64,000 nt of DNA from Xylaria sp. FL1777 (taxonomy: Eukaryota > Ascomycota > Sordariomycetes > Xylariales > Xylariaceae), in NCBI GenBank assembly GCA_022578965.1, contig MU400517.1, positions 372,001 through 436,000 on the forward strand, in the 5' to 3' direction. Below, piece after piece: positions 1 to 64,000 of this stretch. The position numbers and the translations under genes were made by a program. The notes under the pieces were generated by a model, which was not told where the DNA came from, made no database searches, and saw only the letters and a list, made by a program, of their open reading frames with translations. How positions within the stretch are numbered: the stretch's first letter is position 1; every line of letters begins with the position of its first letter.

Positions 1-572
1 GGCTTCACCACTTTGATAGGCTGCTTCCTATCCGGTTTTGAAGCAGAGGCCCTATCGGGTGATAACCCCTTCTCGCTACCTGTGGCGATTTTGGACGGCG
101 TGGCCGCAGCTCTGTCTGGAGCAGCCATATTCCTGGTGCCATCCGCCCCTATAGAGAACACAGTAGTGAGTTCCATATCCAAGGCTTGCACGGCGGCCGG
201 CTTAGTCCCGCGATCGTTTTCTGTGGTCCCGTTCAGGGTAAGCTAGCGACCGCCGGCAGCGGTTTCTCGTCTCTGGCCGTGAATGATGGACGTGCCACAA
301 AGGCGATTATTGATTCAATCCTCGTCATTCCGGAGCTGTTCGTCACTGGCTGGCATTTCTATGAACTGGGCCAGAAGCCAGCCAGCACCGGTCAAGCAGC
401 GGCCATCTTAGGCGAGGTGGCGAATCTGACCTCCGATGCATCCAGGATCTCGTATGCCATCGCAGTCAATATTCAAGAACCCCTTACAAAGCAAAGAGCA
501 ATTGTTGTTATGTTGGCTTGCAGGGTGATTACTACAGGGTTGCATACCGCGGAAGCATTCTTGGTGGATTAA
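1..572 (+). CDS. 3' end of an unrecognised gene, cut by the left edge
   Basis: Two coding-looking frames join cleanly: exon 1-237 (frame 1), intron 238-302 (donor GTAAGC, acceptor AAG), exon 303-572 ending in TAA. The predicted tail is about 168 residues. It has a hydrophobic stretch (SLPVAILDGVAAALSGAAIF), then AIIDSILVIPELFVTGWHFY, and ends TAEAFLVD. The residue pattern (conserved-looking Trp/His/Tyr and alternating hydrophobics) resembles uncharacterised Pezizomycotina proteins with amphipathic or membrane-associated helices, but I cannot name the family. The AAG acceptor and weak branch site leave a frameshifted pseudogene as an alternative. The start lies outside the window. Confidence 0.45.
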
Positions 573-1571
573 GTGTGAACTGTAATCTTTTCTCGAGTCA
601 AAATGAATAGCAGGGTTTACGGACGGGCAACAGCGCGTAATACTAAATGACAAAAAAGTCGCAGGACACTCATTCACAGAATTGAGTTATTATTCAGCAT
701 AGGTCCCTCGTTTTGTTTTAAGTTCTTCCATTAACCAAGCTTATCGTTATTCATTTAGACCCTGGAGCTTAGATGTGCAGATTAGTTAGGGCTGCGGCAG
801 ATTCCGAGTTCTAATCAGTTCTTACCCTTGTTTCATGCTCAGTAAAACTTTTAGCACGGAATGAGGCGGATGAGGGAAATGAAGATTTACGGGATCTCAT
901 CAATGGAATCAATGACGCACGCAAGAAGAGGCAAAGTTTCACTACAGCGAATTTCATTGAGTGGGAGCTCCATGCACACTGGCAGCCGCCTGACGGCTTA
1001 TCCGTGGTCCTCGCTTAAGCAGCTTAATGGGCTATGTCGCATGCTTAGGAAAATACATGAGGCAGTCAGTGATATACCCAGTCTATTGTATCGTAGACAC
1101 TGTAGAAAGAAGATCTCCTTGATCCAGTTGTCGACGACAAGCACCCTTTAAGGTTGACAAGAAAGCCGATAGCCACGTCTTCGGAATATGTTGGAAACCC
1201 CCTACCGAGTGGCTCTATTTTGTCTCGCCCAGCGTGGCTCGCAGGCTTTGAACCATAGAAGTTGCGAATGAAAGATGAGATATCTTTAAATACAAGTCCG
1301 CGATGTATAAACGAAAACAAGGCAGTTAGTGGTGAACTGTTATGTCGTGCGGAAATAATAGTAAAACGCTTTATTACGGGCTAACATTTGTAATTACGGC
1401 ATGAAGGTATTACGACATTATAAAAAAACATTCGCGTGAAACCAGACCCTCAAAACGAAGTTGTCAGTTTTCCAAGAAACGCATCAAGCTTTATCCTGCC
1501 CCGACCTAGACGCCCCATAACCAGCCTACCAGCCTACCACTTTTTGTCACCCAAAATATAGAAGCCTATAC
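573..1571. other. intergenic, with one short coding-like stretch
   Basis: There is no complete gene. On the + strand an open stretch at about 826-1018 reads ARNEADEGNEDLRDLINGIN and ends GLSVVLA before a stop. Its composition is protein-like (acidic, helical), but no ATG or convincing splice partner is visible. It may be a remnant or terminal exon of a decayed gene. The rest (1020-1571) is AT-rich with no recognised element and probably includes the 3' UTR of the tricalbin gene. Confidence 0.3.
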
Positions 1572-4500
1572 CTATAGGCTTGGTGTGCTCTCACGACTAG
1601 CTCTAGGCTCCCTTTTGCTCAAAAAACTCCGCCTTATACCTCCGGATGTTCCTGGGCGTGGGGTCTCTTGGGCGGCGGCCTCGAAAGTGCTCTTCAAGTT
1701 CACGGTACAGCTTCCTACATTAATTTCCTTTTCGCCGCCGCCACTCTCATCCACAAAATACAATGCTTCGCCAAAATCATCATCGCTACCAAAAGTATGA
1801 TGACCTTTTACTTCGATACGGAACTGGGTGTCTGGTGTACATTTATGTTTGAAGGTCTCGTCAAACCGAACTGTACCGGGCGCCTCATGGTGCTTTGTCT
1901 TCGCAATAACTTTCTCTTTCGGGTTCAACTGCTTAATGAGAACGTAGACATCTGAGGAAGGAGGATAACCAGAGACCGATACAACGGTGAATGTGGCTGT
2001 TCCTTGGCCAGGGCCACCAGGGGCTAAGCTATGAAGCGAAGAAGCACCCATACTAGCAGTTCGGCCATGCGATTTGGAACCATTGGATAACGGGGGAGGG
2101 ACGGCCTCTCCGTCAAAGTCGATAGCGCTTGAGCGTTTGACACCAGAGTTGCGTCCCGGGGAATCCGTGTCGTTCGTTACAATCGTGGGAATCTCAAGTA
2201 TGCTTGGTGGTGCGGTGGAATCATCGCCTTCATCGTCCTTTTTATTTCGGAACCCACGTTTGATAAAACTAGCACCCTTACCAACGCCTTGCCCAACGAC
2301 GCCAGCCACAGCTGCTCCACCTTTGACTGGCGCGCTCACGACGCCCGTAACGATCCTGGCGGAGCCACCAAAGGTGCCAGAGAAGGTACCAGTCCCCAAT
2401 CTAGACCGCGTAACGTAGTCAGGCCGGAAGAGAAGTCGCAATCTGATAGAACCAGACTTCCCATCCAATAAAAGCTTAACTTCCTGGGCTTGGAATGGAT
2501 CGAGCTGCTCAAGATTGATATCGGCTCCTCCTAAAAAGTCAGGTTTATCTGCGAAATCGTAATCGTACACCTTGCACCGAAATTTGGCTGCTGTGCGAGA
2601 GGGAACAACAACTTCGAAGAATTCATTCCAAACTGGATTGAGAGTCTTCTTTTGAGTCTTTGACTTGAACACTTCTATGCCATTCAGTTCAAACTTGCAA
2701 TATGGATCGCTCTTTCCGTTCGAGTCAGCGACGGGAAGATCAGCACCATCTAATACATCGACACGAAGGTTTCCCATGTTGTTAATGCTTTCGCTAGGGT
2801 CGAGATGCATCTTGACAGGAATATACTTCAAACTAACTTTGACGGCTGCCGTGCGATTTTCTTCATCCCTAAGTCGTAAGACAGTAGGGTTATTCTAGAA
2901 ATGTCAGCATTGACTCATTGAATGGTTGCATATTAGGACTTACGAGACATTGTTTCAGGGTCTCAAGTGTGTTGCCTGTCAGTCGAGAAATGGTATGGTC
3001 TTCGTCCCGTTCTTCACCCGGCTTCTCACGCTTTTCACACACTTTCAGAGTGAGTTTGGAAAACTCCAATTCGCGAATGAAGCAATCGCCAATCTCGTCA
3101 AATTTAAACAATTGTGATTTCGCCGTCCTGGATGCATAGGAAGGATAAAGCATATCATCCACAAATATTTCGAGGTGAGTCCCACTCTTTGGCATTTCAC
3201 CCTCAATGAGGTTGAATATCAAAAACCCAGATTCATACTTCAGTAGTTCTTCAGGACTGAGACGAATCTTAGGTATCTCCCTCGGTAGTTCCCGAGATTT
3301 TCGGCCATTGGTAGAAGTAGGTGATATAGGCATGACGGGCGATGTCGGTGTGGCCGGTAGGTTATTATTGCCCTTTCTCTCCAATGAGGGGATCTTACCA
3401 GCTTCTGATGATCGTGGAGCATCAAGTGACGTCTTAGGGGCCCCAGCAGCAAGTCCATTCTCTTCATTTTCTTCTTCTTCTTCTTCTTCAGGGTCGGCTA
3501 TATTTAGGCAGGGGAAGAATGACACAGTGAATGTTAGTACTCCTTTCTCGATACCTTTTCCGTGTAGGCGCAGGCCTACCTCCTGTATCTTCTTTTCGTC
3601 GTTTACCAACCATTCACCACTTTCTCCCTGCTCCATATAATCACCGGCGAATACTTCAACTAGGCCCAAGCTGCGGTCTTTGCCCACCTTTTCAGCGTCC
3701 ATAACATCTAGCGTCAACCTGTCACGGGCGGAATGCATGGGTATGTATATGACTTCATCCCACTCAGGATCTAGGGTATTGCGATGGGTCACAGTTCGGC
3801 CCTTCTCAATGCCTGAAAGAAGAACGCGAACATAAGGATCGGACTTGCCCATTGTCTCGAAATTGCGAAGACGATGAGCGCTCTTGAAATGAAGACGCAT
3901 AACGCCGATAGGTGTCTGATAACCTCCAGAGCTTGACAGCACGCCTGGAATTGCGACGGGTTTCCATTGCGCCGTAATTTTTGCTCGGCCAGTGTGGACT
4001 CCTGATAGATTGTACCACTCATTACCCTTTTCCATCATCTCAAGCATGTCGTCTAGTTTGATCTGGTATGTGCCAACTATTTGATCACCTGCAATGTCGC
4101 GCTCATCTTTGATAGCCAAACCAAGCTTAGCATTTTTGCGATCGGTAATGAGGATTTCTTTTGACCCATCATCCCATATGGGATTATTAGTGCGCTTGAG
4201 TTTCTTGGTGTGATGAACTTCCTTGCTATTCAGCAACAAAACAGCGTATGGATTAAGAAGGCCGACAAGACTCTTCGTTCCATCAAGGTCCTTTGCTTGC
4301 TCAACAGTATACCGCAGGATACCGGTGTTTGTCTCCGGCGGAGGCTCAACCTTTCCATCAGGTAGTTTGATCTCTTCGAGGACGGGGAAGAAACGGATGT
4401 CAGCGTTAACCACACCTCGGGCTTTGCCGTTGGCGATTACTTCCAGCCGTTCATTTTCATGTGCTCCGAGTTCCTCAATTCTCTCTAGCGGGAAAGACGC

Positions 4501-6237
4501 GACACCAAGTTCCTTATCTTTACGAATATCGTTGTAGTCATATAGCATGATATCGAGAGAATCATTGAACGACGTAACGATAACATAGTGTGTTTCATTC
4601 CACCGTGGGTTAGAACTGTCTCTGATTGTCTTTGTCCGAGCGAGGGGAGAGCGTTTGTTCAGAGTAAGAACGGCATATGGATCGGTATTGCCAGAGAATT
4701 TATCGGGGTTTTTGAGGCCTTGTGCTCCATGGACCGTTACGGCGATGACACCGATAGCTTGATCAACTGGAGAACCAGCAAGCAGTTTAGCAACCTCAAT
4801 GGGAAAGACATTTGGAGCGTACATCATCGGGGCTAGGTTGCCATGAATTTGCTCCTGTATGAAACTTTCAAGGCCTGGGATGAAGTTGATATCAAACCCG
4901 AAAGTATCACCGCCAAGCGGCTTGCAGACATAATCGATAGTAGGACGTTCCAGGAAGCACATTTCGACTTTCTCTATGTGCGGGAAAGGAAACTGCAACT
5001 TAATCTTCAGTCGCATGATACCAGAGAAAGCCATATCCTCAACAATAATGTCTAGACCTTTGCTAATCATAGCCTTACCAATTCGAATCTCCAAAACGAC
5101 CTTGGGGTTGATTTTGTTCTTGATCTGGCGAGATGTCATATCGGCTGTATCGTTTGGCGTGAAACTGAACTTCCAATCCATGATAACGGTATCATCTTCA
5201 GCCTTTGGGTAAGTTTTCACATGATCCATCCTTGGGGGCTTCGATCCTAGTGTAAATGTCTTGAGTTTTAGGCTATCGAGAAAAGCCGGGGTCGCGGAGC
5301 TTAGGACTTGGTCCACCGCGTTGATGACCGTTTGGGCGAGGACTGGCTGGTAGATTGGCCAAAACTTGACTAAGAACGAGTTTATCCACTCTAAAGATTC
5401 ATGGTCGGTGTCCAGTTTCTTCAGTGCCATCTCCCGGACAACATCGTCCCGAAAGTTCCGTCGAACTCGTCTACTCGAGGTGCGATAGTATGTGGAGCAG
5501 GCGGTCATAATAATAATGATCCACCCCAAGCCGCCACCAAGGACAGCAACCAGCCAGGAAGAGAGACAGGCAAAAATGATGACGGCCGCGTTATGGTACC
5601 AATCTGTCAAACAAGTAAAAATAAGTAGCTATAGAGAGGCACTTCGTTCGAGGGGTGGACGGGAGAGATTACCTCCAAAGAATGTGTCAGGAATCTTGCC
5701 TTCCAACCAGGTGGCGTGGTCGAGCATACTGTCACCGGAAAGGACGCTATCGACAGGCCAACCAAAGCGCTGGTTCCAGCCGACTTTGTTTGCCATGTCT
5801 TCATCCTCCGTGAAGGCTTGTTCTTGTATGGGGTTTCCAAGTTCGTCCTTGGCGAATTCCACCACACCGGCCTTGGAAGGGGAAGGGAGGTCGTAGGCAA
5901 CCTTGGTGCCATCATCAACATCGGTCACAAGAGCTACGCCTTTTGGCTTTCTTGGGCCTCGCGGATCGTTTGGAATGTCCTATATAATGTGACCCCTCGA
6001 GGTTAGCAGGGCCGCAAGGGTCGAGAAGTTCGGTGGACAACATACAGCTTTAGCCTGAGCTCGTTTTTGTTCGGGGCTTGCCTCTGGATCAAAGGTAAAA
6101 GCAGCCACGCCGGCGTTCTTGCTCTCCTCGACAAGCTTCTTCTGGGCATCATCGGCGGTGACGGAGGAGGTAGGATCGCGGGCAGCATCAATTGCGCCTT
6201 GCTGCTTGAGCTCACTGGCTTCTCGAGCGGTAGCCAT
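1572..6237 (-). CDS. tricalbin-like SMP and multi-C2 ER-plasma membrane tether
   Basis: Four exons: 6237-6046, 5979-5673, 5603-2944, 2894-1572, all with GT-AG introns, giving 1493 aa. A soluble N-terminus (1-166) precedes a hydrophobic hairpin near 167-205 (VIIFACLSSWLVAVLGGGLG). An SMP lipid-transfer domain follows (about 232-435), then C2 domains near 450, 600, 745, 1094 and 1350, plus a degenerate one near 965. C2 signatures include SGNTDPYAVL, MGKSDPYVRV and NGKSDPYCKF, with the Asp residues of Ca2+ loops. The domain order and length match fungal tricalbins (Tcb1-3), which tether cortical ER to the plasma membrane and carry lipid. Glu/Asp-rich and Ser/Thr-rich linkers separate the last C2s. 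An in-frame ATG lies 48 nt upstream (6285); 6237 was chosen because the next residues fit the usual family N-terminus. Confidence 0.93.
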
Positions 6238-8807
6238 GATGGGCTGGTGGCAGAGCTGCCGTGGCAGCCAAGTCGTTTGGACCAATCAGATGTCGACTGC
6301 TATGTGACCGGGGGATTCTATAGTATACGCTTTGAGTATATTATGATTGTGGCGTTTTGACTGGCGAAGCGATCGCTTGAGTATATGGACGACTTCGAAG
6401 GGTAAGCAGTGACGAGGAATAGATAGACTAATTAGGCACCAGATCAATTGTTAGAGGGACACATTCGGTTTCTCGGGGACGTAATAATGCACATGTGTAC
6501 GTAGACTTTGGTATACAAGTCCAACATTGATAGGAAGAATGAGAATACTAACTGGAGGTGGTGGATGGGGTGATAGGAGCCACCTGTCCGAACTCTTAGA
6601 CAGCTGAACGAGAATTAAATGAATGAATGAATGAAGGAGTGAATGCCGGCGAGTCGGAGAAAGACAGTCGGCAGCAAACTATAAGAAAGGAGGAGATGTT
6701 CCCGGCGGGAAAGTAAGTGCATGCAAACCTAAGCCTTGATTTCGACCCAGGCTTTTTCGTCTTGTGTACCGGCAGCAAGCAAGGAAGCGTCTACCTACAT
6801 GTAATGGAGCATCGTCATAATGCCCACTTAACGAGCTCGCAGGTACAGTACTTGTGCTGTAGGTACAGATATACGCTACTGTACCTACTATAGTTAGTGT
6901 AATGCTATGTCCTACATGTACCTCCAAATACCTACCTAGGTAGTGTAGAGTACCTGATCTCTTCTCACTAAGTATAGGTACTCTATTGGGTAGATAGTGG
7001 GCCGGTACCTCCCCTGCTGCTGCTCTGGGCGAGCTGGGCAGAGCTGGACATTTATTAGGCTAACGAGCTGGGGCAAATTGTTGGGAAACTTGTCTACATT
7101 TGGGCTTCTTTATTGCTAGCGTCATAACTTCAGGTATCCAGTCGTAGCAGGCTGCCTCAGCGGAATTCAGATCAGAGTTACAACTCCAATCCAGGATGAC
7201 ACGACGTAATGCTCACGGAATCTGGGACAACTCGGCCAATCAAAAGGCATCAAGTGTTTGGAGGGGTTCCCTAAACCAGGGTAGTGTAGTACAGACCTGC
7301 GCAGTACGCATACAAGGAGTTTCGTATCATTGGTTAATGCACAGTGCCCGCCACAGTGCACATGCACACGATAATAATGGGAAAAGCCTCAAGAACTTAC
7401 ACTAGATACACGATAAGTATATACATGTCCAAGTCGGTACAGCTCATGATTTTCACAATAGCTGAGAGTGCTCAAAACGCCATATCTTGTTAACTATTAC
7501 CACACTAGTTCATTGTTGTAGTATACATGCCATGGTCATTTCCGCAGCGCTTGATGAAACGGAACCGAGTAATTGGTAGTGTCAGATATTCGCTGTCTCT
7601 GTTGTTTCAATGGCACAGCTGAAAGTACGAAAAGAAGAAAGAGCTTAGGCTATCAGCCACGTTGACTATAACCAATAGTCCATAGCATAGACTCCGTCTT
7701 CCCGCAGATCGCCATGCATCCCATTGGGTCAGTGGGCAGTGCTAGATATGCGTACCTAGATTGGCAGACAGCTCTATACAGTACAAGATACAGTACAGCT
7801 AGATTTTGTGTCCTTTGTGTCAGATCATTCCCGTCCGACGAAGTATCGCAAGAGAGTGGCCCTGCCGACTGCCGAAGTCTCCAAATATCGCCGAAATAAA
7901 CACGCGTACCCTATCCCAAATCATGGCTTAGCGAGAATGTGCTCTCACTGCGTAATACCGGCCCAAATTTGAACCTACCGGAGCCCGAGGTATTTACTGA
8001 GCGAGTTAGGGTACGTATCTATACTGGTATTCGCTCGTCTGCTCTCTTTGTATGAGGTACTTTATCTTACCATAACAGTAGCACGCCAACCGTACGCTAA
8101 GTCTATGGTAGCTCGGGTAAATCTGGAGGTTGCTGAGATCTACGCAGTAACATCTGACCGGCTTAAAGAGACTACGTAGGTAAGCTTAGAATAATTCTAA
8201 TGAAAAGGCCATCAGCTGTCTATATACAGTAGTATATTTTCACTGTTACATGTGAGAGGGGACGATTCAAGGTGTAGATAAGGTATGAACAGCTCGGTGG
8301 ACATGCTCGAACACTGGTCCTACCGAGATATTGCCTTATTGCCTTAGGTGCTACCCTACTCTATCTAGAGGTACGCAGTATCTTGGCAGGTGACGCCCCC
8401 AGGTGGCTGGATCTGCGGGGATTTTGCTGACTAACGGGCATGGGGTTACTCCAATAAATTCGAATAAATATTCTTGAATTAGCTTCCTTCATCTAAAAAC
8501 TTTTTTTTTTTCACACACCCGCGCCAGCTTCAACAAGCTCGGTAGGCTAGGTTTGCAGCAACCATTGGTAAGTCGATAGTGATCTCTTTCTTTCATATTC
8601 AACCATTTGTTGGATGATGTATTTAAAAAGCATGTATTACCTGATCATCACCTGATGTGACAAATTTATCACCAAGATCTCTGACTACCAACACATTTTG
8701 TACCTTTTCAATACTACTATCACGTGTCGACGCATTGGAAGCTAACAATCAAATTTGATTTATTAGGTTTTATGCCTCAGGCTCTCGAAAAGTCATCGCG
8801 TATCAAA
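6238..8807. other. intergenic desert, 2.6 kb
   Basis: No gene is supported. The left end is the tricalbin promoter. The middle is rich in short GTACCTA/TAGGTAC words (6830-7010) and has two TACGCAGTA 9-mers (8141-8149, 8372-8380). At 8578 a GTAAGT donor and at 8766 a TTATTAG acceptor suggest a 5'-UTR intron of the downstream cnxG transcript. A T-run at 8503-8511 is low complexity. Confidence 0.5.
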
Positions 8808-9110
8808 ATGAGTGCCATTCCCAAGCCACCCAAGGATCACTTCATCGTACTCTACTTCGCAAGTGCAAGCTCCTTCACATCCAAGGAATATGACACGCTT
8901 CCTGCGCCGCTCCCGATCGGCAAGTTATTCCATGCACTAGAAGAAAAGCACAGCGGCATCAAGGAAAAGATCCTCTCCTCGTGCCTTGTGACTGTCAACC
9001 TCAACTATGTTGATGTGCCCAATAAGGACGGTGAAGATGCATCGGAGTCTAGCGTGGTTATTCAAGAAGGTGACGAGGTCGCTATCATCCCTCCCGTTAG
9101 CTCTGGATGA
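8808..9110 (+). CDS. cnxG: molybdopterin synthase small (sulfur-carrier) subunit, MoaD/MOCS2A type
   Basis: A single exon gives 100 aa from ATG 8808, which sits in a good context (CAAAATG). An in-frame ATG at 8772 would add 12 residues. The protein is a ubiquitin-like beta-grasp carrier: HFIVLYFASASSFTSKEYD, LPIGKLFHALEEKH, TVNLNYVDV, and C-terminus GDEVAIIPPVSSG. In this family the C-terminal Gly is adenylated by a Uba4/CnxF E1-like enzyme, thiocarboxylated, and passes sulfur to precursor Z with the MOCS2B/CnxH subunit to make molybdopterin for nitrate reductase and related enzymes in the cytosol. The tail is S-S-G rather than the textbook G-G; fungal members may share this. A probable 5'-UTR intron ends just upstream. 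It converges on the gene ending at 9200. Confidence 0.88.
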   Translation: MSAIPKPPKDHFIVLYFASASSFTSKEYDTLPAPLPIGKLFHALEEKHSGIKEKILSSCLVTVNLNYVDVPNKDGEDASESSVVIQEGDEVAIIPPVSSG

Positions 9111-9199
9111 AAAGGGATATCTCTACGTGCTTTAAAATAAGACACCTCCAAATTGAGAATCGTGAGGCTAGTAATAGGCAGTGGCTGCCATGCCATGCT

Positions 9200-9920
9200 C
9201 TATCGCGGCTCTCCACCTGAAGCTGATGGGAGGAGAGGCTCGCGCTCTTGATCCCGACCCATCTGCGCCTCCGCTCCTCCAATACCAAATATCCGAGACC
9301 GTCTCCGTAATGCATCGAGTCTCCAAATCTTCCACCACTCAGGATGCTTCGTATTATACGCAACTAACCTTCTTACCACGACTGCTACCAGCCAGATCAA
9401 AAAGACGACAAGCAAGGTGCATGCGATAGTGACGAGAGAAGTGAGAGTTGTGACTGTGGACACGTGACAGCCGAGAGGCCGGGTACGAATCTCCCATCGC
9501 TCGGCCCAGTGCGGACACGTAGTATCACCCTCCCATGCTGGGGCGAGAAATTGTATACTATGGGAGTTTGGGACGCACGTCCAAGACTGAAGAAAGCATC
9601 TGATTAGTTATAGTCGGCGGTGTAAGATAGGATTCTTGAGGTTTGCATGAGGAGGCAAACAATGGTATTGTGCGGATTGAATACGTAGCTACGCCGCAAG
9701 ATAGGAAGATACACGAACAATTGACACAACCGAGACGCATGTTGAAGTTTCCAAATGAAAAAGCACATACAAATGGACACCAGCTGCAATCCGGCTGCTT
9801 CAAGCAACCGTTACAGTCCTGGAGCGCCCAGCACCGTAAGAGATGCGCATCATCAGCCGCGCTACGAGCGAAGAACGACTCGTTCATGAAAGAGGAGCGC
9901 GGAGGAGAAGTGGAAGCCAT
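9200..9920 (-). CDS. small Cys-rich single-pass membrane protein
   Basis: Two exons, 9920-9771 and 9586-9200 (donor GTATGT, acceptor TTCAG, 184-bp intron), give 178 aa. A Cys-rich segment (RCWALQDCNGCLKQPDCSWC, then WTCVPNS and DTTCPHWAERW) resembles PSI/EGF-like mini-domains. One transmembrane helix follows (about residues 95-118, TLLVVFLIWLVAVVVRR) and then a basic/aromatic cytosolic tail (HPEWWKIWRL) ending in EREPLLP. The Cys-outside, Arg-inside topology expects a signal peptide. None is present after the chosen ATG (9920), so a further 5' exon is likely; an ATG at 10028 begins a short MLFFRLLV-like stretch but no good junction was found. Function unknown; conserved-looking in filamentous fungi. 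Confidence 0.6.
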
Positions 9921-10778
9921 CAATGAGCAGATTTTATCGTGCAAATCAGGCTCTTACTCCTAGCCGATTATACGGAAATAAAATCCCAAAGACGGAATTA
10001 TACGACTAAGAGGCGGAAGAAGAGCATGGTGATTTCAGCCTTGAAGTGACGACGCGCCGTTACGTGGCCGTCCGTGCGGGGTTACCTAAGTACCTAGAGG
10101 CTAGGTTAGGTAAACATCTATTTAGCTATCTGACTCCCCAAAAGTATACACCTATCGCTTACCTAGGTACCGACCCAATGAGTTATTTGACATATTTTGA
10201 GTTTCAACGTGGAGCCCGATTTGGCCGGATCAATACATACCAAAGGTGTAGGAAAGTGCGATAAGGATCACGGTGACTGGATGTCGACTATCTCCATTCC
10301 ATAAAACTACAAAGGATGAATGCAAACTTTACTAGACACTACTAAGCAGACGATAGATTATTAAGCTCCTGTGGATGATCCGAAAGTTGTGATATATATC
10401 GCGGATAGGCATTTGTTATGATGGATCTATCTAAGACGCCAAATACTACCAGACGCTGATGAAGTCTATTCATGTGAGCATTGCGCTGGATGGTTGCGCC
10501 AATCTCATGCCGCCGATGCTATGGTTCATACGTTGCAATTTATGATCTCTCTGAATCCAACGCCAACAGACAACGCCTGCTTTGACAGTTGACGATGCAA
10601 GGAAGCAAATTCTCACTCTTCCGGCGTGGCAACGAGGGTGGAAATGCTGAACTAACCGAGTTCTGTGAAATGGTGACAGACTCGAAGATCACCCAGTATA
10701 ACGAGGAGACGATGCAGCGACCTTTGGTTAATGTAATCCAGAGTCGTACAAGTCCCCGTTTCTTCCCGATGGTGCACC
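9921..10778. other. intergenic between Cys-rich membrane protein and mob2
   Basis: No gene is supported. It contains TACCTA/TAGGTA words (10083-10168) and the 3' flank of mob2. Open frames of 70-180 codons here lack coding character or overlap the mob2 last exon in another frame. Confidence 0.5.
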
Positions 10779-12605
10779 TCACGCAGTGCTCGATAATTGC
10801 ACAAGCCTTTCCCCGACGCGATGGTTCGCGTAGTCGTATGCCTTGGACCCAGGAGGAAAGGTGCCATTGGCAGCCCACAGGTCGATCAAAGGCTGCATAG
10901 GTTCCAACTCCTGCGGCTTCAGCATATCGAGAGCACAGGCCGTCAAGACGAAGTGACTGAAACAACTGTTCAGCTGCTTCTCTAGATTCAGATGGTAGAA
11001 AGGGTCGATGAAGTGAGCCCAGTAAAGATGAGCGTAGACCCGGAACATCTGACGGAAGATGGTTTGGCAAACTTCGACGAAATTCTCGGGGAAGCCGCTC
11101 CGTTTACCCACCCAGTCCCTGTCTCCTGGGTTGGACAACTGCGAGAGCGGACTTGTGGTGATTGAGGGGTTGTGAGCGAAGGAGACGCCGTTAGAGTCAG
11201 TCGGGAAGATGTTCACATCATCAATCTTACCCGAGATCCATCGCTGCATAAGAGTAATGTACTCATATGCTGGGAGCTCGACAGGTTCGCGCCTAGCATT
11301 TAGCCATGTGAAAGAGTGGTTCCTGGCTCACAATCAGCACTGACTGGAAGATGGCCGTTGATATGTGGACGAATACACTTACGCGCCAGCAGACATCCGC
11401 GGACAGGTTGATGGGTTGCAGATACTGCTACCATCCTCATCCTTCTCGTGGATAACCCGTACGAAGTTCCACAGGTTGCGATAGTGCTCGACAACTTCAG
11501 TTTAGTTAGACCTTGATCTGATAAAAACGCTAGTCCATGGTGGTGATATACCTTGATGAGCAACCCATTCCGCCTGCTCCACCGTCTTTGGTCTAGCGCT
11601 CAAGGTCATAAAGTTGCCTTTAACGATATGCTTTGCATAGGAAGCATTCAACCATAGGGGCAGAGGCCGGGGTAGGTGGTACGAGCTGAGAACGTCTTCT
11701 CCATTAGACGCGCTGCCATTGGTATCATCCATGCCAATGTTTTGGGCCAAGGGGGGGGAGGTAGGGAGAGGTGGTATCCTCGGTGCCGAACCCGAAGATG
11801 GCTGACTAGCCTGGGTGCTTTGGGGCACGTCGTTAGGAGAGCTAGGCTGGCTGGCGCTGCTCGGGCTCCTATTCTGGCCTGGACCCCTCGTGGAGGTTCC
11901 CCGGAAGCGAGCGTTTCTATCTCGTCATTAGTGCATTGCCCAGAGAGATGTATCGACCTAGTAGTATGAGACTTTATTGAATCTCAAGGGTTTAAAAAAA
12001 ATACTAAGTCTTGACTTTACGAACAAGCAGTATTGCCATCGTAGCACAGATTAGCCGTAGCCACTTGAGCATTTCAGCAACAGGAGAGACTCCATGTGTG
12101 TGCGAGAATGAACAATGAAATGATAGTGAGACTGGATAAAAGATACATTTAGGGATGGATGAGCAAATCAGAAGCGTCGACATGTCTCAGGCTTCGTGAT
12201 TGATTTACTATGAACATTGTGCATGCACACTGTTCACTGGTATTCACAACATGACACCAGGGAAAGAAACTTAGCCAAACTGACTGAAGTGTTGAGCCGA
12301 GGTCCAATATGCATGTCATCCCACTCTCCAGGAAACGAACCTGAAAGGTTTATGGGCGGTCTGTCATGTATATGGCCTCTGCTAGTTGGGCCCGTGACAA
12401 CGGGTAACTAGGAACTAGGTGCAAGGATAGAGAATATTGGAACAGAGTTGTAAAGAAAGTCATGAAGAGGTGGTGCAGGACAGCGACCTGGATACGAACA
12501 AAAGAGAATGAATAGAACGAATCGTGGAGGGGTCTGAACGGTCTGAACCGCAGATGCAGGGAGGGACGGGAGACGGGACACTTACATGCCGGAGAATAAG
12601 GACAT
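10779..12605 (-). CDS. mob2: Mob2-type kinase activator (Mob1/phocein family)
   Basis: Four exons: 12605-12586 (only 20 nt, MSLFSG plus 2 nt), 11916-11552, 11494-11383, 11322-10779, giving 346 aa. The first intron is long (669 bp). A low-complexity Pro/Ser N-terminus precedes the Mob fold: YAKHIVKGNFMTLSARPKTV, AEWVAHQVVEHYRNLW, CNPSTCPRMSAG, FTWLNARREPVELP and RQMFRVYAHLYWAHF. The zinc-binding Cys pair (CNPSTC) and His pair (H-x4-H) are present, as is the closing PMQPLIDLWAANG. Mob2 proteins activate NDR/LATS kinases (Cbk1/COT-1) that control polarised growth and septation. The second acceptor is AAG. For intron 3, CCAG at 11323 keeps the normal spacing from MSAG to the Trp. It diverges from leo1. 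Confidence 0.85.
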
Positions 12606-13374
12606 GGTCACTCCAGATGACTCCAGCAATGGCGCAGTCGGGCGGGATCAGGCTGCTCGAACCCGTCGGTAGGCAGAATCTGAAACGACACCGCAAGAAA
12701 GAGGGCCGCGGAATTATGCTGTCGGTCTCGAGACACAGGTCTGTCTTTGTGGTATGTGGTGGTGCTTTTGCGACGGCAGGTGTAGTCGTTGTTGTAGCAG
12801 AAATTCATTCGCCAGGGCGCCTGAAAAGGGGTAAAGGGATGGTGTTTGTCATGCCAACACGCTCGTTTCGACGTCGGCGCTCTGCCCAATGATCGTCAGA
12901 AGTAGCCCGTCCAGGCCTGTTAGGTACGCCGCGGAAGCCCTAGAAAGCCCCGACGATCTAGACTAGCAACGGTGGGAACAAGGAGAGGAGGCCTTATCGA
13001 GCTATGGAGTTGTACAGTACGCAGTAGATTAGGTAGATATGGGATGTACCTTATCGATAACAGACGTCAGGAGGGAAACGCGCTAGCGCAGCCAAGGTGC
13101 CCTGTGCGGAGAAGCACGGTTTGCCTTGATTGCTTGACAGGTAATGCGAACTTTGAAGGTACTGGTACTCAGCTAGCGTACTGTGCTCAGCTACCTCGAA
13201 CTTGCTGCATCCAATATTCAATTCAAACGCCGCAGAAGTCATTCCTTCTGCCCCATTCACTCTTTCTTCAGCATAACCCAACTACAGCAAAAAAACAGTA
13301 CTTGATTCCCGACACGGCCCTTCATACCGTATTCTCCACATTCCCCTCGACACGCGCCTGCGTTTGCTGCCATC
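12606..13374. promoter_or_regulatory. shared divergent promoter of mob2 and leo1
   Basis: A 769-bp gap separates two divergent start codons, so it must hold both promoters. It contains one TACGCAGTA 9-mer (13018-13026). A pyrimidine-rich stretch precedes the leo1 ATG. No clear TATA box was seen. Confidence 0.5.
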
Positions 13375-14693
13375 ATGTCGGACTCAGAAGAACCCCTCGA
13401 CCTTGCCGAAGAAGAAGGCGATGACTTGTTTGGAGACGAGGAGCCGGAACCGAAATCCGACCGCGAGCGCTATCTAAGCGACAACGAGCTCGCGTCCGAT
13501 AGGGACGCCCCTGAGCACGACGGGGTAGATGATGACGACGAAGCAATGCAGACTCAGCAAACCAAGGATGAGATTGTCATGGATATCGCATTGAGTAGGC
13601 ATAGGATGCCTAAGATAAAAAACGGCACAGTAAGGTGACTATCTCCAAGGTGAATTCGCCCCGAGACTGACGCTCCTGCTAGCTCCAATCCTTCAGAGTA
13701 CCTAGCTTCTTGAACTTCCACGCCCGTGAATATAACCCCGATACCTTCGAGCCTACGTCATGGGATATAGAGAACGCCAGGTCCGACAAGCCCAGGGGCG
13801 TTGTTCGGTTCCGCCGTGACCCCAACACCGGCGAGCTCATCAGTAACACTACTATCCATAGATGGAGCGATGGGTCTTTGACCATCGCCGTCGGTAGTAG
13901 CCATTACGAGATCCAGACGAAGAAGATGGCCTCATCCAGCGACAAATCATACCAGGAGAGAGAAGACGGTCATTACTACGCAGCCGCTCCCCATTTCCTC
14001 AAAGATTCCCTTCTTACAGTCGCGCACGTCGATGAGCAATACACGGTGCTTGTGAACCGAGATATGCAGGACGAAGCCACCATCAAACTTGCAGAGGACA
14101 TGGCTGCAGCGGCACGGGGCAAGCGACCGAATGAGAGCGAGATGATCATTACAGCAACACGCGACCCCGAGCTCCAGAAGAAAGAGGCGGAATTAGCCGA
14201 GAAGGAGCGTATGAAAGCGCAGCGACGACGCGAGAACGCTGCTGCGCGAGTCGACTCCCGTGGAACCGGTTACCGAAGCGGTGGTCTCTCGGTGAATGAC
14301 TTGGAAGGAGGCCGCAGAGGTACTGGTGGTTCTCGCAAAAGAGGTGCGGGCGGCGCATCTCGTGCGAAGCGGCGTCGGCCAGAATATGATTCAGATGACG
14401 ACCTTCCCTCAGGGACACGGCGCCAAGATGAGTACGATCGTGAGGATGACTTCATCGCACCTAGTGATGATGACATGGTTAGCGAGGCTGAAGATGACGA
14501 AGAGGAAGAAGATCTCTTGGATGATGAAGAGGAGGAAGCGCCACGAAAGAAAAGACAGAAGACGGCGGAACCCGAAGAGGACGCCGACGCCGACGCCGAT
14601 GCCGATGCTGACTTGGATGATCTCGACGTGCCTGCTCCAGCTGAACAATCGAGGTCGAGGAGACGCAACATTATTGACGACGACGATGAATAG
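13375..14693 (+). CDS. leo1: Leo1, Paf1 transcription elongation complex subunit
   Basis: Two exons, 13375-13629 and 13683-14693, give 421 aa. The 53-bp intron has donor GTAAGG, branch CTGAC and acceptor CTAG; this junction yields LQSFRVPSFLNFHAREY, which fits the family core. The layout is an acidic N-terminus, the Leo1 core (VPSFLNFHAREYNPDTFEP, RWSDGSLTIAVGSSHYEIQ, YAAAPHFLKDSLLTVAHVDE), an Arg/Lys/Glu-rich helix, and a strongly acidic tail with DADADADAD repeats and a basic patch RKKRQK. Leo1 pairs with Paf1 in the nuclear complex that travels with RNA polymerase II and supports H2B ubiquitination and H3K4/K36 methylation. Start ATG is in a good context. Confidence 0.93.
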
Positions 14694-15549
14694 AGGGGAT
14701 TGCTGGCTGGAGTCGTTTGTTATAGTTATACTAATGATAGTCACTTTACTAGACTTGAGAGAAAAAGGTCTTAGTTTGTATAGTAGAACATTTCTATAAG
14801 CTTCATACATTGAAGCTGTTGGCCCGTAGCCCGCTACGTGTCTGAAGATATACAGCTGATAATTTCATTACGCGACGGTTCCAGGTCTATAATTTATCTA
14901 TCCTAGGCACTCTATGTACCGAGCTATAACCCAACATCCTGTGCCGCCACGCAATATCACGACTCAATTAGACAGGTAGATGTAGGTATTAAACACTGCA
15001 GAACATGCCACCAGGTCAAAATGTTAAGTACCTGACAACTACCGAGTAGTGGTATACTGGCATAAAGGTATTATTCAGTGTCAATTAAGAATTCTGACAA
15101 ATGAGTGTAAGTGATGAGGCGAATTGGCTTTATTATTGCAGGATAGAGGCTTTGTATAATAAGTACGAAGTACAGATGTGGGTCACCCGCAACTTTCACA
15201 TGCTTATCCAAAACTGCCGTCTCAAGCCGTCACGATCTCAGTCAGCTGCAACAAATATGCATATATGAGATAGATCTACGGACTACCTACCCCTCAACAT
15301 CTTCCATTACTCGCTGTCACGCCGAACCTGCGATGGATCTGGCTTCCTGAGATTTCCAAGTAGACTAATTATTTCCTTGAGCTTAACGTTAGTTAATTCT
15401 TAATTCTAATCTGACACAACAGGAACACCACCGGAATGGCGGAGTCATGCTCCCTTGATCAGCAGGAATATCAACAACACTGCCTGTGAGTCTTGATCCC
15501 TCGATGTTCGCGCCCGTATGCTCGTCGCACTCGAGTTACCGCCGCGGAA
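14694..15549. other. intergenic between leo1 and the patatin-like gene
   Basis: No gene is supported. The right end may hold an additional coding first exon of the patatin-like gene: ATG 15436 to donor GTGAGT at 15486, which would splice in frame to 15536, though with a weak GAG acceptor. Confidence 0.4.
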
Positions 15550-17549
15550 ATGGCATCCGTGCTGGGCATCGTCGTCGCGGTCTGCACCATGTTCTTGGAC
15601 GTCTTGTATTTCTGGTATAGAGTAGGTTGTCTATCTTGCGGGCAGGCAACATCTCGAGACGCTGACCCTTCTGGCGTAGAAACTGCTCGGACGATGGAAG
15701 ACGAAGAGTCTGGTAGATGAGTGGATGGATGCCTTACACAAGGCCGAGGTCTTCGAGGACTGGGAGTACGCAGCCCTGCAGCTGGACAATCTGAAAGAGC
15801 TCAATCTTTGGTAGGTCGGCGAGCCAGCTTCGCTCTCATCTCCCTCCCTCCCTCCCTCCCTTCATCTCTCTCATTTACGCGCCGCATCCAGCCTCTATGC
15901 TTACAGCCATCTCCCACACAGGCGCAACGATCCGTCCTCCCATTTCTATGACTGGACCCTAATCAGCGACCGATTGAACTCCATCCTCACCGCTCGTGAA
16001 GACAACGATCTCCAGTCCCTTGTCGAACTCGTTCGTTCTGGTCTGGTTCGTAATCTGGGCAATATAACTGCCCCTAAACTGTACAATACATCCTTCGCAG
16101 GCACTAAATATCTAATCGAAGAATACATACCTCAAGTGGCTGGTGCTGTCGAAGATATCAACGCCGAAGATGCTTCACCCTCACCTGAGAGGTACAACCG
16201 CGTCGTCACCTTGTCCACGCAGCACAAGCTAGACTTCTTGCACGACGCGAGACAAGCGTTCGGACGAACGACGCTTGTGTTGCAGGGCGGCGCCATCTTT
16301 GGTTTATGTCACGTTGGGGTTGTAAAAGCATTGTTTCTGCGAGGGCTCTTGCCGAGGATTATTACAGGTACAGCTACCGGAGCCCTGATAGCAAGTCTTG
16401 TAGCAATCCACACAGAAGATGAGCTTCCAGGCGTGCTCAAGGGAGACGGCATCGATCTGTCGGCCTTCGAGGTTCACGAGCAGCAAGTCCACAACAAACA
16501 CAGGTGGAGGCCGCTTGGGAATTCTCGGTGGAAGACACTTGTCCGCAGAATCATGCGCTTTTGGCACGAAGGATACTTCCTCGATGTAAAGGTACTAGAA
16601 GATTGTGTCAAGGCTAACTTGGGAAACTTGACTTTCGAAGAAGCTTTCCACCGGAGCAAGAGAGTATTGAACATAACAGTAGCTACGGCCGCGCACGATG
16701 GCATTCCGACACTTTTGAACTACATTACGGCGCCGAACGTAGTAAGTCATTTCGTAGTCTATCTTCTTGCTTGGGATCATAGTAGAGAATGAAGAATGCT
16801 AACTGGTGGTACAGCTAATCTGGACAGCAGCCGTTGCATCGAATGCTTCGACGCCCTCGCTTTACGGAAGCAGGCAGACTACCGTGCTTTGCAAAGACGT
16901 GAATGGCAACATCGTACCATGGGCGCCAGGTAACAGCTTTCGGCCGTGGACACATGCCACGGACAAGGATCGCAAGTCGCCATTAGCGAGAATCGCCCAA
17001 CTCTTCAATGTCAACCACTTCATCGTTAGCCAGGCCCGTCCATACCTGATCCCCTTCCTCGAATCTGACATGCATGGACCCTCTCTGTACACTGCTCGCC
17101 ACAAACGAGCGCAGATCACCGGTCATCTGTTCAGGGTCGTAGGGATGGAGGTGCGTCATCGTATGAGGCAATTAGACACTCTAGGACTCTTGCCCGCCAC
17201 CATACGCAGGTTCCTTGTCGACGAGGATGTCCCAGGAGCGAGCATGGTCTTGGTCCCCACTGTTACGGCCTCAGACTTCATACGTCTGCTCGAGACTCCC
17301 ACCCGAGAGACGCTAGATTACTGGATATTACGCGGTGAACGAAGCGTATGGCCCGCGGTCTGCGCATTGAAGGTCAGATGCATGGTCGAATACGACATCG
17401 AAAGTGCTTATCAGCGAGCACGGCGCTTGAAGGCAGGGGGGCTCAGGAGAAAAGCAAGCACGGCGGCCGCCTCTACCATGGCGGATCCCAGACCCCCAGG
17501 ACGCGCACGGGGGAGTACCGGCACGTCAAATGGCACCGCGGTGAACTAG
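15550..17549 (+). CDS. patatin-like (Tgl/DUF3336) protein lacking catalytic residues
   Basis: Four exons, 15550-15621, 15680-15810, 15922-16741 and 16815-17549, give about 585 aa. An N-terminal membrane segment (VLGIVVAVCTMFLDVLYFWY) precedes a DUF3336-like helical region (DWEYAALQLDNLKELNLW, LVRNLGNITAPKLYN). The patatin domain follows: LQGGAIFGLCHVGVVKALF, then LPRIITGTATGALIASLVA, and later LFNVNHFIVSQARPYL. Active patatins of the Tgl3/4/5 type need a GxSxG Ser and a DG[GS] Asp. Here GxSxG reads G-T-A-T-G (codon GCT), and the region just before LARIAQLFNVNHF has THATDKDRKSP with no DG[GS]. So the fold is kept but lipase chemistry probably is not. The tail is basic and low complexity. A 5' extension from ATG 15436 is possible. 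Confidence 0.85.
15838..15860. repeat. TCCC/CTCC simple repeat in an intron
   Basis: A run of CCCT units lies in the second intron (15811-15921) of the patatin-like gene and forms an extended pyrimidine tract upstream of its CACAG acceptor. Confidence 0.8.
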
Positions 17550-18515
17550 TCGCCTCACCAGGCCCGGCGCGCTAGGATCAACAGCAGGGGGGAGCGAGAA
17601 ACGGCGTTCTGCGTAGGAGGGCAGGTGCTGAGGAGAGTCGACTCAGAATGGGCGCCGGAGAGGGCGAGGTCCCATCTCCAGATACAACCTCCGGTAGCAT
17701 CCCCAGCGCCGAGGACCTCAGCCACGCCTCGCAGGCCAAGGGGATCTTTGAGGACCACTGCATCGAGGCGGAGGCTAGGGAAGGGGGGCTCTGTGGATGA
17801 ATCGGCAGCGCATCTGACCTCATTCTGGTCATGACAGCTGACTACGAGTTCCCTGTCTAGTGTAAATCTCCATAATATGCATGGAAGGATTCTTGTGTGA
17901 CCATTCTAGAAGCCTTCCTTTTCTGACGTGGCCTCTTGTCTTCCCTGCTTTTTTGAAGCAGGGGCACCATAGACTGTGGGCCGTTACCACATACCAAGGT
18001 ACCGACAATAAAAAACTAGGCCAGAGGCGAGGTCTACCTTTTATTTCACTCCAATTACTACTACCTTTTATTTCAGTATAATTATTTTACAGCAATAATA
18101 ATTATAATACTACGCAATTTTTTAAAAAAAAAAAATTAAATAAATAAATAAATGGTATGAAGCTAGATCTTCTGGTTGTCGGATGTGGTAGTGACCCTTC
18201 TTTGCACCAGTTGGCCAGGTGCGGTTACATCGGTTCCTCTCGGTAAATGTACATGGAACAGGGTTGTATACTAGACAGGGCTGCCTACACCATTACCTAC
18301 ACCGGTACTACGAAATCAACCTCGAAGCTTTTGTTGTTGTTTTCTAATACCACGCCCCTCTACTTATGTCCTCCCTTCCTTCCTTCTTCCTTCTTTCCTA
18401 ATTAGTGCAGATAACCTACCTAACCTAGGCGCCGCGTTTCAGACGCGGACGATGTAATGCAGCGATGTTGCAGTGCATGTATGCGTATGTGGGTGGGTGG
18501 GTAGCGTACTTAGGT

Positions 18516-18546
18516 GAAGGCGTAGATGAAGGCGTAGATGAAGGCG
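18516..18546. repeat. 12-bp tandem repeat, about 2.6 copies
   Basis: The unit GAAGGCGTAGAT is repeated twice in full and then partly (GAAGGCG). Isolated, in non-coding DNA. Confidence 0.85.
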
Positions 18547-18777
18547 CAAACGGACTGAATCGGGGAATTTGGTGGCATTAGGCCAGGTATCGTGATGTAC
18601 TGCTTCTGTGAGGGTAGTGTCACATATACGCAGTGTCTGTCGTACGCTTCAATAGACTTGTGTACCGACACGACCTAAACTGTCATCGCATATTACCTAG
18701 CGTCTGTCGTGCGGCCTCGATAAACTGCTTCGATATAGCAAGATATACCAATAGGATGGATATCCGATGGTCCTTTG

Positions 18778-18805
18778 TTATTGGTTATTGGTTATTGGTC
18801 ATTGG
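18778..18805. repeat. four tandem 7-bp ATTGG (CCAAT) units
   Basis: Three exact TTATTGG units and one TCATTGG lie head to tail. On the minus strand each contains CCAAT, the recognition core of the Hap/NF-Y complex. No gene start is close by. Confidence 0.8.
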
Positions 18806-19216
18806 TTTGTCTTTCCATCTCTGCTCGCTCCGCCCACTCGATTACCGATACTTGCTTGCTTGCCGGTCCACTAGGTGCTGAGAACTGGAGGAGGTAGTGT
18901 ATATGCTGTACGTAATATACCCTGCCCCGAACATCTACGTATCTGGTCTACAGGAGCCAATCTTGTCCCTGCCTGGTAGATGAGAAATAATGTATGGGGC
19001 CCTTCTTGGCCATGGAATCCGAGGCTTCGACACGGAGAGACAGAATATTCGGTGAAAGACATTAACTGAAAGTCGTCACCACTCCACCTCACGAACCTGT
19101 GTTCATCCTCTCAGTATCCTAGTACCATGTTGATACCTAGTAAGTTGAGGATTTAGGGGGCAGGGGGGGGTGCCTGGATATATTGCGTATATACGTAGTA
19201 GTGTAGATTTATCTAC

Positions 19217-19242
19217 AACCTTTGAGATACTGGCGACCTGTA
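19217..19242 (+). repeat. 26-bp dispersed repeat, copy 1
   Basis: Matches 21053-21078 at 25 of 26 positions (core TTTGAGAT[A/G]CTGGCGACCT). The flanks are not obviously related. Confidence 0.7.
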
Positions 19243-20797
19243 GGTACCTGCTGTGTCTGGGGAGAGTACACCGGATAGGCCCGCACCAGGGGCCGGGGTA
19301 GGGGTGTAGATAGCACCCGTTGACCTAGTGGCAGAGCCTGTGGAAGCCAGTTCGATTCACATGAGAGCTCGAGGTCAGGAACTGGACCCGAACGCCCCAC
19401 CTCCGCTCGAAGCAAACGCTGGCGAGTGGCCTGGTGTCAATTAAGTCGGGTTGGATGAGACGCCGCTCGTGGGCCTGCAATTGGATGGCCGTCGACGAAT
19501 CAGAGCATGGAATGCAAGGTAGGTCGTACGGAACTACAGTAGTGTACGGAGGACGGAAATATCAATCTATAGCAGTACTATACTATATGTATAGGATGAT
19601 CTAATAGAGTACCGTAGCGTAACTGTACTGTACTGCGTACCAATCGAACGATCCCTGAATGATGTGGGGCGAGCTAGCGACACTGCGTAGAATTCTTCTG
19701 GAAAATTGCCGCTTTTGGTTCGCGCGCTCAGCCTGGCTGCCGCTCGCTGACGGGAACTTACCCGACCAGTCCACCGCATCCACCCGGAGGTATACCTTAT
19801 CCTAGCCAATATCCGCCCCCGGTGATGGGCACGTTCGACATATGTATCAACACTAAGCATCTGCCGGATTGCAGGGTCTGATGATTAAAAACGGGTTCAC
19901 AAGACAAGTCCTAGATTGCTACATGGTGCTGTATTGTTCTTTTTTTCTTTCTTTCATACCTCCAGTCCCAGGGTTATTGGCAAGTCCTACAACTACACGT
20001 ATGCGGACCACAATGTCATGCAATCTTATTGCAGGAAAATTACAGGGCATATGGTTGTGTAAGTGGTACAGAAGAGATAGATGCCTGGGTGTCACCACAA
20101 CGCAAAGGCGTATGTAGTACAGTACCGCGCAATAGCTGGTGGCATGCATTGAATGTAGGTATGCGGCCACCCCCCTCCCCCATTTGACCAGTAGCCACAA
20201 TAAGTAAGCCAGTAGTGGATGTACATATAAGTCAACCCTAGAGAAGACATAGCTTAATCTCTAAATTATTGCTGTTGGTTTCTAGCTGAGCAGTGAGTGG
20301 TCCGGGGAAAGGTGAGCTTATCGCTGCATATATACTATTTGGGTGTTATGTGGTCTACTCGGTAGTCCACTAGATACTAGTATGCACAGGGCTACATGAT
20401 GGCGACACGATGGTCCGATGACATATTTCGTGTCCAATTTTACATATCCCGTTAAAGAGAGAAAAATCAGGCATCGCGTAGCATCTAGCTCAGGTAGATT
20501 CAGGAAAGTGCTGGCACTTCGACGGTAAAAGAGAGGGTTGGCGTTTCGTACGAATCCCCATACACAAATCAGTATGTAGTGGACTTGCTTACATACTGCG
20601 TAGATAGCTCACAACTAGATCTGTCTACTAACAGGTAAGGTTAGTCCACCTAGTGGGTACGGACGGAGGCTTTGAATGTCGGAAATGGGTTGATTGGAAC
20701 AATGCTTCTCGAAATTGATTAAAGTAATAAACGGCGATGACAGCAGGGATCAACCCAGACAGCAGGGACGTGAGTACATACATCCACTCGGTACCCA

Positions 20798-20818
20798 TAC
20801 GCAGTAGTGTACTGCGTA
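20798..20818. repeat. perfect inverted pair of the TACGCAGTA 9-mer, 3-nt loop
   Basis: TACGCAGTA at 20798-20806 and its exact reverse complement TACTGCGTA at 20810-20818 can form a 9-bp hairpin. Confidence 0.9.
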
Positions 20819-21052
20819 GAACCATCAGATTACAGGTCGCCAGGATCTCAAAGGTTAGCTTCGCGCTAGATACTAAAAAAGTAGGAGTACTGCTATGCGT
20901 ACTCACAAGGCTGCTATGTTAATTCAGTAGAAAATCAACTATTGATCAGTTTCGCAGCGGTTTTGCTACTAAACAGCCCTTGTTCAGCAAGTAAATCGAA
21001 CAGTTTTTATAACCAAAAACTCCCTGCCAGTACAAGCTCCTAGCGCGGAGCT

Positions 21053-21078
21053 AACCTTTGAGATGCTGGCGACCTGTA
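21053..21078 (+). repeat. 26-bp dispersed repeat, copy 2
   Basis: Partner of 19217-19242, with one mismatch. Confidence 0.7.
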
Positions 21079-22028
21079 CATATGCGTCAGGTACAACACT
21101 GTACCTATTTTAGATATGTGCCTCCTCATACGGGCACCTATACTATCTCGAACGGCGGCAGATGACCGGGCCGGAAGCCAGTAACCTCTGCCCCAGTCCA
21201 GACCCGTGCTAGGTATTTACACTAACCTCGTCAAGGGGGTCTTCCGCAAAGGGAGGTTTCGCGGCGACGATTTCTCTTCGCGTCTCTGTGCAGCCGTTTT
21301 TTCTAGTTCACAGACAATGCAAGCAAGGATGGCAGCGTAGGGTAATGTACCTATAATTGGCCCGTCAGGATACAGGAACTACCTATATACATTGTAGGTA
21401 TGTAAGTATGTAGGTATGTACATACTTATATATAGGTATGTACTGGTATGTATGTAATATTCTGTGCGCCGCTATATTGACACATTTGCACCTACCTATG
21501 TGCGTACTTCGCATGTATACATGTACACTACGATAACTTTTGCCGGGGCGACCAGGCAACTCCGCTTAAGACACACTCATGGTTCGTCGCCAAACCTCTG
21601 CCTCTTCCCCCACCTATCCTCTTCTCTCCCCCCACTAAACTTTCCTCATCCTTCCGGGACCTCCCCATCTAGTATAGCTCGTCCCTGGTACCTGAGTGGT
21701 CAGTGACTTGACGATCTGCCTATGTACTGCGTACGTGTACGGCATTCAATGCATGCGTATATTCATAGTACAGTACAGTAGCATTTCAATCATGTGCGCT
21801 ACGCTTCTTGGGATGGATGTCTGACCCATGAAGTAATTATAAGCGAGTGTCAACCGACTGCCTCCCGACTTAGTCCTAGTAAGGAAGAAAGATTCACTCT
21901 TAGTAGGTATCTGAGGCGGTATAGGATACCTAATTTTAATGCTAGCTAGGTCTTCCTCATAGTCTATTGTCTGCAGACCTAGAGACTGGGCAGAGAACCA
22001 GATAGGTGTGTCGTGGTGAGCGCTACGT

Positions 22029-22048
22029 GTACTGCGTAAGTACGCAGT
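22029..22048. repeat. perfect inverted pair of the 9-mer, 2-nt spacer
   Basis: TACTGCGTA at 22029-22037 and TACGCAGTA at 22040-22048, the opposite order to the pair at 20798. Confidence 0.9.
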
Positions 22049-25000
22049 ACGCACTAAGCATAGGAAGACATGGCAAGGCAACGTGGAGCCGATTCGCTAG
22101 GGAAGACTACGCCTTCGGGACTGCGTTAACAATAAGGTGTGGAGAGGTAGCTAGACATGCATGTGTATACAGGTGTGCGAGTATTGCCCTGGCTTGTACG
22201 TAGTTACTTACGCAGTGGAAGGGGGGGAGGAGATTTGCCACACCTACTCAGTACACCAATTGTCCCTGTCACACTACCTACCAGGTCTGCCTTACGCTTG
22301 TATCAAAGCCAGTGATGGTGTGGTGACTGTCGAATGCAACATCACAAACTCATCTAGATGTTCCATTGCACCGAAAGGCAGCTTGGGGGACGATACTCGA
22401 CCAAGAGGTACCTAGTGATCACATTGACAGGGTCAACTAACATAGTCCGTCTTGTAGGAAGGATGGATGGTGTGGAAGGTGTTGGGACCCCAGACAAGGC
22501 ACGGGGGGTGGGTGAGAAAGAGCCTCAGCATTGCCACCCATATGGGTCAAGTGTATGCGTATGTATGGATACGTCAGGGCCGGGAGGGTAAGATGAGGTG
22601 TGGGATACGTGCAGCGTGTGTACGTCGAAGAGGCTTGCTTCAGAGGGCGTGGGCGTGTCTTTCCTGGCGGGCGCAAATTGACGCCATCTGTTTTCTCTCT
22701 TCTCTAACTCTAATCGACGTGTTGCCCTCTTTACTTATCTACCTACAATAGCTCTTTTACAGAAGGTCACCTTCTGGTGAAAGGGGAGTGCGGAACAAGG
22801 CAGGATTAGCTCGTGTGCATAAATAAAATTTGACTCGTTGCATTTCTCACTAGCTGAAGATGATGGGGCGGCACAAGCTGCCACGGGCACACGGCACAGC
22901 TGAAATAACGTTACAGCTCTAAATGCTTCTGGAAAAAGACCTGGCGCCCCTCACGGTCGAGTCTGGTGGGGTGCGACAGACGCTCAAAGCGCGCCTCCGT
23001 TTCAAATGACGATCACTCTCACAGGGCTTTTGTTCCTGGCGCTTATTCCTGTATGTGTATCATCAAAGTTATGGTGGCATGTTGATCGGCTAAGGTAAGA
23101 TCCCATTAGAGGCCAAGTTAAAATTTAGGAAAGGGGCAGCTTTGGAGAACAATGTCCCTACAAAGAGTCGGACAAACTTTTTAGCAGAGCAATTCAGTAA
23201 CGCATGAATAAGAAACTAGGCAGTTAAGCAGCAAATTTGGGCCTCGTCTTGATGTTTTGAACGGTACAAAAATGGTAAGCAGAATTGGGTAGAAATGCGC
23301 CTCTGCGATGACTACGTAATAAGTCACAGAGCTGAAGTGCCTTATCAACCATGAACTGCACCTATATGTATGTCAAGGATCTCCAGCGTCAAGCCAATGG
23401 TCTTAAGGCTCGAATTACCATCGTAATATCGAGCGTCATGAGATAGAGATATCAGTCAACAACCTCTATACTGCCTAAGCTATCGGATAGCTCCTCGTGG
23501 GGATCGATGAAGCGCATAGATACTAGTCATGAATGTGAGTAGAGTGTATAACTAGGCACATCAGCATGTCTACAGATCAGGGATTATGGTAGTAGTCGTA
23601 TATAGTGGCCGCGTACCTCATCTAAACTTATGCGTTATAATCAGCGATAGCTCTCAAGTATCCCCTCAGGATAATGTCTGTACTACACGTCGGCTGCCTT
23701 AAAAAGGGAAACCGTCGAGCTATGTGATAAAGCAGGCACGAAAATTGAAAATGGTGAGGCGAAGGGGAAGGAACAACAAGACCCAGGGCATTAGTTATTA
23801 CACACCTCATGCTCTCAACATATATTTCAGGTATACTGTGGTCGAAATACACTCGCTAGGAAAATGAGAACGAGAGTCTGGAACATCATGAACACATGTA
23901 ACCAGGTATTGGAATTTTTGGTCGCGAAAAGCATATGTCTCAGATGGCGTACTTGTAATTACTGTTGCAGCCGTACTGTACAGCACTGTATGACTCTTTG
24001 CCGAGGACGCTTGCTGAGACAAACGGTAAACGTGGACCTCTCCCAGAAGCCACAGACTTGAGAGGATGCTCGGTGGCTGACGTTCTTAAGTAGTGGCATG
24101 CCACCTTGGTTTCTCCAATACCGTTTCATGTCACCAGCATCCAATAAATATGCTTTACGAGTGAGACATCGAGAAGCGTCAAGCTTACCCGTTCTCTTGG
24201 CATAGTTGCAGCTCGTATTTTCAATGCCTGTGGCTTTAGTGATGTGATAGTGATTGGCGCTTTCGCTGCCAGTGGACGATGGTATTACAGCCATAGGATG
24301 CTAGGTATAAGCTTTAGTTCGATAATGAGCGACTTCAGTCATTTGCCGACGGCGTTCCACCACCGCTCAACCGCTACGAAATCTTATTTTGGCTGTCGAG
24401 ATCTGATATGCTCAGGCAAGCTACAGAAATCTGACGCGCATTCAAGCGTAGTGTTTGAATAGATCTGTGATGGAAAATTCCGATGATGCATCTCGCTGGA
24501 TGGCGGCCAACGGGCCAGAATCAGCAGGGCCTCAGCATGGTCAAGGATTGTTCATCCTGCGCTAATCTGGGGCGCTTCGGTCACCAAATGCGTTCAAGTT
24601 GTAGATTGCAAGTCGCAGAGCCCAACAAACAGGAATTGCACCCACCTGTTGCAAACGCGTCACCTGTTGGGTGACGGAGACGAATGTAGTTTCGAGGCGT
24701 ACAGTTCTAGTAGCGCTAGGTATGTTAAGGATGTATGCACGAACGCTGGTTGCTTGACAGCTTGTGCCATTACCACATGCGAGCTGTTTATTGGGCCTTG
24801 CGCCAGCTCCCCGAGGTGAGACAAGTGAGATCCCCGGATGTAAAGACAAAGGAGAAAATTCGCCTTGGCTCACGCTGTCTGTAAAGATCTTTCGCTAACG
24901 AATAATAATTGAGGTTCGTGTACGGTGGACGGTGAGTGGGTGGAACAAAACACCATCAAGATAGATAAGAAAAAGCAATAGCGAAACACTTTATCATCTT

Positions 25001-27815
25001 ATGACTGTCACTGCCCCTATCAGGATCATAGTTGGGTTCGACGGGTTGTTGATGCCCAAAGGTACGAAAGAACAGCTTACATTGTACTTTGTATAGGGTA
25101 TTCTTTTTGAATTTCACGTGTCTCACATTCCCGCGTGGCTATACATGCCTTGCTCTGGCGTACCTGTGGCGTGATGTTGGAGGGTTCGACAGCAGCAGCA
25201 ACGACAGGCTCTGGTGGGGTTCAACCCTTTTTCGGTTGGGATCAGCTTCATTAAGAAGAGATGGTGTTGGTCAGGCCGCGGGCACCATCAAGTCAGAATC
25301 GTGGCCGCGATGTGAGGATCAATCAAGCCTTTCCTTGGTACACTACCGTTGGCTGACTGTACGCTGGAAGAAGGGGGCTAACGCCATACAGATACATGCA
25401 TGATTCCCCAGTAGAGTGCTGTTACCATCACCACTGCTGTGTATACCGCTTTACCAATAGCTTGTTACGGCTCCCGTTGGTTGCAGAATACTCCGATGTT
25501 CCGTCACCTTCTGAGCACTGATTGGCCGAGCGCTACCAAGCCACCAGTTCAGGGCACCGATCCGGTTGATGAAAACGTGAGACACCTCAAGCTACCAACG
25601 CGTAGGAGACGAGCTTTGCATATGTGGGAATGCCACAGGGTCAAACATGTATACGTATGTTATACTTCGTCCTACTGTCACATGACGCTTAGGATGATAG
25701 AAATATGAAGCAAGGCAGCTGATTCGTGAACAAAACCTAGCCGGCCCTGAGCCCTAGAAGTAGACGTGTGGTCTGCCGGACGCGTCAGATTGCATAATAA
25801 AATGGCCAGCCGGGGGTTGTTATGGACATTGATGTATGCGAGAAGTCGGATGATTGATTGGGCGTGAGAAATGGCGCTTATATGGAATGTAGGGCCTCGA
25901 TGATAAACGAGATACCGGTACAAGAGTGTAAGCGCGATATGACATGGCAGGTAGGCAGACCGATCTATAGCAGACAGCCGGCCACTTGCTACCCGCAGAT
26001 CGGGAGGGCTAGGAGGAGAATGAACTACATGTGTGGACGAAGAGGACGGGGAGGTCAACGCGGAGGTCGACAGGGAAGAGGCCGACTCCACTGCTGGGGA
26101 CGGCAAATAAACCACTCGTCATCTGATCAGGATTTTCCGATGGAAGGAAAGATGATTCGAAGCCTCACGACCACTCGTTACGGCAGGAAAAATGAGGCGA
26201 TATGATTTAAGCATTAGCACTAAACATTGATGGACAGGGTCGGTGAGCCATGTACGATCTGGTGGATGGTGGATTCCAACGGGGCGGGATACTGGTACGA
26301 TACCTAGTAGGTACGCTAAGTACCTCCTGCGTAGGGGGGTACACCAAGGCAGTGGCACCACGCTAACTAAAAGTATTTACCTACATACATATATGTACGC
26401 ATGCTGTATCCACTATAACTGCCTGCTCAGGAAGTATACATGTGTGAGTAAGTACCTATGTAGACAACTTGGTACAGAACCACCACATCCCCATGCCCCT
26501 CTTCTTCCTGTTGTGCAACCAGCCAGTACTTATGTAGTGTGTACCTACCTAAACATCGTGTGAAGGGTTTGGATGCGCTTACCCCCCAACAGATTGTACC
26601 TTTTTCTCTCTCTAAGAGGTGACTTCTGCTGCACGGTGTGGGAAGTGTTATGGTATACCTACACTCACTCAGCAAGTATAAGTGACCTTAGCCAAGGCAA
26701 TAGGTAGTGTAGACAGACATAAAGCCCAGTGTGTGTTCTGTTGTAGCTAACATCTTATATTAGCTAGCGACCTTGAAGCACGTAGGTACTCACTCTGGAG
26801 AGGTTAGGCCGTATTATACATCCGTTGTGTAGTAACAGTCTAAGAGCCCGTTCTATTTGTACATCAGACATTCATACTAATAATATTACTTACCATGTTT
26901 CGTCCTCTCCAGGTTCTATACATAGGGTACCGCAACTCCGCCCACATGTTGAGTCTACATCATACTTAGTACGGAGTACAGTATCTGCCTAAGGTATCTA
27001 CATACAATACATATGTACACTTCTGAGCATCTCCCCCATCCTCACTTACACAACACCTGCGCTACTGTATACTGCGCCGCCCAGCCAACTTACATGTACA
27101 GCTGTAGGTACATAGTAGTACCGTGCCTCTTGTCGCTGCGCACTCCAGATTGCCGGTGGCCAGCGCCTCAGCAACACGTCTTGTGTCACGAAGACTACTT
27201 ATTATTGGGCTGCGATGAGGTTTGCGGCAGTCTCGACATACCTACCTACCTTGACAAGACAGGACCGTGTATAAGAACGTACCCACGGAGCCATCGGATT
27301 CCTCACACTCCACCCTCTCTCTCCTTTCGACATATGTCTACACAATTTCCACCTACCCTAGGTAGATAGGTATTTATATTATATCCCTATTTACATGTTC
27401 TCTGTGCTCGGCCTTCCTCAACATCTACCACTCCGGCCTCGAGGGTTTGGAAGAGACACTGTCTTGTATCCTACACGTACACGAGCAATACCTATTCGGT
27501 ATATGGCATCCCTACCTTGTGAGAGCTCGCATTTTAACAACGAAGCGGCATCGATCCATCACCCTGTCACCACCACCTAATACTGTACCCGTACAACTTC
27601 GAGCCTCCTCGCCCTATCATAGTCACGTGCTGCCGTCTCATTCTCTTTACTTGTTTCTCCTTCTAGCCGTTCTGGTTCCCCAAGCCGTCGCACACGATAC
27701 CGGTTGTAAGTCGTCGGCTTTGGTTTTCGTTCGACTCTTCAAGTAGCCACCTAGTCAAGCTACCACAACCCTTCAACACCCATATCACACGCACTATCCG
27801 ATCTCAACACCCGTC

Positions 27816-28535
27816 ATGTCGAGCCACATATTTGCCCGGGATCAGTTGGACAGTCTCTCTGTCATCGGCGATGCTGATGGGGAGTTCGAAGACAACTATA
27901 CCGCCGTCCGTCCTCCCCAATACAAAGATAGCAACCAGCCCGCTGGGATGCCCTTACCCAGCGGCCCTAGTGCCACACCTCAGACGGTCGTCACCACGAG
28001 CCAGGCTCCTGGGCACCTTGCCTCTTCACAGTTGGAAGACGCAGGGCAACACTACCCCGCCTCCAACAGCACGGCCACCGTCAGGGCTGACGAGGTTGCA
28101 GCTGCTACCCAAGCTTTCCATGCTACTCACCCCCAGCTTCCCTCTAGTACGGGCCCGGCCGTAAGGACGGACCTCTTCTTCTACGTCAACTGTGGCTATG
28201 ACGGTGGTGTGCAACCCTTAACCGAGGAAGCTGTCGCCGCCCACAACTACAACTCCGCCCACGGCTCAGGTAACGGCACGATCATCGAATGGATTCATGG
28301 TCGTTCGCAGTTCTCGCCCGCATACCCAATGGGAATCGTGTCTGCGCTCCAAAAGCCTCAGACCTCGACCGTGATTCGGACGGGTAGCAAATCGTCCTGG
28401 AGCATAATCTCGTCGTCAACACTCCAGCCTTCGCAGGTGGAGCACGTGGCCGAGGCCGTCTGTGCCACGGGACTGCAGTTCTCCGACGTGAGTGCTCCGA
28501 TCGGTCGTCAGCTATTGGATGAGGATTTCATATGA
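27816..28535 (+). CDS. unrecognised 239-aa protein
   Basis: Single open frame from ATG 27816 (context CCGTCATGTCG) to TGA, with GC-rich third positions unlike its surroundings, which argues that it is a real gene. The first half is low complexity (Pro/Ser/Thr/Ala), with no signal peptide or membrane segment. The second half is more ordered: VRTDLFFYVNCGYDGGVQPL, NGTIIEWIHGRSQFSPAYPM and TGSKSSWSIISSSTL. I do not recognise the family. It is isolated between two deserts, and a possible 5'-UTR intron starts at 27708. Confidence 0.65.
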   Translation: MSSHIFARDQLDSLSVIGDADGEFEDNYTAVRPPQYKDSNQPAGMPLPSGPSATPQTVVTTSQAPGHLASSQLEDAGQHYPASNSTATVRADEVAAATQAFHATHPQLPSSTGPAVRTDLFFYVNCGYDGGVQPLTEEAVAAHNYNSAHGSGNGTIIEWIHGRSQFSPAYPMGIVSALQKPQTSTVIRTGSKSSWSIISSSTLQPSQVEHVAEAVCATGLQFSDVSAPIGRQLLDEDFI

Positions 28536-31500
28536 GGTGCAATGCTGCACGCCTCCCGTCCAACTCCGGGTGATGTGCACCATTTGTGCATTATCAATAT
28601 GACGATGGCGATTATGCATGATAATTATAACGACGATATGAAGGTGGTCCTCTCACAGCAAACATGAGAAGAAATAAGTTCATGATGGCATTCATGAACT
28701 ATGGCCGCCCTGCGAACCATGAGACCCGGCAACAGCCATGCACGGAAGGTGTCTTTTGACCATGAAGTTGAGAAGTAGCCGCTTGGCACTTCTGTTTTGT
28801 GTTGACTTTGTTTCGTTTTGATAAACATTGGTCTAACTTCTGGATTCCCTACCACGGGTCTCCGTTTTCAACAGTATGATTGAGGCATTACTCCATTCCT
28901 CAATGTCCAGATATATGCATCGGTGGTATATATAACAAAGGAGAAAAAAGAGAATAGCAAGACGAAAGAAGACCACCTCGGTACTCGTACTTTTGTGCTC
29001 ATTTTTCAGGAAAGAGTTCTGCATGTTGTGATTCCCCAGGGCGACTTTCCTTTTTGCTTTCCGGTCGTCTATCTAGATAGACCCAGAATCTGAAAATATG
29101 AACTGAGAGAAAAAGTTCTAGGGATTTCGGGAAAAGGAAAGGGGTATTGTTGCCGAAGGTCCGGCTATCCGACGGTGACATAACCAGATGCAGGATGACC
29201 TATTTGATATTGGCCGGTGATGACGACGATGGCACCAATGCCCCATCGTCTCACATCGTGCTTGGTGTTACCATCTTAGTACAGTACACATATATAGAGT
29301 AAATGGCGGGAGGGATGCTCAGCTTACCATGTTCTGCTGACCTACAAATCCAACCTCACCGTGGTTGAGGCCATCATGTCTTATTTCTCATCCCCGCACC
29401 TTTATTACCCCAACTTATTATTACTGGTTCCTCCTCTTCCCCCCTCCCCCCCTCCTGTTCTTTGCCTCCATGCGTAAGCATACGATACTAGATAACCATT
29501 CCTTTCTTTTCCCCGAGGCAACACCTTTGCGGAGTATTTCACATCACTTCGCCAAGTACTGAAGAAATGTGGGGATATTCAAGATCGTCCGATAAGAATG
29601 AGGTGCCTAGGCAAAAAGCCGCACCCGTCCAGTCTCCATAGCTGAGCCGTTGGCGTCACGATGCTGTTATGAAATTTCCTGAAATCCCAATTACCCCACT
29701 TACTACGCTCGCATATGCAAGCAACATAGTACCCATTCGTAAGGCTAACAATTTCCCTCGTAGCTTATACCGCGCTGTAATGGAGAGTAATCAAAACGGA
29801 CAACAAAAAGGGTTTAAAAATTGCCGCTGCTGTCGTCGTGGCGTCGTGGCAGCAAAACGTGGCCGATCCTGTCGCAATTTCGATTATCTTCGATTTTGCG
29901 CATACTAATGCATAGCAATGTAGGTGCGAGGTGTGAGGTAGGTTATGTAGGTAGTCTTGCTTTAAGGATTAAATAGATTTCGTGCGATGACCATGCGTGT
30001 GTGTGTACGTGCGGGGGTTGTTTCTCTGTGCTTCTCCTCAGCCTCGTTGCGCCATCGGCACGATATCGACCGACCTGCGTTTCCATAGCCTCGGCACTCT
30101 TGCTTGCACGCGGCTTTGATTCTAGGAAGAACATCCCTGAAGTTTGGGGTGAATTGAGTTTCGATTTGATACCCGTACGCGTAGGCTGCTGTTATCGGGA
30201 ATAGCGTGGTAGAAATACTGCCTTCCCTGTCCTTGTCGTTCTTGTTAAGCTGGCTGACTGACTTAGCTCAGCCGTGTTGCGGTGGAAAGCTGAAATATCG
30301 TGATCGAACCTAGACTATGTGTACGGCAGGAACCCTTTCGATTTTCTTTTGCATTTGATGCTCTCTCTAGGCTGTTGTTGCTTCTTGACATGCACAGAAG
30401 ACGACGAAAGCCTCGTGCCTGTAAGGGTCAGCCATCTGGGAGATAGACTTGCATATTGCTATCTGTTATAGCAGTATTGCAGAATTTCTTTCCCAGAGAA
30501 CGCATACGAGGAGCCATGGGCTATTTCCACGCTTTTCGGCCGTCGTGATAATAGAACGCGGCATCTATTGCAGTGAAAGTGGCGTCGTCTCGCATTACCG
30601 GGGACATGGAAATAAATACTGCTTCGAGCAGAATTTTCCTTTAGGCTTGTAAACAGCCAAAGATCCGATCTGATAAATATGCGGCGTGTGCGTCATAATC
30701 TCGACATATGATCGTCGTCGTGGGACAACATCTTAAGTATTGGTTTTGGGGATAGACCGGAAGCCGGAAGGGCATGTTCCCAATGTTTCTTCGAGCTCTC
30801 ACGGCGTCTGTAGTCCATGCAACACGGGACCTCCTAAGCACGGCATCGTAGCACGGGCAAGACTGAAACTCCACAGAAATGTGTGACGAATATGAATAGT
30901 CGCGTTGAGTCTGGTATCGATCTCGTTATCCATACTTCGAACTGTTGATAATCTCAGGGGTAACGCCGTCAACTGTGCTGTGTTAGACTCTTCGACCTAA
31001 AACTATGCACGACAAGATCAGCTCGTGCTTCGCGTATCCTGCAACCCTATAAGTGTCAAAAATGTCAGCTCTCCTAAATAATTTCCTCTTTAAAGCGGCT
31101 ATCTCCTTTTCGATAGGTGGTGATTACTTAAGAATACCTCTGCCCACGCGTGCCGAGATAGAGTCGAGCATATATCGAAAGTGCATTTCCAGCAAAGAAC
31201 CATAGCTTCCCCAGGTATTTTTTTTCTTTTCTTTCATACGTCGGCCTCATTCGTCCAGTAACCTCCATGTTATTTTCTTATTTGCTCTTACTCCACCCTG
31301 ACGACTAACAAACGGAGACGGAGACGTCATCGATTCCAGTTTTTGTTTCGCGATTTTGCCCCCTAGTGTTGAAGAATTGCGTCAAAAGATCGACCGGCAC
31401 AGAATGCATCCCGCTGCGTTAGAGATACGACAGAGTCGGATATCTAGCCAATGTTCCCTTCAACAACCACGCGAACTCTTCTGCAGCCCAACTAGCGAAG

Positions 31501-32193
31501 TAGAATTGGTAATAGTTAAGAAGCCGGGCGTTACTTGAGTTACTTCTAGTTTGGACGGCGGCTAGTTCTGAGATTTGGGGGTGGGGGAGAAACAGATGCT
31601 GTAGGTAAAGATCATCCGGTTTTTAGAGATGGTAGGTTATGGGAAACCAGGGGCTACGAAGGAAAGGTTGAGATGACAACAGGAAACGAATTTGTTCCTA
31701 AGTGAAGAGAAGGACACAAGAGGGAAAGAGGGTGCCTAATGCTAATAGGCGGGAGAGGGTGGAAACGTTGGGCAGTAACGGCGAAGCTCGCAGGCACACA
31801 GAAATGAGGCCTTTTCCCCAAAGCAGCCAGTCGCAGCACGCCTATTGCCTCAGGATTATTCTATCATTCTATCACAGGCCAAGACGATTGGTCGGCAGGG
31901 TGATAAAGGTGAGGTTGCAAGCAATTGTGCATTGGCTGATAGGTGGAACCCTAAGAGTGAGTTGTTACAGGTCGATTGGATCGCATATTATGACTCCCGC
32001 AGAATTCCAGGAGGGCTAGAAGTATTTGGCGCCTAACCAATAACTAGGACTGGCGGTAAGGACGCGTGTGTCATTTTCTTTCTCTGGTAAAAACACCCTG
32101 GCTATGTTAATTGGGCATTTCAGACACGAAATCCCAGACGGCCCGAAGTGCCCAGGGTTGGTTTCATCTTTTTATTTTATATACAACACCGAC
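28536..32193. other. intergenic, 3.7 kb
   Basis: No gene is supported. A short open stretch at about 31350-31538 (+; PSVEELRQKIDRHRMHP) looks helical and protein-like but has no ATG and no partner exon. The right end (to 32193) is the 3' flank of erb1. Confidence 0.4.
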
Positions 32194-34725
32194 TTACGTC
32201 CACAGTCTACACATGCTATCTGCGCCAGCACTAATAATCCATGGATGAAAAGGATGCCATGCCACATCGGTAACACCAAGCCTATTGACCACCCGGTGAC
32301 CTGAAAGCATTTTCACGGGCGTTATCGTAGGACCTTCCATGAGATCGTTTACTACCTTGCTGTGGAAGATCTGCAGCGTGCCATCATCACTACAATCTGC
32401 AAACAGCGGGTACGAGCCTGGGTGGAATTTCACTGACCGTATGGCTTGCTCGTGGAACCGTAACGTCTTGTACGGCCGGACTGACATTTCAAGATCATGC
32501 CAAAGCAGCCGACGGTCATAAGAGCCAGCAATTAGATGATCACCTCCAGGATGAATGTCAATTGACGAAATCCAGCGACAACCTGGCTGAATAATCTTGA
32601 CAAGCTCTTGTCTTTGTAAATCATAGCAGCGTATTGTTCTTTGAGTTGCCACAAAGAATAGAGGTCGTGATGGGTGGAAGGAGGCCGTCTGTGGAGCACC
32701 GCCCGGTAATCTACGGAACGGTATTTGCGTGAGATGCTTGCTCAGCGTGTGAATAGCGACAGCACTACGTTGGCCAGTGGGTGACACTGTGCAGAAGAAG
32801 TCACCTCTCCGGTGCCAATTTATCGTCTTGATGGGTGATCTGACAGTCGCTTTTAGCAACACACCTTCGTCTTCCAAACGCGCGCCAGGCCGCGCCCACT
32901 TAGCAGGAGGGTCTTTTCTTGCGCCCGTTGCCGTTGTTTGTTGTTTAGCGTTGCTGGCATATCCAAATCCTGCGTCAAGGATTGCCCGACTAGCTTGTTC
33001 GAGTTCTGGGTTCATGGTAGACGGGATCATCAGGTAGATATCCTCGCCAACGGCGGCCGATAGTATTAATCCATCCTGGCCAGGACGCCACCTGACAACA
33101 TCAACAGGATCATCGCTACTTAGCTTGGCCTGCCACTGCTGCCTTCCATCTGAGAGACCCCACACTCGTACTGTGCCATCGTCGCCACCGCTAGCTAACC
33201 ACTGGCCTGATGAATCAATAGCTACTGACCTTACCCTGCCCTCATGGCCGGCAAATTCGATGGAGGCAACTGTGGGGAATGGACGTAGCTCCTCAGGACG
33301 AGGTAGCTTTGGTAGTAATGATGTGGGATCGATATTGAGCCGGTTTTTCCGCACGCGAGGAGCAAGGTACAGATCCAGGCACCTCTCGAACCGTTCCTTG
33401 ACGAATTGATCGTAGCCTGGTGTTCGCCTAAGCGAGTCGTACTTTTGTGGCAAATATGTCTTTTCTCGTTCTTCCGGGTCTGTCTCTTCCCAGGCCTTTC
33501 TCTCAGCATTGGTTGGCAGATATTCTGGTGGAGGGTTATACGATAGATCGTATCCTGGAGGAGCAAGCTTGGGCGCAGGAATGTGCATAATATTCGGCGG
33601 GCGGGGGGTCTCGTTGGCCCATAAGTCATAGTGCACTTCGTCTTCTTCGTCCTGTTCTTTTTCTCTCTCCTCTGGGGGTTTGTAAGGTAATATCCTGCCT
33701 TCTCGGATAGCCTTGACTAGCTTCATTACGCGCTTAGCCTCGTGCTTCGAGGGCACGAAACGCCTCTTCGGTTCTGGGGCTGCAGAGAGCGGGAATTGTT
33801 CTACATGACTGGTATACCACTCCACAGTATCCTGTCGGGTTGTTAGTTAGAAACATTCGCATGACCTGGTCGCGCACTGTACACACCGGATACATATCGT
33901 AGCCCTCTTCGGGAACCTCCTTCATCTGGACGCGACGAAGCAACTCCAATTCCTCTCGGCTGAGATTTAAGGGTTTGCCCGTTTCAGGGTCTGTCAAACC
34001 AGTCCATCCTTCGGGGAGTTCTATGCTATCTAGAAGGGAATCGAGTGCTTCCCCGGTAGCCGGCCGGAGGATTTTCTTGCCGTTGATGTCGTAGCCGATA
34101 TGAGGGTATGAGTCGTAGAAGGAGAGAGGAATATTGCCAATCTTGAGATGTTTTATTAGTACACAAGAACCATATAAGCTGCTTCCTCTATGCCCCACGA
34201 CTATCGCGTCCTTGTAGCCAAGGCGCCCTCGTTTATGGGTTGGCGGGAAAAGGGTAATAAGTGCCCTGGGATACATACAGTATTGGTAGGGCCTTGCGCA
34301 TCGGTATCGTCAGAGTCGTATACAGGGTCGATCTCATCGTAGACATATCGAATGCCGCCGTTCGCATCCTCTTCAATTCTATAATTGGGCCGATCGTCCT
34401 CGTCCTCGTAAGGGGCTTCGTCCTTGTTAGGATTGGTACCATTGACGAGAGCTGACTTGCTCTCCCCCTCGTCGTCATCTGTAGGGATATCTTCGCTTGC
34501 TATTTCATCTTCGGAGCCGGATCCGTCCTCGTCTTGGTCGTCTCCTTCGACAAAATCGTCATCTGAGTCATCGTCATCGTCGAGCACAGCTTCCAAGATA
34601 CCGTCGCCAAAGTCTTCTAAGTCGGAGTCATGGGTGGTTTGTGCTGTAGCAGCAGCAGCAGTAGCAGCATCATTGACGTCAACATTCGAGGCTTTGCGCT
34701 TCAAATTGGGCTTCGTCGAAACCAT
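32194..34725 (-). CDS. erb1: ERB1/BOP1 ribosome biogenesis WD-repeat protein
   Basis: Three exons, 34725-34279, 34141-33887 and 33831-32194, give 779 aa. The introns are 137 and 55 bp; the first ends in AAG. A basic start (KPNLKRKA) and a long Asp/Glu/Ser tract (about 30-110) lead into the BOP1 N-terminal domain ([74 protein letters not shown]). A C-terminal beta-propeller follows ([20 protein letters not shown] to [10 protein letters not shown] at the very end). Erb1 works in the nucleolus with Nop7/Pes1 and Ytm1 in 27S pre-rRNA processing and 60S assembly. Length and order match the family. Confidence 0.95.
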
Positions 34726-35517
34726 TTTGCAGTGTTGGCAATGCTGCTACCTGTAATGCCGTGCTTTGTTGATGAACCGCCTACAGCTTTTTTTTTTCCT
34801 TTACTCGGTACCTATTTTGTCACTATCTCTCCATGGCTGGGGTTTTCTGCCAATCTAAATGTTGACCGCCTTCCGTTCACGGCTCCACTATGGGGGCCTC
34901 TTCTCCATTTCGACTAGATCCACCCCTGACCCCTGCTTCCGGTACCCCTCCATCTTTCTCTGTTGCATCTGACCAACCTTCTATCACCTCCGACGGCTCT
35001 GGATTTGAAGAAGTGAGATGTTGCGCAGAATTCACTACTTGTTGCTATATGAAATTTTCTTAGTGGTCTATTCGAGTAGAAAATTCAGGAGTATTGCCAT
35101 CTTCAAAAGATACACCGAGATAGCCGTATCTCATCATCAATAAAGCAGAAATCGTGGATCACTGGTCTTTCGGATCTCCAACCTTGAACTACAGCACGCA
35201 TATTTCCGGTGTGGGGCAATCTGTATGCCGTATACGGTATTACAAGTCTGCTACAAGATGGAGATCCAAGTTAGGCATATTTCTCCGTCCGGCGTAGGCT
35301 AAATATCTCCGACGAAGTGTTTGTTCCGAGGACGGCAACACCACGTCTTCATCTAGGTCAATCTCCAGAGGTCGGAGCTCTTTCTTGTTCATTGAAGTTA
35401 TCATCTGCGATTTTAAAATATTCTTCTTTTATGCTGAGAGAGAGGAAAAGAGATCGCGACCTTGAAAGAATCTCTTGTCTTTAGACCTAACACGTTTGAC
35501 AGCTCCTATAATTAATT
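34726..35517. promoter_or_regulatory. divergent intergenic between erb1 and the FAH-fold gene
   Basis: The two genes point away from each other, so this 792-bp segment holds both promoters. No further gene or repeat was seen. Confidence 0.45.
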
Positions 35518-36672
35518 ATGCCGGCATTCTCGGTAAGATGTCGCTTCACCATTCACAATGCGTACCGTATTTCCGAGCTCCCCTCAACTGACGAACATCG
35601 AATTACAGCGACTCGTCCGCTTTCTTGCTCGAAATGGTCAGGTATACTACGGAGATGCCATTTTGCCCCAAGGCGTGACGGATATTGCACAGACGAAGAA
35701 GGCTAAGGTCATTGTCGGCAACGTCTTTGGGCAGCATGAAGTTACAGACCATGTGGCTGACGTTAGGCAATTGCTGGCGCCGTTAGCTTTTGAAGATGTA
35801 AAGACGGTCCGATGCCTAGGTCTTAACTATGCCCTGCATGCAAAAGAGGTAAGTTTCAATGATTTTGGTTATTGATCCGGCAAATAGGGACGTTTCGTAA
35901 GGATCTGGAGACTGACGATAAGGGCTGGACTAGGCTGACCTTCCACTTCCAAAGTATCCCGTGTTATTCGTAAGTATGATGTTGAACCAGTTGAAGTGGA
36001 CCGGAATCGAAGGTTGACATGATCTGCGCACTATCCAGTACAAGCCGGCCACTTCACTGGCAGGTCCCACAGATCCGATCCCCGTGCACCAGCAGGCCCA
36101 GGTATCACCGGGCCTCGACTATGAGTGCGAGCTAGTCGCCGTCATTGGCAAGACGTGTACCGATGTCTCCGAGTCTGAGGCCTTGAACTACGTTCTCGGC
36201 TACGCCATCGGTAATGATGTCTCTCACCGCGAGTGGCAGATTCAGCGTGGCGGTAGCCAGTGGTCATTGGGCAAAGGCTTTGACGGTTGGGCGCCTTATG
36301 GACCCGGTATCGTCAGCAGTGAAGTGATCAAAGACCCCCAGACGTTAAAGATTAGCACGCGATTAAATGGCAAGACCGTCCAGGTAAGCGAGAGTGGACG
36401 CCACGCAGGAGTGTTTGCATCACTAATAGTGTGCACAGGAGAGCAACACGGCGGACATGATATTCGATGTCAAGAAGACCATTTCGTTTCTTAGCAAGGG
36501 TCACACGCTGCTTCCTGGCGATATCATCTTCACCGGTACACCGTCTGGTGTGGGAATGGGAAGAAAACCGCAGCTCTGGATGAAGGACGGCGACATTGTC
36601 GAAGTCGAGCTGGAAGGCGTGGGCATTTGTACTAATAAGGTCGAATTTGCCAAGGACAGTGCCAAACTATAA
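35518..36672 (+). CDS. fumarylacetoacetate hydrolase (FAH) family protein
   Basis: Five exons: 35518-35532 (15 nt, MPAFS), 35609-35848, 35934-35969, 36039-36383 and 36439-36672, giving 289 aa. Introns are 55-85 bp, with branch sites CTGAC and CTAAT visible. The first mini-exon was chosen over the unspliced ATG at 35558 because it gives MPAFSRLVRFLARNGQ, the usual start of fungal members. FAH core motifs include LGLNYALHAKE, PVLFYKPATSLAGP, DYECELVAVIGKT (metal-binding Glu pair), GYAIGNDVSHREWQ and FTGTPSGVGMG. The superfamily includes acylpyruvases, oxaloacetate decarboxylases and hydratases of aromatic catabolism; the exact substrate cannot be told from sequence. Confidence 0.9.
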
Positions 36673-37926
36673 AGTTTTCAAGATATCGTTTAGTTTCAGG
36701 AGGATGAAGAGGAAGAGTGGCGCCGGGATCCGAGCAAGATCATATGTTTCGAAGCTATTGCTGGAGGATCTGTACTGCACCTCGTACCTGCGCCCGAGGG
36801 CGCCAAACTCTTTGAATTCTCGTAGGTAAATTCGACTTCAACAGGAGAGTTGCAATATCTCTATCAATAGTATTGAATTGGGAGTCCTATAGCTGTGGGC
36901 TATCGTGCGTGCTGTTGTTTCCATCGCTTATAAGGTTTATAAGAACCTTAAGTCTTCTTATTTTCTTTAAGACGTGTTTTGTAACGAATGAAGCACTAGG
37001 CTTGTGTCTAACAGCTAGCGCCTGATATGAACGTGTAGCCGGCAACTACCGCTATTCGCCATAAGCGATGGGTGGGTAAGATTGTGAGGATTGTATGTGT
37101 CGCAGTCCCGATATTGTGTCCCTTGCAGAACGCAAGAAACTGGTCTCTCATCGTATCGATGGGTTTTATCACAATCCCTTGAGGCCTAATCCTGGCAAGT
37201 TGAGACGCCGTGGACAATTCACCATGTTCCACGTGTACTGCACGCCTGTAAGATGCAGATAGGATTCGGTAAGCGAACCTAGGGAAGTCCTCCGAAGCTC
37301 ACGGGACAAAGGCATCTCAAGGAACAAAATTCCAAACGTAGGTATTCGTTCGACGGTTAGCGATGTATACTCGGTGGAAATGAAAACAGAGGCGCAAGAG
37401 TGGTTGTTCTACCTAGTATAGATCCTAGCCTCTGTCTCGCTCCCGACTCAGCCCCGAACAGCTGAGCTGCTGTGCCATCCTATCAAGCTTATTTAGCTCC
37501 GACCTGCTGCAAGCACATTAGGAGACGCTCCGCTGTACCGAACTGACCATTCCCTTTGGGCATCGCGTGAGGCACCCAGACCCGATGAATATGGTGCTCG
37601 GTGATTGCGGCTGAGTAGCGGGCTGCTGGCAAGGTGAACTTATACGTCAGTATATGAACAAAAATCCATTAATATTGTTGTGAGCTGCCTAGTTTCTCGT
37701 TGTATTATATTCCTTCAATTGTATCTGATAAGTTATCTTGCTGGTTCTGCTGTAGGTTATTCTTTATTACAGGGGAAAGGATCAAGTCCAACTCAAAAAC
37801 AACCCCTGTCATCTCTGTTGCACAGGAAGACAGGGTATTCTATGTTATTAAATTCTGAACCTTCCAACAAAAATCATTCCTCGCAACACTGCGAAAGGCA
37901 CCTGCGTCGACTATTAGTATACCCGC
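36673..37926. other. intergenic, 1.25 kb
   Basis: No supported gene. A 74-codon minus-strand frame with an ATG (37232-37008) has no recognisable features. Its right end is the upstream region of the RBR gene, whose start is not certain. Confidence 0.4.
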
Positions 37927-40186
37927 ATGCTCATAATCGACCAAGCACCCTCCACCTCGGAGGACCCTTTTGTTGCACATGGGGTACCGGTTCAGGACCA
38001 GAAAGACCGGGATATTGAAGGGGTAAAATGGAAAGGAAAGGGGAAAGCTGCTGCACAGGACACCGGTGAACTCGTCTCACCTACAGAGACGTCTTCCGAA
38101 GCGTTCACGGTTGATTGGACAAAATATGAGCCTCCCGAAGGCTTGAATTACGTGGGGGACATAGATTCGGAGATAATTACACATATCATTCAAGAGTCTA
38201 TCGACAGAGTAAAAGCCCGGATACTTGAAGAAGAGAAGCAGAAAACTGCAGCTGAAACGGAGATACCGAGACAAGAAGAGGCGGTTAATGAAGAAGATGA
38301 GAAGATAAATCAGTCTGATGGTAACGAGAATCCACCGGAGCATAACCCGACTCAAATCGATGATCCAGAATGGCCCCTAAGTTCGAACCCGAAAGCGGAC
38401 AGCACGCCAAGCCCGTTTCCAACTGATCTACGGAAACGGCCTTGGGGCCGGATGTTGCTGAATTTCTTCCGAAAGTTAAGCGGTGGCCCCGAGCACGGGG
38501 AGTCAAGTGCTGCCGGCGCCGCCCATTCCAGGTTTCTAAACTCATCCCCAGGCGAATTAAAAACGCATTTAGCAAGGAAACGCTTCGTCTCAGGCCTCAT
38601 CAAAAAAGCCACGGGCGAAGATAGCTCTGCCCAAGAGGCCGATGAGCCTGCAGGGCCTGACGTGTGAGTCCCTCCCTGCCATACCTAATAAACTACTGAT
38701 GCAGAAAAGCTTATGATAACCTAGCGAGTGCGTCTCCTGCCTGGATGATTTCGAGCCTGGGAGAACCGTCCGTGCCCCGTGCCACAGCTACTGCATACCC
38801 TGCTTCCAGCGTCTTGTAGCCTCGGCCTGCCACAACGAGCAGCACTGGCCGCCGAAATGCTGCCTGAACACGATCTCCGAGACGACGATCCGCGCCAACG
38901 TGGACTCGGAGCAGTGGCTTGAATACCGCGAGCGGGCGATAGAGTGGAACCAGCCTGTGGCGGACCGCATATACTGCAGCCAGCCGGAGTGCAGCCTATT
39001 CATCCGGCCCGAGTACGTCATCCCCGCACAGCGCGCGGCGCGGTGCACCGACGGCCACTACACGTGCATCATCTGCCGCAACCCGCAGCACGAGGGCGAT
39101 AATTGTCCCCAGGACGAGGATATGGTGCGGACCAACGAGCTCGCCGAGGCGGCGGGCTGGAAGCGCTGCAACGCCTGCCAGGCCTTCGTCGAGCACACCG
39201 ACGGGTGCCAGCACATGACGTGCCGCTGCGGTGCCGAGTTCTGCTACGTCTGCGGCGCGCGCTGGAAGACGTGCGAGTGCACGATGAGGGACCTGGCCGT
39301 TTTTAAGCGGGAGGCCGAGGCGCGGCGGCAAGAGCGGCTGGATAGGGAGGCCCAGGAGGAGGCGGAGCTGCAGGAGGCGCTCCGGCTCGTGCGGGAGTTC
39401 GAGCGCGAGGAGGAGCAGAACGCGCAGGCGCAGCGCGAGAGGGAGAGGCGGCTCGCCGAGGAGCGCTGGCGGAGGCGGTACAAGGAGCTCGAGGCCGAGC
39501 GGCGGGAGGCCGCGGCGCGGTTCGAGGAGCTGCGCGAGGTCGTTGCCGAGCTGCACGAGTCGCAGCGCGTCGCCGTCCAGCTGCACCAGGACAAGCGCGA
39601 GCGCCAGCTCCACATCAAGGGCGATGCTGTGAGGCGGCGCATGCGGGAGCAGCATGAGTTAGAGCGCGAGACGCACCGTGCGAAGGTTGAGGAGAGGATC
39701 GCGAGGCGCGAGGACAAGTTCAAGACCGAGTACAGGGCGCGGGCAGTCGAGGAGCGGCAGATCGAGGAGCAGTACGCGGCAAAGCTGCGGCAGTTCTGGG
39801 ACGGCAGGGAGGGTGGAGAGAATGAGATAGACGCCGCCATGACGGATCTCAAGAGGCAGATGAACGGATGGTTCCAGGCGTGGAAGCAGTGGCGGGACGG
39901 CGACCTCGCTGCGTACCGTCATTCGTTGCGCGAGGAGCAGGCCATTCATAGAGAGCTCATGGATGAGAAGGAGCGGCGCCTGGAGAGCCGGACGCGGGAG
40001 GTCGGGCTCGGGGTTGCGAAGCGGAAGACAGCTGAGTTGAGGTGGTTACGCGAGGTCTTCGAGGAGCGCGGCCGCTTGCTCGATGAGCTGGAGACGAGCG
40101 AGATCAAGAAGCTTGGGGATGTCGCCGATGAGTACCCCGGGGACCTGGTGGTGGAAGAAGCTTGGCTTGCGTATTTGCAGGAGTAG
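37927..40186 (+). CDS. RBR (RING-IBR-RING) E3 ubiquitin ligase
   Basis: Two exons, 37927-38663 and 38725-40186 (donor GTGAGT, acceptor CCTAG), give 732 aa. The first exon encodes a disordered, acidic N-terminus. The junction completes RING1 (CVSCLDDF, APCHSYCIPCFQRL, CC). An IBR (CSQPECSLFIRPEY, CIICRNPQHEGDNC) and RING2 (CNACQAFVEHTDGCQHMTC, CGAEFCYVCG) follow. The Cys in GCQHMTC fits the catalytic RING2 Cys that takes ubiquitin as a thioester in the RBR relay. A long Arg/Glu-rich coiled coil (about residues 390-720) ends the protein. The second exon is very GC-rich compared with the first exon and flanks. The start is the first in-frame ATG after a stop; an upstream exon cannot be excluded. 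Confidence 0.88.
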
Positions 40187-40503
40187 GTGCCGCGTCCCTT
40201 ACACTTCGGCATGATTATATCGCATACAAACATCGCTGCTAGCTCGCGTGGTGCAAAGACGAACGGGGAGAGTTACTAGCCCTATTGCATTGCAATCGAA
40301 TCAGGGGGCAAATGTCGACATATTGGCTCGCATGATACGTGGCTAGCCGTGCACAAATATATCAATAAATTGTCACCAGGCTGTATCGATGCGCCCTCGT
40401 AGTCCTGTAGACCTAGGTACCGGGGAAGGGAGACATCTCTGTGATGCATTTAAGAGCGGCTGGATAGAACTCGTAATTTTCCGATGCGCATGCCGTGCTC
40501 ATC
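40187..40503. other. short convergent spacer
   Basis: A 317-bp spacer between the stop codons of the RBR gene and palC. Nothing recognised beyond their 3' UTRs. Confidence 0.5.
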
Positions 40504-42009
40504 CTAATAGTAGGATCTGGTGCTCTCGCTACGATAGCTCTCGGACGTACCTGGCAATGCTCCCACCGGTGTTTCAACAAGCGTTCTTTCGTCGTCGTCG
40601 GAACTGGGCTGTTCTCCCTCGTAATCGTCCACTCGATCAGGGACAGTGCGCATAGATTCGAGGGATTGCCTCGAAAGCTCTGGCATCTGGTATGGCTTGA
40701 TAGTATGAATGTCCCTACCCGAAGGTAGGCTCGTTAGGAGTGTTGAAGTTGGCGGTATCGCCTGCGTGAGCATCTGAACATCATCAGCTATCATGCATTA
40801 TACAGGGTATAGTAATAGGGGGAGACGACGTACTGTATCATTGACTTTGGTCCACTTGGTCTCCAGCATCTCAATTACTCTCGTCTCTTCTAGCTTCCCG
40901 GCGTCAGATCCCCAATTTGTTCCCCTTTCGATCTTTTTGTCCTCTCTCCTTTCCGACCAGTCCTTCTTCATGCGACTGAGGCTTAGCCCCTTTTTGGCCT
41001 CTCTTGGCTCGAATCCGAGTTCTTGGAGACCGCATCTCAACCAGCCAAGCGCATTGCCAGTCTGTCCAGATAACTCGGCATCGATGCCGAAGAATCGACA
41101 TGCCCTTGCACGGCTAGTCTTTCTGAAGTCTTCTAGGTACCGCAACAAGTCATCATTGAGTCTTGATGTCCCTTTCCCTCTCATCGACTGACAGAGAGAA
41201 GAGGCTTGCGCCGCATGGTCGGCAGCGGCTAAACATAGCCGCGCAAATAGGTGAGCGCGCACTTTAGGGATCTCAGGAGCCTTGTACATCCATTCGCGAT
41301 CGTTATCATTGCGATCTTGGGCAATAACTGCGGGGTATGGATCATCCTTCAAGACGGCAAGGAGCGTGGCCTCTGCGAGCGCTAGAGAGGCCATGGCTCG
41401 AGCTGTTGACTGTGCGATATCAGCACAGGGAGGGGAGGCTGAGAGAGTTTCGGCGCGGCGAGCTAGGTAATCATACACCGAGGCAGCGTCCAGCAGATGC
41501 TTTGTGGCAGTTGTTATGGCAGTGGTACGCTCCTGGGTGCTCACTGGAGCTCCTGAGGTGACGTAGAGCGGGTGAAGGGAAGCACGAGCTAGCAACGTGT
41601 ACGCGTATCCTAGAGTTGAGAGCGTGAAGAAGATGTCATATTCCAGCGATTGGATCTTGATCCGTGGGGTTTCTCTCGCGGCCATAGCCTTGTCGGATAT
41701 GGTTGGACGCCATTCCATCACCGGCGTCGATGTTAAGACAACATTGATCTCTTCGCCTTGCTGGGATGCACGGCTCAGGCCAGCATCGATGGCGAAGACA
41801 TAAGGCAGATAGGCGGTCAAGTTGGAGATTATTGACGGCAGGTTTGCACCCTGCGACGACGGCGGCAGTCTCTTATACTTCTTGAGTGCATCTCTCACTA
41901 CGCCGCGGTGTGTGCTCGCGTTGAGGGGTAGAGAGGGGTGTGATTCACTTGTGAAGCTCGATGAGAAGGAGAATGACGACGTAGTGGGTAGCGTGAATTG
42001 GAAAGGCAT
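40504..42009 (-). CDS. palC: PalC, BRO1-domain pH-response regulator
   Basis: Two exons, 42009-40834 and 40773-40504 (donor GTACGT, acceptor TTCAG), give 481 aa. The N-terminus is [13 protein letters not shown], followed by BRO1-like alpha-helical repeats ([76 protein letters not shown]). The C-terminal exon carries the segment [20 protein letters not shown], typical of PalC. PalC links the ambient-pH sensor complex at the plasma membrane to ESCRT-III in the fungal Pal pathway, leading to PacC processing. A (TA)9 tract sits directly upstream of the start codon. Confidence 0.92.
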
Positions 42010-42506
42010 CTTATATATATATATATATAGCCTTTGTTATCTGGCTTCTCGAATTAAGAAACACGAAAAAATAACGTTGGAATATACATCGATGTCGTGA
42101 ACGTAGAACTTGAAGTAAAGAAAAATGAACACATCCATGCAACTAGGTAATCTACGAAGTGCACACGGCCTCCAATTTGATGCTGATGCCAAGTCTAGCG
42201 TACTTAGGTAGGAGGTTCCCTGTACAATACCATTGGCGGGTGAAAATGTACCTGCGCACAAGCCCAACTCTACAGTGATTGACAGCAGCTAGAGCCGCTA
42301 TAATACCTTAATACCTACTTAAGTACCTACTTAGTACAGCATCCTGCCTCTCAAACAATCTGGTTAATTGATTTATTATTTGCTAATTTTCTCATTTTTT
42401 CTACAACGGCCACAATTCAAACATCGCGGCCACGTATACCTATATGTAGACCTCTCTGTCCTAATCCAATGCCCTTTTCGGCCCAGACTCTCCCTCCAAA
42501 CTCACG
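42010..42506. promoter_or_regulatory. divergent promoter of palC and alg6
   Basis: A 497-bp gap separates the divergent starts of palC and alg6. It contains the (TA)9 tract at 42012-42029, two base pairs before the palC start codon, and several TACCTA words at 42305-42340. Confidence 0.55.
42012..42029. repeat. (TA)9 microsatellite abutting the palC start codon
   Basis: Alternating TA ends 2-3 nt upstream of the palC ATG, within its expected 5' UTR or core promoter. Confidence 0.9.
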
Positions 42507-44390
42507 ATGACCTTGGTCTCTACCTCGGCCATGTCGTCGCCGCATAAGCCCCGGCGCAAGACGAAAAAGACAGCTCACTTCGACGTCGACGTCAAGCCTG
42601 AAGCTCTCGTCCGATCTCCCGCCTTTCCTCTGGAAGCCATCCTGTGGCCCGCGCGGTCGTCCCTCTCGCAATGGGAAGTCCTACCGCTGGTTCTCATGGC
42701 CGTTGGCCTCTTCCGCTGGGCTGCCGGCTTATGGGGATATTCGGGTTCGTACAATGTCTCTATTTCGAACAATGCCCCTGTCTCTCTGTCTCTCTGTCTC
42801 TCGCCGTTGTCGCGCGCTGACGCTGACGCTCGCCTTCTAGGTCTCCATAAACCTCCCATGTTTGGCGACTACGAGGCCCAAAGACACTGGATGGAAATAA
42901 CTACGCAGCTACCCATCTCGCAATGGTACTTCCACGACCTGCAATGGTGGGGGCTCGATTATCCTCCTCTCACGGCGTACCACAGCTGGCTGCTCGGTCA
43001 CGTCGGCTCCTTCATCGATCCCTCGTGGTTCGCTCTCTACACGTCGCGAGGCTCGGACGATCCCACGCTGAAAATCTTCATGAGAGCCTCGGTTTTCGTC
43101 TCTGAATATCTGATTTACATCCCGGCCGTCGTTGTCTTTACTCGAAGGTACAGCCAGCTTTTCGGCGTGACGCAATGGCCTGCCTCGCTTGCGCTTGTCG
43201 CTATTCTCATGCAGCCGGGCACCATCCTCATCGATCATGTCCACTTTCAGTACAATACTGTGATGCTCGGCTTTGTAGTTGCTAGTATGTCCAGCATGCT
43301 GGCTAACCGGTACATGTGGGCGTCCATCTTTTTTGTTGCCGCACTTGGTTTCAAGCAGATGGCCTTGTATTACGCTCCCGCTGTCTTTGCCTTCTTATTG
43401 GGTAACAGTTTTTTCCCTGAAGCCCATTTCCCGCGGTTTTTTGGCATTGCTGCCGTGACCATAGCGTCTTTCGCGATTTTGGTTCTTCCATTTGTTCTAG
43501 GTGCCCTCCATGATGCGAGCAGGGGTATTGCCGCCCAACCCGACCTTGAAGGCTATCACGCGCCGCTTCCTATTTTCACCTTTCTTTCCCCCTACCTTGA
43601 CACGTCTGCTACCTACTATCCCGTCGTCGAGCAGATTGTTCAGATGATACACCGAGTCTTCCCCTTTGCCCGAGGCTTATTCGAGGACAAGGTTGCCAAT
43701 TTCTGGTGTGCGGCGAATCTAGTTATCAAACTACGTGCCTATCCTGCTGAACTTCTTCAAAGAGCTTCTCTACTGATGACGCTCATTTCAATTTCACCAC
43801 CCTGCATCATGCTTCTCTCCAGACCCCATAAAGAACTTTTACCTTATGCTTTTGCCGCAACAGCATGGGGCTTCTTCCTCTTCAGCTACCAGGTCCATGA
43901 GAAAAGCGTTCTGCTCCCGCTTCTCCCCATGACTCTCCTTCTTGCTGGCAAGCAAGGCTTGGGTAAAGAAGTCAGATCATGGGTGGGATTCGCAAATATT
44001 CTCGGAGCGTGGACGATGTTTCCACTGCTTCAGCGGGTCGATCTGCGGGTCCCCTATGCCGTACTTACGCTCCTTTGGGCATACTTGCTAGGCCTACCGC
44101 CCACTTCCTTGAGTGCGTATTTCCAAAAAGGCCAGAATACTGCAGTTCAATGGGCGACACTTCTAATCCATGGTCTCTTCTATTTCGCCATGGCTGCTTG
44201 GCACGTTGCGGAACGGACTATAACACCCCCTTTCGATAAACCAGATCTCTGGGTTGTTGCCAACGTTGGCGTAGGTTTCGCTGGGTTTGCCCTCTGCTAC
44301 GTGTGGTGCCTATGGAAACTGGCTCAGGAATGCGGCCTCATACCTGTTTCGCTCTTAGGGGCCAGCAAGCACAAGATTAAGACCAAATAA
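42507..44390 (+). CDS. alg6: ALG6 dolichyl-P-Glc:Man9GlcNAc2-PP-dolichol glucosyltransferase
   Basis: Two exons, 42507-42744 and 42841-44390, give 595 aa. The intron (donor GTTCGT, acceptor TTCTAG) is 96 nt, a multiple of three and free of stops, so an unspliced reading stays open; splicing restores WGYSGLHKPPMFGDYEAQRH. Motifs of the ALG6/ALG8 family are FGDYEAQRHWMEIT, DLQWWGLDYPPLTAYHSW, LIDHVHFQYNTVMLG, FKQMALYYAPAVFAFL and SYQVHEKSVLLPLLP. The remainder is about a dozen hydrophobic segments. The enzyme adds the first glucose to the lipid-linked oligosaccharide in the ER lumen during N-glycan assembly. A second ATG at 42531 is an alternative start. Confidence 0.95.
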   Translation: MTLVSTSAMSSPHKPRRKTKKTAHFDVDVKPEALVRSPAFPLEAILWPARSSLSQWEVLPLVLMAVGLFRWAAGLWGYSGSYNVSISNNAPVSLSLCLSPLSRADADARLLGLHKPPMFGDYEAQRHWMEITTQLPISQWYFHDLQWWGLDYPPLTAYHSWLLGHVGSFIDPSWFALYTSRGSDDPTLKIFMRASVFVSEYLIYIPAVVVFTRRYSQLFGVTQWPASLALVAILMQPGTILIDHVHFQYNTVMLGFVVASMSSMLANRYMWASIFFVAALGFKQMALYYAPAVFAFLLGNSFFPEAHFPRFFGIAAVTIASFAILVLPFVLGALHDASRGIAAQPDLEGYHAPLPIFTFLSPYLDTSATYYPVVEQIVQMIHRVFPFARGLFEDKVANFWCAANLVIKLRAYPAELLQRASLLMTLISISPPCIMLLSRPHKELLPYAFAATAWGFFLFSYQVHEKSVLLPLLPMTLLLAGKQGLGKEVRSWVGFANILGAWTMFPLLQRVDLRVPYAVLTLLWAYLLGLPPTSLSAYFQKGQNTAVQWATLLIHGLFYFAMAAWHVAERTITPPFDKPDLWVVANVGVGFAGFALCYVWCLWKLAQECGLIPVSLLGASKHKIKTK

Positions 44391-45464
44391 TCACTCTCTA
44401 GTGATTTCATCAAAACTACGAGATCTAACTCCGTTTGTACTATAGTTGATACCCCAAGGAAGATTTGAAATATCGCATATTGCGACGAGTTATCATGTCA
44501 AAACCTAATAGTTGACATTCTCTACGTGAATCGGCCTATTCCTACTTTGTCCATTGCACAGCTTTGAAGTCCCTTGTAAGGGTTAACCCGATCTCAAAGC
44601 TCTTGGGCGTACCCTACCACTTGTATGGCAACTCTTGATCAATAAAGTATTCTTAATCAATGTTTATGATGGAGCTTGAATGCTGATGACGTATCTCGTG
44701 AAATAGACGAGTTTGGATAATACCGACAAGCTTTACAGGGCCAAGCTGTCCGCCCAGTATGAGTTATTTATTAGGATCTCACGTCACAAAAGCTTGCGAT
44801 ATTATGCTTCGACTTGCCATTACCTTCAATGAACTGGTTGCAGCGGTGAAGAGATGGATGGCACATAAATGCAAGTAATTAGCTGATAAATCACCCAGGA
44901 GCGTGGCGAAGGGATAAGAATCTCATTTATACTTGTTCCCTGCAGTTTTCTATCTCTTTTTTTTTCAGCTTCGAACCGAAGTAGCGGGTTTGATGAGCCA
45001 TGCCGATGCCACGCGACATTGCTGGGCATGTTACGATCGTAAGTAGATGAACCCGTACGTTTTTGGCTGCTCGGGGACTATCCTGTTACCGACAACCGGA
45101 ACCTAATTAACCATCCTGGCCATCTAATAGAATAAAGCAAACATCATCAAGACCGGTCATTGTGGCACCGTTCGATCTGAAATTAGCCTACCGCCTTGCG
45201 ATCGTGTGTAACAGATGATGGCCAGATTATGGACGGATAATACCATGCTACATCCGAGAAGAGACGTCTCTCAAGTTGCCATCAGGGAAAGTAGATCATG
45301 GATTTCTCGCGGTAATATCGATCATATCACCTCTTCAACTAGGAAAGAAACCTCTATATTGTTCGTTCATGGTATACAAAGCGTACCAACTTCGAGTCCC
45401 ACTACAGAGCGTGATAATCGGCTATATCTCGCTTGAGAATTGCCAACTTCTGCGTTGAGCCAGC
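44391..45464. other. intergenic, 1.1 kb
   Basis: No gene supported. It holds the 3' flank of alg6 and the promoter of the cupredoxin-like gene. Confidence 0.5.
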
Positions 45465-46972
45465 ATGTTGTTTTCACGTCTGTGTTTTACAGCCACGTGG
45501 TTGTCTGGGATTGTCGCGTCGTCACCCACTGCTGGAACTTCGGAAGACCCCCCAGGACTATCAAAAAATAACTCTAAGATTGTCGTCGCGGTCGGCAAGG
45601 TACTCCTACTATTGATCTGATACTCTGAAGTTCTCTCCGCACTAACAATTTGTTAGGGATCGTTTACGTTTGTTCCGGACACGATCACGGCAGACCCTGG
45701 AGACGAGATAGGTACGACACATTATCCATCAGCGAAGACGGATCTCTAACAGGCTCGTTAGCATTCGAGTTCTGGTCAGATGGCCACTCAGTTGCTCGCT
45801 CGGCGTTTGGATTCCCTGTGAGTAGGACCGAAACTCGTTCATCGTTTTCCTTCCTTTTCCTTTTCTCTTCCTTTAATAGAAGTTGCTAATTATTTACCTT
45901 GAAGTGCATGCCCTACGAGTATATAGTTCCAGAGCACGCAGGATTTTGGAGCGGCGATATACTCAATGTAACCACGAACTCGCGCCCTACGTTCACCATC
46001 ACGGTCAATGACACAGAACCAGTTTTCTTCTATTGGTTTGTGGGCCTCTGTAGTGTGTATGGATACGATGTTAACAGCATGCCTAGTTCACCAGCCAACT
46101 CCTGCAAAGGAAACAGAATGATCGGGGTGATTAACCCTGTATGACAACCCACTCAAAGATTAAGTAGTATCATATTCTCACGCCTTCGCAGAACAGTACA
46201 TGGACATTGGACAAGCAAAATTCTTTTAGTGAGCGCCTTTTACGACTATTCTCCTCCACAGCCGATTCTTTAATTCAGGCTCCTAGTGCTTTAGAACCCT
46301 TAGGCTGTCTTATCATAGAACCATTACTGATCACCATATTCAAGTCAACCCCAGTATCCTCGAACTACAACCTGGCGACCCGTTACCCTCGGAATCAAAT
46401 GGGACGGAGTCATTACCGCCCGACAGTAAAAGTCCTTACGAGATTCCCGTTCTATCTATTGGGGAAATCGCAGGGATAGTTATCAGCTCAATAGCCGTCA
46501 TACTACTAGTAGGAACCCTTGCATACACCTGCAGGCATCAGGGCCGACTCGAGAAGAACTGGCAGCGAAATACTCAAAGCAACCCCAAAAATCTTTCAAT
46601 AACAATCGAACCTAGCCCTCAGGAAGGCTATGATAATACCCTCTTGAGTCCACCACTGCAGAACCACGTAAATTCCATGCCCGCTCAACCGACAAATTCT
46701 AGCCATTGGAGCTTCAACTCGTCCATGACGAGCCCCTGCCAGAGTTCGTTTCAACTCTGTCGTCCAGGCTTTGAAAGCACAATGCCGTCTGAGACTTCTC
46801 TGGGGCATCATCTGTACGTTTACCGCACTTTCGTTTCTGGAAATTCAAGTGGTTTGCTGATTATCCTCTTCTCTATCTTAGGGAGCAGCCCAGGATTGAG
46901 GCGCCTGGTTCGCCGGTATTACCTGTGGAACTTCCTGCCGGTAATGAGTTGCACACACCGAAAAGTTCTTGA
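45465..46972 (+). CDS. secreted/membrane cupredoxin-like protein
   Basis: Seven exons: 45465-45599, 45657-45711, 45753-45817, 45905-46138, 46192-46228, 46345-46813 and 46882-46972, giving 361 aa, every junction in phase. A signal peptide (MLFSRLCFTATWLSGIVASS) precedes a cupredoxin fold: GSFTFVPDTITADPGDEI, FEFWSDGHSVARSAFGFP, FTITVNDTEPVFFYW and MIGVINP. A Ser/Pro linker, one transmembrane helix (GIVISSIAVILLVGTLAYTC) and a Ser/Pro-rich cytosolic tail follow. Members of this fungal 'extracellular serine-rich' group usually have FYC and HC ligands; here FYW and NSCK stand in their place, so copper binding is doubtful. Two acceptors are AAG and one intron is only 41 bp, so small exon errors are possible. 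Confidence 0.75.
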
Positions 46973-47644
46973 ACGTTACACTAGAGCGAAGGTCCGATAT
47001 ATGTATGACTTGTGTTCACGGAGCCAGACAATCTCGTCCGCTAACAATCTACAAGACGGGCGGAATAGCTATCCGATAATAATTAAGACGGGCACATCGA
47101 CAATAAGCGCGCGTGCATTCACCGGGATCTCCAAAGTCATTCACCCACGAATTTTTTTTCTCTTCTTCGCAATTGTGCCTTTCTCTCTTAGGAATATATG
47201 ATAGTCCACATGGAACTACAACTTGTATAAACATCCCTCGTCTACATTCCTTTCAGCAATAGAAGTTAAGGTGGCAGTGAGCCAGGCAGTGAAGCATACA
47301 TACGGCCGATAATAATACATAACTATATATAAGACTGAGCATCTCCTTTCCGTCATTACAGTATCATTAAATTCCCACCTAAAACCTTCACCGCGGAGGC
47401 ATTTAACATTCAGTACTTACTAAAGCAGTAAAGTCCCTGCGAGAATGACCTCAGTCCCCTATCAATCAAGGATCTCATGTAATTATGCATGTAAACTCAG
47501 TAGAATGGTCTCTACTAACTCGTCGTGGTGATGCAGTGGTCATAGATGGAGTTGTGAGAGATGAGAGCGGCAGAAGCTCGGAGATATGCACAGAGACTTT
47601 GATATGAAAAATAATAAAAACCGGATCTCATTAATAATTGAGCG
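46973..47644. other. intergenic before the tRNA cluster
   Basis: No gene or repeat recognised. AT-rich towards the right. Confidence 0.5.
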
Positions 47645-47772
47645 TCCTCGGTGGCGCAATTGGCTAGCGCGTCGTAAGTTGTCTTAGATAAAAAATCAAA
47701 TCCAATAGAATTCTAATGATAATATAGTGACTGTTAATCAGGAGGTTGAAAGTTCGAGCCTTTCCCGGGGAG
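47645..47772 (+). tRNA. tRNA-Asn(GUU), copy 1, split by an mRNA-type intron in the anticodon stem
   Basis: Exons 47645-47673 (29 nt) and 47728-47772 (45 nt) join into a 74-nt cloverleaf. The acceptor stem is TCCTCGG with CCGGGGA, the D stem GCGC/GCGC with loop AATTGGCTA, the anticodon arm TCTGA-CTGTTAA-TCAGG, the variable loop AGGTT, and the T arm GAAAG-TTCGAGC-CTTTC; the discriminator is G, as eukaryotic AsnRS expects. Anticodon GTT is at 47733-47735. The A box (TGGCGCAATTGG) and B box (AGTTCGAGCCT) are intact. The 54-bp intron separates nt 28 from nt 29, not nt 37/38. The identity of all exon bases with the two neighbouring copies argues for function. Confidence 0.92.
47674..47727 (+). other. 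spliceosomal-type intron inside tRNA-Asn copy 1
   Basis: 54 bp. Donor GTAAGT, branch-like CTAAT at 47713-47717, acceptor ATATAG with 10 nt from branch motif to intron end. Apart from these signals it shares no sequence with the other two introns. Confidence 0.85.
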
Positions 47773-48720
47773 CTTCATATTTTTTCTCCTCATCTCCCCC
47801 TTTTATTTTGCCTCGTTTTGTGGCGGGATATCACATCATTCCTGATGGTTATGCCTTGGTGGAGGAGGCATCATGATCTTCCTAATAGGTGCAGGCGTAT
47901 AGGCCGGTTAGGATCGGTATGTAAAACCGCTTGTTGTCATTAACACCGCTCCTCTACACTATTAGAGACGTTGGATCGCAAGGCTTATTACCGCTTTGCT
48001 AGATCGAAGTCAATCAGAGTCCTAGAAATAGGATCAGATGCTGGATCCAATATTAGGACTCTATTAGATTTGCAATCCGTAGAACCACAATTAGAGTGCT
48101 GGAATCATGGGGTTCTACCGTATATGGCATTGAACACACAAGATTGCAGATACGACATCCATCGACTGTGATCAGGACAGATCTCGCAGTCTTGTAATAA
48201 AACCTATCTAAGAGCACACACACTAGCACCCTCTCATAGATGTATCATCAATTCTGAAATTGCTGATGCGCTGGTTTCAGTCTTTCTGAAGCTAGGGGTT
48301 GTGGTGCACTTGCTGTCGTTGTTTATACTACCTCATAAACTTTGACAGTCATTCTTATAGATGAATTGGTGATCGTAAAGAGGGACTCTGCCTTTTCACA
48401 GTCAGGAGTAGGAATCGTTGTCTACTCAGATCTGTACAATATATAGTAGGGCATCTGTTCTGCCTGTAATATGAGCGGTGGCAATAGGGGAAGCTTGACC
48501 CTGATCTTACAATACAGTCACGCTTGCGCTTTATGGCTTTAGCTTTCAGTTCTCTCAGAATCGGAGACTTTAGTAGTGCCGTAAGGTGAGTAGGAGGGAT
48601 CACAACGGCGTGGTAGAAGAGGCCACGCATCATGTGTGAGGGACTGGAGGGGTAGCGGGGTAGCGGGGTAGACGTTGTATATGGTAGTATCTAAGCCGAT
48701 GGTTAACAACCAACCGGTTG
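47773..48720. other. spacer between tRNA copies 1 and 2
   Basis: No gene supported. Flanks of the two tRNA genes are not similar to each other, so the copies are not part of a recent larger duplication. Confidence 0.55.
47780..47785 (+). terminator. Pol III T-run after tRNA-Asn copy 1
   Basis: Six T residues begin 8 nt after the discriminator base. Confidence 0.8.
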
Positions 48721-48851
48721 TCCTCGGTGGCGCAATTGGCTAGCGCGTCGTAAGTGGTACCTTGCATAGATGAGACGCACGACGTTGTAGTCTGACAATA
48801 TAATAGTGACTGTTAATCAGGAGGTTGAAAGTTCGAGCCTTTCCCGGGGAG
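48721..48851 (+). tRNA. tRNA-Asn(GUU), copy 2, split by an mRNA-type intron in the anticodon stem
   Basis: Exons 48721-48749 and 48807-48851 are identical base for base to copy 1 and fold into the same cloverleaf. Anticodon GTT is at 48812-48814. The 57-bp intron lies at the same place, between nt 28 and 29. Both internal promoter boxes are kept. Confidence 0.92.
48750..48806 (+). other. spliceosomal-type intron inside tRNA-Asn copy 2
   Basis: 57 bp. Donor GTAAGT, branch consensus CTGAC at 48792-48796, acceptor AATAG with 10 nt from branch motif to intron end. Confidence 0.85.
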
Positions 48852-48855
48852 TTTA

Positions 48856-48861
48856 TTTTTT
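48856..48861 (+). terminator. Pol III T-run after tRNA-Asn copy 2
   Basis: Six T residues starting 5 nt after the discriminator base. A second T-run follows at about 48870. Confidence 0.8.
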
Positions 48862-49679
48862 CCCTATAACGTTTTTTTCCCCAGTAGAATAGGGGAGGCT
48901 CGAGCATTCATTTCGGCATTCATTTGATTAGATGGCTAGGTACATAGAAAACTTGAGGAAATATTCGGGCTCCTTATATCCATGGGCTAGACTGGTTTTA
49001 ACAAGAGATGCCATATGAGGTGATGGAAACTGTACTAGCGAATTGATTAGTCTGCAGTAGCATGGGAACGTTATGTCCATCTCTAACTTTCCGACAAAGC
49101 TGGAAGCATTTGGGAGCAATAGAAAAGACGACGTTGCATTTAAATTTGAAGAGTCGTATTACTTGCGGCTTAGCTAATTCTTGATTTATCAACTATTATC
49201 TGCCGGACTTATCGATAACTACTTACTTAGCACGGTTACTACACAGCTCTAGCGCAACTATTGTTCGTAAAATTAGACTAAAGGAGAGGTAGGTCACTCT
49301 TCAATAACGTCTATGCCATAAGAAGCCATGATAGAACCCTAACGTGAAAGCCGTAGGTCCACCATCTGCTGAAAGATGACCTGCGGATATCCTCTACCAG
49401 ACTTTCCTCGCCCGTAATGACGGTCAAGAAAACGCCGGTCTAATTTTTCAGTGAAATTCAGGGGCTCCGCTATCCAAGAAGTAGATCTTAAAACTGAGCC
49501 TTCTAATGCTTGTTTCTTCCTCTCTCAATATTAGCGCCGCCCCCTGTGTAGGACCCGATACCTTAATCAACTATAGCCGAAAATGTCTAAGTTTTTCAAA
49601 CACCATGCTGGCGTTTGTTCGTCGGATAGGCGAAAACATAAACACTACCACTAAACCAGGTGCAAAAAAATAACCATAG

Positions 49680-49684
49680 AAAAA
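49680..49684 (-). terminator. Pol III T-run after tRNA-Asn copy 3
   Basis: On the minus strand five T residues follow the discriminator by 3 nt, with a longer T-run at 49670-49664. Confidence 0.75.
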
Positions 49685-49687
49685 GAA

Positions 49688-49817
49688 CTCCCCGGGAAAG
49701 GCTCGAACTTTCAACCTCCTGATTAACAGTCACTATAATATGTTAGGAGACTAGTCTACATCGGATAATTGTTCAAGGTAAAACTCACGACGCGCTAGCC
49801 AATTGCGCCACCGAGGA
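49688..49817 (-). tRNA. tRNA-Asn(GUU), copy 3 (minus strand), split by an mRNA-type intron in the anticodon stem
   Basis: Exons 49817-49789 and 49732-49688 are again identical to the other copies over all 74 bases. The gene is inverted relative to copies 1 and 2. Its 56-bp intron has a different donor (GTGAGT) and unrelated internal sequence but the same insertion point. Confidence 0.92.
49733..49788 (-). other. spliceosomal-type intron inside tRNA-Asn copy 3
   Basis: 56 bp. Donor GTGAGT, perfect fungal branch CTAAC (49746-49742), acceptor TATAG with 9 nt from branch motif to intron end. Confidence 0.85.
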
Positions 49818-50135
49818 TATTCGGTGATTGTGACGTCACTGAGCTTAATGTCTACTAAGAACGGCATGCCAGTCTAACAGCTTGAAAGCCGTCGTAATGA
49901 GTATCGGTATGCTGAAATCATGCGTTATGAAATATATCAGATGTATTTCCGTAGAGAAATTTCAATGCTAATAGGTAGAGAACAAGACGCTAATAGAATG
50001 ACAACATTAATCGCTCTATAAACCAGACTATTCAAATTGAAGTACTACTGAAAGGAGATCCGACGATTGAGGTGCATAGGCCTCGATTGAAGCTTCATGT
50101 GTGGACTGACTTTCACCGTATCCTGTAGTCTTATA
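49818..50135. other. spacer between tRNA copy 3 and the peptidase gene
   Basis: Nothing recognised in this 318-bp stretch, which holds the 5' flank of tRNA copy 3 and the 3' flank of the peptidase gene. Confidence 0.5.
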
Positions 50136-52117
50136 TTATTTGTCTAATTGTGACAAACCCGCCTGGATAATAATATCCTCCAACGTCCCATTAAGTACGA
50201 CCCCAAAAGGACCACTCTCGAGGGCGCAGTAAGAATCATTACCAGGCAACTGAGTATTTTGAAAATAGGCGTTTACTTTTGCTTGCTGGCAAGTGTTTCC
50301 GGTGACTCTTGAAGTGTGCTTTGATCTTTTAGCATTGAACAGGATCGTTTCCAGGTAAAAAGACGTCACTTACCCCGGCCGCGTCAACAGTGACTACTTG
50401 GGCATTTTTGTAGTTTTTGACCACCTCTAAGGCGCTTTTTTACAGTGTTAGCATTACAACCTCGCCGTAAAGTTTAGACTACTCACTTTGTCACTGGTGC
50501 AATCGGGTCATAGGTGTTTCCGACGAACAAGATAGGGGTCGCTGTGTCACCACCAAACGGGCCAGAGTACACTTCTGTAGCTTCGATCGACCAGCCGAGA
50601 CATCCAAGCATTGACTTGACAACAATTTCTCCGATGATACTCACTTCCTTGAGATGCTCAATAGCAGGAAGCAGGTCTTCTAACGTCTTGTTATACCATT
50701 TGTTGCCCTGGTCAGTACACAGAGTACCAAGTCTTAGTTCTGCATTCGCATCGCCAGCCGGGTTGGGGTCTCCAATGAGTGCCACTACTTGCTCAGTCCA
50801 TGCCGCGACATCCTGGATGGCGATAGCCTGTTCAAGCGCAACCAAGGCGTCGGATAGGGAGCTGAAGGCAAGGATTGGCGATGCCACCGAGTCATAGAAG
50901 GTAGTCTTTAGCGTCAGCAATGCTGCCTCGAGGTCTGTTGCATTTGCCCAATTCTCGGCCTTCGCTCTTTGGGGATCTAATTTAACGAATGATTCGTTGA
51001 ACCGATTAAACATATCTACTGGAGAAGAGCCGCTATAAAACGAACATTGCGACGAGCCGATTTCGTAACAATATATGAAGAACGAAGCGATGACTCCATC
51101 TGCTGGAGATGTTATGTCGGTAAGATTCTCTCCCAATGGCAAATCGAGACTCAACACAGCGTCTAGAACCATGTTGCCTACCCTGTCAGGAAACATTGAG
51201 GCAAAAACCTGACCTAGGAACGTTCCGTAACTGTAACCAAAGTAATTCAGAAGATTGCTTGGTTTCGCGGCTTTCTCGCCATCGGTAGTTTTTGCGAAAG
51301 CATCTACGATGCTGAGCATGTCCCGCGCATTTGTCGTAGTCGACATGTGTGGGCCGGCATCTTTTTCTCCACCAACAGCTTTCTGGCATTGGTAACCAAG
51401 TTCGATTCCAGTGTCGATGTAACTAGTGAAAAACTCATCTGCCACTTCGGGAACGAATCGAGAGTCCAACGTCGAATTTTGAGTACTAGTGGCTGTGGCT
51501 GAGCAGTTAATGTTAGGTTCGCTGCGGTATATTCCTCTGGGTTCAAATCCCACGATGTCCCAGTTATCACCGGCCACGGACTACGTCAAAATGCGAAAGT
51601 CAGTGATTACAAAATCAGAATTTCAAAATATTTGTATGAGAAGTGCTAGTAAGTTGGTGATGGGGGTGACACCAAAAAGGCTGTCAGATTCAAAAATTGT
51701 CTAGGGGATAAAACAATGATGATAGGGGACTGACTTGATAATACGCAACTCCGTAGTTCTGAACTTCGTCTACACTCGAGCCTCCCGGCCCACCAGGATT
51801 AATGAGTATCATCCCTTGATAAGAGCCATAGGAAGATGTGGAATTGGCCGGTAATTTGATAAGAGGGACCGAAGCTCGACCAAGATCAAGGTTTTGATAA
51901 TCTAGAGGTACCTATGCGACAAGTTGGCAATGAATCGGGGAAAGATCGTAATATCAGATAGACTAACATCTAATTTCGCACAAAAGAAGCCATCGTAGCA
52001 AGCGCACCAAACGAGAGACTGCGAAGGAGTTATAGTGTCCCAGGTACAATTCTGAGAGCATGCTGCCATTGCAAAAGAGAATAAGTCTAGCAAGGCAAAA
52101 AAGAAAGACTTGCCCAT
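50136..52117 (-). CDS. secreted alpha/beta-hydrolase peptidase (S33, TAP-like)
   Basis: Five exons: 52117-51968, 51911-51735, 51580-50487, 50434-50374 and 50318-50136, giving 554 aa. A signal peptide (SFFFALLDLFSFAMAACS) leads to a Cys-containing start (WCACYDGFFCAKLDVPLDYQ), the oxyanion motif INPGGPGGSS, the region GDNWDIVGFEPRG, nucleophile elbow NYFGYSYGTFLGQV, and the C-terminal TAP domain (TPILFVGNTYDPIAPV). The catalytic His is supplied by the last exon (DAAG, then HTSRVTGNTC), so all three triad residues are present. The family removes peptides from N-termini outside the cell. The last two introns end in AAG. Confidence 0.87.
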
Positions 52118-52804
52118 TGTCCCAGTTGTGTAAAATGAGTGTCAGTTAAGTAAAAACGAGCGTTTATTTGAATTGTTTGAGGGAGACTTGAAGAATAATG
52201 TTTAATTAAGTAAAACGGAAGCCCCCATGCTGCTTCTTATGAGAAGTCTGACTTTGGTGGATTGGTCATTACGATGCTACCCGCAGCGAGAGTTGAGCGA
52301 TGATCCTTGAGTCCCCCATTGAGTCGTTTCATTAGAGTCCCGTGTTTAATGAAATACGGAGAAAGGTGACGAAAGCTAAATCCATGATGCTGATGAGCTT
52401 AACAATGATAGTAGACGTAGTTCAGTAGACAACTTACTTCATTTACGTGTTTACCTAATCTTAGGAGTAACTGGGGAGTTAAGGTGACAGGGTTCAGGGG
52501 AGCGAAGAGTTACAGGGTCCTTACGAGCACGCCAATCGGAGTTGTTCAGTCACCCATGGAAACCAAATAGACTAACCTATATAGACAAGGGACAAGGGAC
52601 AAGGGACTTACAGGGCTATAGGAGCTGACGGTATTATAATCCACCAGGTGCTCAAAATAGTACAGGATAACGGTGCGTGAAACTCGGGCGAGAATGTCTG
52701 GTAGCGCAAGCTCTTCTCGTACGCAGACATCTTCTTATGTTGTTATCTCGTCTCGTTTTAGCTGAATCTCGAAAATATCTAACGAGCAATAACCGAATTT
52801 CTAA
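52118..52804. promoter_or_regulatory. divergent intergenic between the peptidase and the Zn2Cys6 gene
   Basis: This 687-bp region separates two divergent genes, so it must hold both promoters. It contains a GGGACAA triplication at about 52585-52605. No other gene. Confidence 0.45.
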
Positions 52805-54589
52805 ATGACCAAGGTTAAAAGGGGTAAGAGACAACGGGCGTATCGGCCAAAGACTCAGTCGGGATGCCTCACTTGTAAAAGTAGGTAACTTAACCGCGGA
52901 TTGTAACCCAACATGCATATTAAACCTAACCACTGGGATAGTACGACGAGTCAAATGTGATGAAGGAGTACCAGCTTGCCTCCGATGCACCTCGACGGGC
53001 CGTGCCTGTGACGGCTATGCTGCCAAGACACCCACGACACCGGTGCCCATACTAAAAGGGCCGTCTTTCGAGATCCAGGCTTGCCCACGCTCTAAACGAT
53101 CATTTGCATTTTTTGTACAGCGCACGTGTTCACAACTAGCTGGCTTTTTCGGGTCCGACTTCTGGGAACGGCTTGTCCTTCAGGCTGCATATAATGAACC
53201 AGCTGTACATCATGCTATTGTCGCCATAGGCTCATGCCACGAGCTAGCTGTGCAACAGATATCAAAGTTAGACGCAAGAGGAACCTTTGCGTTAGGGCAG
53301 TACAACCTTGCCATCAGGCATCTATTAGACCCGTTATTGAGCAAGGAGCAGCGAGGCGTTGACATTTATTTGATTTTATCTATCCTTTTCGCTTGCTTCG
53401 AGGTAAGGTTTACCTCGTACTTCATCATCGTGCTATCATTAAATATTAATAGTCGACATTTAAACTTTACAGAATATACAGGGAAACCATACTATAGCAA
53501 TAACTCACATTCAAAGTGGTGTGAAACTCTTACGGGAGACGGTATATGATCGGGACACCGGAGTACTGCATCACGAACAGTTCGGAGCGACAAACCGCAT
53601 CAATTCCTTTGATTCATTCGAGGCTTATACAAAGGTATTCGCATTGATGGACTCGCAAGCATCGAGGGTAATATCGAGCCTCTTTCGTCCTATAGTCTCT
53701 AATCTCTCTTGTTCCCACGCCGCTGTCCTCTCAGGCTACAATATGACTAATAAACTCAACATAGGTGATTGGAGATTACCAGCGTTCATTCCTTGAATCT
53801 TCCTCCTCCTATGCTGAACAGATATATGGCGACGCTCCTATCTCATTCTCTAGTATTTATGAGGCTAAGAGTACCTTTGAACTTGGCGCATGTCTATTTA
53901 GCGGCACTCTAGATGCTAAGCTATCAGACGACTCTGTACAGCTTCCTCATATCCCCGTAAAGCGCCAACAAAGTCACCTTGCACATCTAATGTCAAAGTT
54001 CTGTCTCGCGGTTCAAGAGCTTATACACTTAAAAGGAGCAAATTTTACGCAAAGCGAAGAACTTGCCGCGGTTGTTCTCCAACTAAATGCCCTAGTCACT
54101 TGGGTTTCATTTGAAATCGAGCTTCAATGTCCGAACGCCACATGGGACAGGTTCATGCCGCAACTGGAAGAAATGGTACTATTGGGGGAGAAAATCGTCT
54201 CATATATCTCATACAACAATGATAGCAGAGAAACTACAACTTCATTCTGCTTAGAGTCAGGTTACATTATCCCTATGTATGCTGTGGCCACTAATAGCCG
54301 AGACCTTGGGATTCGTGAAAGAGCAATTGCTGTTCTTCGTTCAGTATCCCGCCAAGAGGGTCTTTGGAACAGCTTGTTAGCAGCAGAGGCCGCTGAGAGA
54401 GTTATCCAAATTGAGGAGAGAGAGTCGAGGGTAACAAATTCTTGCGTCGACGGCGTTGAGCCATTGGAGGTGTCCAGACCCCGGCCGCTCCTGAAGATCG
54501 ATGCGAAAGGAGGTCGCTTACATTACACTCGGAAAATACAGGAAGAGCATAATCATCAGGAGATTGTTGAAGAGGTGTTCAATTGGTAG
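52805..54589 (+). CDS. Zn2Cys6 fungal transcription factor
   Basis: Four exons, 52805-52880, 52942-53402, 53473-53667 and 53765-54589, give 518 aa. The first junction completes the binuclear zinc cluster: CLTCK, then IRRVKCDEGVPACLRC and RACDGY, with basic residues in front (KRGKRQRAYRPK). The rest is an alpha-helical fungal-specific region (FWERLVLQAAYNEPAVHHAI, GTFALGQYNLAIRHLLDPLL, FACFENIQGNHTIAITHIQS) of the kind found C-terminal in many secondary-metabolism and nutrient regulators. Its target is unknown. Neighbours on both sides encode secreted hydrolases, so local control of those genes is possible but not shown. Confidence 0.87.
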
Positions 54590-54830
54590 TTGAGTTTGCT
54601 GCTCGTCATTTAGCCACCTATTTAAAACCCCGTTACTACAGCCCTGGAATCCGAATGCTATAGCAAGGGTTCAACTAGCGCTTAGAGAATAATACTCATG
54701 ATCATCTACAGTGCGAAAGGTTTAACTATTACATCAATCTCCTAATTCAGAATATTGAATATTTAACATAGAAACGTCTGCTGACTTGCTGTGATGGGGA
54801 AGAGGGTACTTCAATGAGTAATCGAGGAGC

Positions 54831-55979
54831 TTAACCAAAGATATATCTGGGGTTGTTGGCGATGTTCTGTTGAAACCACTGCAACACTGCCGGGTGAGTC
54901 TCTACTCGGCTATCTCCCCAGGTAGCGGCATCCCATCCATGTGCATTCCAGTTACTGTTGATGTATGTCCAGGCGGCGAAGTCGTATTGCTCTACCATAT
55001 CTCTGACGCGGGTCAGGTAATCAATGAAGTCATTCTGGTTTCCGGCCGCCGGGGGTTGGACAGCAGACTCGGCGATAATCTTAGGCTTCTTGGCGAATTG
55101 TATATCTTTCAGGATGTTAGGGTCTATCCTACTTCCGACGCAGTTGCTGGTACTGCCAACGTTGAGGCAAACATCGTTATTGAAGACTGAGAAACCTAAG
55201 CGGGACAGATAGGTTAGAAAAACAGGTTTATGCCATGAACTTTCAAAATATAAGATTGAGTTGTGCTTACCTTGCCAATCAACGACATTGTCTCCGGGAT
55301 ATAGCTGTTGAGCTGAGCCACGAACGGGGTGGAAAACGAATTCTACGTTCTTAACGGCCCCTAAAACCACCTGTCTCACATGGGCAAAAGCTGCAGGGTA
55401 GGCCTTCAGGTCGAAGGTCGATTGATCAAACTGTGTAGGGTTGGTGTTGGCATGGAGGTTGCCCGAAACCTCATAATCAACTCGCAAGAGGAATTTGACA
55501 TTCGGGAATCGGCTAAGGTATTGAGTGAAAGTGTGCAAGGATGAGTCGAACTTCCCAGCGGCAATATCGTTGCAAAGCCTGGCCCCCTCAAATTGGCTGT
55601 AACCGTGCGAGACCATATCATCTTTCCAGCTTAGACCGATCTCGACATAACCCCTACATAGGACACATATTAGCAAAGTCTTTCTGTTATATTGGTTCTG
55701 AATTACATACCTGTTGCTACCGGCATATGTCGCTAGAAGGTTCTGAGAGTCTGAGTTTAGGGTGCCATCGTAGATATTGCCGTAAACGCTAATCCCAGCT
55801 GGCTTCTTGACGCCAGACTGGAAGCCATTCCATTCATTAGCATAGTTCTGGCCGACGTTAAAATATGTTTGACCGGCGCGAGGAGCAAGAGACCGTGTTT
55901 CCGGTTGAGTATTAGGGACGAGAGGACCGGCAACGGCCAACCCTGCCTGTAGGAAGCTAAGTAGTTGGGCGAAACGCAT
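54831..55979 (-). CDS. secreted glycoside hydrolase-like protein (GH26-like TIM barrel)
   Basis: Three exons, 55979-55711, 55653-55271 and 55195-54831, give 338 aa. A signal peptide (MRFAQLLSFLQAGLAVAGPL) precedes YFNVGQNYANEWNGF. Motifs near barrel strands: YVEIGLSWKDD, KFLLRVDYEVSGNLHAN (candidate acid/base Glu), FVFHPVRGSAQQLYPGDNVV, GFSVFNNDVC, IIAESAVQPPA (candidate nucleophile Glu) and FAAWTYINSNW. The YPGD-NVVDW segment resembles GH26 mannanases; the family assignment is an inference. Both introns (57 and 75 nt) are multiples of three without stops, so an unspliced frame stays open, but each has good GT-AG signals and splicing joins conserved motifs. Confidence 0.75.
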   Translation of the reverse strand: MRFAQLLSFLQAGLAVAGPLVPNTQPETRSLAPRAGQTYFNVGQNYANEWNGFQSGVKKPAGISVYGNIYDGTLNSDSQNLLATYAGSNRYVIQNQYNRKTLLICVLCRGYVEIGLSWKDDMVSHGYSQFEGARLCNDIAAGKFDSSLHTFTQYLSRFPNVKFLLRVDYEVSGNLHANTNPTQFDQSTFDLKAYPAAFAHVRQVVLGAVKNVEFVFHPVRGSAQQLYPGDNVVDWQGKHNSILYFESSWHKPVFLTYLSRLGFSVFNNDVCLNVGSTSNCVGSRIDPNILKDIQFAKKPKIIAESAVQPPAAGNQNDFIDYLTRVRDMVEQYDFAAWTYINSNWNAHGWDAATWGDSRVETHPAVLQWFQQNIANNPRYIFG

Positions 55980-57119
55980 TGTGGATAGTAGCTCAAGTTA
56001 TTTCTATCGTTGAACTATATTCAGTAGCGATGGGATGTTATACCATGGAGTTCATTGTCTTTATCTACCAGAACTCGATGCTCTTATAGATTTTTAGAAT
56101 TTTCAGTCATTGATGCTTCTTAACAATGATCACCCATATAGATACACAAGCTGTCACGGTATGGCGAAACTGTACTAGACACCGAAGCTTCCTAATATGG
56201 TATCTCATTCGTCAGCTTTGCCTAACCGGGAAGATCCAGAGATTTCGAGGACCCCCCGGGACATTAGCGTGCAGGCCGGAGGCTGTCCAACAGAATAGAC
56301 TAGATTAAATACCGATGATCTAGCTTGTCGACTGCCGTTAAAGTAACGGCATATTGCGGAGCTTGACGCTAATTTCTATTCGGCGGGTCCGTTTTTGTAA
56401 GACTTTGGCCGCAATACTACCACCTCCACCGACCTGATACCACACAGTCAGACCCCGCGGCGAAATATGACCAACTGGGATCGAATGTTTGAAGACTGAC
56501 GCGTTCACAATGGCCCGATTCTCACTACGCCAAGGATTCTGCCGTTATGGCTATATGGCTGCGGGCCGGATGACCTGAAGATCGATCGCAAACCCCAGGA
56601 ACCGGGAAGCTTGTCTCGATGCCCACGATAGTACCCCACGATCCAAATCCGGGGATGGAGGCATACAAGATATTTGTTTGAATTTCTCCATGACGTAATC
56701 GTGTAGTTCTACTCTACAAATCCGAGAGATAATCCTTGGCATGTGAAGAGCCGAGGTTCGCGTTTGCGGCCCTAGCCTCCTACGTTTGCTACGCAGAGTC
56801 GGGCCTCACTAGTAGCTTGGTAGGTTTTACGGCATAGTATCTTTGTTGATCAGGTAAGAGAAATTGCTGGTTTCTGGCCAATTTCCCAAGCTAGGAATGC
56901 TACGTGCCCCTTTCTCTACGGGCCCCTATTCTGACCCCGTGCAGAGTTATCGTCACCAATGTGAACGGCCTTGGATACCGGGTAATTATGACTACCAATA
57001 CCTCAAGAAATCCTCTCTAGGATAGAGCAACGTCTCAATAACCATTTAAGCGATGCTTGAATAAACCTATTCGTAGCTCCACTCATCTCTCCTTCCATAT
57101 TATCGGCATACCGATTTCA
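55980..57119. other. intergenic, 1.1 kb
   Basis: Contains the promoter of the GH26-like gene and the 3' flank of the GH1 gene. A 63-codon ATG frame on the minus strand (56742-56551) is not supported by anything else. Confidence 0.4.
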
Positions 57120-59025
57120 TCAAGCAGACGGCAGACGAGCACCTACAAAGTCGACTAAGTCGAAAAAGCTTTTCTTGTAGAACCGCTCCTGTGTTGTGTG
57201 GTTCAAGACCTGCAAACCGAACTGTTGGGTGTAGTCACCGAATTCCCAATTATCAACCCACGACCAAGCCAGAGCGCCCATCACATGCACTCCGTCCTCA
57301 TGAATGGACTTGAGGATTTCTGACATAAAGGAAAGATAGTAGGTGCTGCGCGGGGTGTCAAATAACTGGTCCGGAAGCTCCTTGTCACCTTCGTTGAACA
57401 CCGGGAATCCGAACTCGGCCACTAACACAGGGCGATGGAAGGCATTCCAGAGATAATTCAGATACTCCCGTAGATATGTTGGCGTCGTATATACGTAGCT
57501 CTGGGAACGATACCCGATGTTCCAGCCATACACATTCTTTGTCTCTTCCACGACACAAGACGGCCACAAGGAATTCTCCGCCGAGTTATTAGTCGCGCAG
57601 GCATCGATACCCCCAGCTGGTTGGGAGACTACTGTTATAGTGTAGGGATCAATGCCAAAAAAGTCGGATGTATTGCCTATATAACGCAGCTCCTCTTTGC
57701 TGAGTGGCCTAGCGCCAGGCAGCGTATTCAGGACCGAGTCAGGGTATTGTTGTCCGAGGAAGATGGGATTGGCAAAAAGACCCAGATAGAGCTCCTGAAA
57801 TCGAGTGGCGGCTTCTATGTCGCTAGAATTGTTAGGGTTGCGAGGAACTCCGAAGTTGTCATTGAATTTGATTCCTATCTTCCCAGTCGCCTTCAGTACG
57901 TCGTGGTAAAAATGGTACACTTCGGCGTGGGCATGTATGACATTGTTGGCCCCGGCAAAATTAAACGAGTAGAGGAAGGGCTCGTTAAAGGTAACCCAGA
58001 CCGGCACTCGATCAGCGTAGTGGGTGAGAACAATCTTAGCGTAGTTAACAAAAGCGTCAGCGAAGGTCTCGTTCTGATAGCCTCCGTTCTTAGCACCAAA
58101 ATCTGGCTTAGCCGTAAAGTTGTCGCTAGATACAAACACCCATGGGCTGTCGAAGTGAAACAGCGTTACTATTGGCTGCATACCGGCATCGAGGACCGTA
58201 TTAATCAAGTCATCGTAGTGATCGATACCCTCCTGGTTCACAGGCGTCCCAGGCAAAGTGAACGGCAGGATTCGTGCCCAAGGGATAGAAAAACTGTAGT
58301 ATTTGACTCCCATGGCAGCCAAGCGCTGAATATCCTGCTTGTATAAAAAGTAATTCTCAGCCGTTACGTAATTCTTCGGCTGAGCAGAGCCCACGAGTTT
58401 TTCCATGATCGTAGGACCTCGCCCTTCGAGGGCTACTGCTCCTTCTACTTGGGCAGCGCTTCCGGCAACGCCAAATATGAAGTCTTCCGGGAAACTATAG
58501 CAATCTGTTGGCCCAAAGTAGTCCCTTGGAGGCAGAACTAGTTCACTACTAGAAATGGGTGTGGGACGAATAGTCGTTGAGTATAGCCCGGTAGTTGTGT
58601 AGTTCTCAAGCTTAACATTTTCCCACAGGGAAGACCATGCGACCTGCCCGTAGGGGTCATCTGTGTCTGTGGCATGAATCGTAGTGTGCTCAGGCAGGTA
58701 GTTTCCCCATGTGGTGGTCACTGGAGTTGTGGAAAGTTGCTTTACGGCCTTGGAGTATGGTGCTGCATACGTCTGCTTTGTGGTTGGAGCGGGCACTGAA
58801 GTCGCGTATCTGGGCACGTTCAGCCTTTTACCAGGAATGATATGAATAATATACCTACCGGATAGTCTCATTGAGGGTAAAGGAAAACGGTTGAAAGTAA
58901 TAGGAGGGTGAGGTGGCTGATAGCGTACACTGCGGACGGTCAGTGTACCCAGTCGTCGTAATGAACAATTGCTGCGCCGATGCAATTGTAGCTACCAAGA
59001 GAATATCGGCTATGGAAACTCTCAT
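57120..59025 (-). CDS. GH1 beta-glucosidase-like secreted protein
   Basis: Two exons, 59025-58859 and 58809-57120 (donor GTAGGT, acceptor CCAG, 49-bp intron), give 618 aa. A signal peptide (MRVSIADILLVATIASA) and a Thr/Ser-rich region of about 150 residues precede the GH1 barrel: FPEDFIFGVAGSAAQVEGA, YYSFSIPWARILPF, PIVTLFHFDSPW, VPVWVTFNEPFLYSFNF (acid/base Glu in TFNEP), FFGIDPYTITVV and RPVLVAEFGFPV (nucleophile Glu, where many GH1 have TENG). ALAWSWVDNWEFGDYTQQFG closes the domain. The length and N-terminal extension match secreted fungal GH1 proteins rather than cytosolic beta-glucosidases. An in-frame ATG at 59100 is less likely, as it would hide the signal peptide. Confidence 0.88.
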
Positions 59026-59277
59026 TTTTTTTAGGAAACCGTCAACGGCGATAGCTAGGAGTAGCTTGTTAAGAAAAGTATCACTGTCAGGACCCAGCAT
59101 AGGTAAGTCATATACACTCGTTGTTGCGCAGAGGGCTCTAGACCATCTTCGTGAGCTAATCTAATTACAGGTGTATAGATCACTCTTTATTCTGTAGTTT
59201 TAGATGTAGCCTTGTAACAGTTAGGCCCATCCCTATATCTATAGCATCCTTTCATACTCGTAGCAGAATCATTACGC

Positions 59278-59650
59278 TCACACGGAATCTGCCGGGTGGA
59301 AAAGCTCTTGAATCGTTAAACGAACCCCTCGGCCATTCACGGTAAGGATCATCCATTGAGGTTTGTTTACCTCCGCGGACTCTTCCCCGCAACTCCAGAT
59401 CCCCAATCCAAGCTCCTCATTCTCCGCTTGCTGCATAGATATTGGCTGAGGTATAGCCCGAGGCAAGTACGCGAGAAGCGGCCTACCAAGGCCGATATCC
59501 AGTCTAGGTCTCTGTATAACCAACCAAGCACGTAGTAAGATCGGCATATGGCGCTCCGCCCTGGAAACCAATTTCTCATGGCTCACTCTTCCTGACGATT
59601 GTGCGGGTCTGGAAATTAATAAAGCGGAATTCGTTTTCCTCACGATGCTG
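59278..59650 (-). pseudogene. orphan coding-like fragment, no start
   Basis: An open minus-strand frame of about 121 codons reads like protein (HMPILLRAWLVIQRPRLDIG, NKPQWMILTVNGRGVRLTIQ) and ends at TGA 59278. No ATG lies at its beginning. A CACAG acceptor at about 59651 suggests it is a 3' exon, but I found no upstream exon. It may be the remnant of a lost gene or the last exon of a gene whose 5' part I could not see. Family not recognised. Confidence 0.35.
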
Positions 59651-60278
59651 TGCGTTAATCGGACACTAATTTATAGAGGTGATTTGTCTTCTCCCCTGAT
59701 GAAGACAGAACACAGATGCCAGTAATAGCATAAAAAGTGCCAGAACCGGACGAATTTTGAGGAATTCTAAATAAGCTATTAAACAAGTAAATGCATCCGG
59801 AAGCTAGTCATAGGACGGATATGATATTTGCAATAGCCCATTGTATCACTTTGGTTATTCTTCTCTCGCAAGGGTTGATTAGCTATTGTCATGTTGAATC
59901 GAATAACTTGATTGTAACTTGTATGGACAAACTGAACTTAATTATCTTGTTCTATTTCATTGACGCACCTGGTGCTACAGCTGTCCCTATCCGCTGATTG
60001 CCGACCACCTCTTGCTAACGCCCTGTATCCTACTCTTTGAATGTTTTATAGGAAAAACTTGACAGCTCCAAACTCGAGTTATGCTATTCATATTCAGCCA
60101 TCTTGCTACAGGTTAATCTGAGGCAAGAGCTACGATGACACCAGGATTGGGGTCCTTGGTCAGGTTTCGTAGTATAAATGGTCACATGAAGATGGCTGGG
60201 TTGAATCAAAATCTAATAAAGCTTCATACAAGGCTAGCATTTGGTATAACGCTATAGAGCCCATCGTATCCCCGAATC
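59651..60278. other. intergenic
   Basis: No gene is supported; short open frames only. Confidence 0.45.
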
Positions 60279-61663
60279 TCACGATGAGGTGTCATCCCTG
60301 AAGGTATAATCTCTCTGGTTGCTTTTTAATAGACTTGAATCCTCGTTCTCTTTTCTCGAGGGGCCTGCAGTGATGGAATCCTCCGCTCTGCGAGGTGACG
60401 GAGGCGCCATATCCTCAAAGTCGACGCGGAACTCTCGTGTAGTATAGATATCCTTAGAGTTACAAAGACCAGAGTCGATATAATTATTAGCGGAGGCATT
60501 GACTGTGTATACTGCATCGGGCAACGTGATCTCGTTAAGCTCAATATCACCTGTCTTAGGTGACATTCGGTCCCACCAGTCAACTCCAATACTGTGGTGT
60601 CTACCTGTTGTCATTCCAGGAATCGATGTACCACTGCTTCGTTTGCTCACAAGTCTATTGCTCACTTCGGGGAGAGAGTTTGACTCTCTATCTCTTGCGA
60701 TTCGCCTTATGAGGTCGGCCATAGATAACTCGATATTTAGCTTGACGATATATGCCAAGGGGTGAAACTGCATATAACTAGATTCGCTGTTAGCTTATGG
60801 CGTCCTTACCCTCAATAGACTGCTGGTGTTGTTTCGAGCAGCCAAAACATCTTACTCACACAAATGTATTCGGCAGGCTCATCATCGTAATGATGAGAAG
60901 GTCCATGCTAAGGGAAAAGCCGATGATAAACATGTTGAAATGTACCAAGCCCCGGTACTTAGTTAGTCCGTTTCGTACAAGTCCGCGTTGGACCACGCGG
61001 ATGAAGTATATGTTGAGGAAGCCGTCGGTAAGCATATATATGACCTTTTCAATTCGATCCCACCATCGGTTGGTGCGTATATAAGTTTCCGAGATCTCAA
61101 GGCGTGCGGGAATCCAGATGTTATAAACAGTTATGTTTATAGCCGTGATTAGCACTGCAACGCCAACTTTGAGTCTTCCCGTGAACTTCTGATCATGGGC
61201 GACGATCCGGCAACGATTGATGATGATTTGGAGCAAGAAGTGGACTTGTAGTGCCCAGAGCGTGACTATTATTGGTATCAGCATTGGTCCGTGACAGACG
61301 TCAATGATTTATCGTACGTATCATAAAGTAGAAAATGAAACTAGATAACGTTTAGTTGGTAGTTCATCAACTTAGTATTTAGAGGGTCAATACAAACCAT
61401 GGGTGAATTATCCCCTTCAAATGCAGGAAGCAGATGATACCGAATGCAAGACACACGATAATCTCTCCCCATATCATCCAGATATATACGTTTCGAAATA
61501 CCCTCCGGCCTGTGTTCTTATATGCTAGCCAAGTTTGTCTCGCCGCAGTCCATGTTGTCAGCTGACCGAAACCCAGTGTGAAACCAAATGCAAGTGAGGC
61601 AATGATAATGTCGTTGACTGTAACTTCTTGCAGCTTAAAATGTGGTGATACGAGACTCATCAT
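60279..61663 (-). CDS. multi-span fungal membrane protein, one junction unresolved
   Basis: Exon A begins ATG 61663 and runs to about 61395 (hydrophobic segments DIIIASLAFGFTLGFGQLTT and MIWGEIIVCLAFGIICFLHL). Exon B covers about 61284-60860 (VTLWALQVHFLLQIIINRCR, VAVLITAINITVYNIWIPAR, FNMFIIGFSLSMDLLIITMM). Exon C, 60777-60279, joins by GTGAGT and CTAG and gives VYMQFHPLAYIVKLNIELSM plus a hydrophilic tail. This is the pattern of an uncharacterised Pezizomycotina family of roughly seven-helix proteins. Between A and B no GT-AG pair keeps the frame: the best donors (GTTTGT, GTATTG) and the only good acceptor (CTGAT branch, AATAG at 61268) differ by one base. It is either a pseudogene, a sequence error, or an atypical intron. 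Confidence 0.55.
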
Positions 61664-64000
61664 GTTGATCGGATGTGTTGTGAAGGCGTTGTAAGAGGAG
61701 AACTAATAGTACACGCGAGTCCGTGTTATGCTCTCTTTAACGCTCTGGTGAACATAGCTGTCCTCCACGTGCGAGTCAGGGGAAAGGCAGGCTGTGCCAA
61801 GTAACGCGACAAGAAAGTCTGCTCGTGGACTCAAGTCAGTGCTGGGTGTCAATTTGCACTCGTATTCCAGTATAGCAAACGGCAAGTAACGAAAAGCTGG
61901 CCATTACTTCTACATACGAGTCAGGGCTTCGATCGACTGAGTGCAAATCCAAGCTTTGACAGGAAAATTGGATTTATTTCTCCATTATATTGCATAGAAT
62001 AAGGTTTCATATTTGTCTTAGGCTAACCCAGAGTGACCAGTCTATGTTATTCCTAGCCAGATTGTCTCCTAACGGCCGCTATTATAGACTATGGAAATTC
62101 GTCCCCAGGAAAGGCTTGCGGGGCTGAATAGACTACACTACCTTTCCGTTACCTAATACTCCACGGGTGCTGCATCTACCGGCTCAGAGTTCCGAGCTAG
62201 GCCATAAGCTACTCAAGCTAGGAAACTATCGAGAAGATTCATCGTGTCGACCGTCGAACTTAGGTAGGAACACATACTGCAGTGGCTGTAGTTAATCTGT
62301 AGTCCGTCGCTACAGGGGGACTCAGATAAGGAATGTTTCAACCCGTCGCTCTCGGCATCTCGGCATCGTCGTGAAAATTGGTATTTGTAAAGAAAAGACA
62401 CAAAGGTTGGTAAATGTTACCTAATATGATAGAGTACTATCCTTAACACCGCTGGCAAATTCAGAATGCGTCAAGTTGGGCATTTTGCTAGCTGTAGCTA
62501 GTTGAGTGCTACAGACTGGGGAAGTCTTCTCTTGCAGAGCGGCGACTTGAAACAATGCTAACGACATCTTGCGAATTGATAAGTCATATGCGTTATCTCG
62601 TCGTTAGGATCGAGTCTTGCCCTTATAAACCAAGTGTACTCCAATGTTGTCTTGTTTTTGGTGTTGGCCTTCATTTTATCGACCAATAGATCTGTCTTAG
62701 AACACGGCCTATCTTTTGGTGGCAAGGTTATATAAAAGCATCAACTGATTCAGCATTCACGTTTTATAAGCTTAGATGGTCGTTATGATGCCTCCCTCAC
62801 GTCAGCCGCCAATAATTACTACCTACAAGGCGGAAAATGAGCTGTATAAGTGATATTCATTCACACTTCCACTTGCAAGTAAGCAGGTTTTGCTGTGCGT
62901 CGTTACGAAACTGCATAGCACGTATGAATCAGTCTCCAAGCTTGGCTGAGAGTATGGGCGTCGAAACGGTAGATGAATCTCTTGGCACAATAGGAACAAT
63001 ACAAATCTGGCGTCGATAGTTTACGATAACACCACACGCGCTGATCTCCTGCCCGAGAGCGGGCAACTCCGGATTGCCCTCCGGACCAGTAGTATGGTCA
63101 GCATCATCCGATATCCCTGGTGGAGCGGGCGGGTCGTCGAGCTTGGCAGACCAGACATTCTAACTATGAACTTCCTTCACAAGCGGGCGATCTAGTCATG
63201 ACCATCTATTTTAAGAGCGATTGCTCTGTCGCTTCTGGACAAAGTCGTAGTGCTTGTATAATGAATATTGCGGAGGCCTAGAGATGATGCCTCGTTTATC
63301 GACCGCGACTATTGAGGAAACCCACTCAGAATACAAGGAGACGGGCTACATCCTAAAAACTAACTGCTTAAGAAACTTTTTCCGTAAAAGAATTCATCGC
63401 GATGAAGGAAAGAAACTGTAGCTATACACTTATTTGGTAATATGACTAAGCCTTACTTAGCCGCTTAGGGGCTTGGGCGAAGTAGGAGAACAAATCAAGA
63501 ATACAGAAATATCCTCTAGTCAGTTTCCCGGATTCAGGAGAAGAGAACCCTAAATATCCAACCCATTATGTAATCGGAACGGTCTAGAATGTTGAGAGAT
63601 GCAACAACCTGAAGAAGCGACTATATGTGACGACACCAACTAGACTGGATCATAAGGCTCAAATAGGTGTACTTGGTCTTGTATTCTCCTATTATACCTG
63701 GTCGTCTATCGTCCCGTATCGTTTCGTATATTGTCTTCGTCTCGTGCAAGACATACCGTCATGAGCGCATGTTGCTCTCCATATCCATCATAAATGTAAC
63801 GGTTACTTACATCTTAGCCGCTATGGTGACCTGGAGACCAATAAGTAGTCCTAAGTTCCTCTGTTTACAAAGTAGATAATGTTCTTTAGATAGGTAGTTC
63901 CCTGATTCACTAGACTAGGGTGCTGACGAGGGGTATGCATATGAAGCTGATGCTCTAAGTCTGTTGAATGGCACGGGCAAAGGGGTATAACGCCAGTAGG
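61664..64000. other. intergenic to right edge, 2.3 kb
   Basis: No gene is supported. Short ATG frames at 62776 and 62837 (25-60 codons) lack homology-like features. No repeat or RNA gene was recognised. Confidence 0.4.

Follow-up and report, generated by a model that had tools for sequence, protein, structure and literature searches.

The U6 snRNA gene of S. pombe contains a spliceosomal intron, and such introns were reportedly described in the U6 snRNA genes of many fungi by Canzler et al. in 2016. According to a 2017 study (PMC5832005), U3 and U6 are the sole small structured RNAs in which introns are known to occur often. The usual site of a eukaryotic tRNA intron is position 37/38 in the anticodon loop, according to the available text of two further sources (PMC4090602, PMC13149111), and the accessible portion of the latter, a 2026 review, describes tRNA splicing as independent of the spliceosome. 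Among eukaryotic non-canonical tRNA introns, nucleomorphs and Cyanidioschyzon merolae are given as the cases in the available sections of PMC4090602.

One genome was analysed here, an assembly of 58.7 Mb in 588 contigs. The window, which denotes the whole stretch of 64,000 nucleotides under study, corresponds to C12:372001-436000. Eight nuclear tRNA genes in this genome, three of them in the window, carry inserts with U2-type splice signals at positions 28/29, 52/53 and 19/20 (tRNA numbering assigned by hand), and the sequence evidence makes it very likely that these inserts are removed by the major spliceosome.

The U6 introns of fungi resemble these inserts in that a small structured Pol III RNA contains a spliceosomal-type intron, and one such case is present in the same genome. 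A U6 gene on C1 has a 58-nt insert of the form GTAGGC...GCTAAC...TTATAG, which lies in the conserved core between GAAGAT and TAGCATGG and has a donor, GTAGGC, that is weaker than the GTRAGT of the tRNA introns. In the present case, however, the interrupted molecule is a tRNA, for which a separate set of splicing enzymes exists, and three isoacceptors are interrupted at three sites. The introns of fungal U3 snoRNA, as far as the available text describes them, are similar in that a short structured RNA is interrupted by GT..RCTRAY..YAG and that paralogues with and without the intron occur in one genome (PMC5832005), although U3 is not a tRNA.

The canonical 37/38 introns cut by the TSEN endonuclease are also introns of nuclear tRNA genes, and they occur in this genome as well, including in one tRNA-Lys(CUU) gene; the present inserts differ from them both in their sites and in their splice-signal sequences. 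A likeness in position is found in the ectopic introns of archaea, C. merolae and nucleomorphs, which lie in the D, anticodon and T arms in the available accounts (PMC4090602, PMC3978253). Those of archaea and C. merolae are described there as being read via a bulge-helix-bulge, whereas the present inserts show no such element beyond chance and contain GTRAGT, CTRAY and YAG instead.

Interrupted tRNA-Asn(GUU) genes of the window

The positions of the tRNA-Asn(GUU) genes and their elements are listed in Table 1. The earlier note had described three genes with 74/74 identical exon bases and inserts of 54, 57 and 56 bp, and both these values and the coordinates are borne out to the base. The same holds for the insert ends, which are GTAAGT, GTAAGT and GTGAGT at the donor and TAG at the acceptor, and for CTAAT, CTGAC and CTAAC at 10, 10 and 9 nt before the end. 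The exons consist of 29 and 45 nt, and the cut at 28/29 is unambiguous, as no shift by one base yields the same product.

Table 1. Features of the tRNA-Asn(GUU) genes (positions are those of the window unless a contig is given)
Feature	Position	Strand	Remarks
tRNA-Asn(GUU) gene 1	47645-47772, exons 47645-47673 + 47728-47772	+	exons identical to the uninterrupted C13 gene; spliced string Asn(gtt) by ARAGORN
Intron of gene 1, 54 bp at 28/29	47674-47727	+	GTAAGT; CTAAT 47713-47717 (10 nt before end); TAG
A-box-like internal promoter, gene 1	47652-47663	+	TGGCGCAATTGG; gapped A-box/B-box pattern
B-box-like internal promoter, gene 1	47752-47760	+	GTTCGAGCC; gapped A-box/B-box pattern
T6 run, likely Pol III terminator, gene 1	47780-47785	+	begins 8 nt past gene end
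tRNA-Asn(GUU) gene 2	48721-48851, exons 48721-48749 + 48807-48851	+	exons identical to gene 1; spliced string Asn(gtt) by ARAGORN
Intron of gene 2, 57 bp at 28/29	48750-48806	+	GTAAGT; CTGAC 48792-48796 (10 nt before end); TAG
T6 run, likely Pol III terminator, gene 2	48856-48861	+	begins 5 nt past gene end
tRNA-Asn(GUU) gene 3	49688-49817, exons 49817-49789 + 49732-49688	-	exons identical to gene 1; spliced string Asn(gtt) by ARAGORN
Intron of gene 3, 56 bp at 28/29	49733-49788	-	GTGAGT; CTAAC 49746-49742 (9 nt before end); TAG
T5 run, likely Pol III terminator, gene 3	49680-49684	-	begins 4 nt past gene end
T7 run behind gene 3	49670-49664	-	begins 18 nt past gene end
Uninterrupted tRNA-Asn(GUU)	C13:78090-78163		identical 74 nt
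Uninterrupted tRNA-Asn(GUU)	C66:227716-227789		one D-loop change

The fold of the joined exons had been called a perfect tRNA-Asn. The exons are indeed identical, but "perfect" is slightly too strong, as the structure contains the wobble pairs U4-G69 and U27-G43 and RNAfold gives the 74-mer a minimum other than the standard cloverleaf. Under the Rfam tRNA model, which was applied to 63 of 3048 candidates, the uninterrupted tRNA-Asn of identical sequence reaches 62.3 bits.

A genome search with the 3' half of the tRNA, allowing up to three mismatches, gave five genes for tRNA-Asn(GUU), of which three are those of the window and two lack an interruption. The genome-wide search for GTT-anticodon genes that had been proposed as a check was thus run, and the plentiful intronless tRNA-Asn genes named as a possible refutation are present only in part, at two of five. 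The gapped A-box/B-box pattern that matches gene 1 gave 172 matches against 92 for the reversed control, so that the matches are mostly due to chance; those listed extend up to contig C50. An ALG6/ALG8-family protein is also encoded in the window at 42507-44390. It shares 85% identity with its counterpart in Ustulina deusta, and the entries that follow, from Xylaria and Rosellinia, reach 81-83%, which makes a xylariaceous ascomycete the likely source of the DNA.

The middles of the Asn introns align at 0.49-0.59 compared to 0.46-0.49 in shuffles, and the 5' flanks align at 0.50-0.61 compared to 0.48-0.50. The similarity is only slightly above that of the shuffles, which indicates that a trace of shared ancestry is left in the introns and 5' flanks of these genes.

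Interrupted tRNA-Lys(CUU) and tRNA-Arg(CCU) genes

Four tRNA-Lys(CUU) genes, located on C5, C8, C95 and C107, have the T stem cut at 52/53. Their inserts differ, with lengths of 63, 58, 55 and 60 bp, and all have the form GTGAGT...CTRAY...TAG; the middles of these introns align at 0.40-0.48 compared to 0.44-0.49 in shuffles. The tRNA-Lys(CUU) gene on C7, the fifth of this type, differs in that its T arm is uninterrupted and a 39-nt intron lies at the canonical position 37/38. No uninterrupted tRNA-Lys(CUU) was found in two pattern searches of the genome, which gave 8 and 7 matches; in the former, four matches were the interrupted Lys genes and the other four were not tRNA-like by eye. The interrupted Lys genes had been picked by eye from the matches of an A-box and B-box pattern with an intron-sized gap, which numbered 98 compared to 101 for the control.

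In the tRNA-Arg(CCU) gene on C18, the D loop is cut at 19/20 by a 66-bp insert of the form GTAAGT...CTAAC...CAG, and the first exon is as short as 18 nt. When the exons are joined and paired by hand, the acceptor stem has 7/7 pairs (one of them G-U), the D stem 3/4, and the anticodon and T stems 5/5 each. The A box (TAGAGAAATGG) is a looser match. A DNA search with the spliced sequence gave no second tRNA-Arg(CCU) copy at E <= 0.001, and the sole gene found is the interrupted one.

Generic patterns for the 3' half of a tRNA gave 54 matches compared to 16 for the control, 10 compared to 11, and, as counts alone, 16 compared to 12, and yielded no interrupted family besides the tRNA-Arg(CCU) already seen. 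The long-insert candidates for Lys(UUU), Met, Leu, Arg(ACG), Phe, Pro and Val were rejected, as they have canonical 37/38 introns according to ARAGORN or by eye. The interrupted Asn and Lys genes had no match in viral contigs or prokaryotic genome contigs, as is expected for a fungus. The genome may contain interrupted tRNA genes beyond the at least eight found, and the searches may have overlooked a tRNA-Arg(CCU) or tRNA-Lys(CUU) gene of divergent sequence, especially if its intron is a canonical one.

The presence of two intact tRNA-Asn genes and of one tRNA-Lys(CUU) gene whose sole intron is canonical raises the question of whether the interrupted genes are dead and took up insertions without penalty, with the tRNAs supplied by intact genes elsewhere. 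In the available part of a review, insertions in the D or T arm of single eukaryotic tRNA copies are supposed to mark pseudogenes (PMC4090602). However, the exons are 100% identical within each family (three Asn and four Lys copies), while the similarity of the introns and of the 5' flanks is close to background or equal to it; dead genes would lose their exons, terminators and signals. No intact tRNA-Arg(CCU) was found either, and it is this result, together with the exon identity, that weakens the explanation most, so that dead copies are considered very improbable. The exons are identical, the bodies of the introns are near background and the three signals are kept; the splice signals thus survive amid extensive drift of the other parts.

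Splice signals and other modes of removal

All eight introns, with lengths of 54-66 bp, have a U2-type donor and acceptor (GTRAGT and YAG), and CTRAY, the form in which the branch box was scored, is present in all eight at 9-13 nt from the end. For comparison, the fungal branch-site consensus is given as RCTRAY at 6-36 nt from the acceptor in the available text of PMC5832005. The occurrence of this grammar was determined by counting, on both strands and for the eight intron lengths, the segments that combine GTRAGT, CTRAY at 7-15 nt from the end and YAG. The full grammar was found in 4 of the 1,022,880 segments of the window, and three of these four are exactly the Asn inserts, whereas 60 mononucleotide shuffles of the window gave 35 in 61,440,000, corresponding to 5.7e-7 per segment. 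The grammar of the Asn inserts is not due to chance. The grammar of mRNA introns shows no more than a modest enrichment in the window, with 12 sites compared to a mean of 3.6 and a maximum of 12 in 100 shuffles, and the three tRNA introns are probably among these 12 mRNA-like sites.

Virtual splicing was applied to 309 kb, which comprised the window and loci chosen for tRNA-like matches, with overlapping copies counted. Among the 111 candidate removals that lie close to a B box, 46 produce a tRNA across the junction. All 46 come from the eight genes, and four of them use an alternative acceptor in two Lys genes. Virtual splicing of ten further loci gave no candidate. With the spliced strings, ARAGORN returned Asn(gtt), Lys(ctt) or Arg(cct) correctly for all eight genes; the RNAfold minimum is the standard cloverleaf for spliced Lys, but not for spliced Asn or Arg. 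T4 occurs inside one of the eight introns, where 1.26 are expected, and avoidance of T runs within the introns was thus not observed.

The interrupted genes might instead contain ectopic introns that are cut by TSEN via a fold like the bulge-helix-bulge, as in C. merolae or archaea. Examples that include the T and D arms are known, and many nucleomorph introns lack a defined bulge-helix-bulge in the available part of PMC3978253, so that this element is not a strict test for eukaryotes. A loose version of the test, with free offsets, gave up to 4/4 central pairs in most genes and was discarded as too permissive in favor of a strict test with shuffled controls. A 4-bp central helix with exon 2 is possible in all four Lys genes, which results from their shared GTGAGT. 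However, in the strict 3-4-3 pairing, the Asn and Arg genes reach 3/10 and the Lys genes 5-7/10, and shuffled introns equal or exceed the observed values in fractions of 0.11-0.91, so that none of the eight genes surpasses its shuffles at the 0.05 level. The canonical-intron controls of the genome (n = 4) reach only 3-7/10 with the better topology, where the cut of the Phe control was set by eye and may be off; failure in this test is therefore weak evidence by itself. The usual eukaryotic site is in the anticodon loop, whereas the present sites are 28/29 in three genes, 52/53 in four and 19/20 in one, and none of GTRAGT, CTRAY and YAG is needed by TSEN, yet they are present in 8/8 introns. 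For these reasons TSEN is a highly unlikely agent, and removal by the spliceosome is preferred. A group I or group II ribozyme gave no Rfam match for the Asn, Lys or Arg genes, and the inserts are only 54-66 nt long.

Spliceosomal introns are typical of Pol II transcripts, and the loci might belong to such transcripts, either long non-coding RNAs or SINE-like elements, which would only resemble a tRNA once spliced; the conserved tail of the Lys genes could belong to a longer RNA. Against this, a run of at least five T residues follows all eight genes, at a distance from the gene end of 4-8 nt in the Asn and Arg genes and of 44-47 nt in the Lys genes, A/B-box-like elements are in place in the eight genes, the tRNA exons are complete, and there is little similarity beyond the gene and its tail. 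An origin from Pol II transcripts is consequently regarded as extremely unlikely.

Proposed maturation and its implications

The earlier note had proposed that the Asn transcripts are matured by the spliceosome. The sequence evidence supports this proposal and extends it, in that five more genes from two further isoacceptors have the same grammar. In the proposed process, Pol III would transcribe each interrupted tRNA gene, and snRNPs would recognize the splice signals within the pre-tRNA. Two transesterifications would then free a lariat and join the exons directly, where TSEN, the Trl1 ligase and the 2'-phosphate step would have no part, and RNase P and tRNase Z would trim the ends afterwards. 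In both the Asn and the Lys family, a single intron gain likely took place before gene duplication and would have been followed by drift outside the splice signals.

Introns at the canonical position 37/38 are retained in further tRNA genes of this genome, and two tRNA-splicing routes therefore probably operate side by side. The fungus probably uses TSEN for the 37/38 introns and the spliceosome for the three isoacceptor families, which would directly couple the translation of AGG, AAG and AAY to the capacity for mRNA splicing. Such a coupling of the tRNA supply would result from the fact that the sole tRNA-Arg(CCU) gene found, four of the five tRNA-Lys(CUU) genes and three of the five tRNA-Asn genes would need the spliceosome. 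As a counterpoint, the supply of tRNA-Asn(GUU) could come from the two intronless genes, and that of tRNA-Lys(CUU) from the gene whose intron is canonical.

Introns of this type are ordinary, and the principle has precedents in U6 and U3; a nuclear tRNA as a substrate of the spliceosome, however, has no described counterpart in the literature searched. That literature, which left most subscription journals outside, contained no account of a nuclear tRNA gene with a spliceosomal intron, and priority is not proven. The finding is very surprising because two pathways that are held to be separate are crossed.

Genes of this kind fall into a blind spot of detection. ARAGORN in bacterial mode and Rfam found no tRNA in the window and missed all three Asn genes. 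With introns allowed, ARAGORN misnamed the three Asn genes as Ile, Val and Val, gave no gene at two Lys loci, misplaced the intron in the other two and missed the Arg gene. The Rfam tRNA model detected all four Lys genes, while the unspliced Arg gene, at 24.4 bits, was below the cut-off of 29. The search for non-canonical introns in tRNAscan-SE 2.0 is described for archaeal candidates in the available part of PMC8450103. More such genes may hide in other fungal genomes.

If the introns are spliced as proposed, a second route of nuclear tRNA maturation would exist, and the tRNA endonuclease would no longer be, as the rule has it, the only means of removing introns from nuclear tRNAs. The spliceosome would then handle compact pre-tRNAs, and part of the decoding capacity of the fungus would hang on its splicing machinery.

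The trailer of the tRNA-Lys(CUU) genes

A conserved trailer of ~40 nt lies downstream of all five tRNA-Lys(CUU) genes found (loci L026, L027, L028, L029 and L095), which contains a hairpin and is directly followed by a T run. The stem of this hairpin covaries, being formed by CTCCTAG/CTAGGAG, CTCCCAG/CTGGGAG and TTCTCAG/CTGAGAA. The trailer gave no match in an Rfam search of these loci; it may act in processing or stability, or be a small RNA that is co-transcribed.

Further U6 genes and tRNA-like sequences

As read by eye, the second U6 gene (L025) appears to contain two inserts. The insert located before ACAGAG reads GTAAGT...GCTAAC...TTTAG, and the other directly follows ACAGAGAAG, starts with GA, not GT, and ends with CTAACCTCAGATATAG. 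In the third, U6-like gene (L024), the 5' and 3' parts are divergent, and the ACAGAGA core and AGCATGGCCCCTGC are kept.

The gapped A-box/B-box pattern search yielded a tRNA-like repeat family, TGGCCGAGTTGGTNCGG...TTCGA, whose copies vary in their repeat-like middle parts; the sequence of the C6 copy was read. The family may be a SINE, or else a Pol III RNA of an unusual type. Separately, two near-identical stretches, TGGCAATTTTGAGGTTRACTGTTCGAATCT, resemble a tRNA 3' half, and a candidate 5' half for the C12 member lies far upstream.

U6 and tRNA-like features of the Xylaria sp. FL1777 genome (G000), by contig
Feature	Location	Strand	Remark
Second U6 gene, L025	C18:120452-120548 and upstream	-	two apparent inserts
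Third U6-like gene, L024	C52:214978-215079		intronless
TGGCCGAGTTGGTNCGG...TTCGA family	C6:188810, C39:204161, C44:21880, C46:62498, C50:287521		at least five copies, among the matches listed
tRNA 3'-half-like pair	C12:503258-503287, C39:172892-172921

Naming of the interrupted tRNA-Asn genes

When introns were allowed, ARAGORN misnamed the three tRNA-Asn genes at 47645-49817 of the window as Ile(gat), Val(gac) and Val(aac). Automatic annotation is likely to miscount anticodons through this misnaming.
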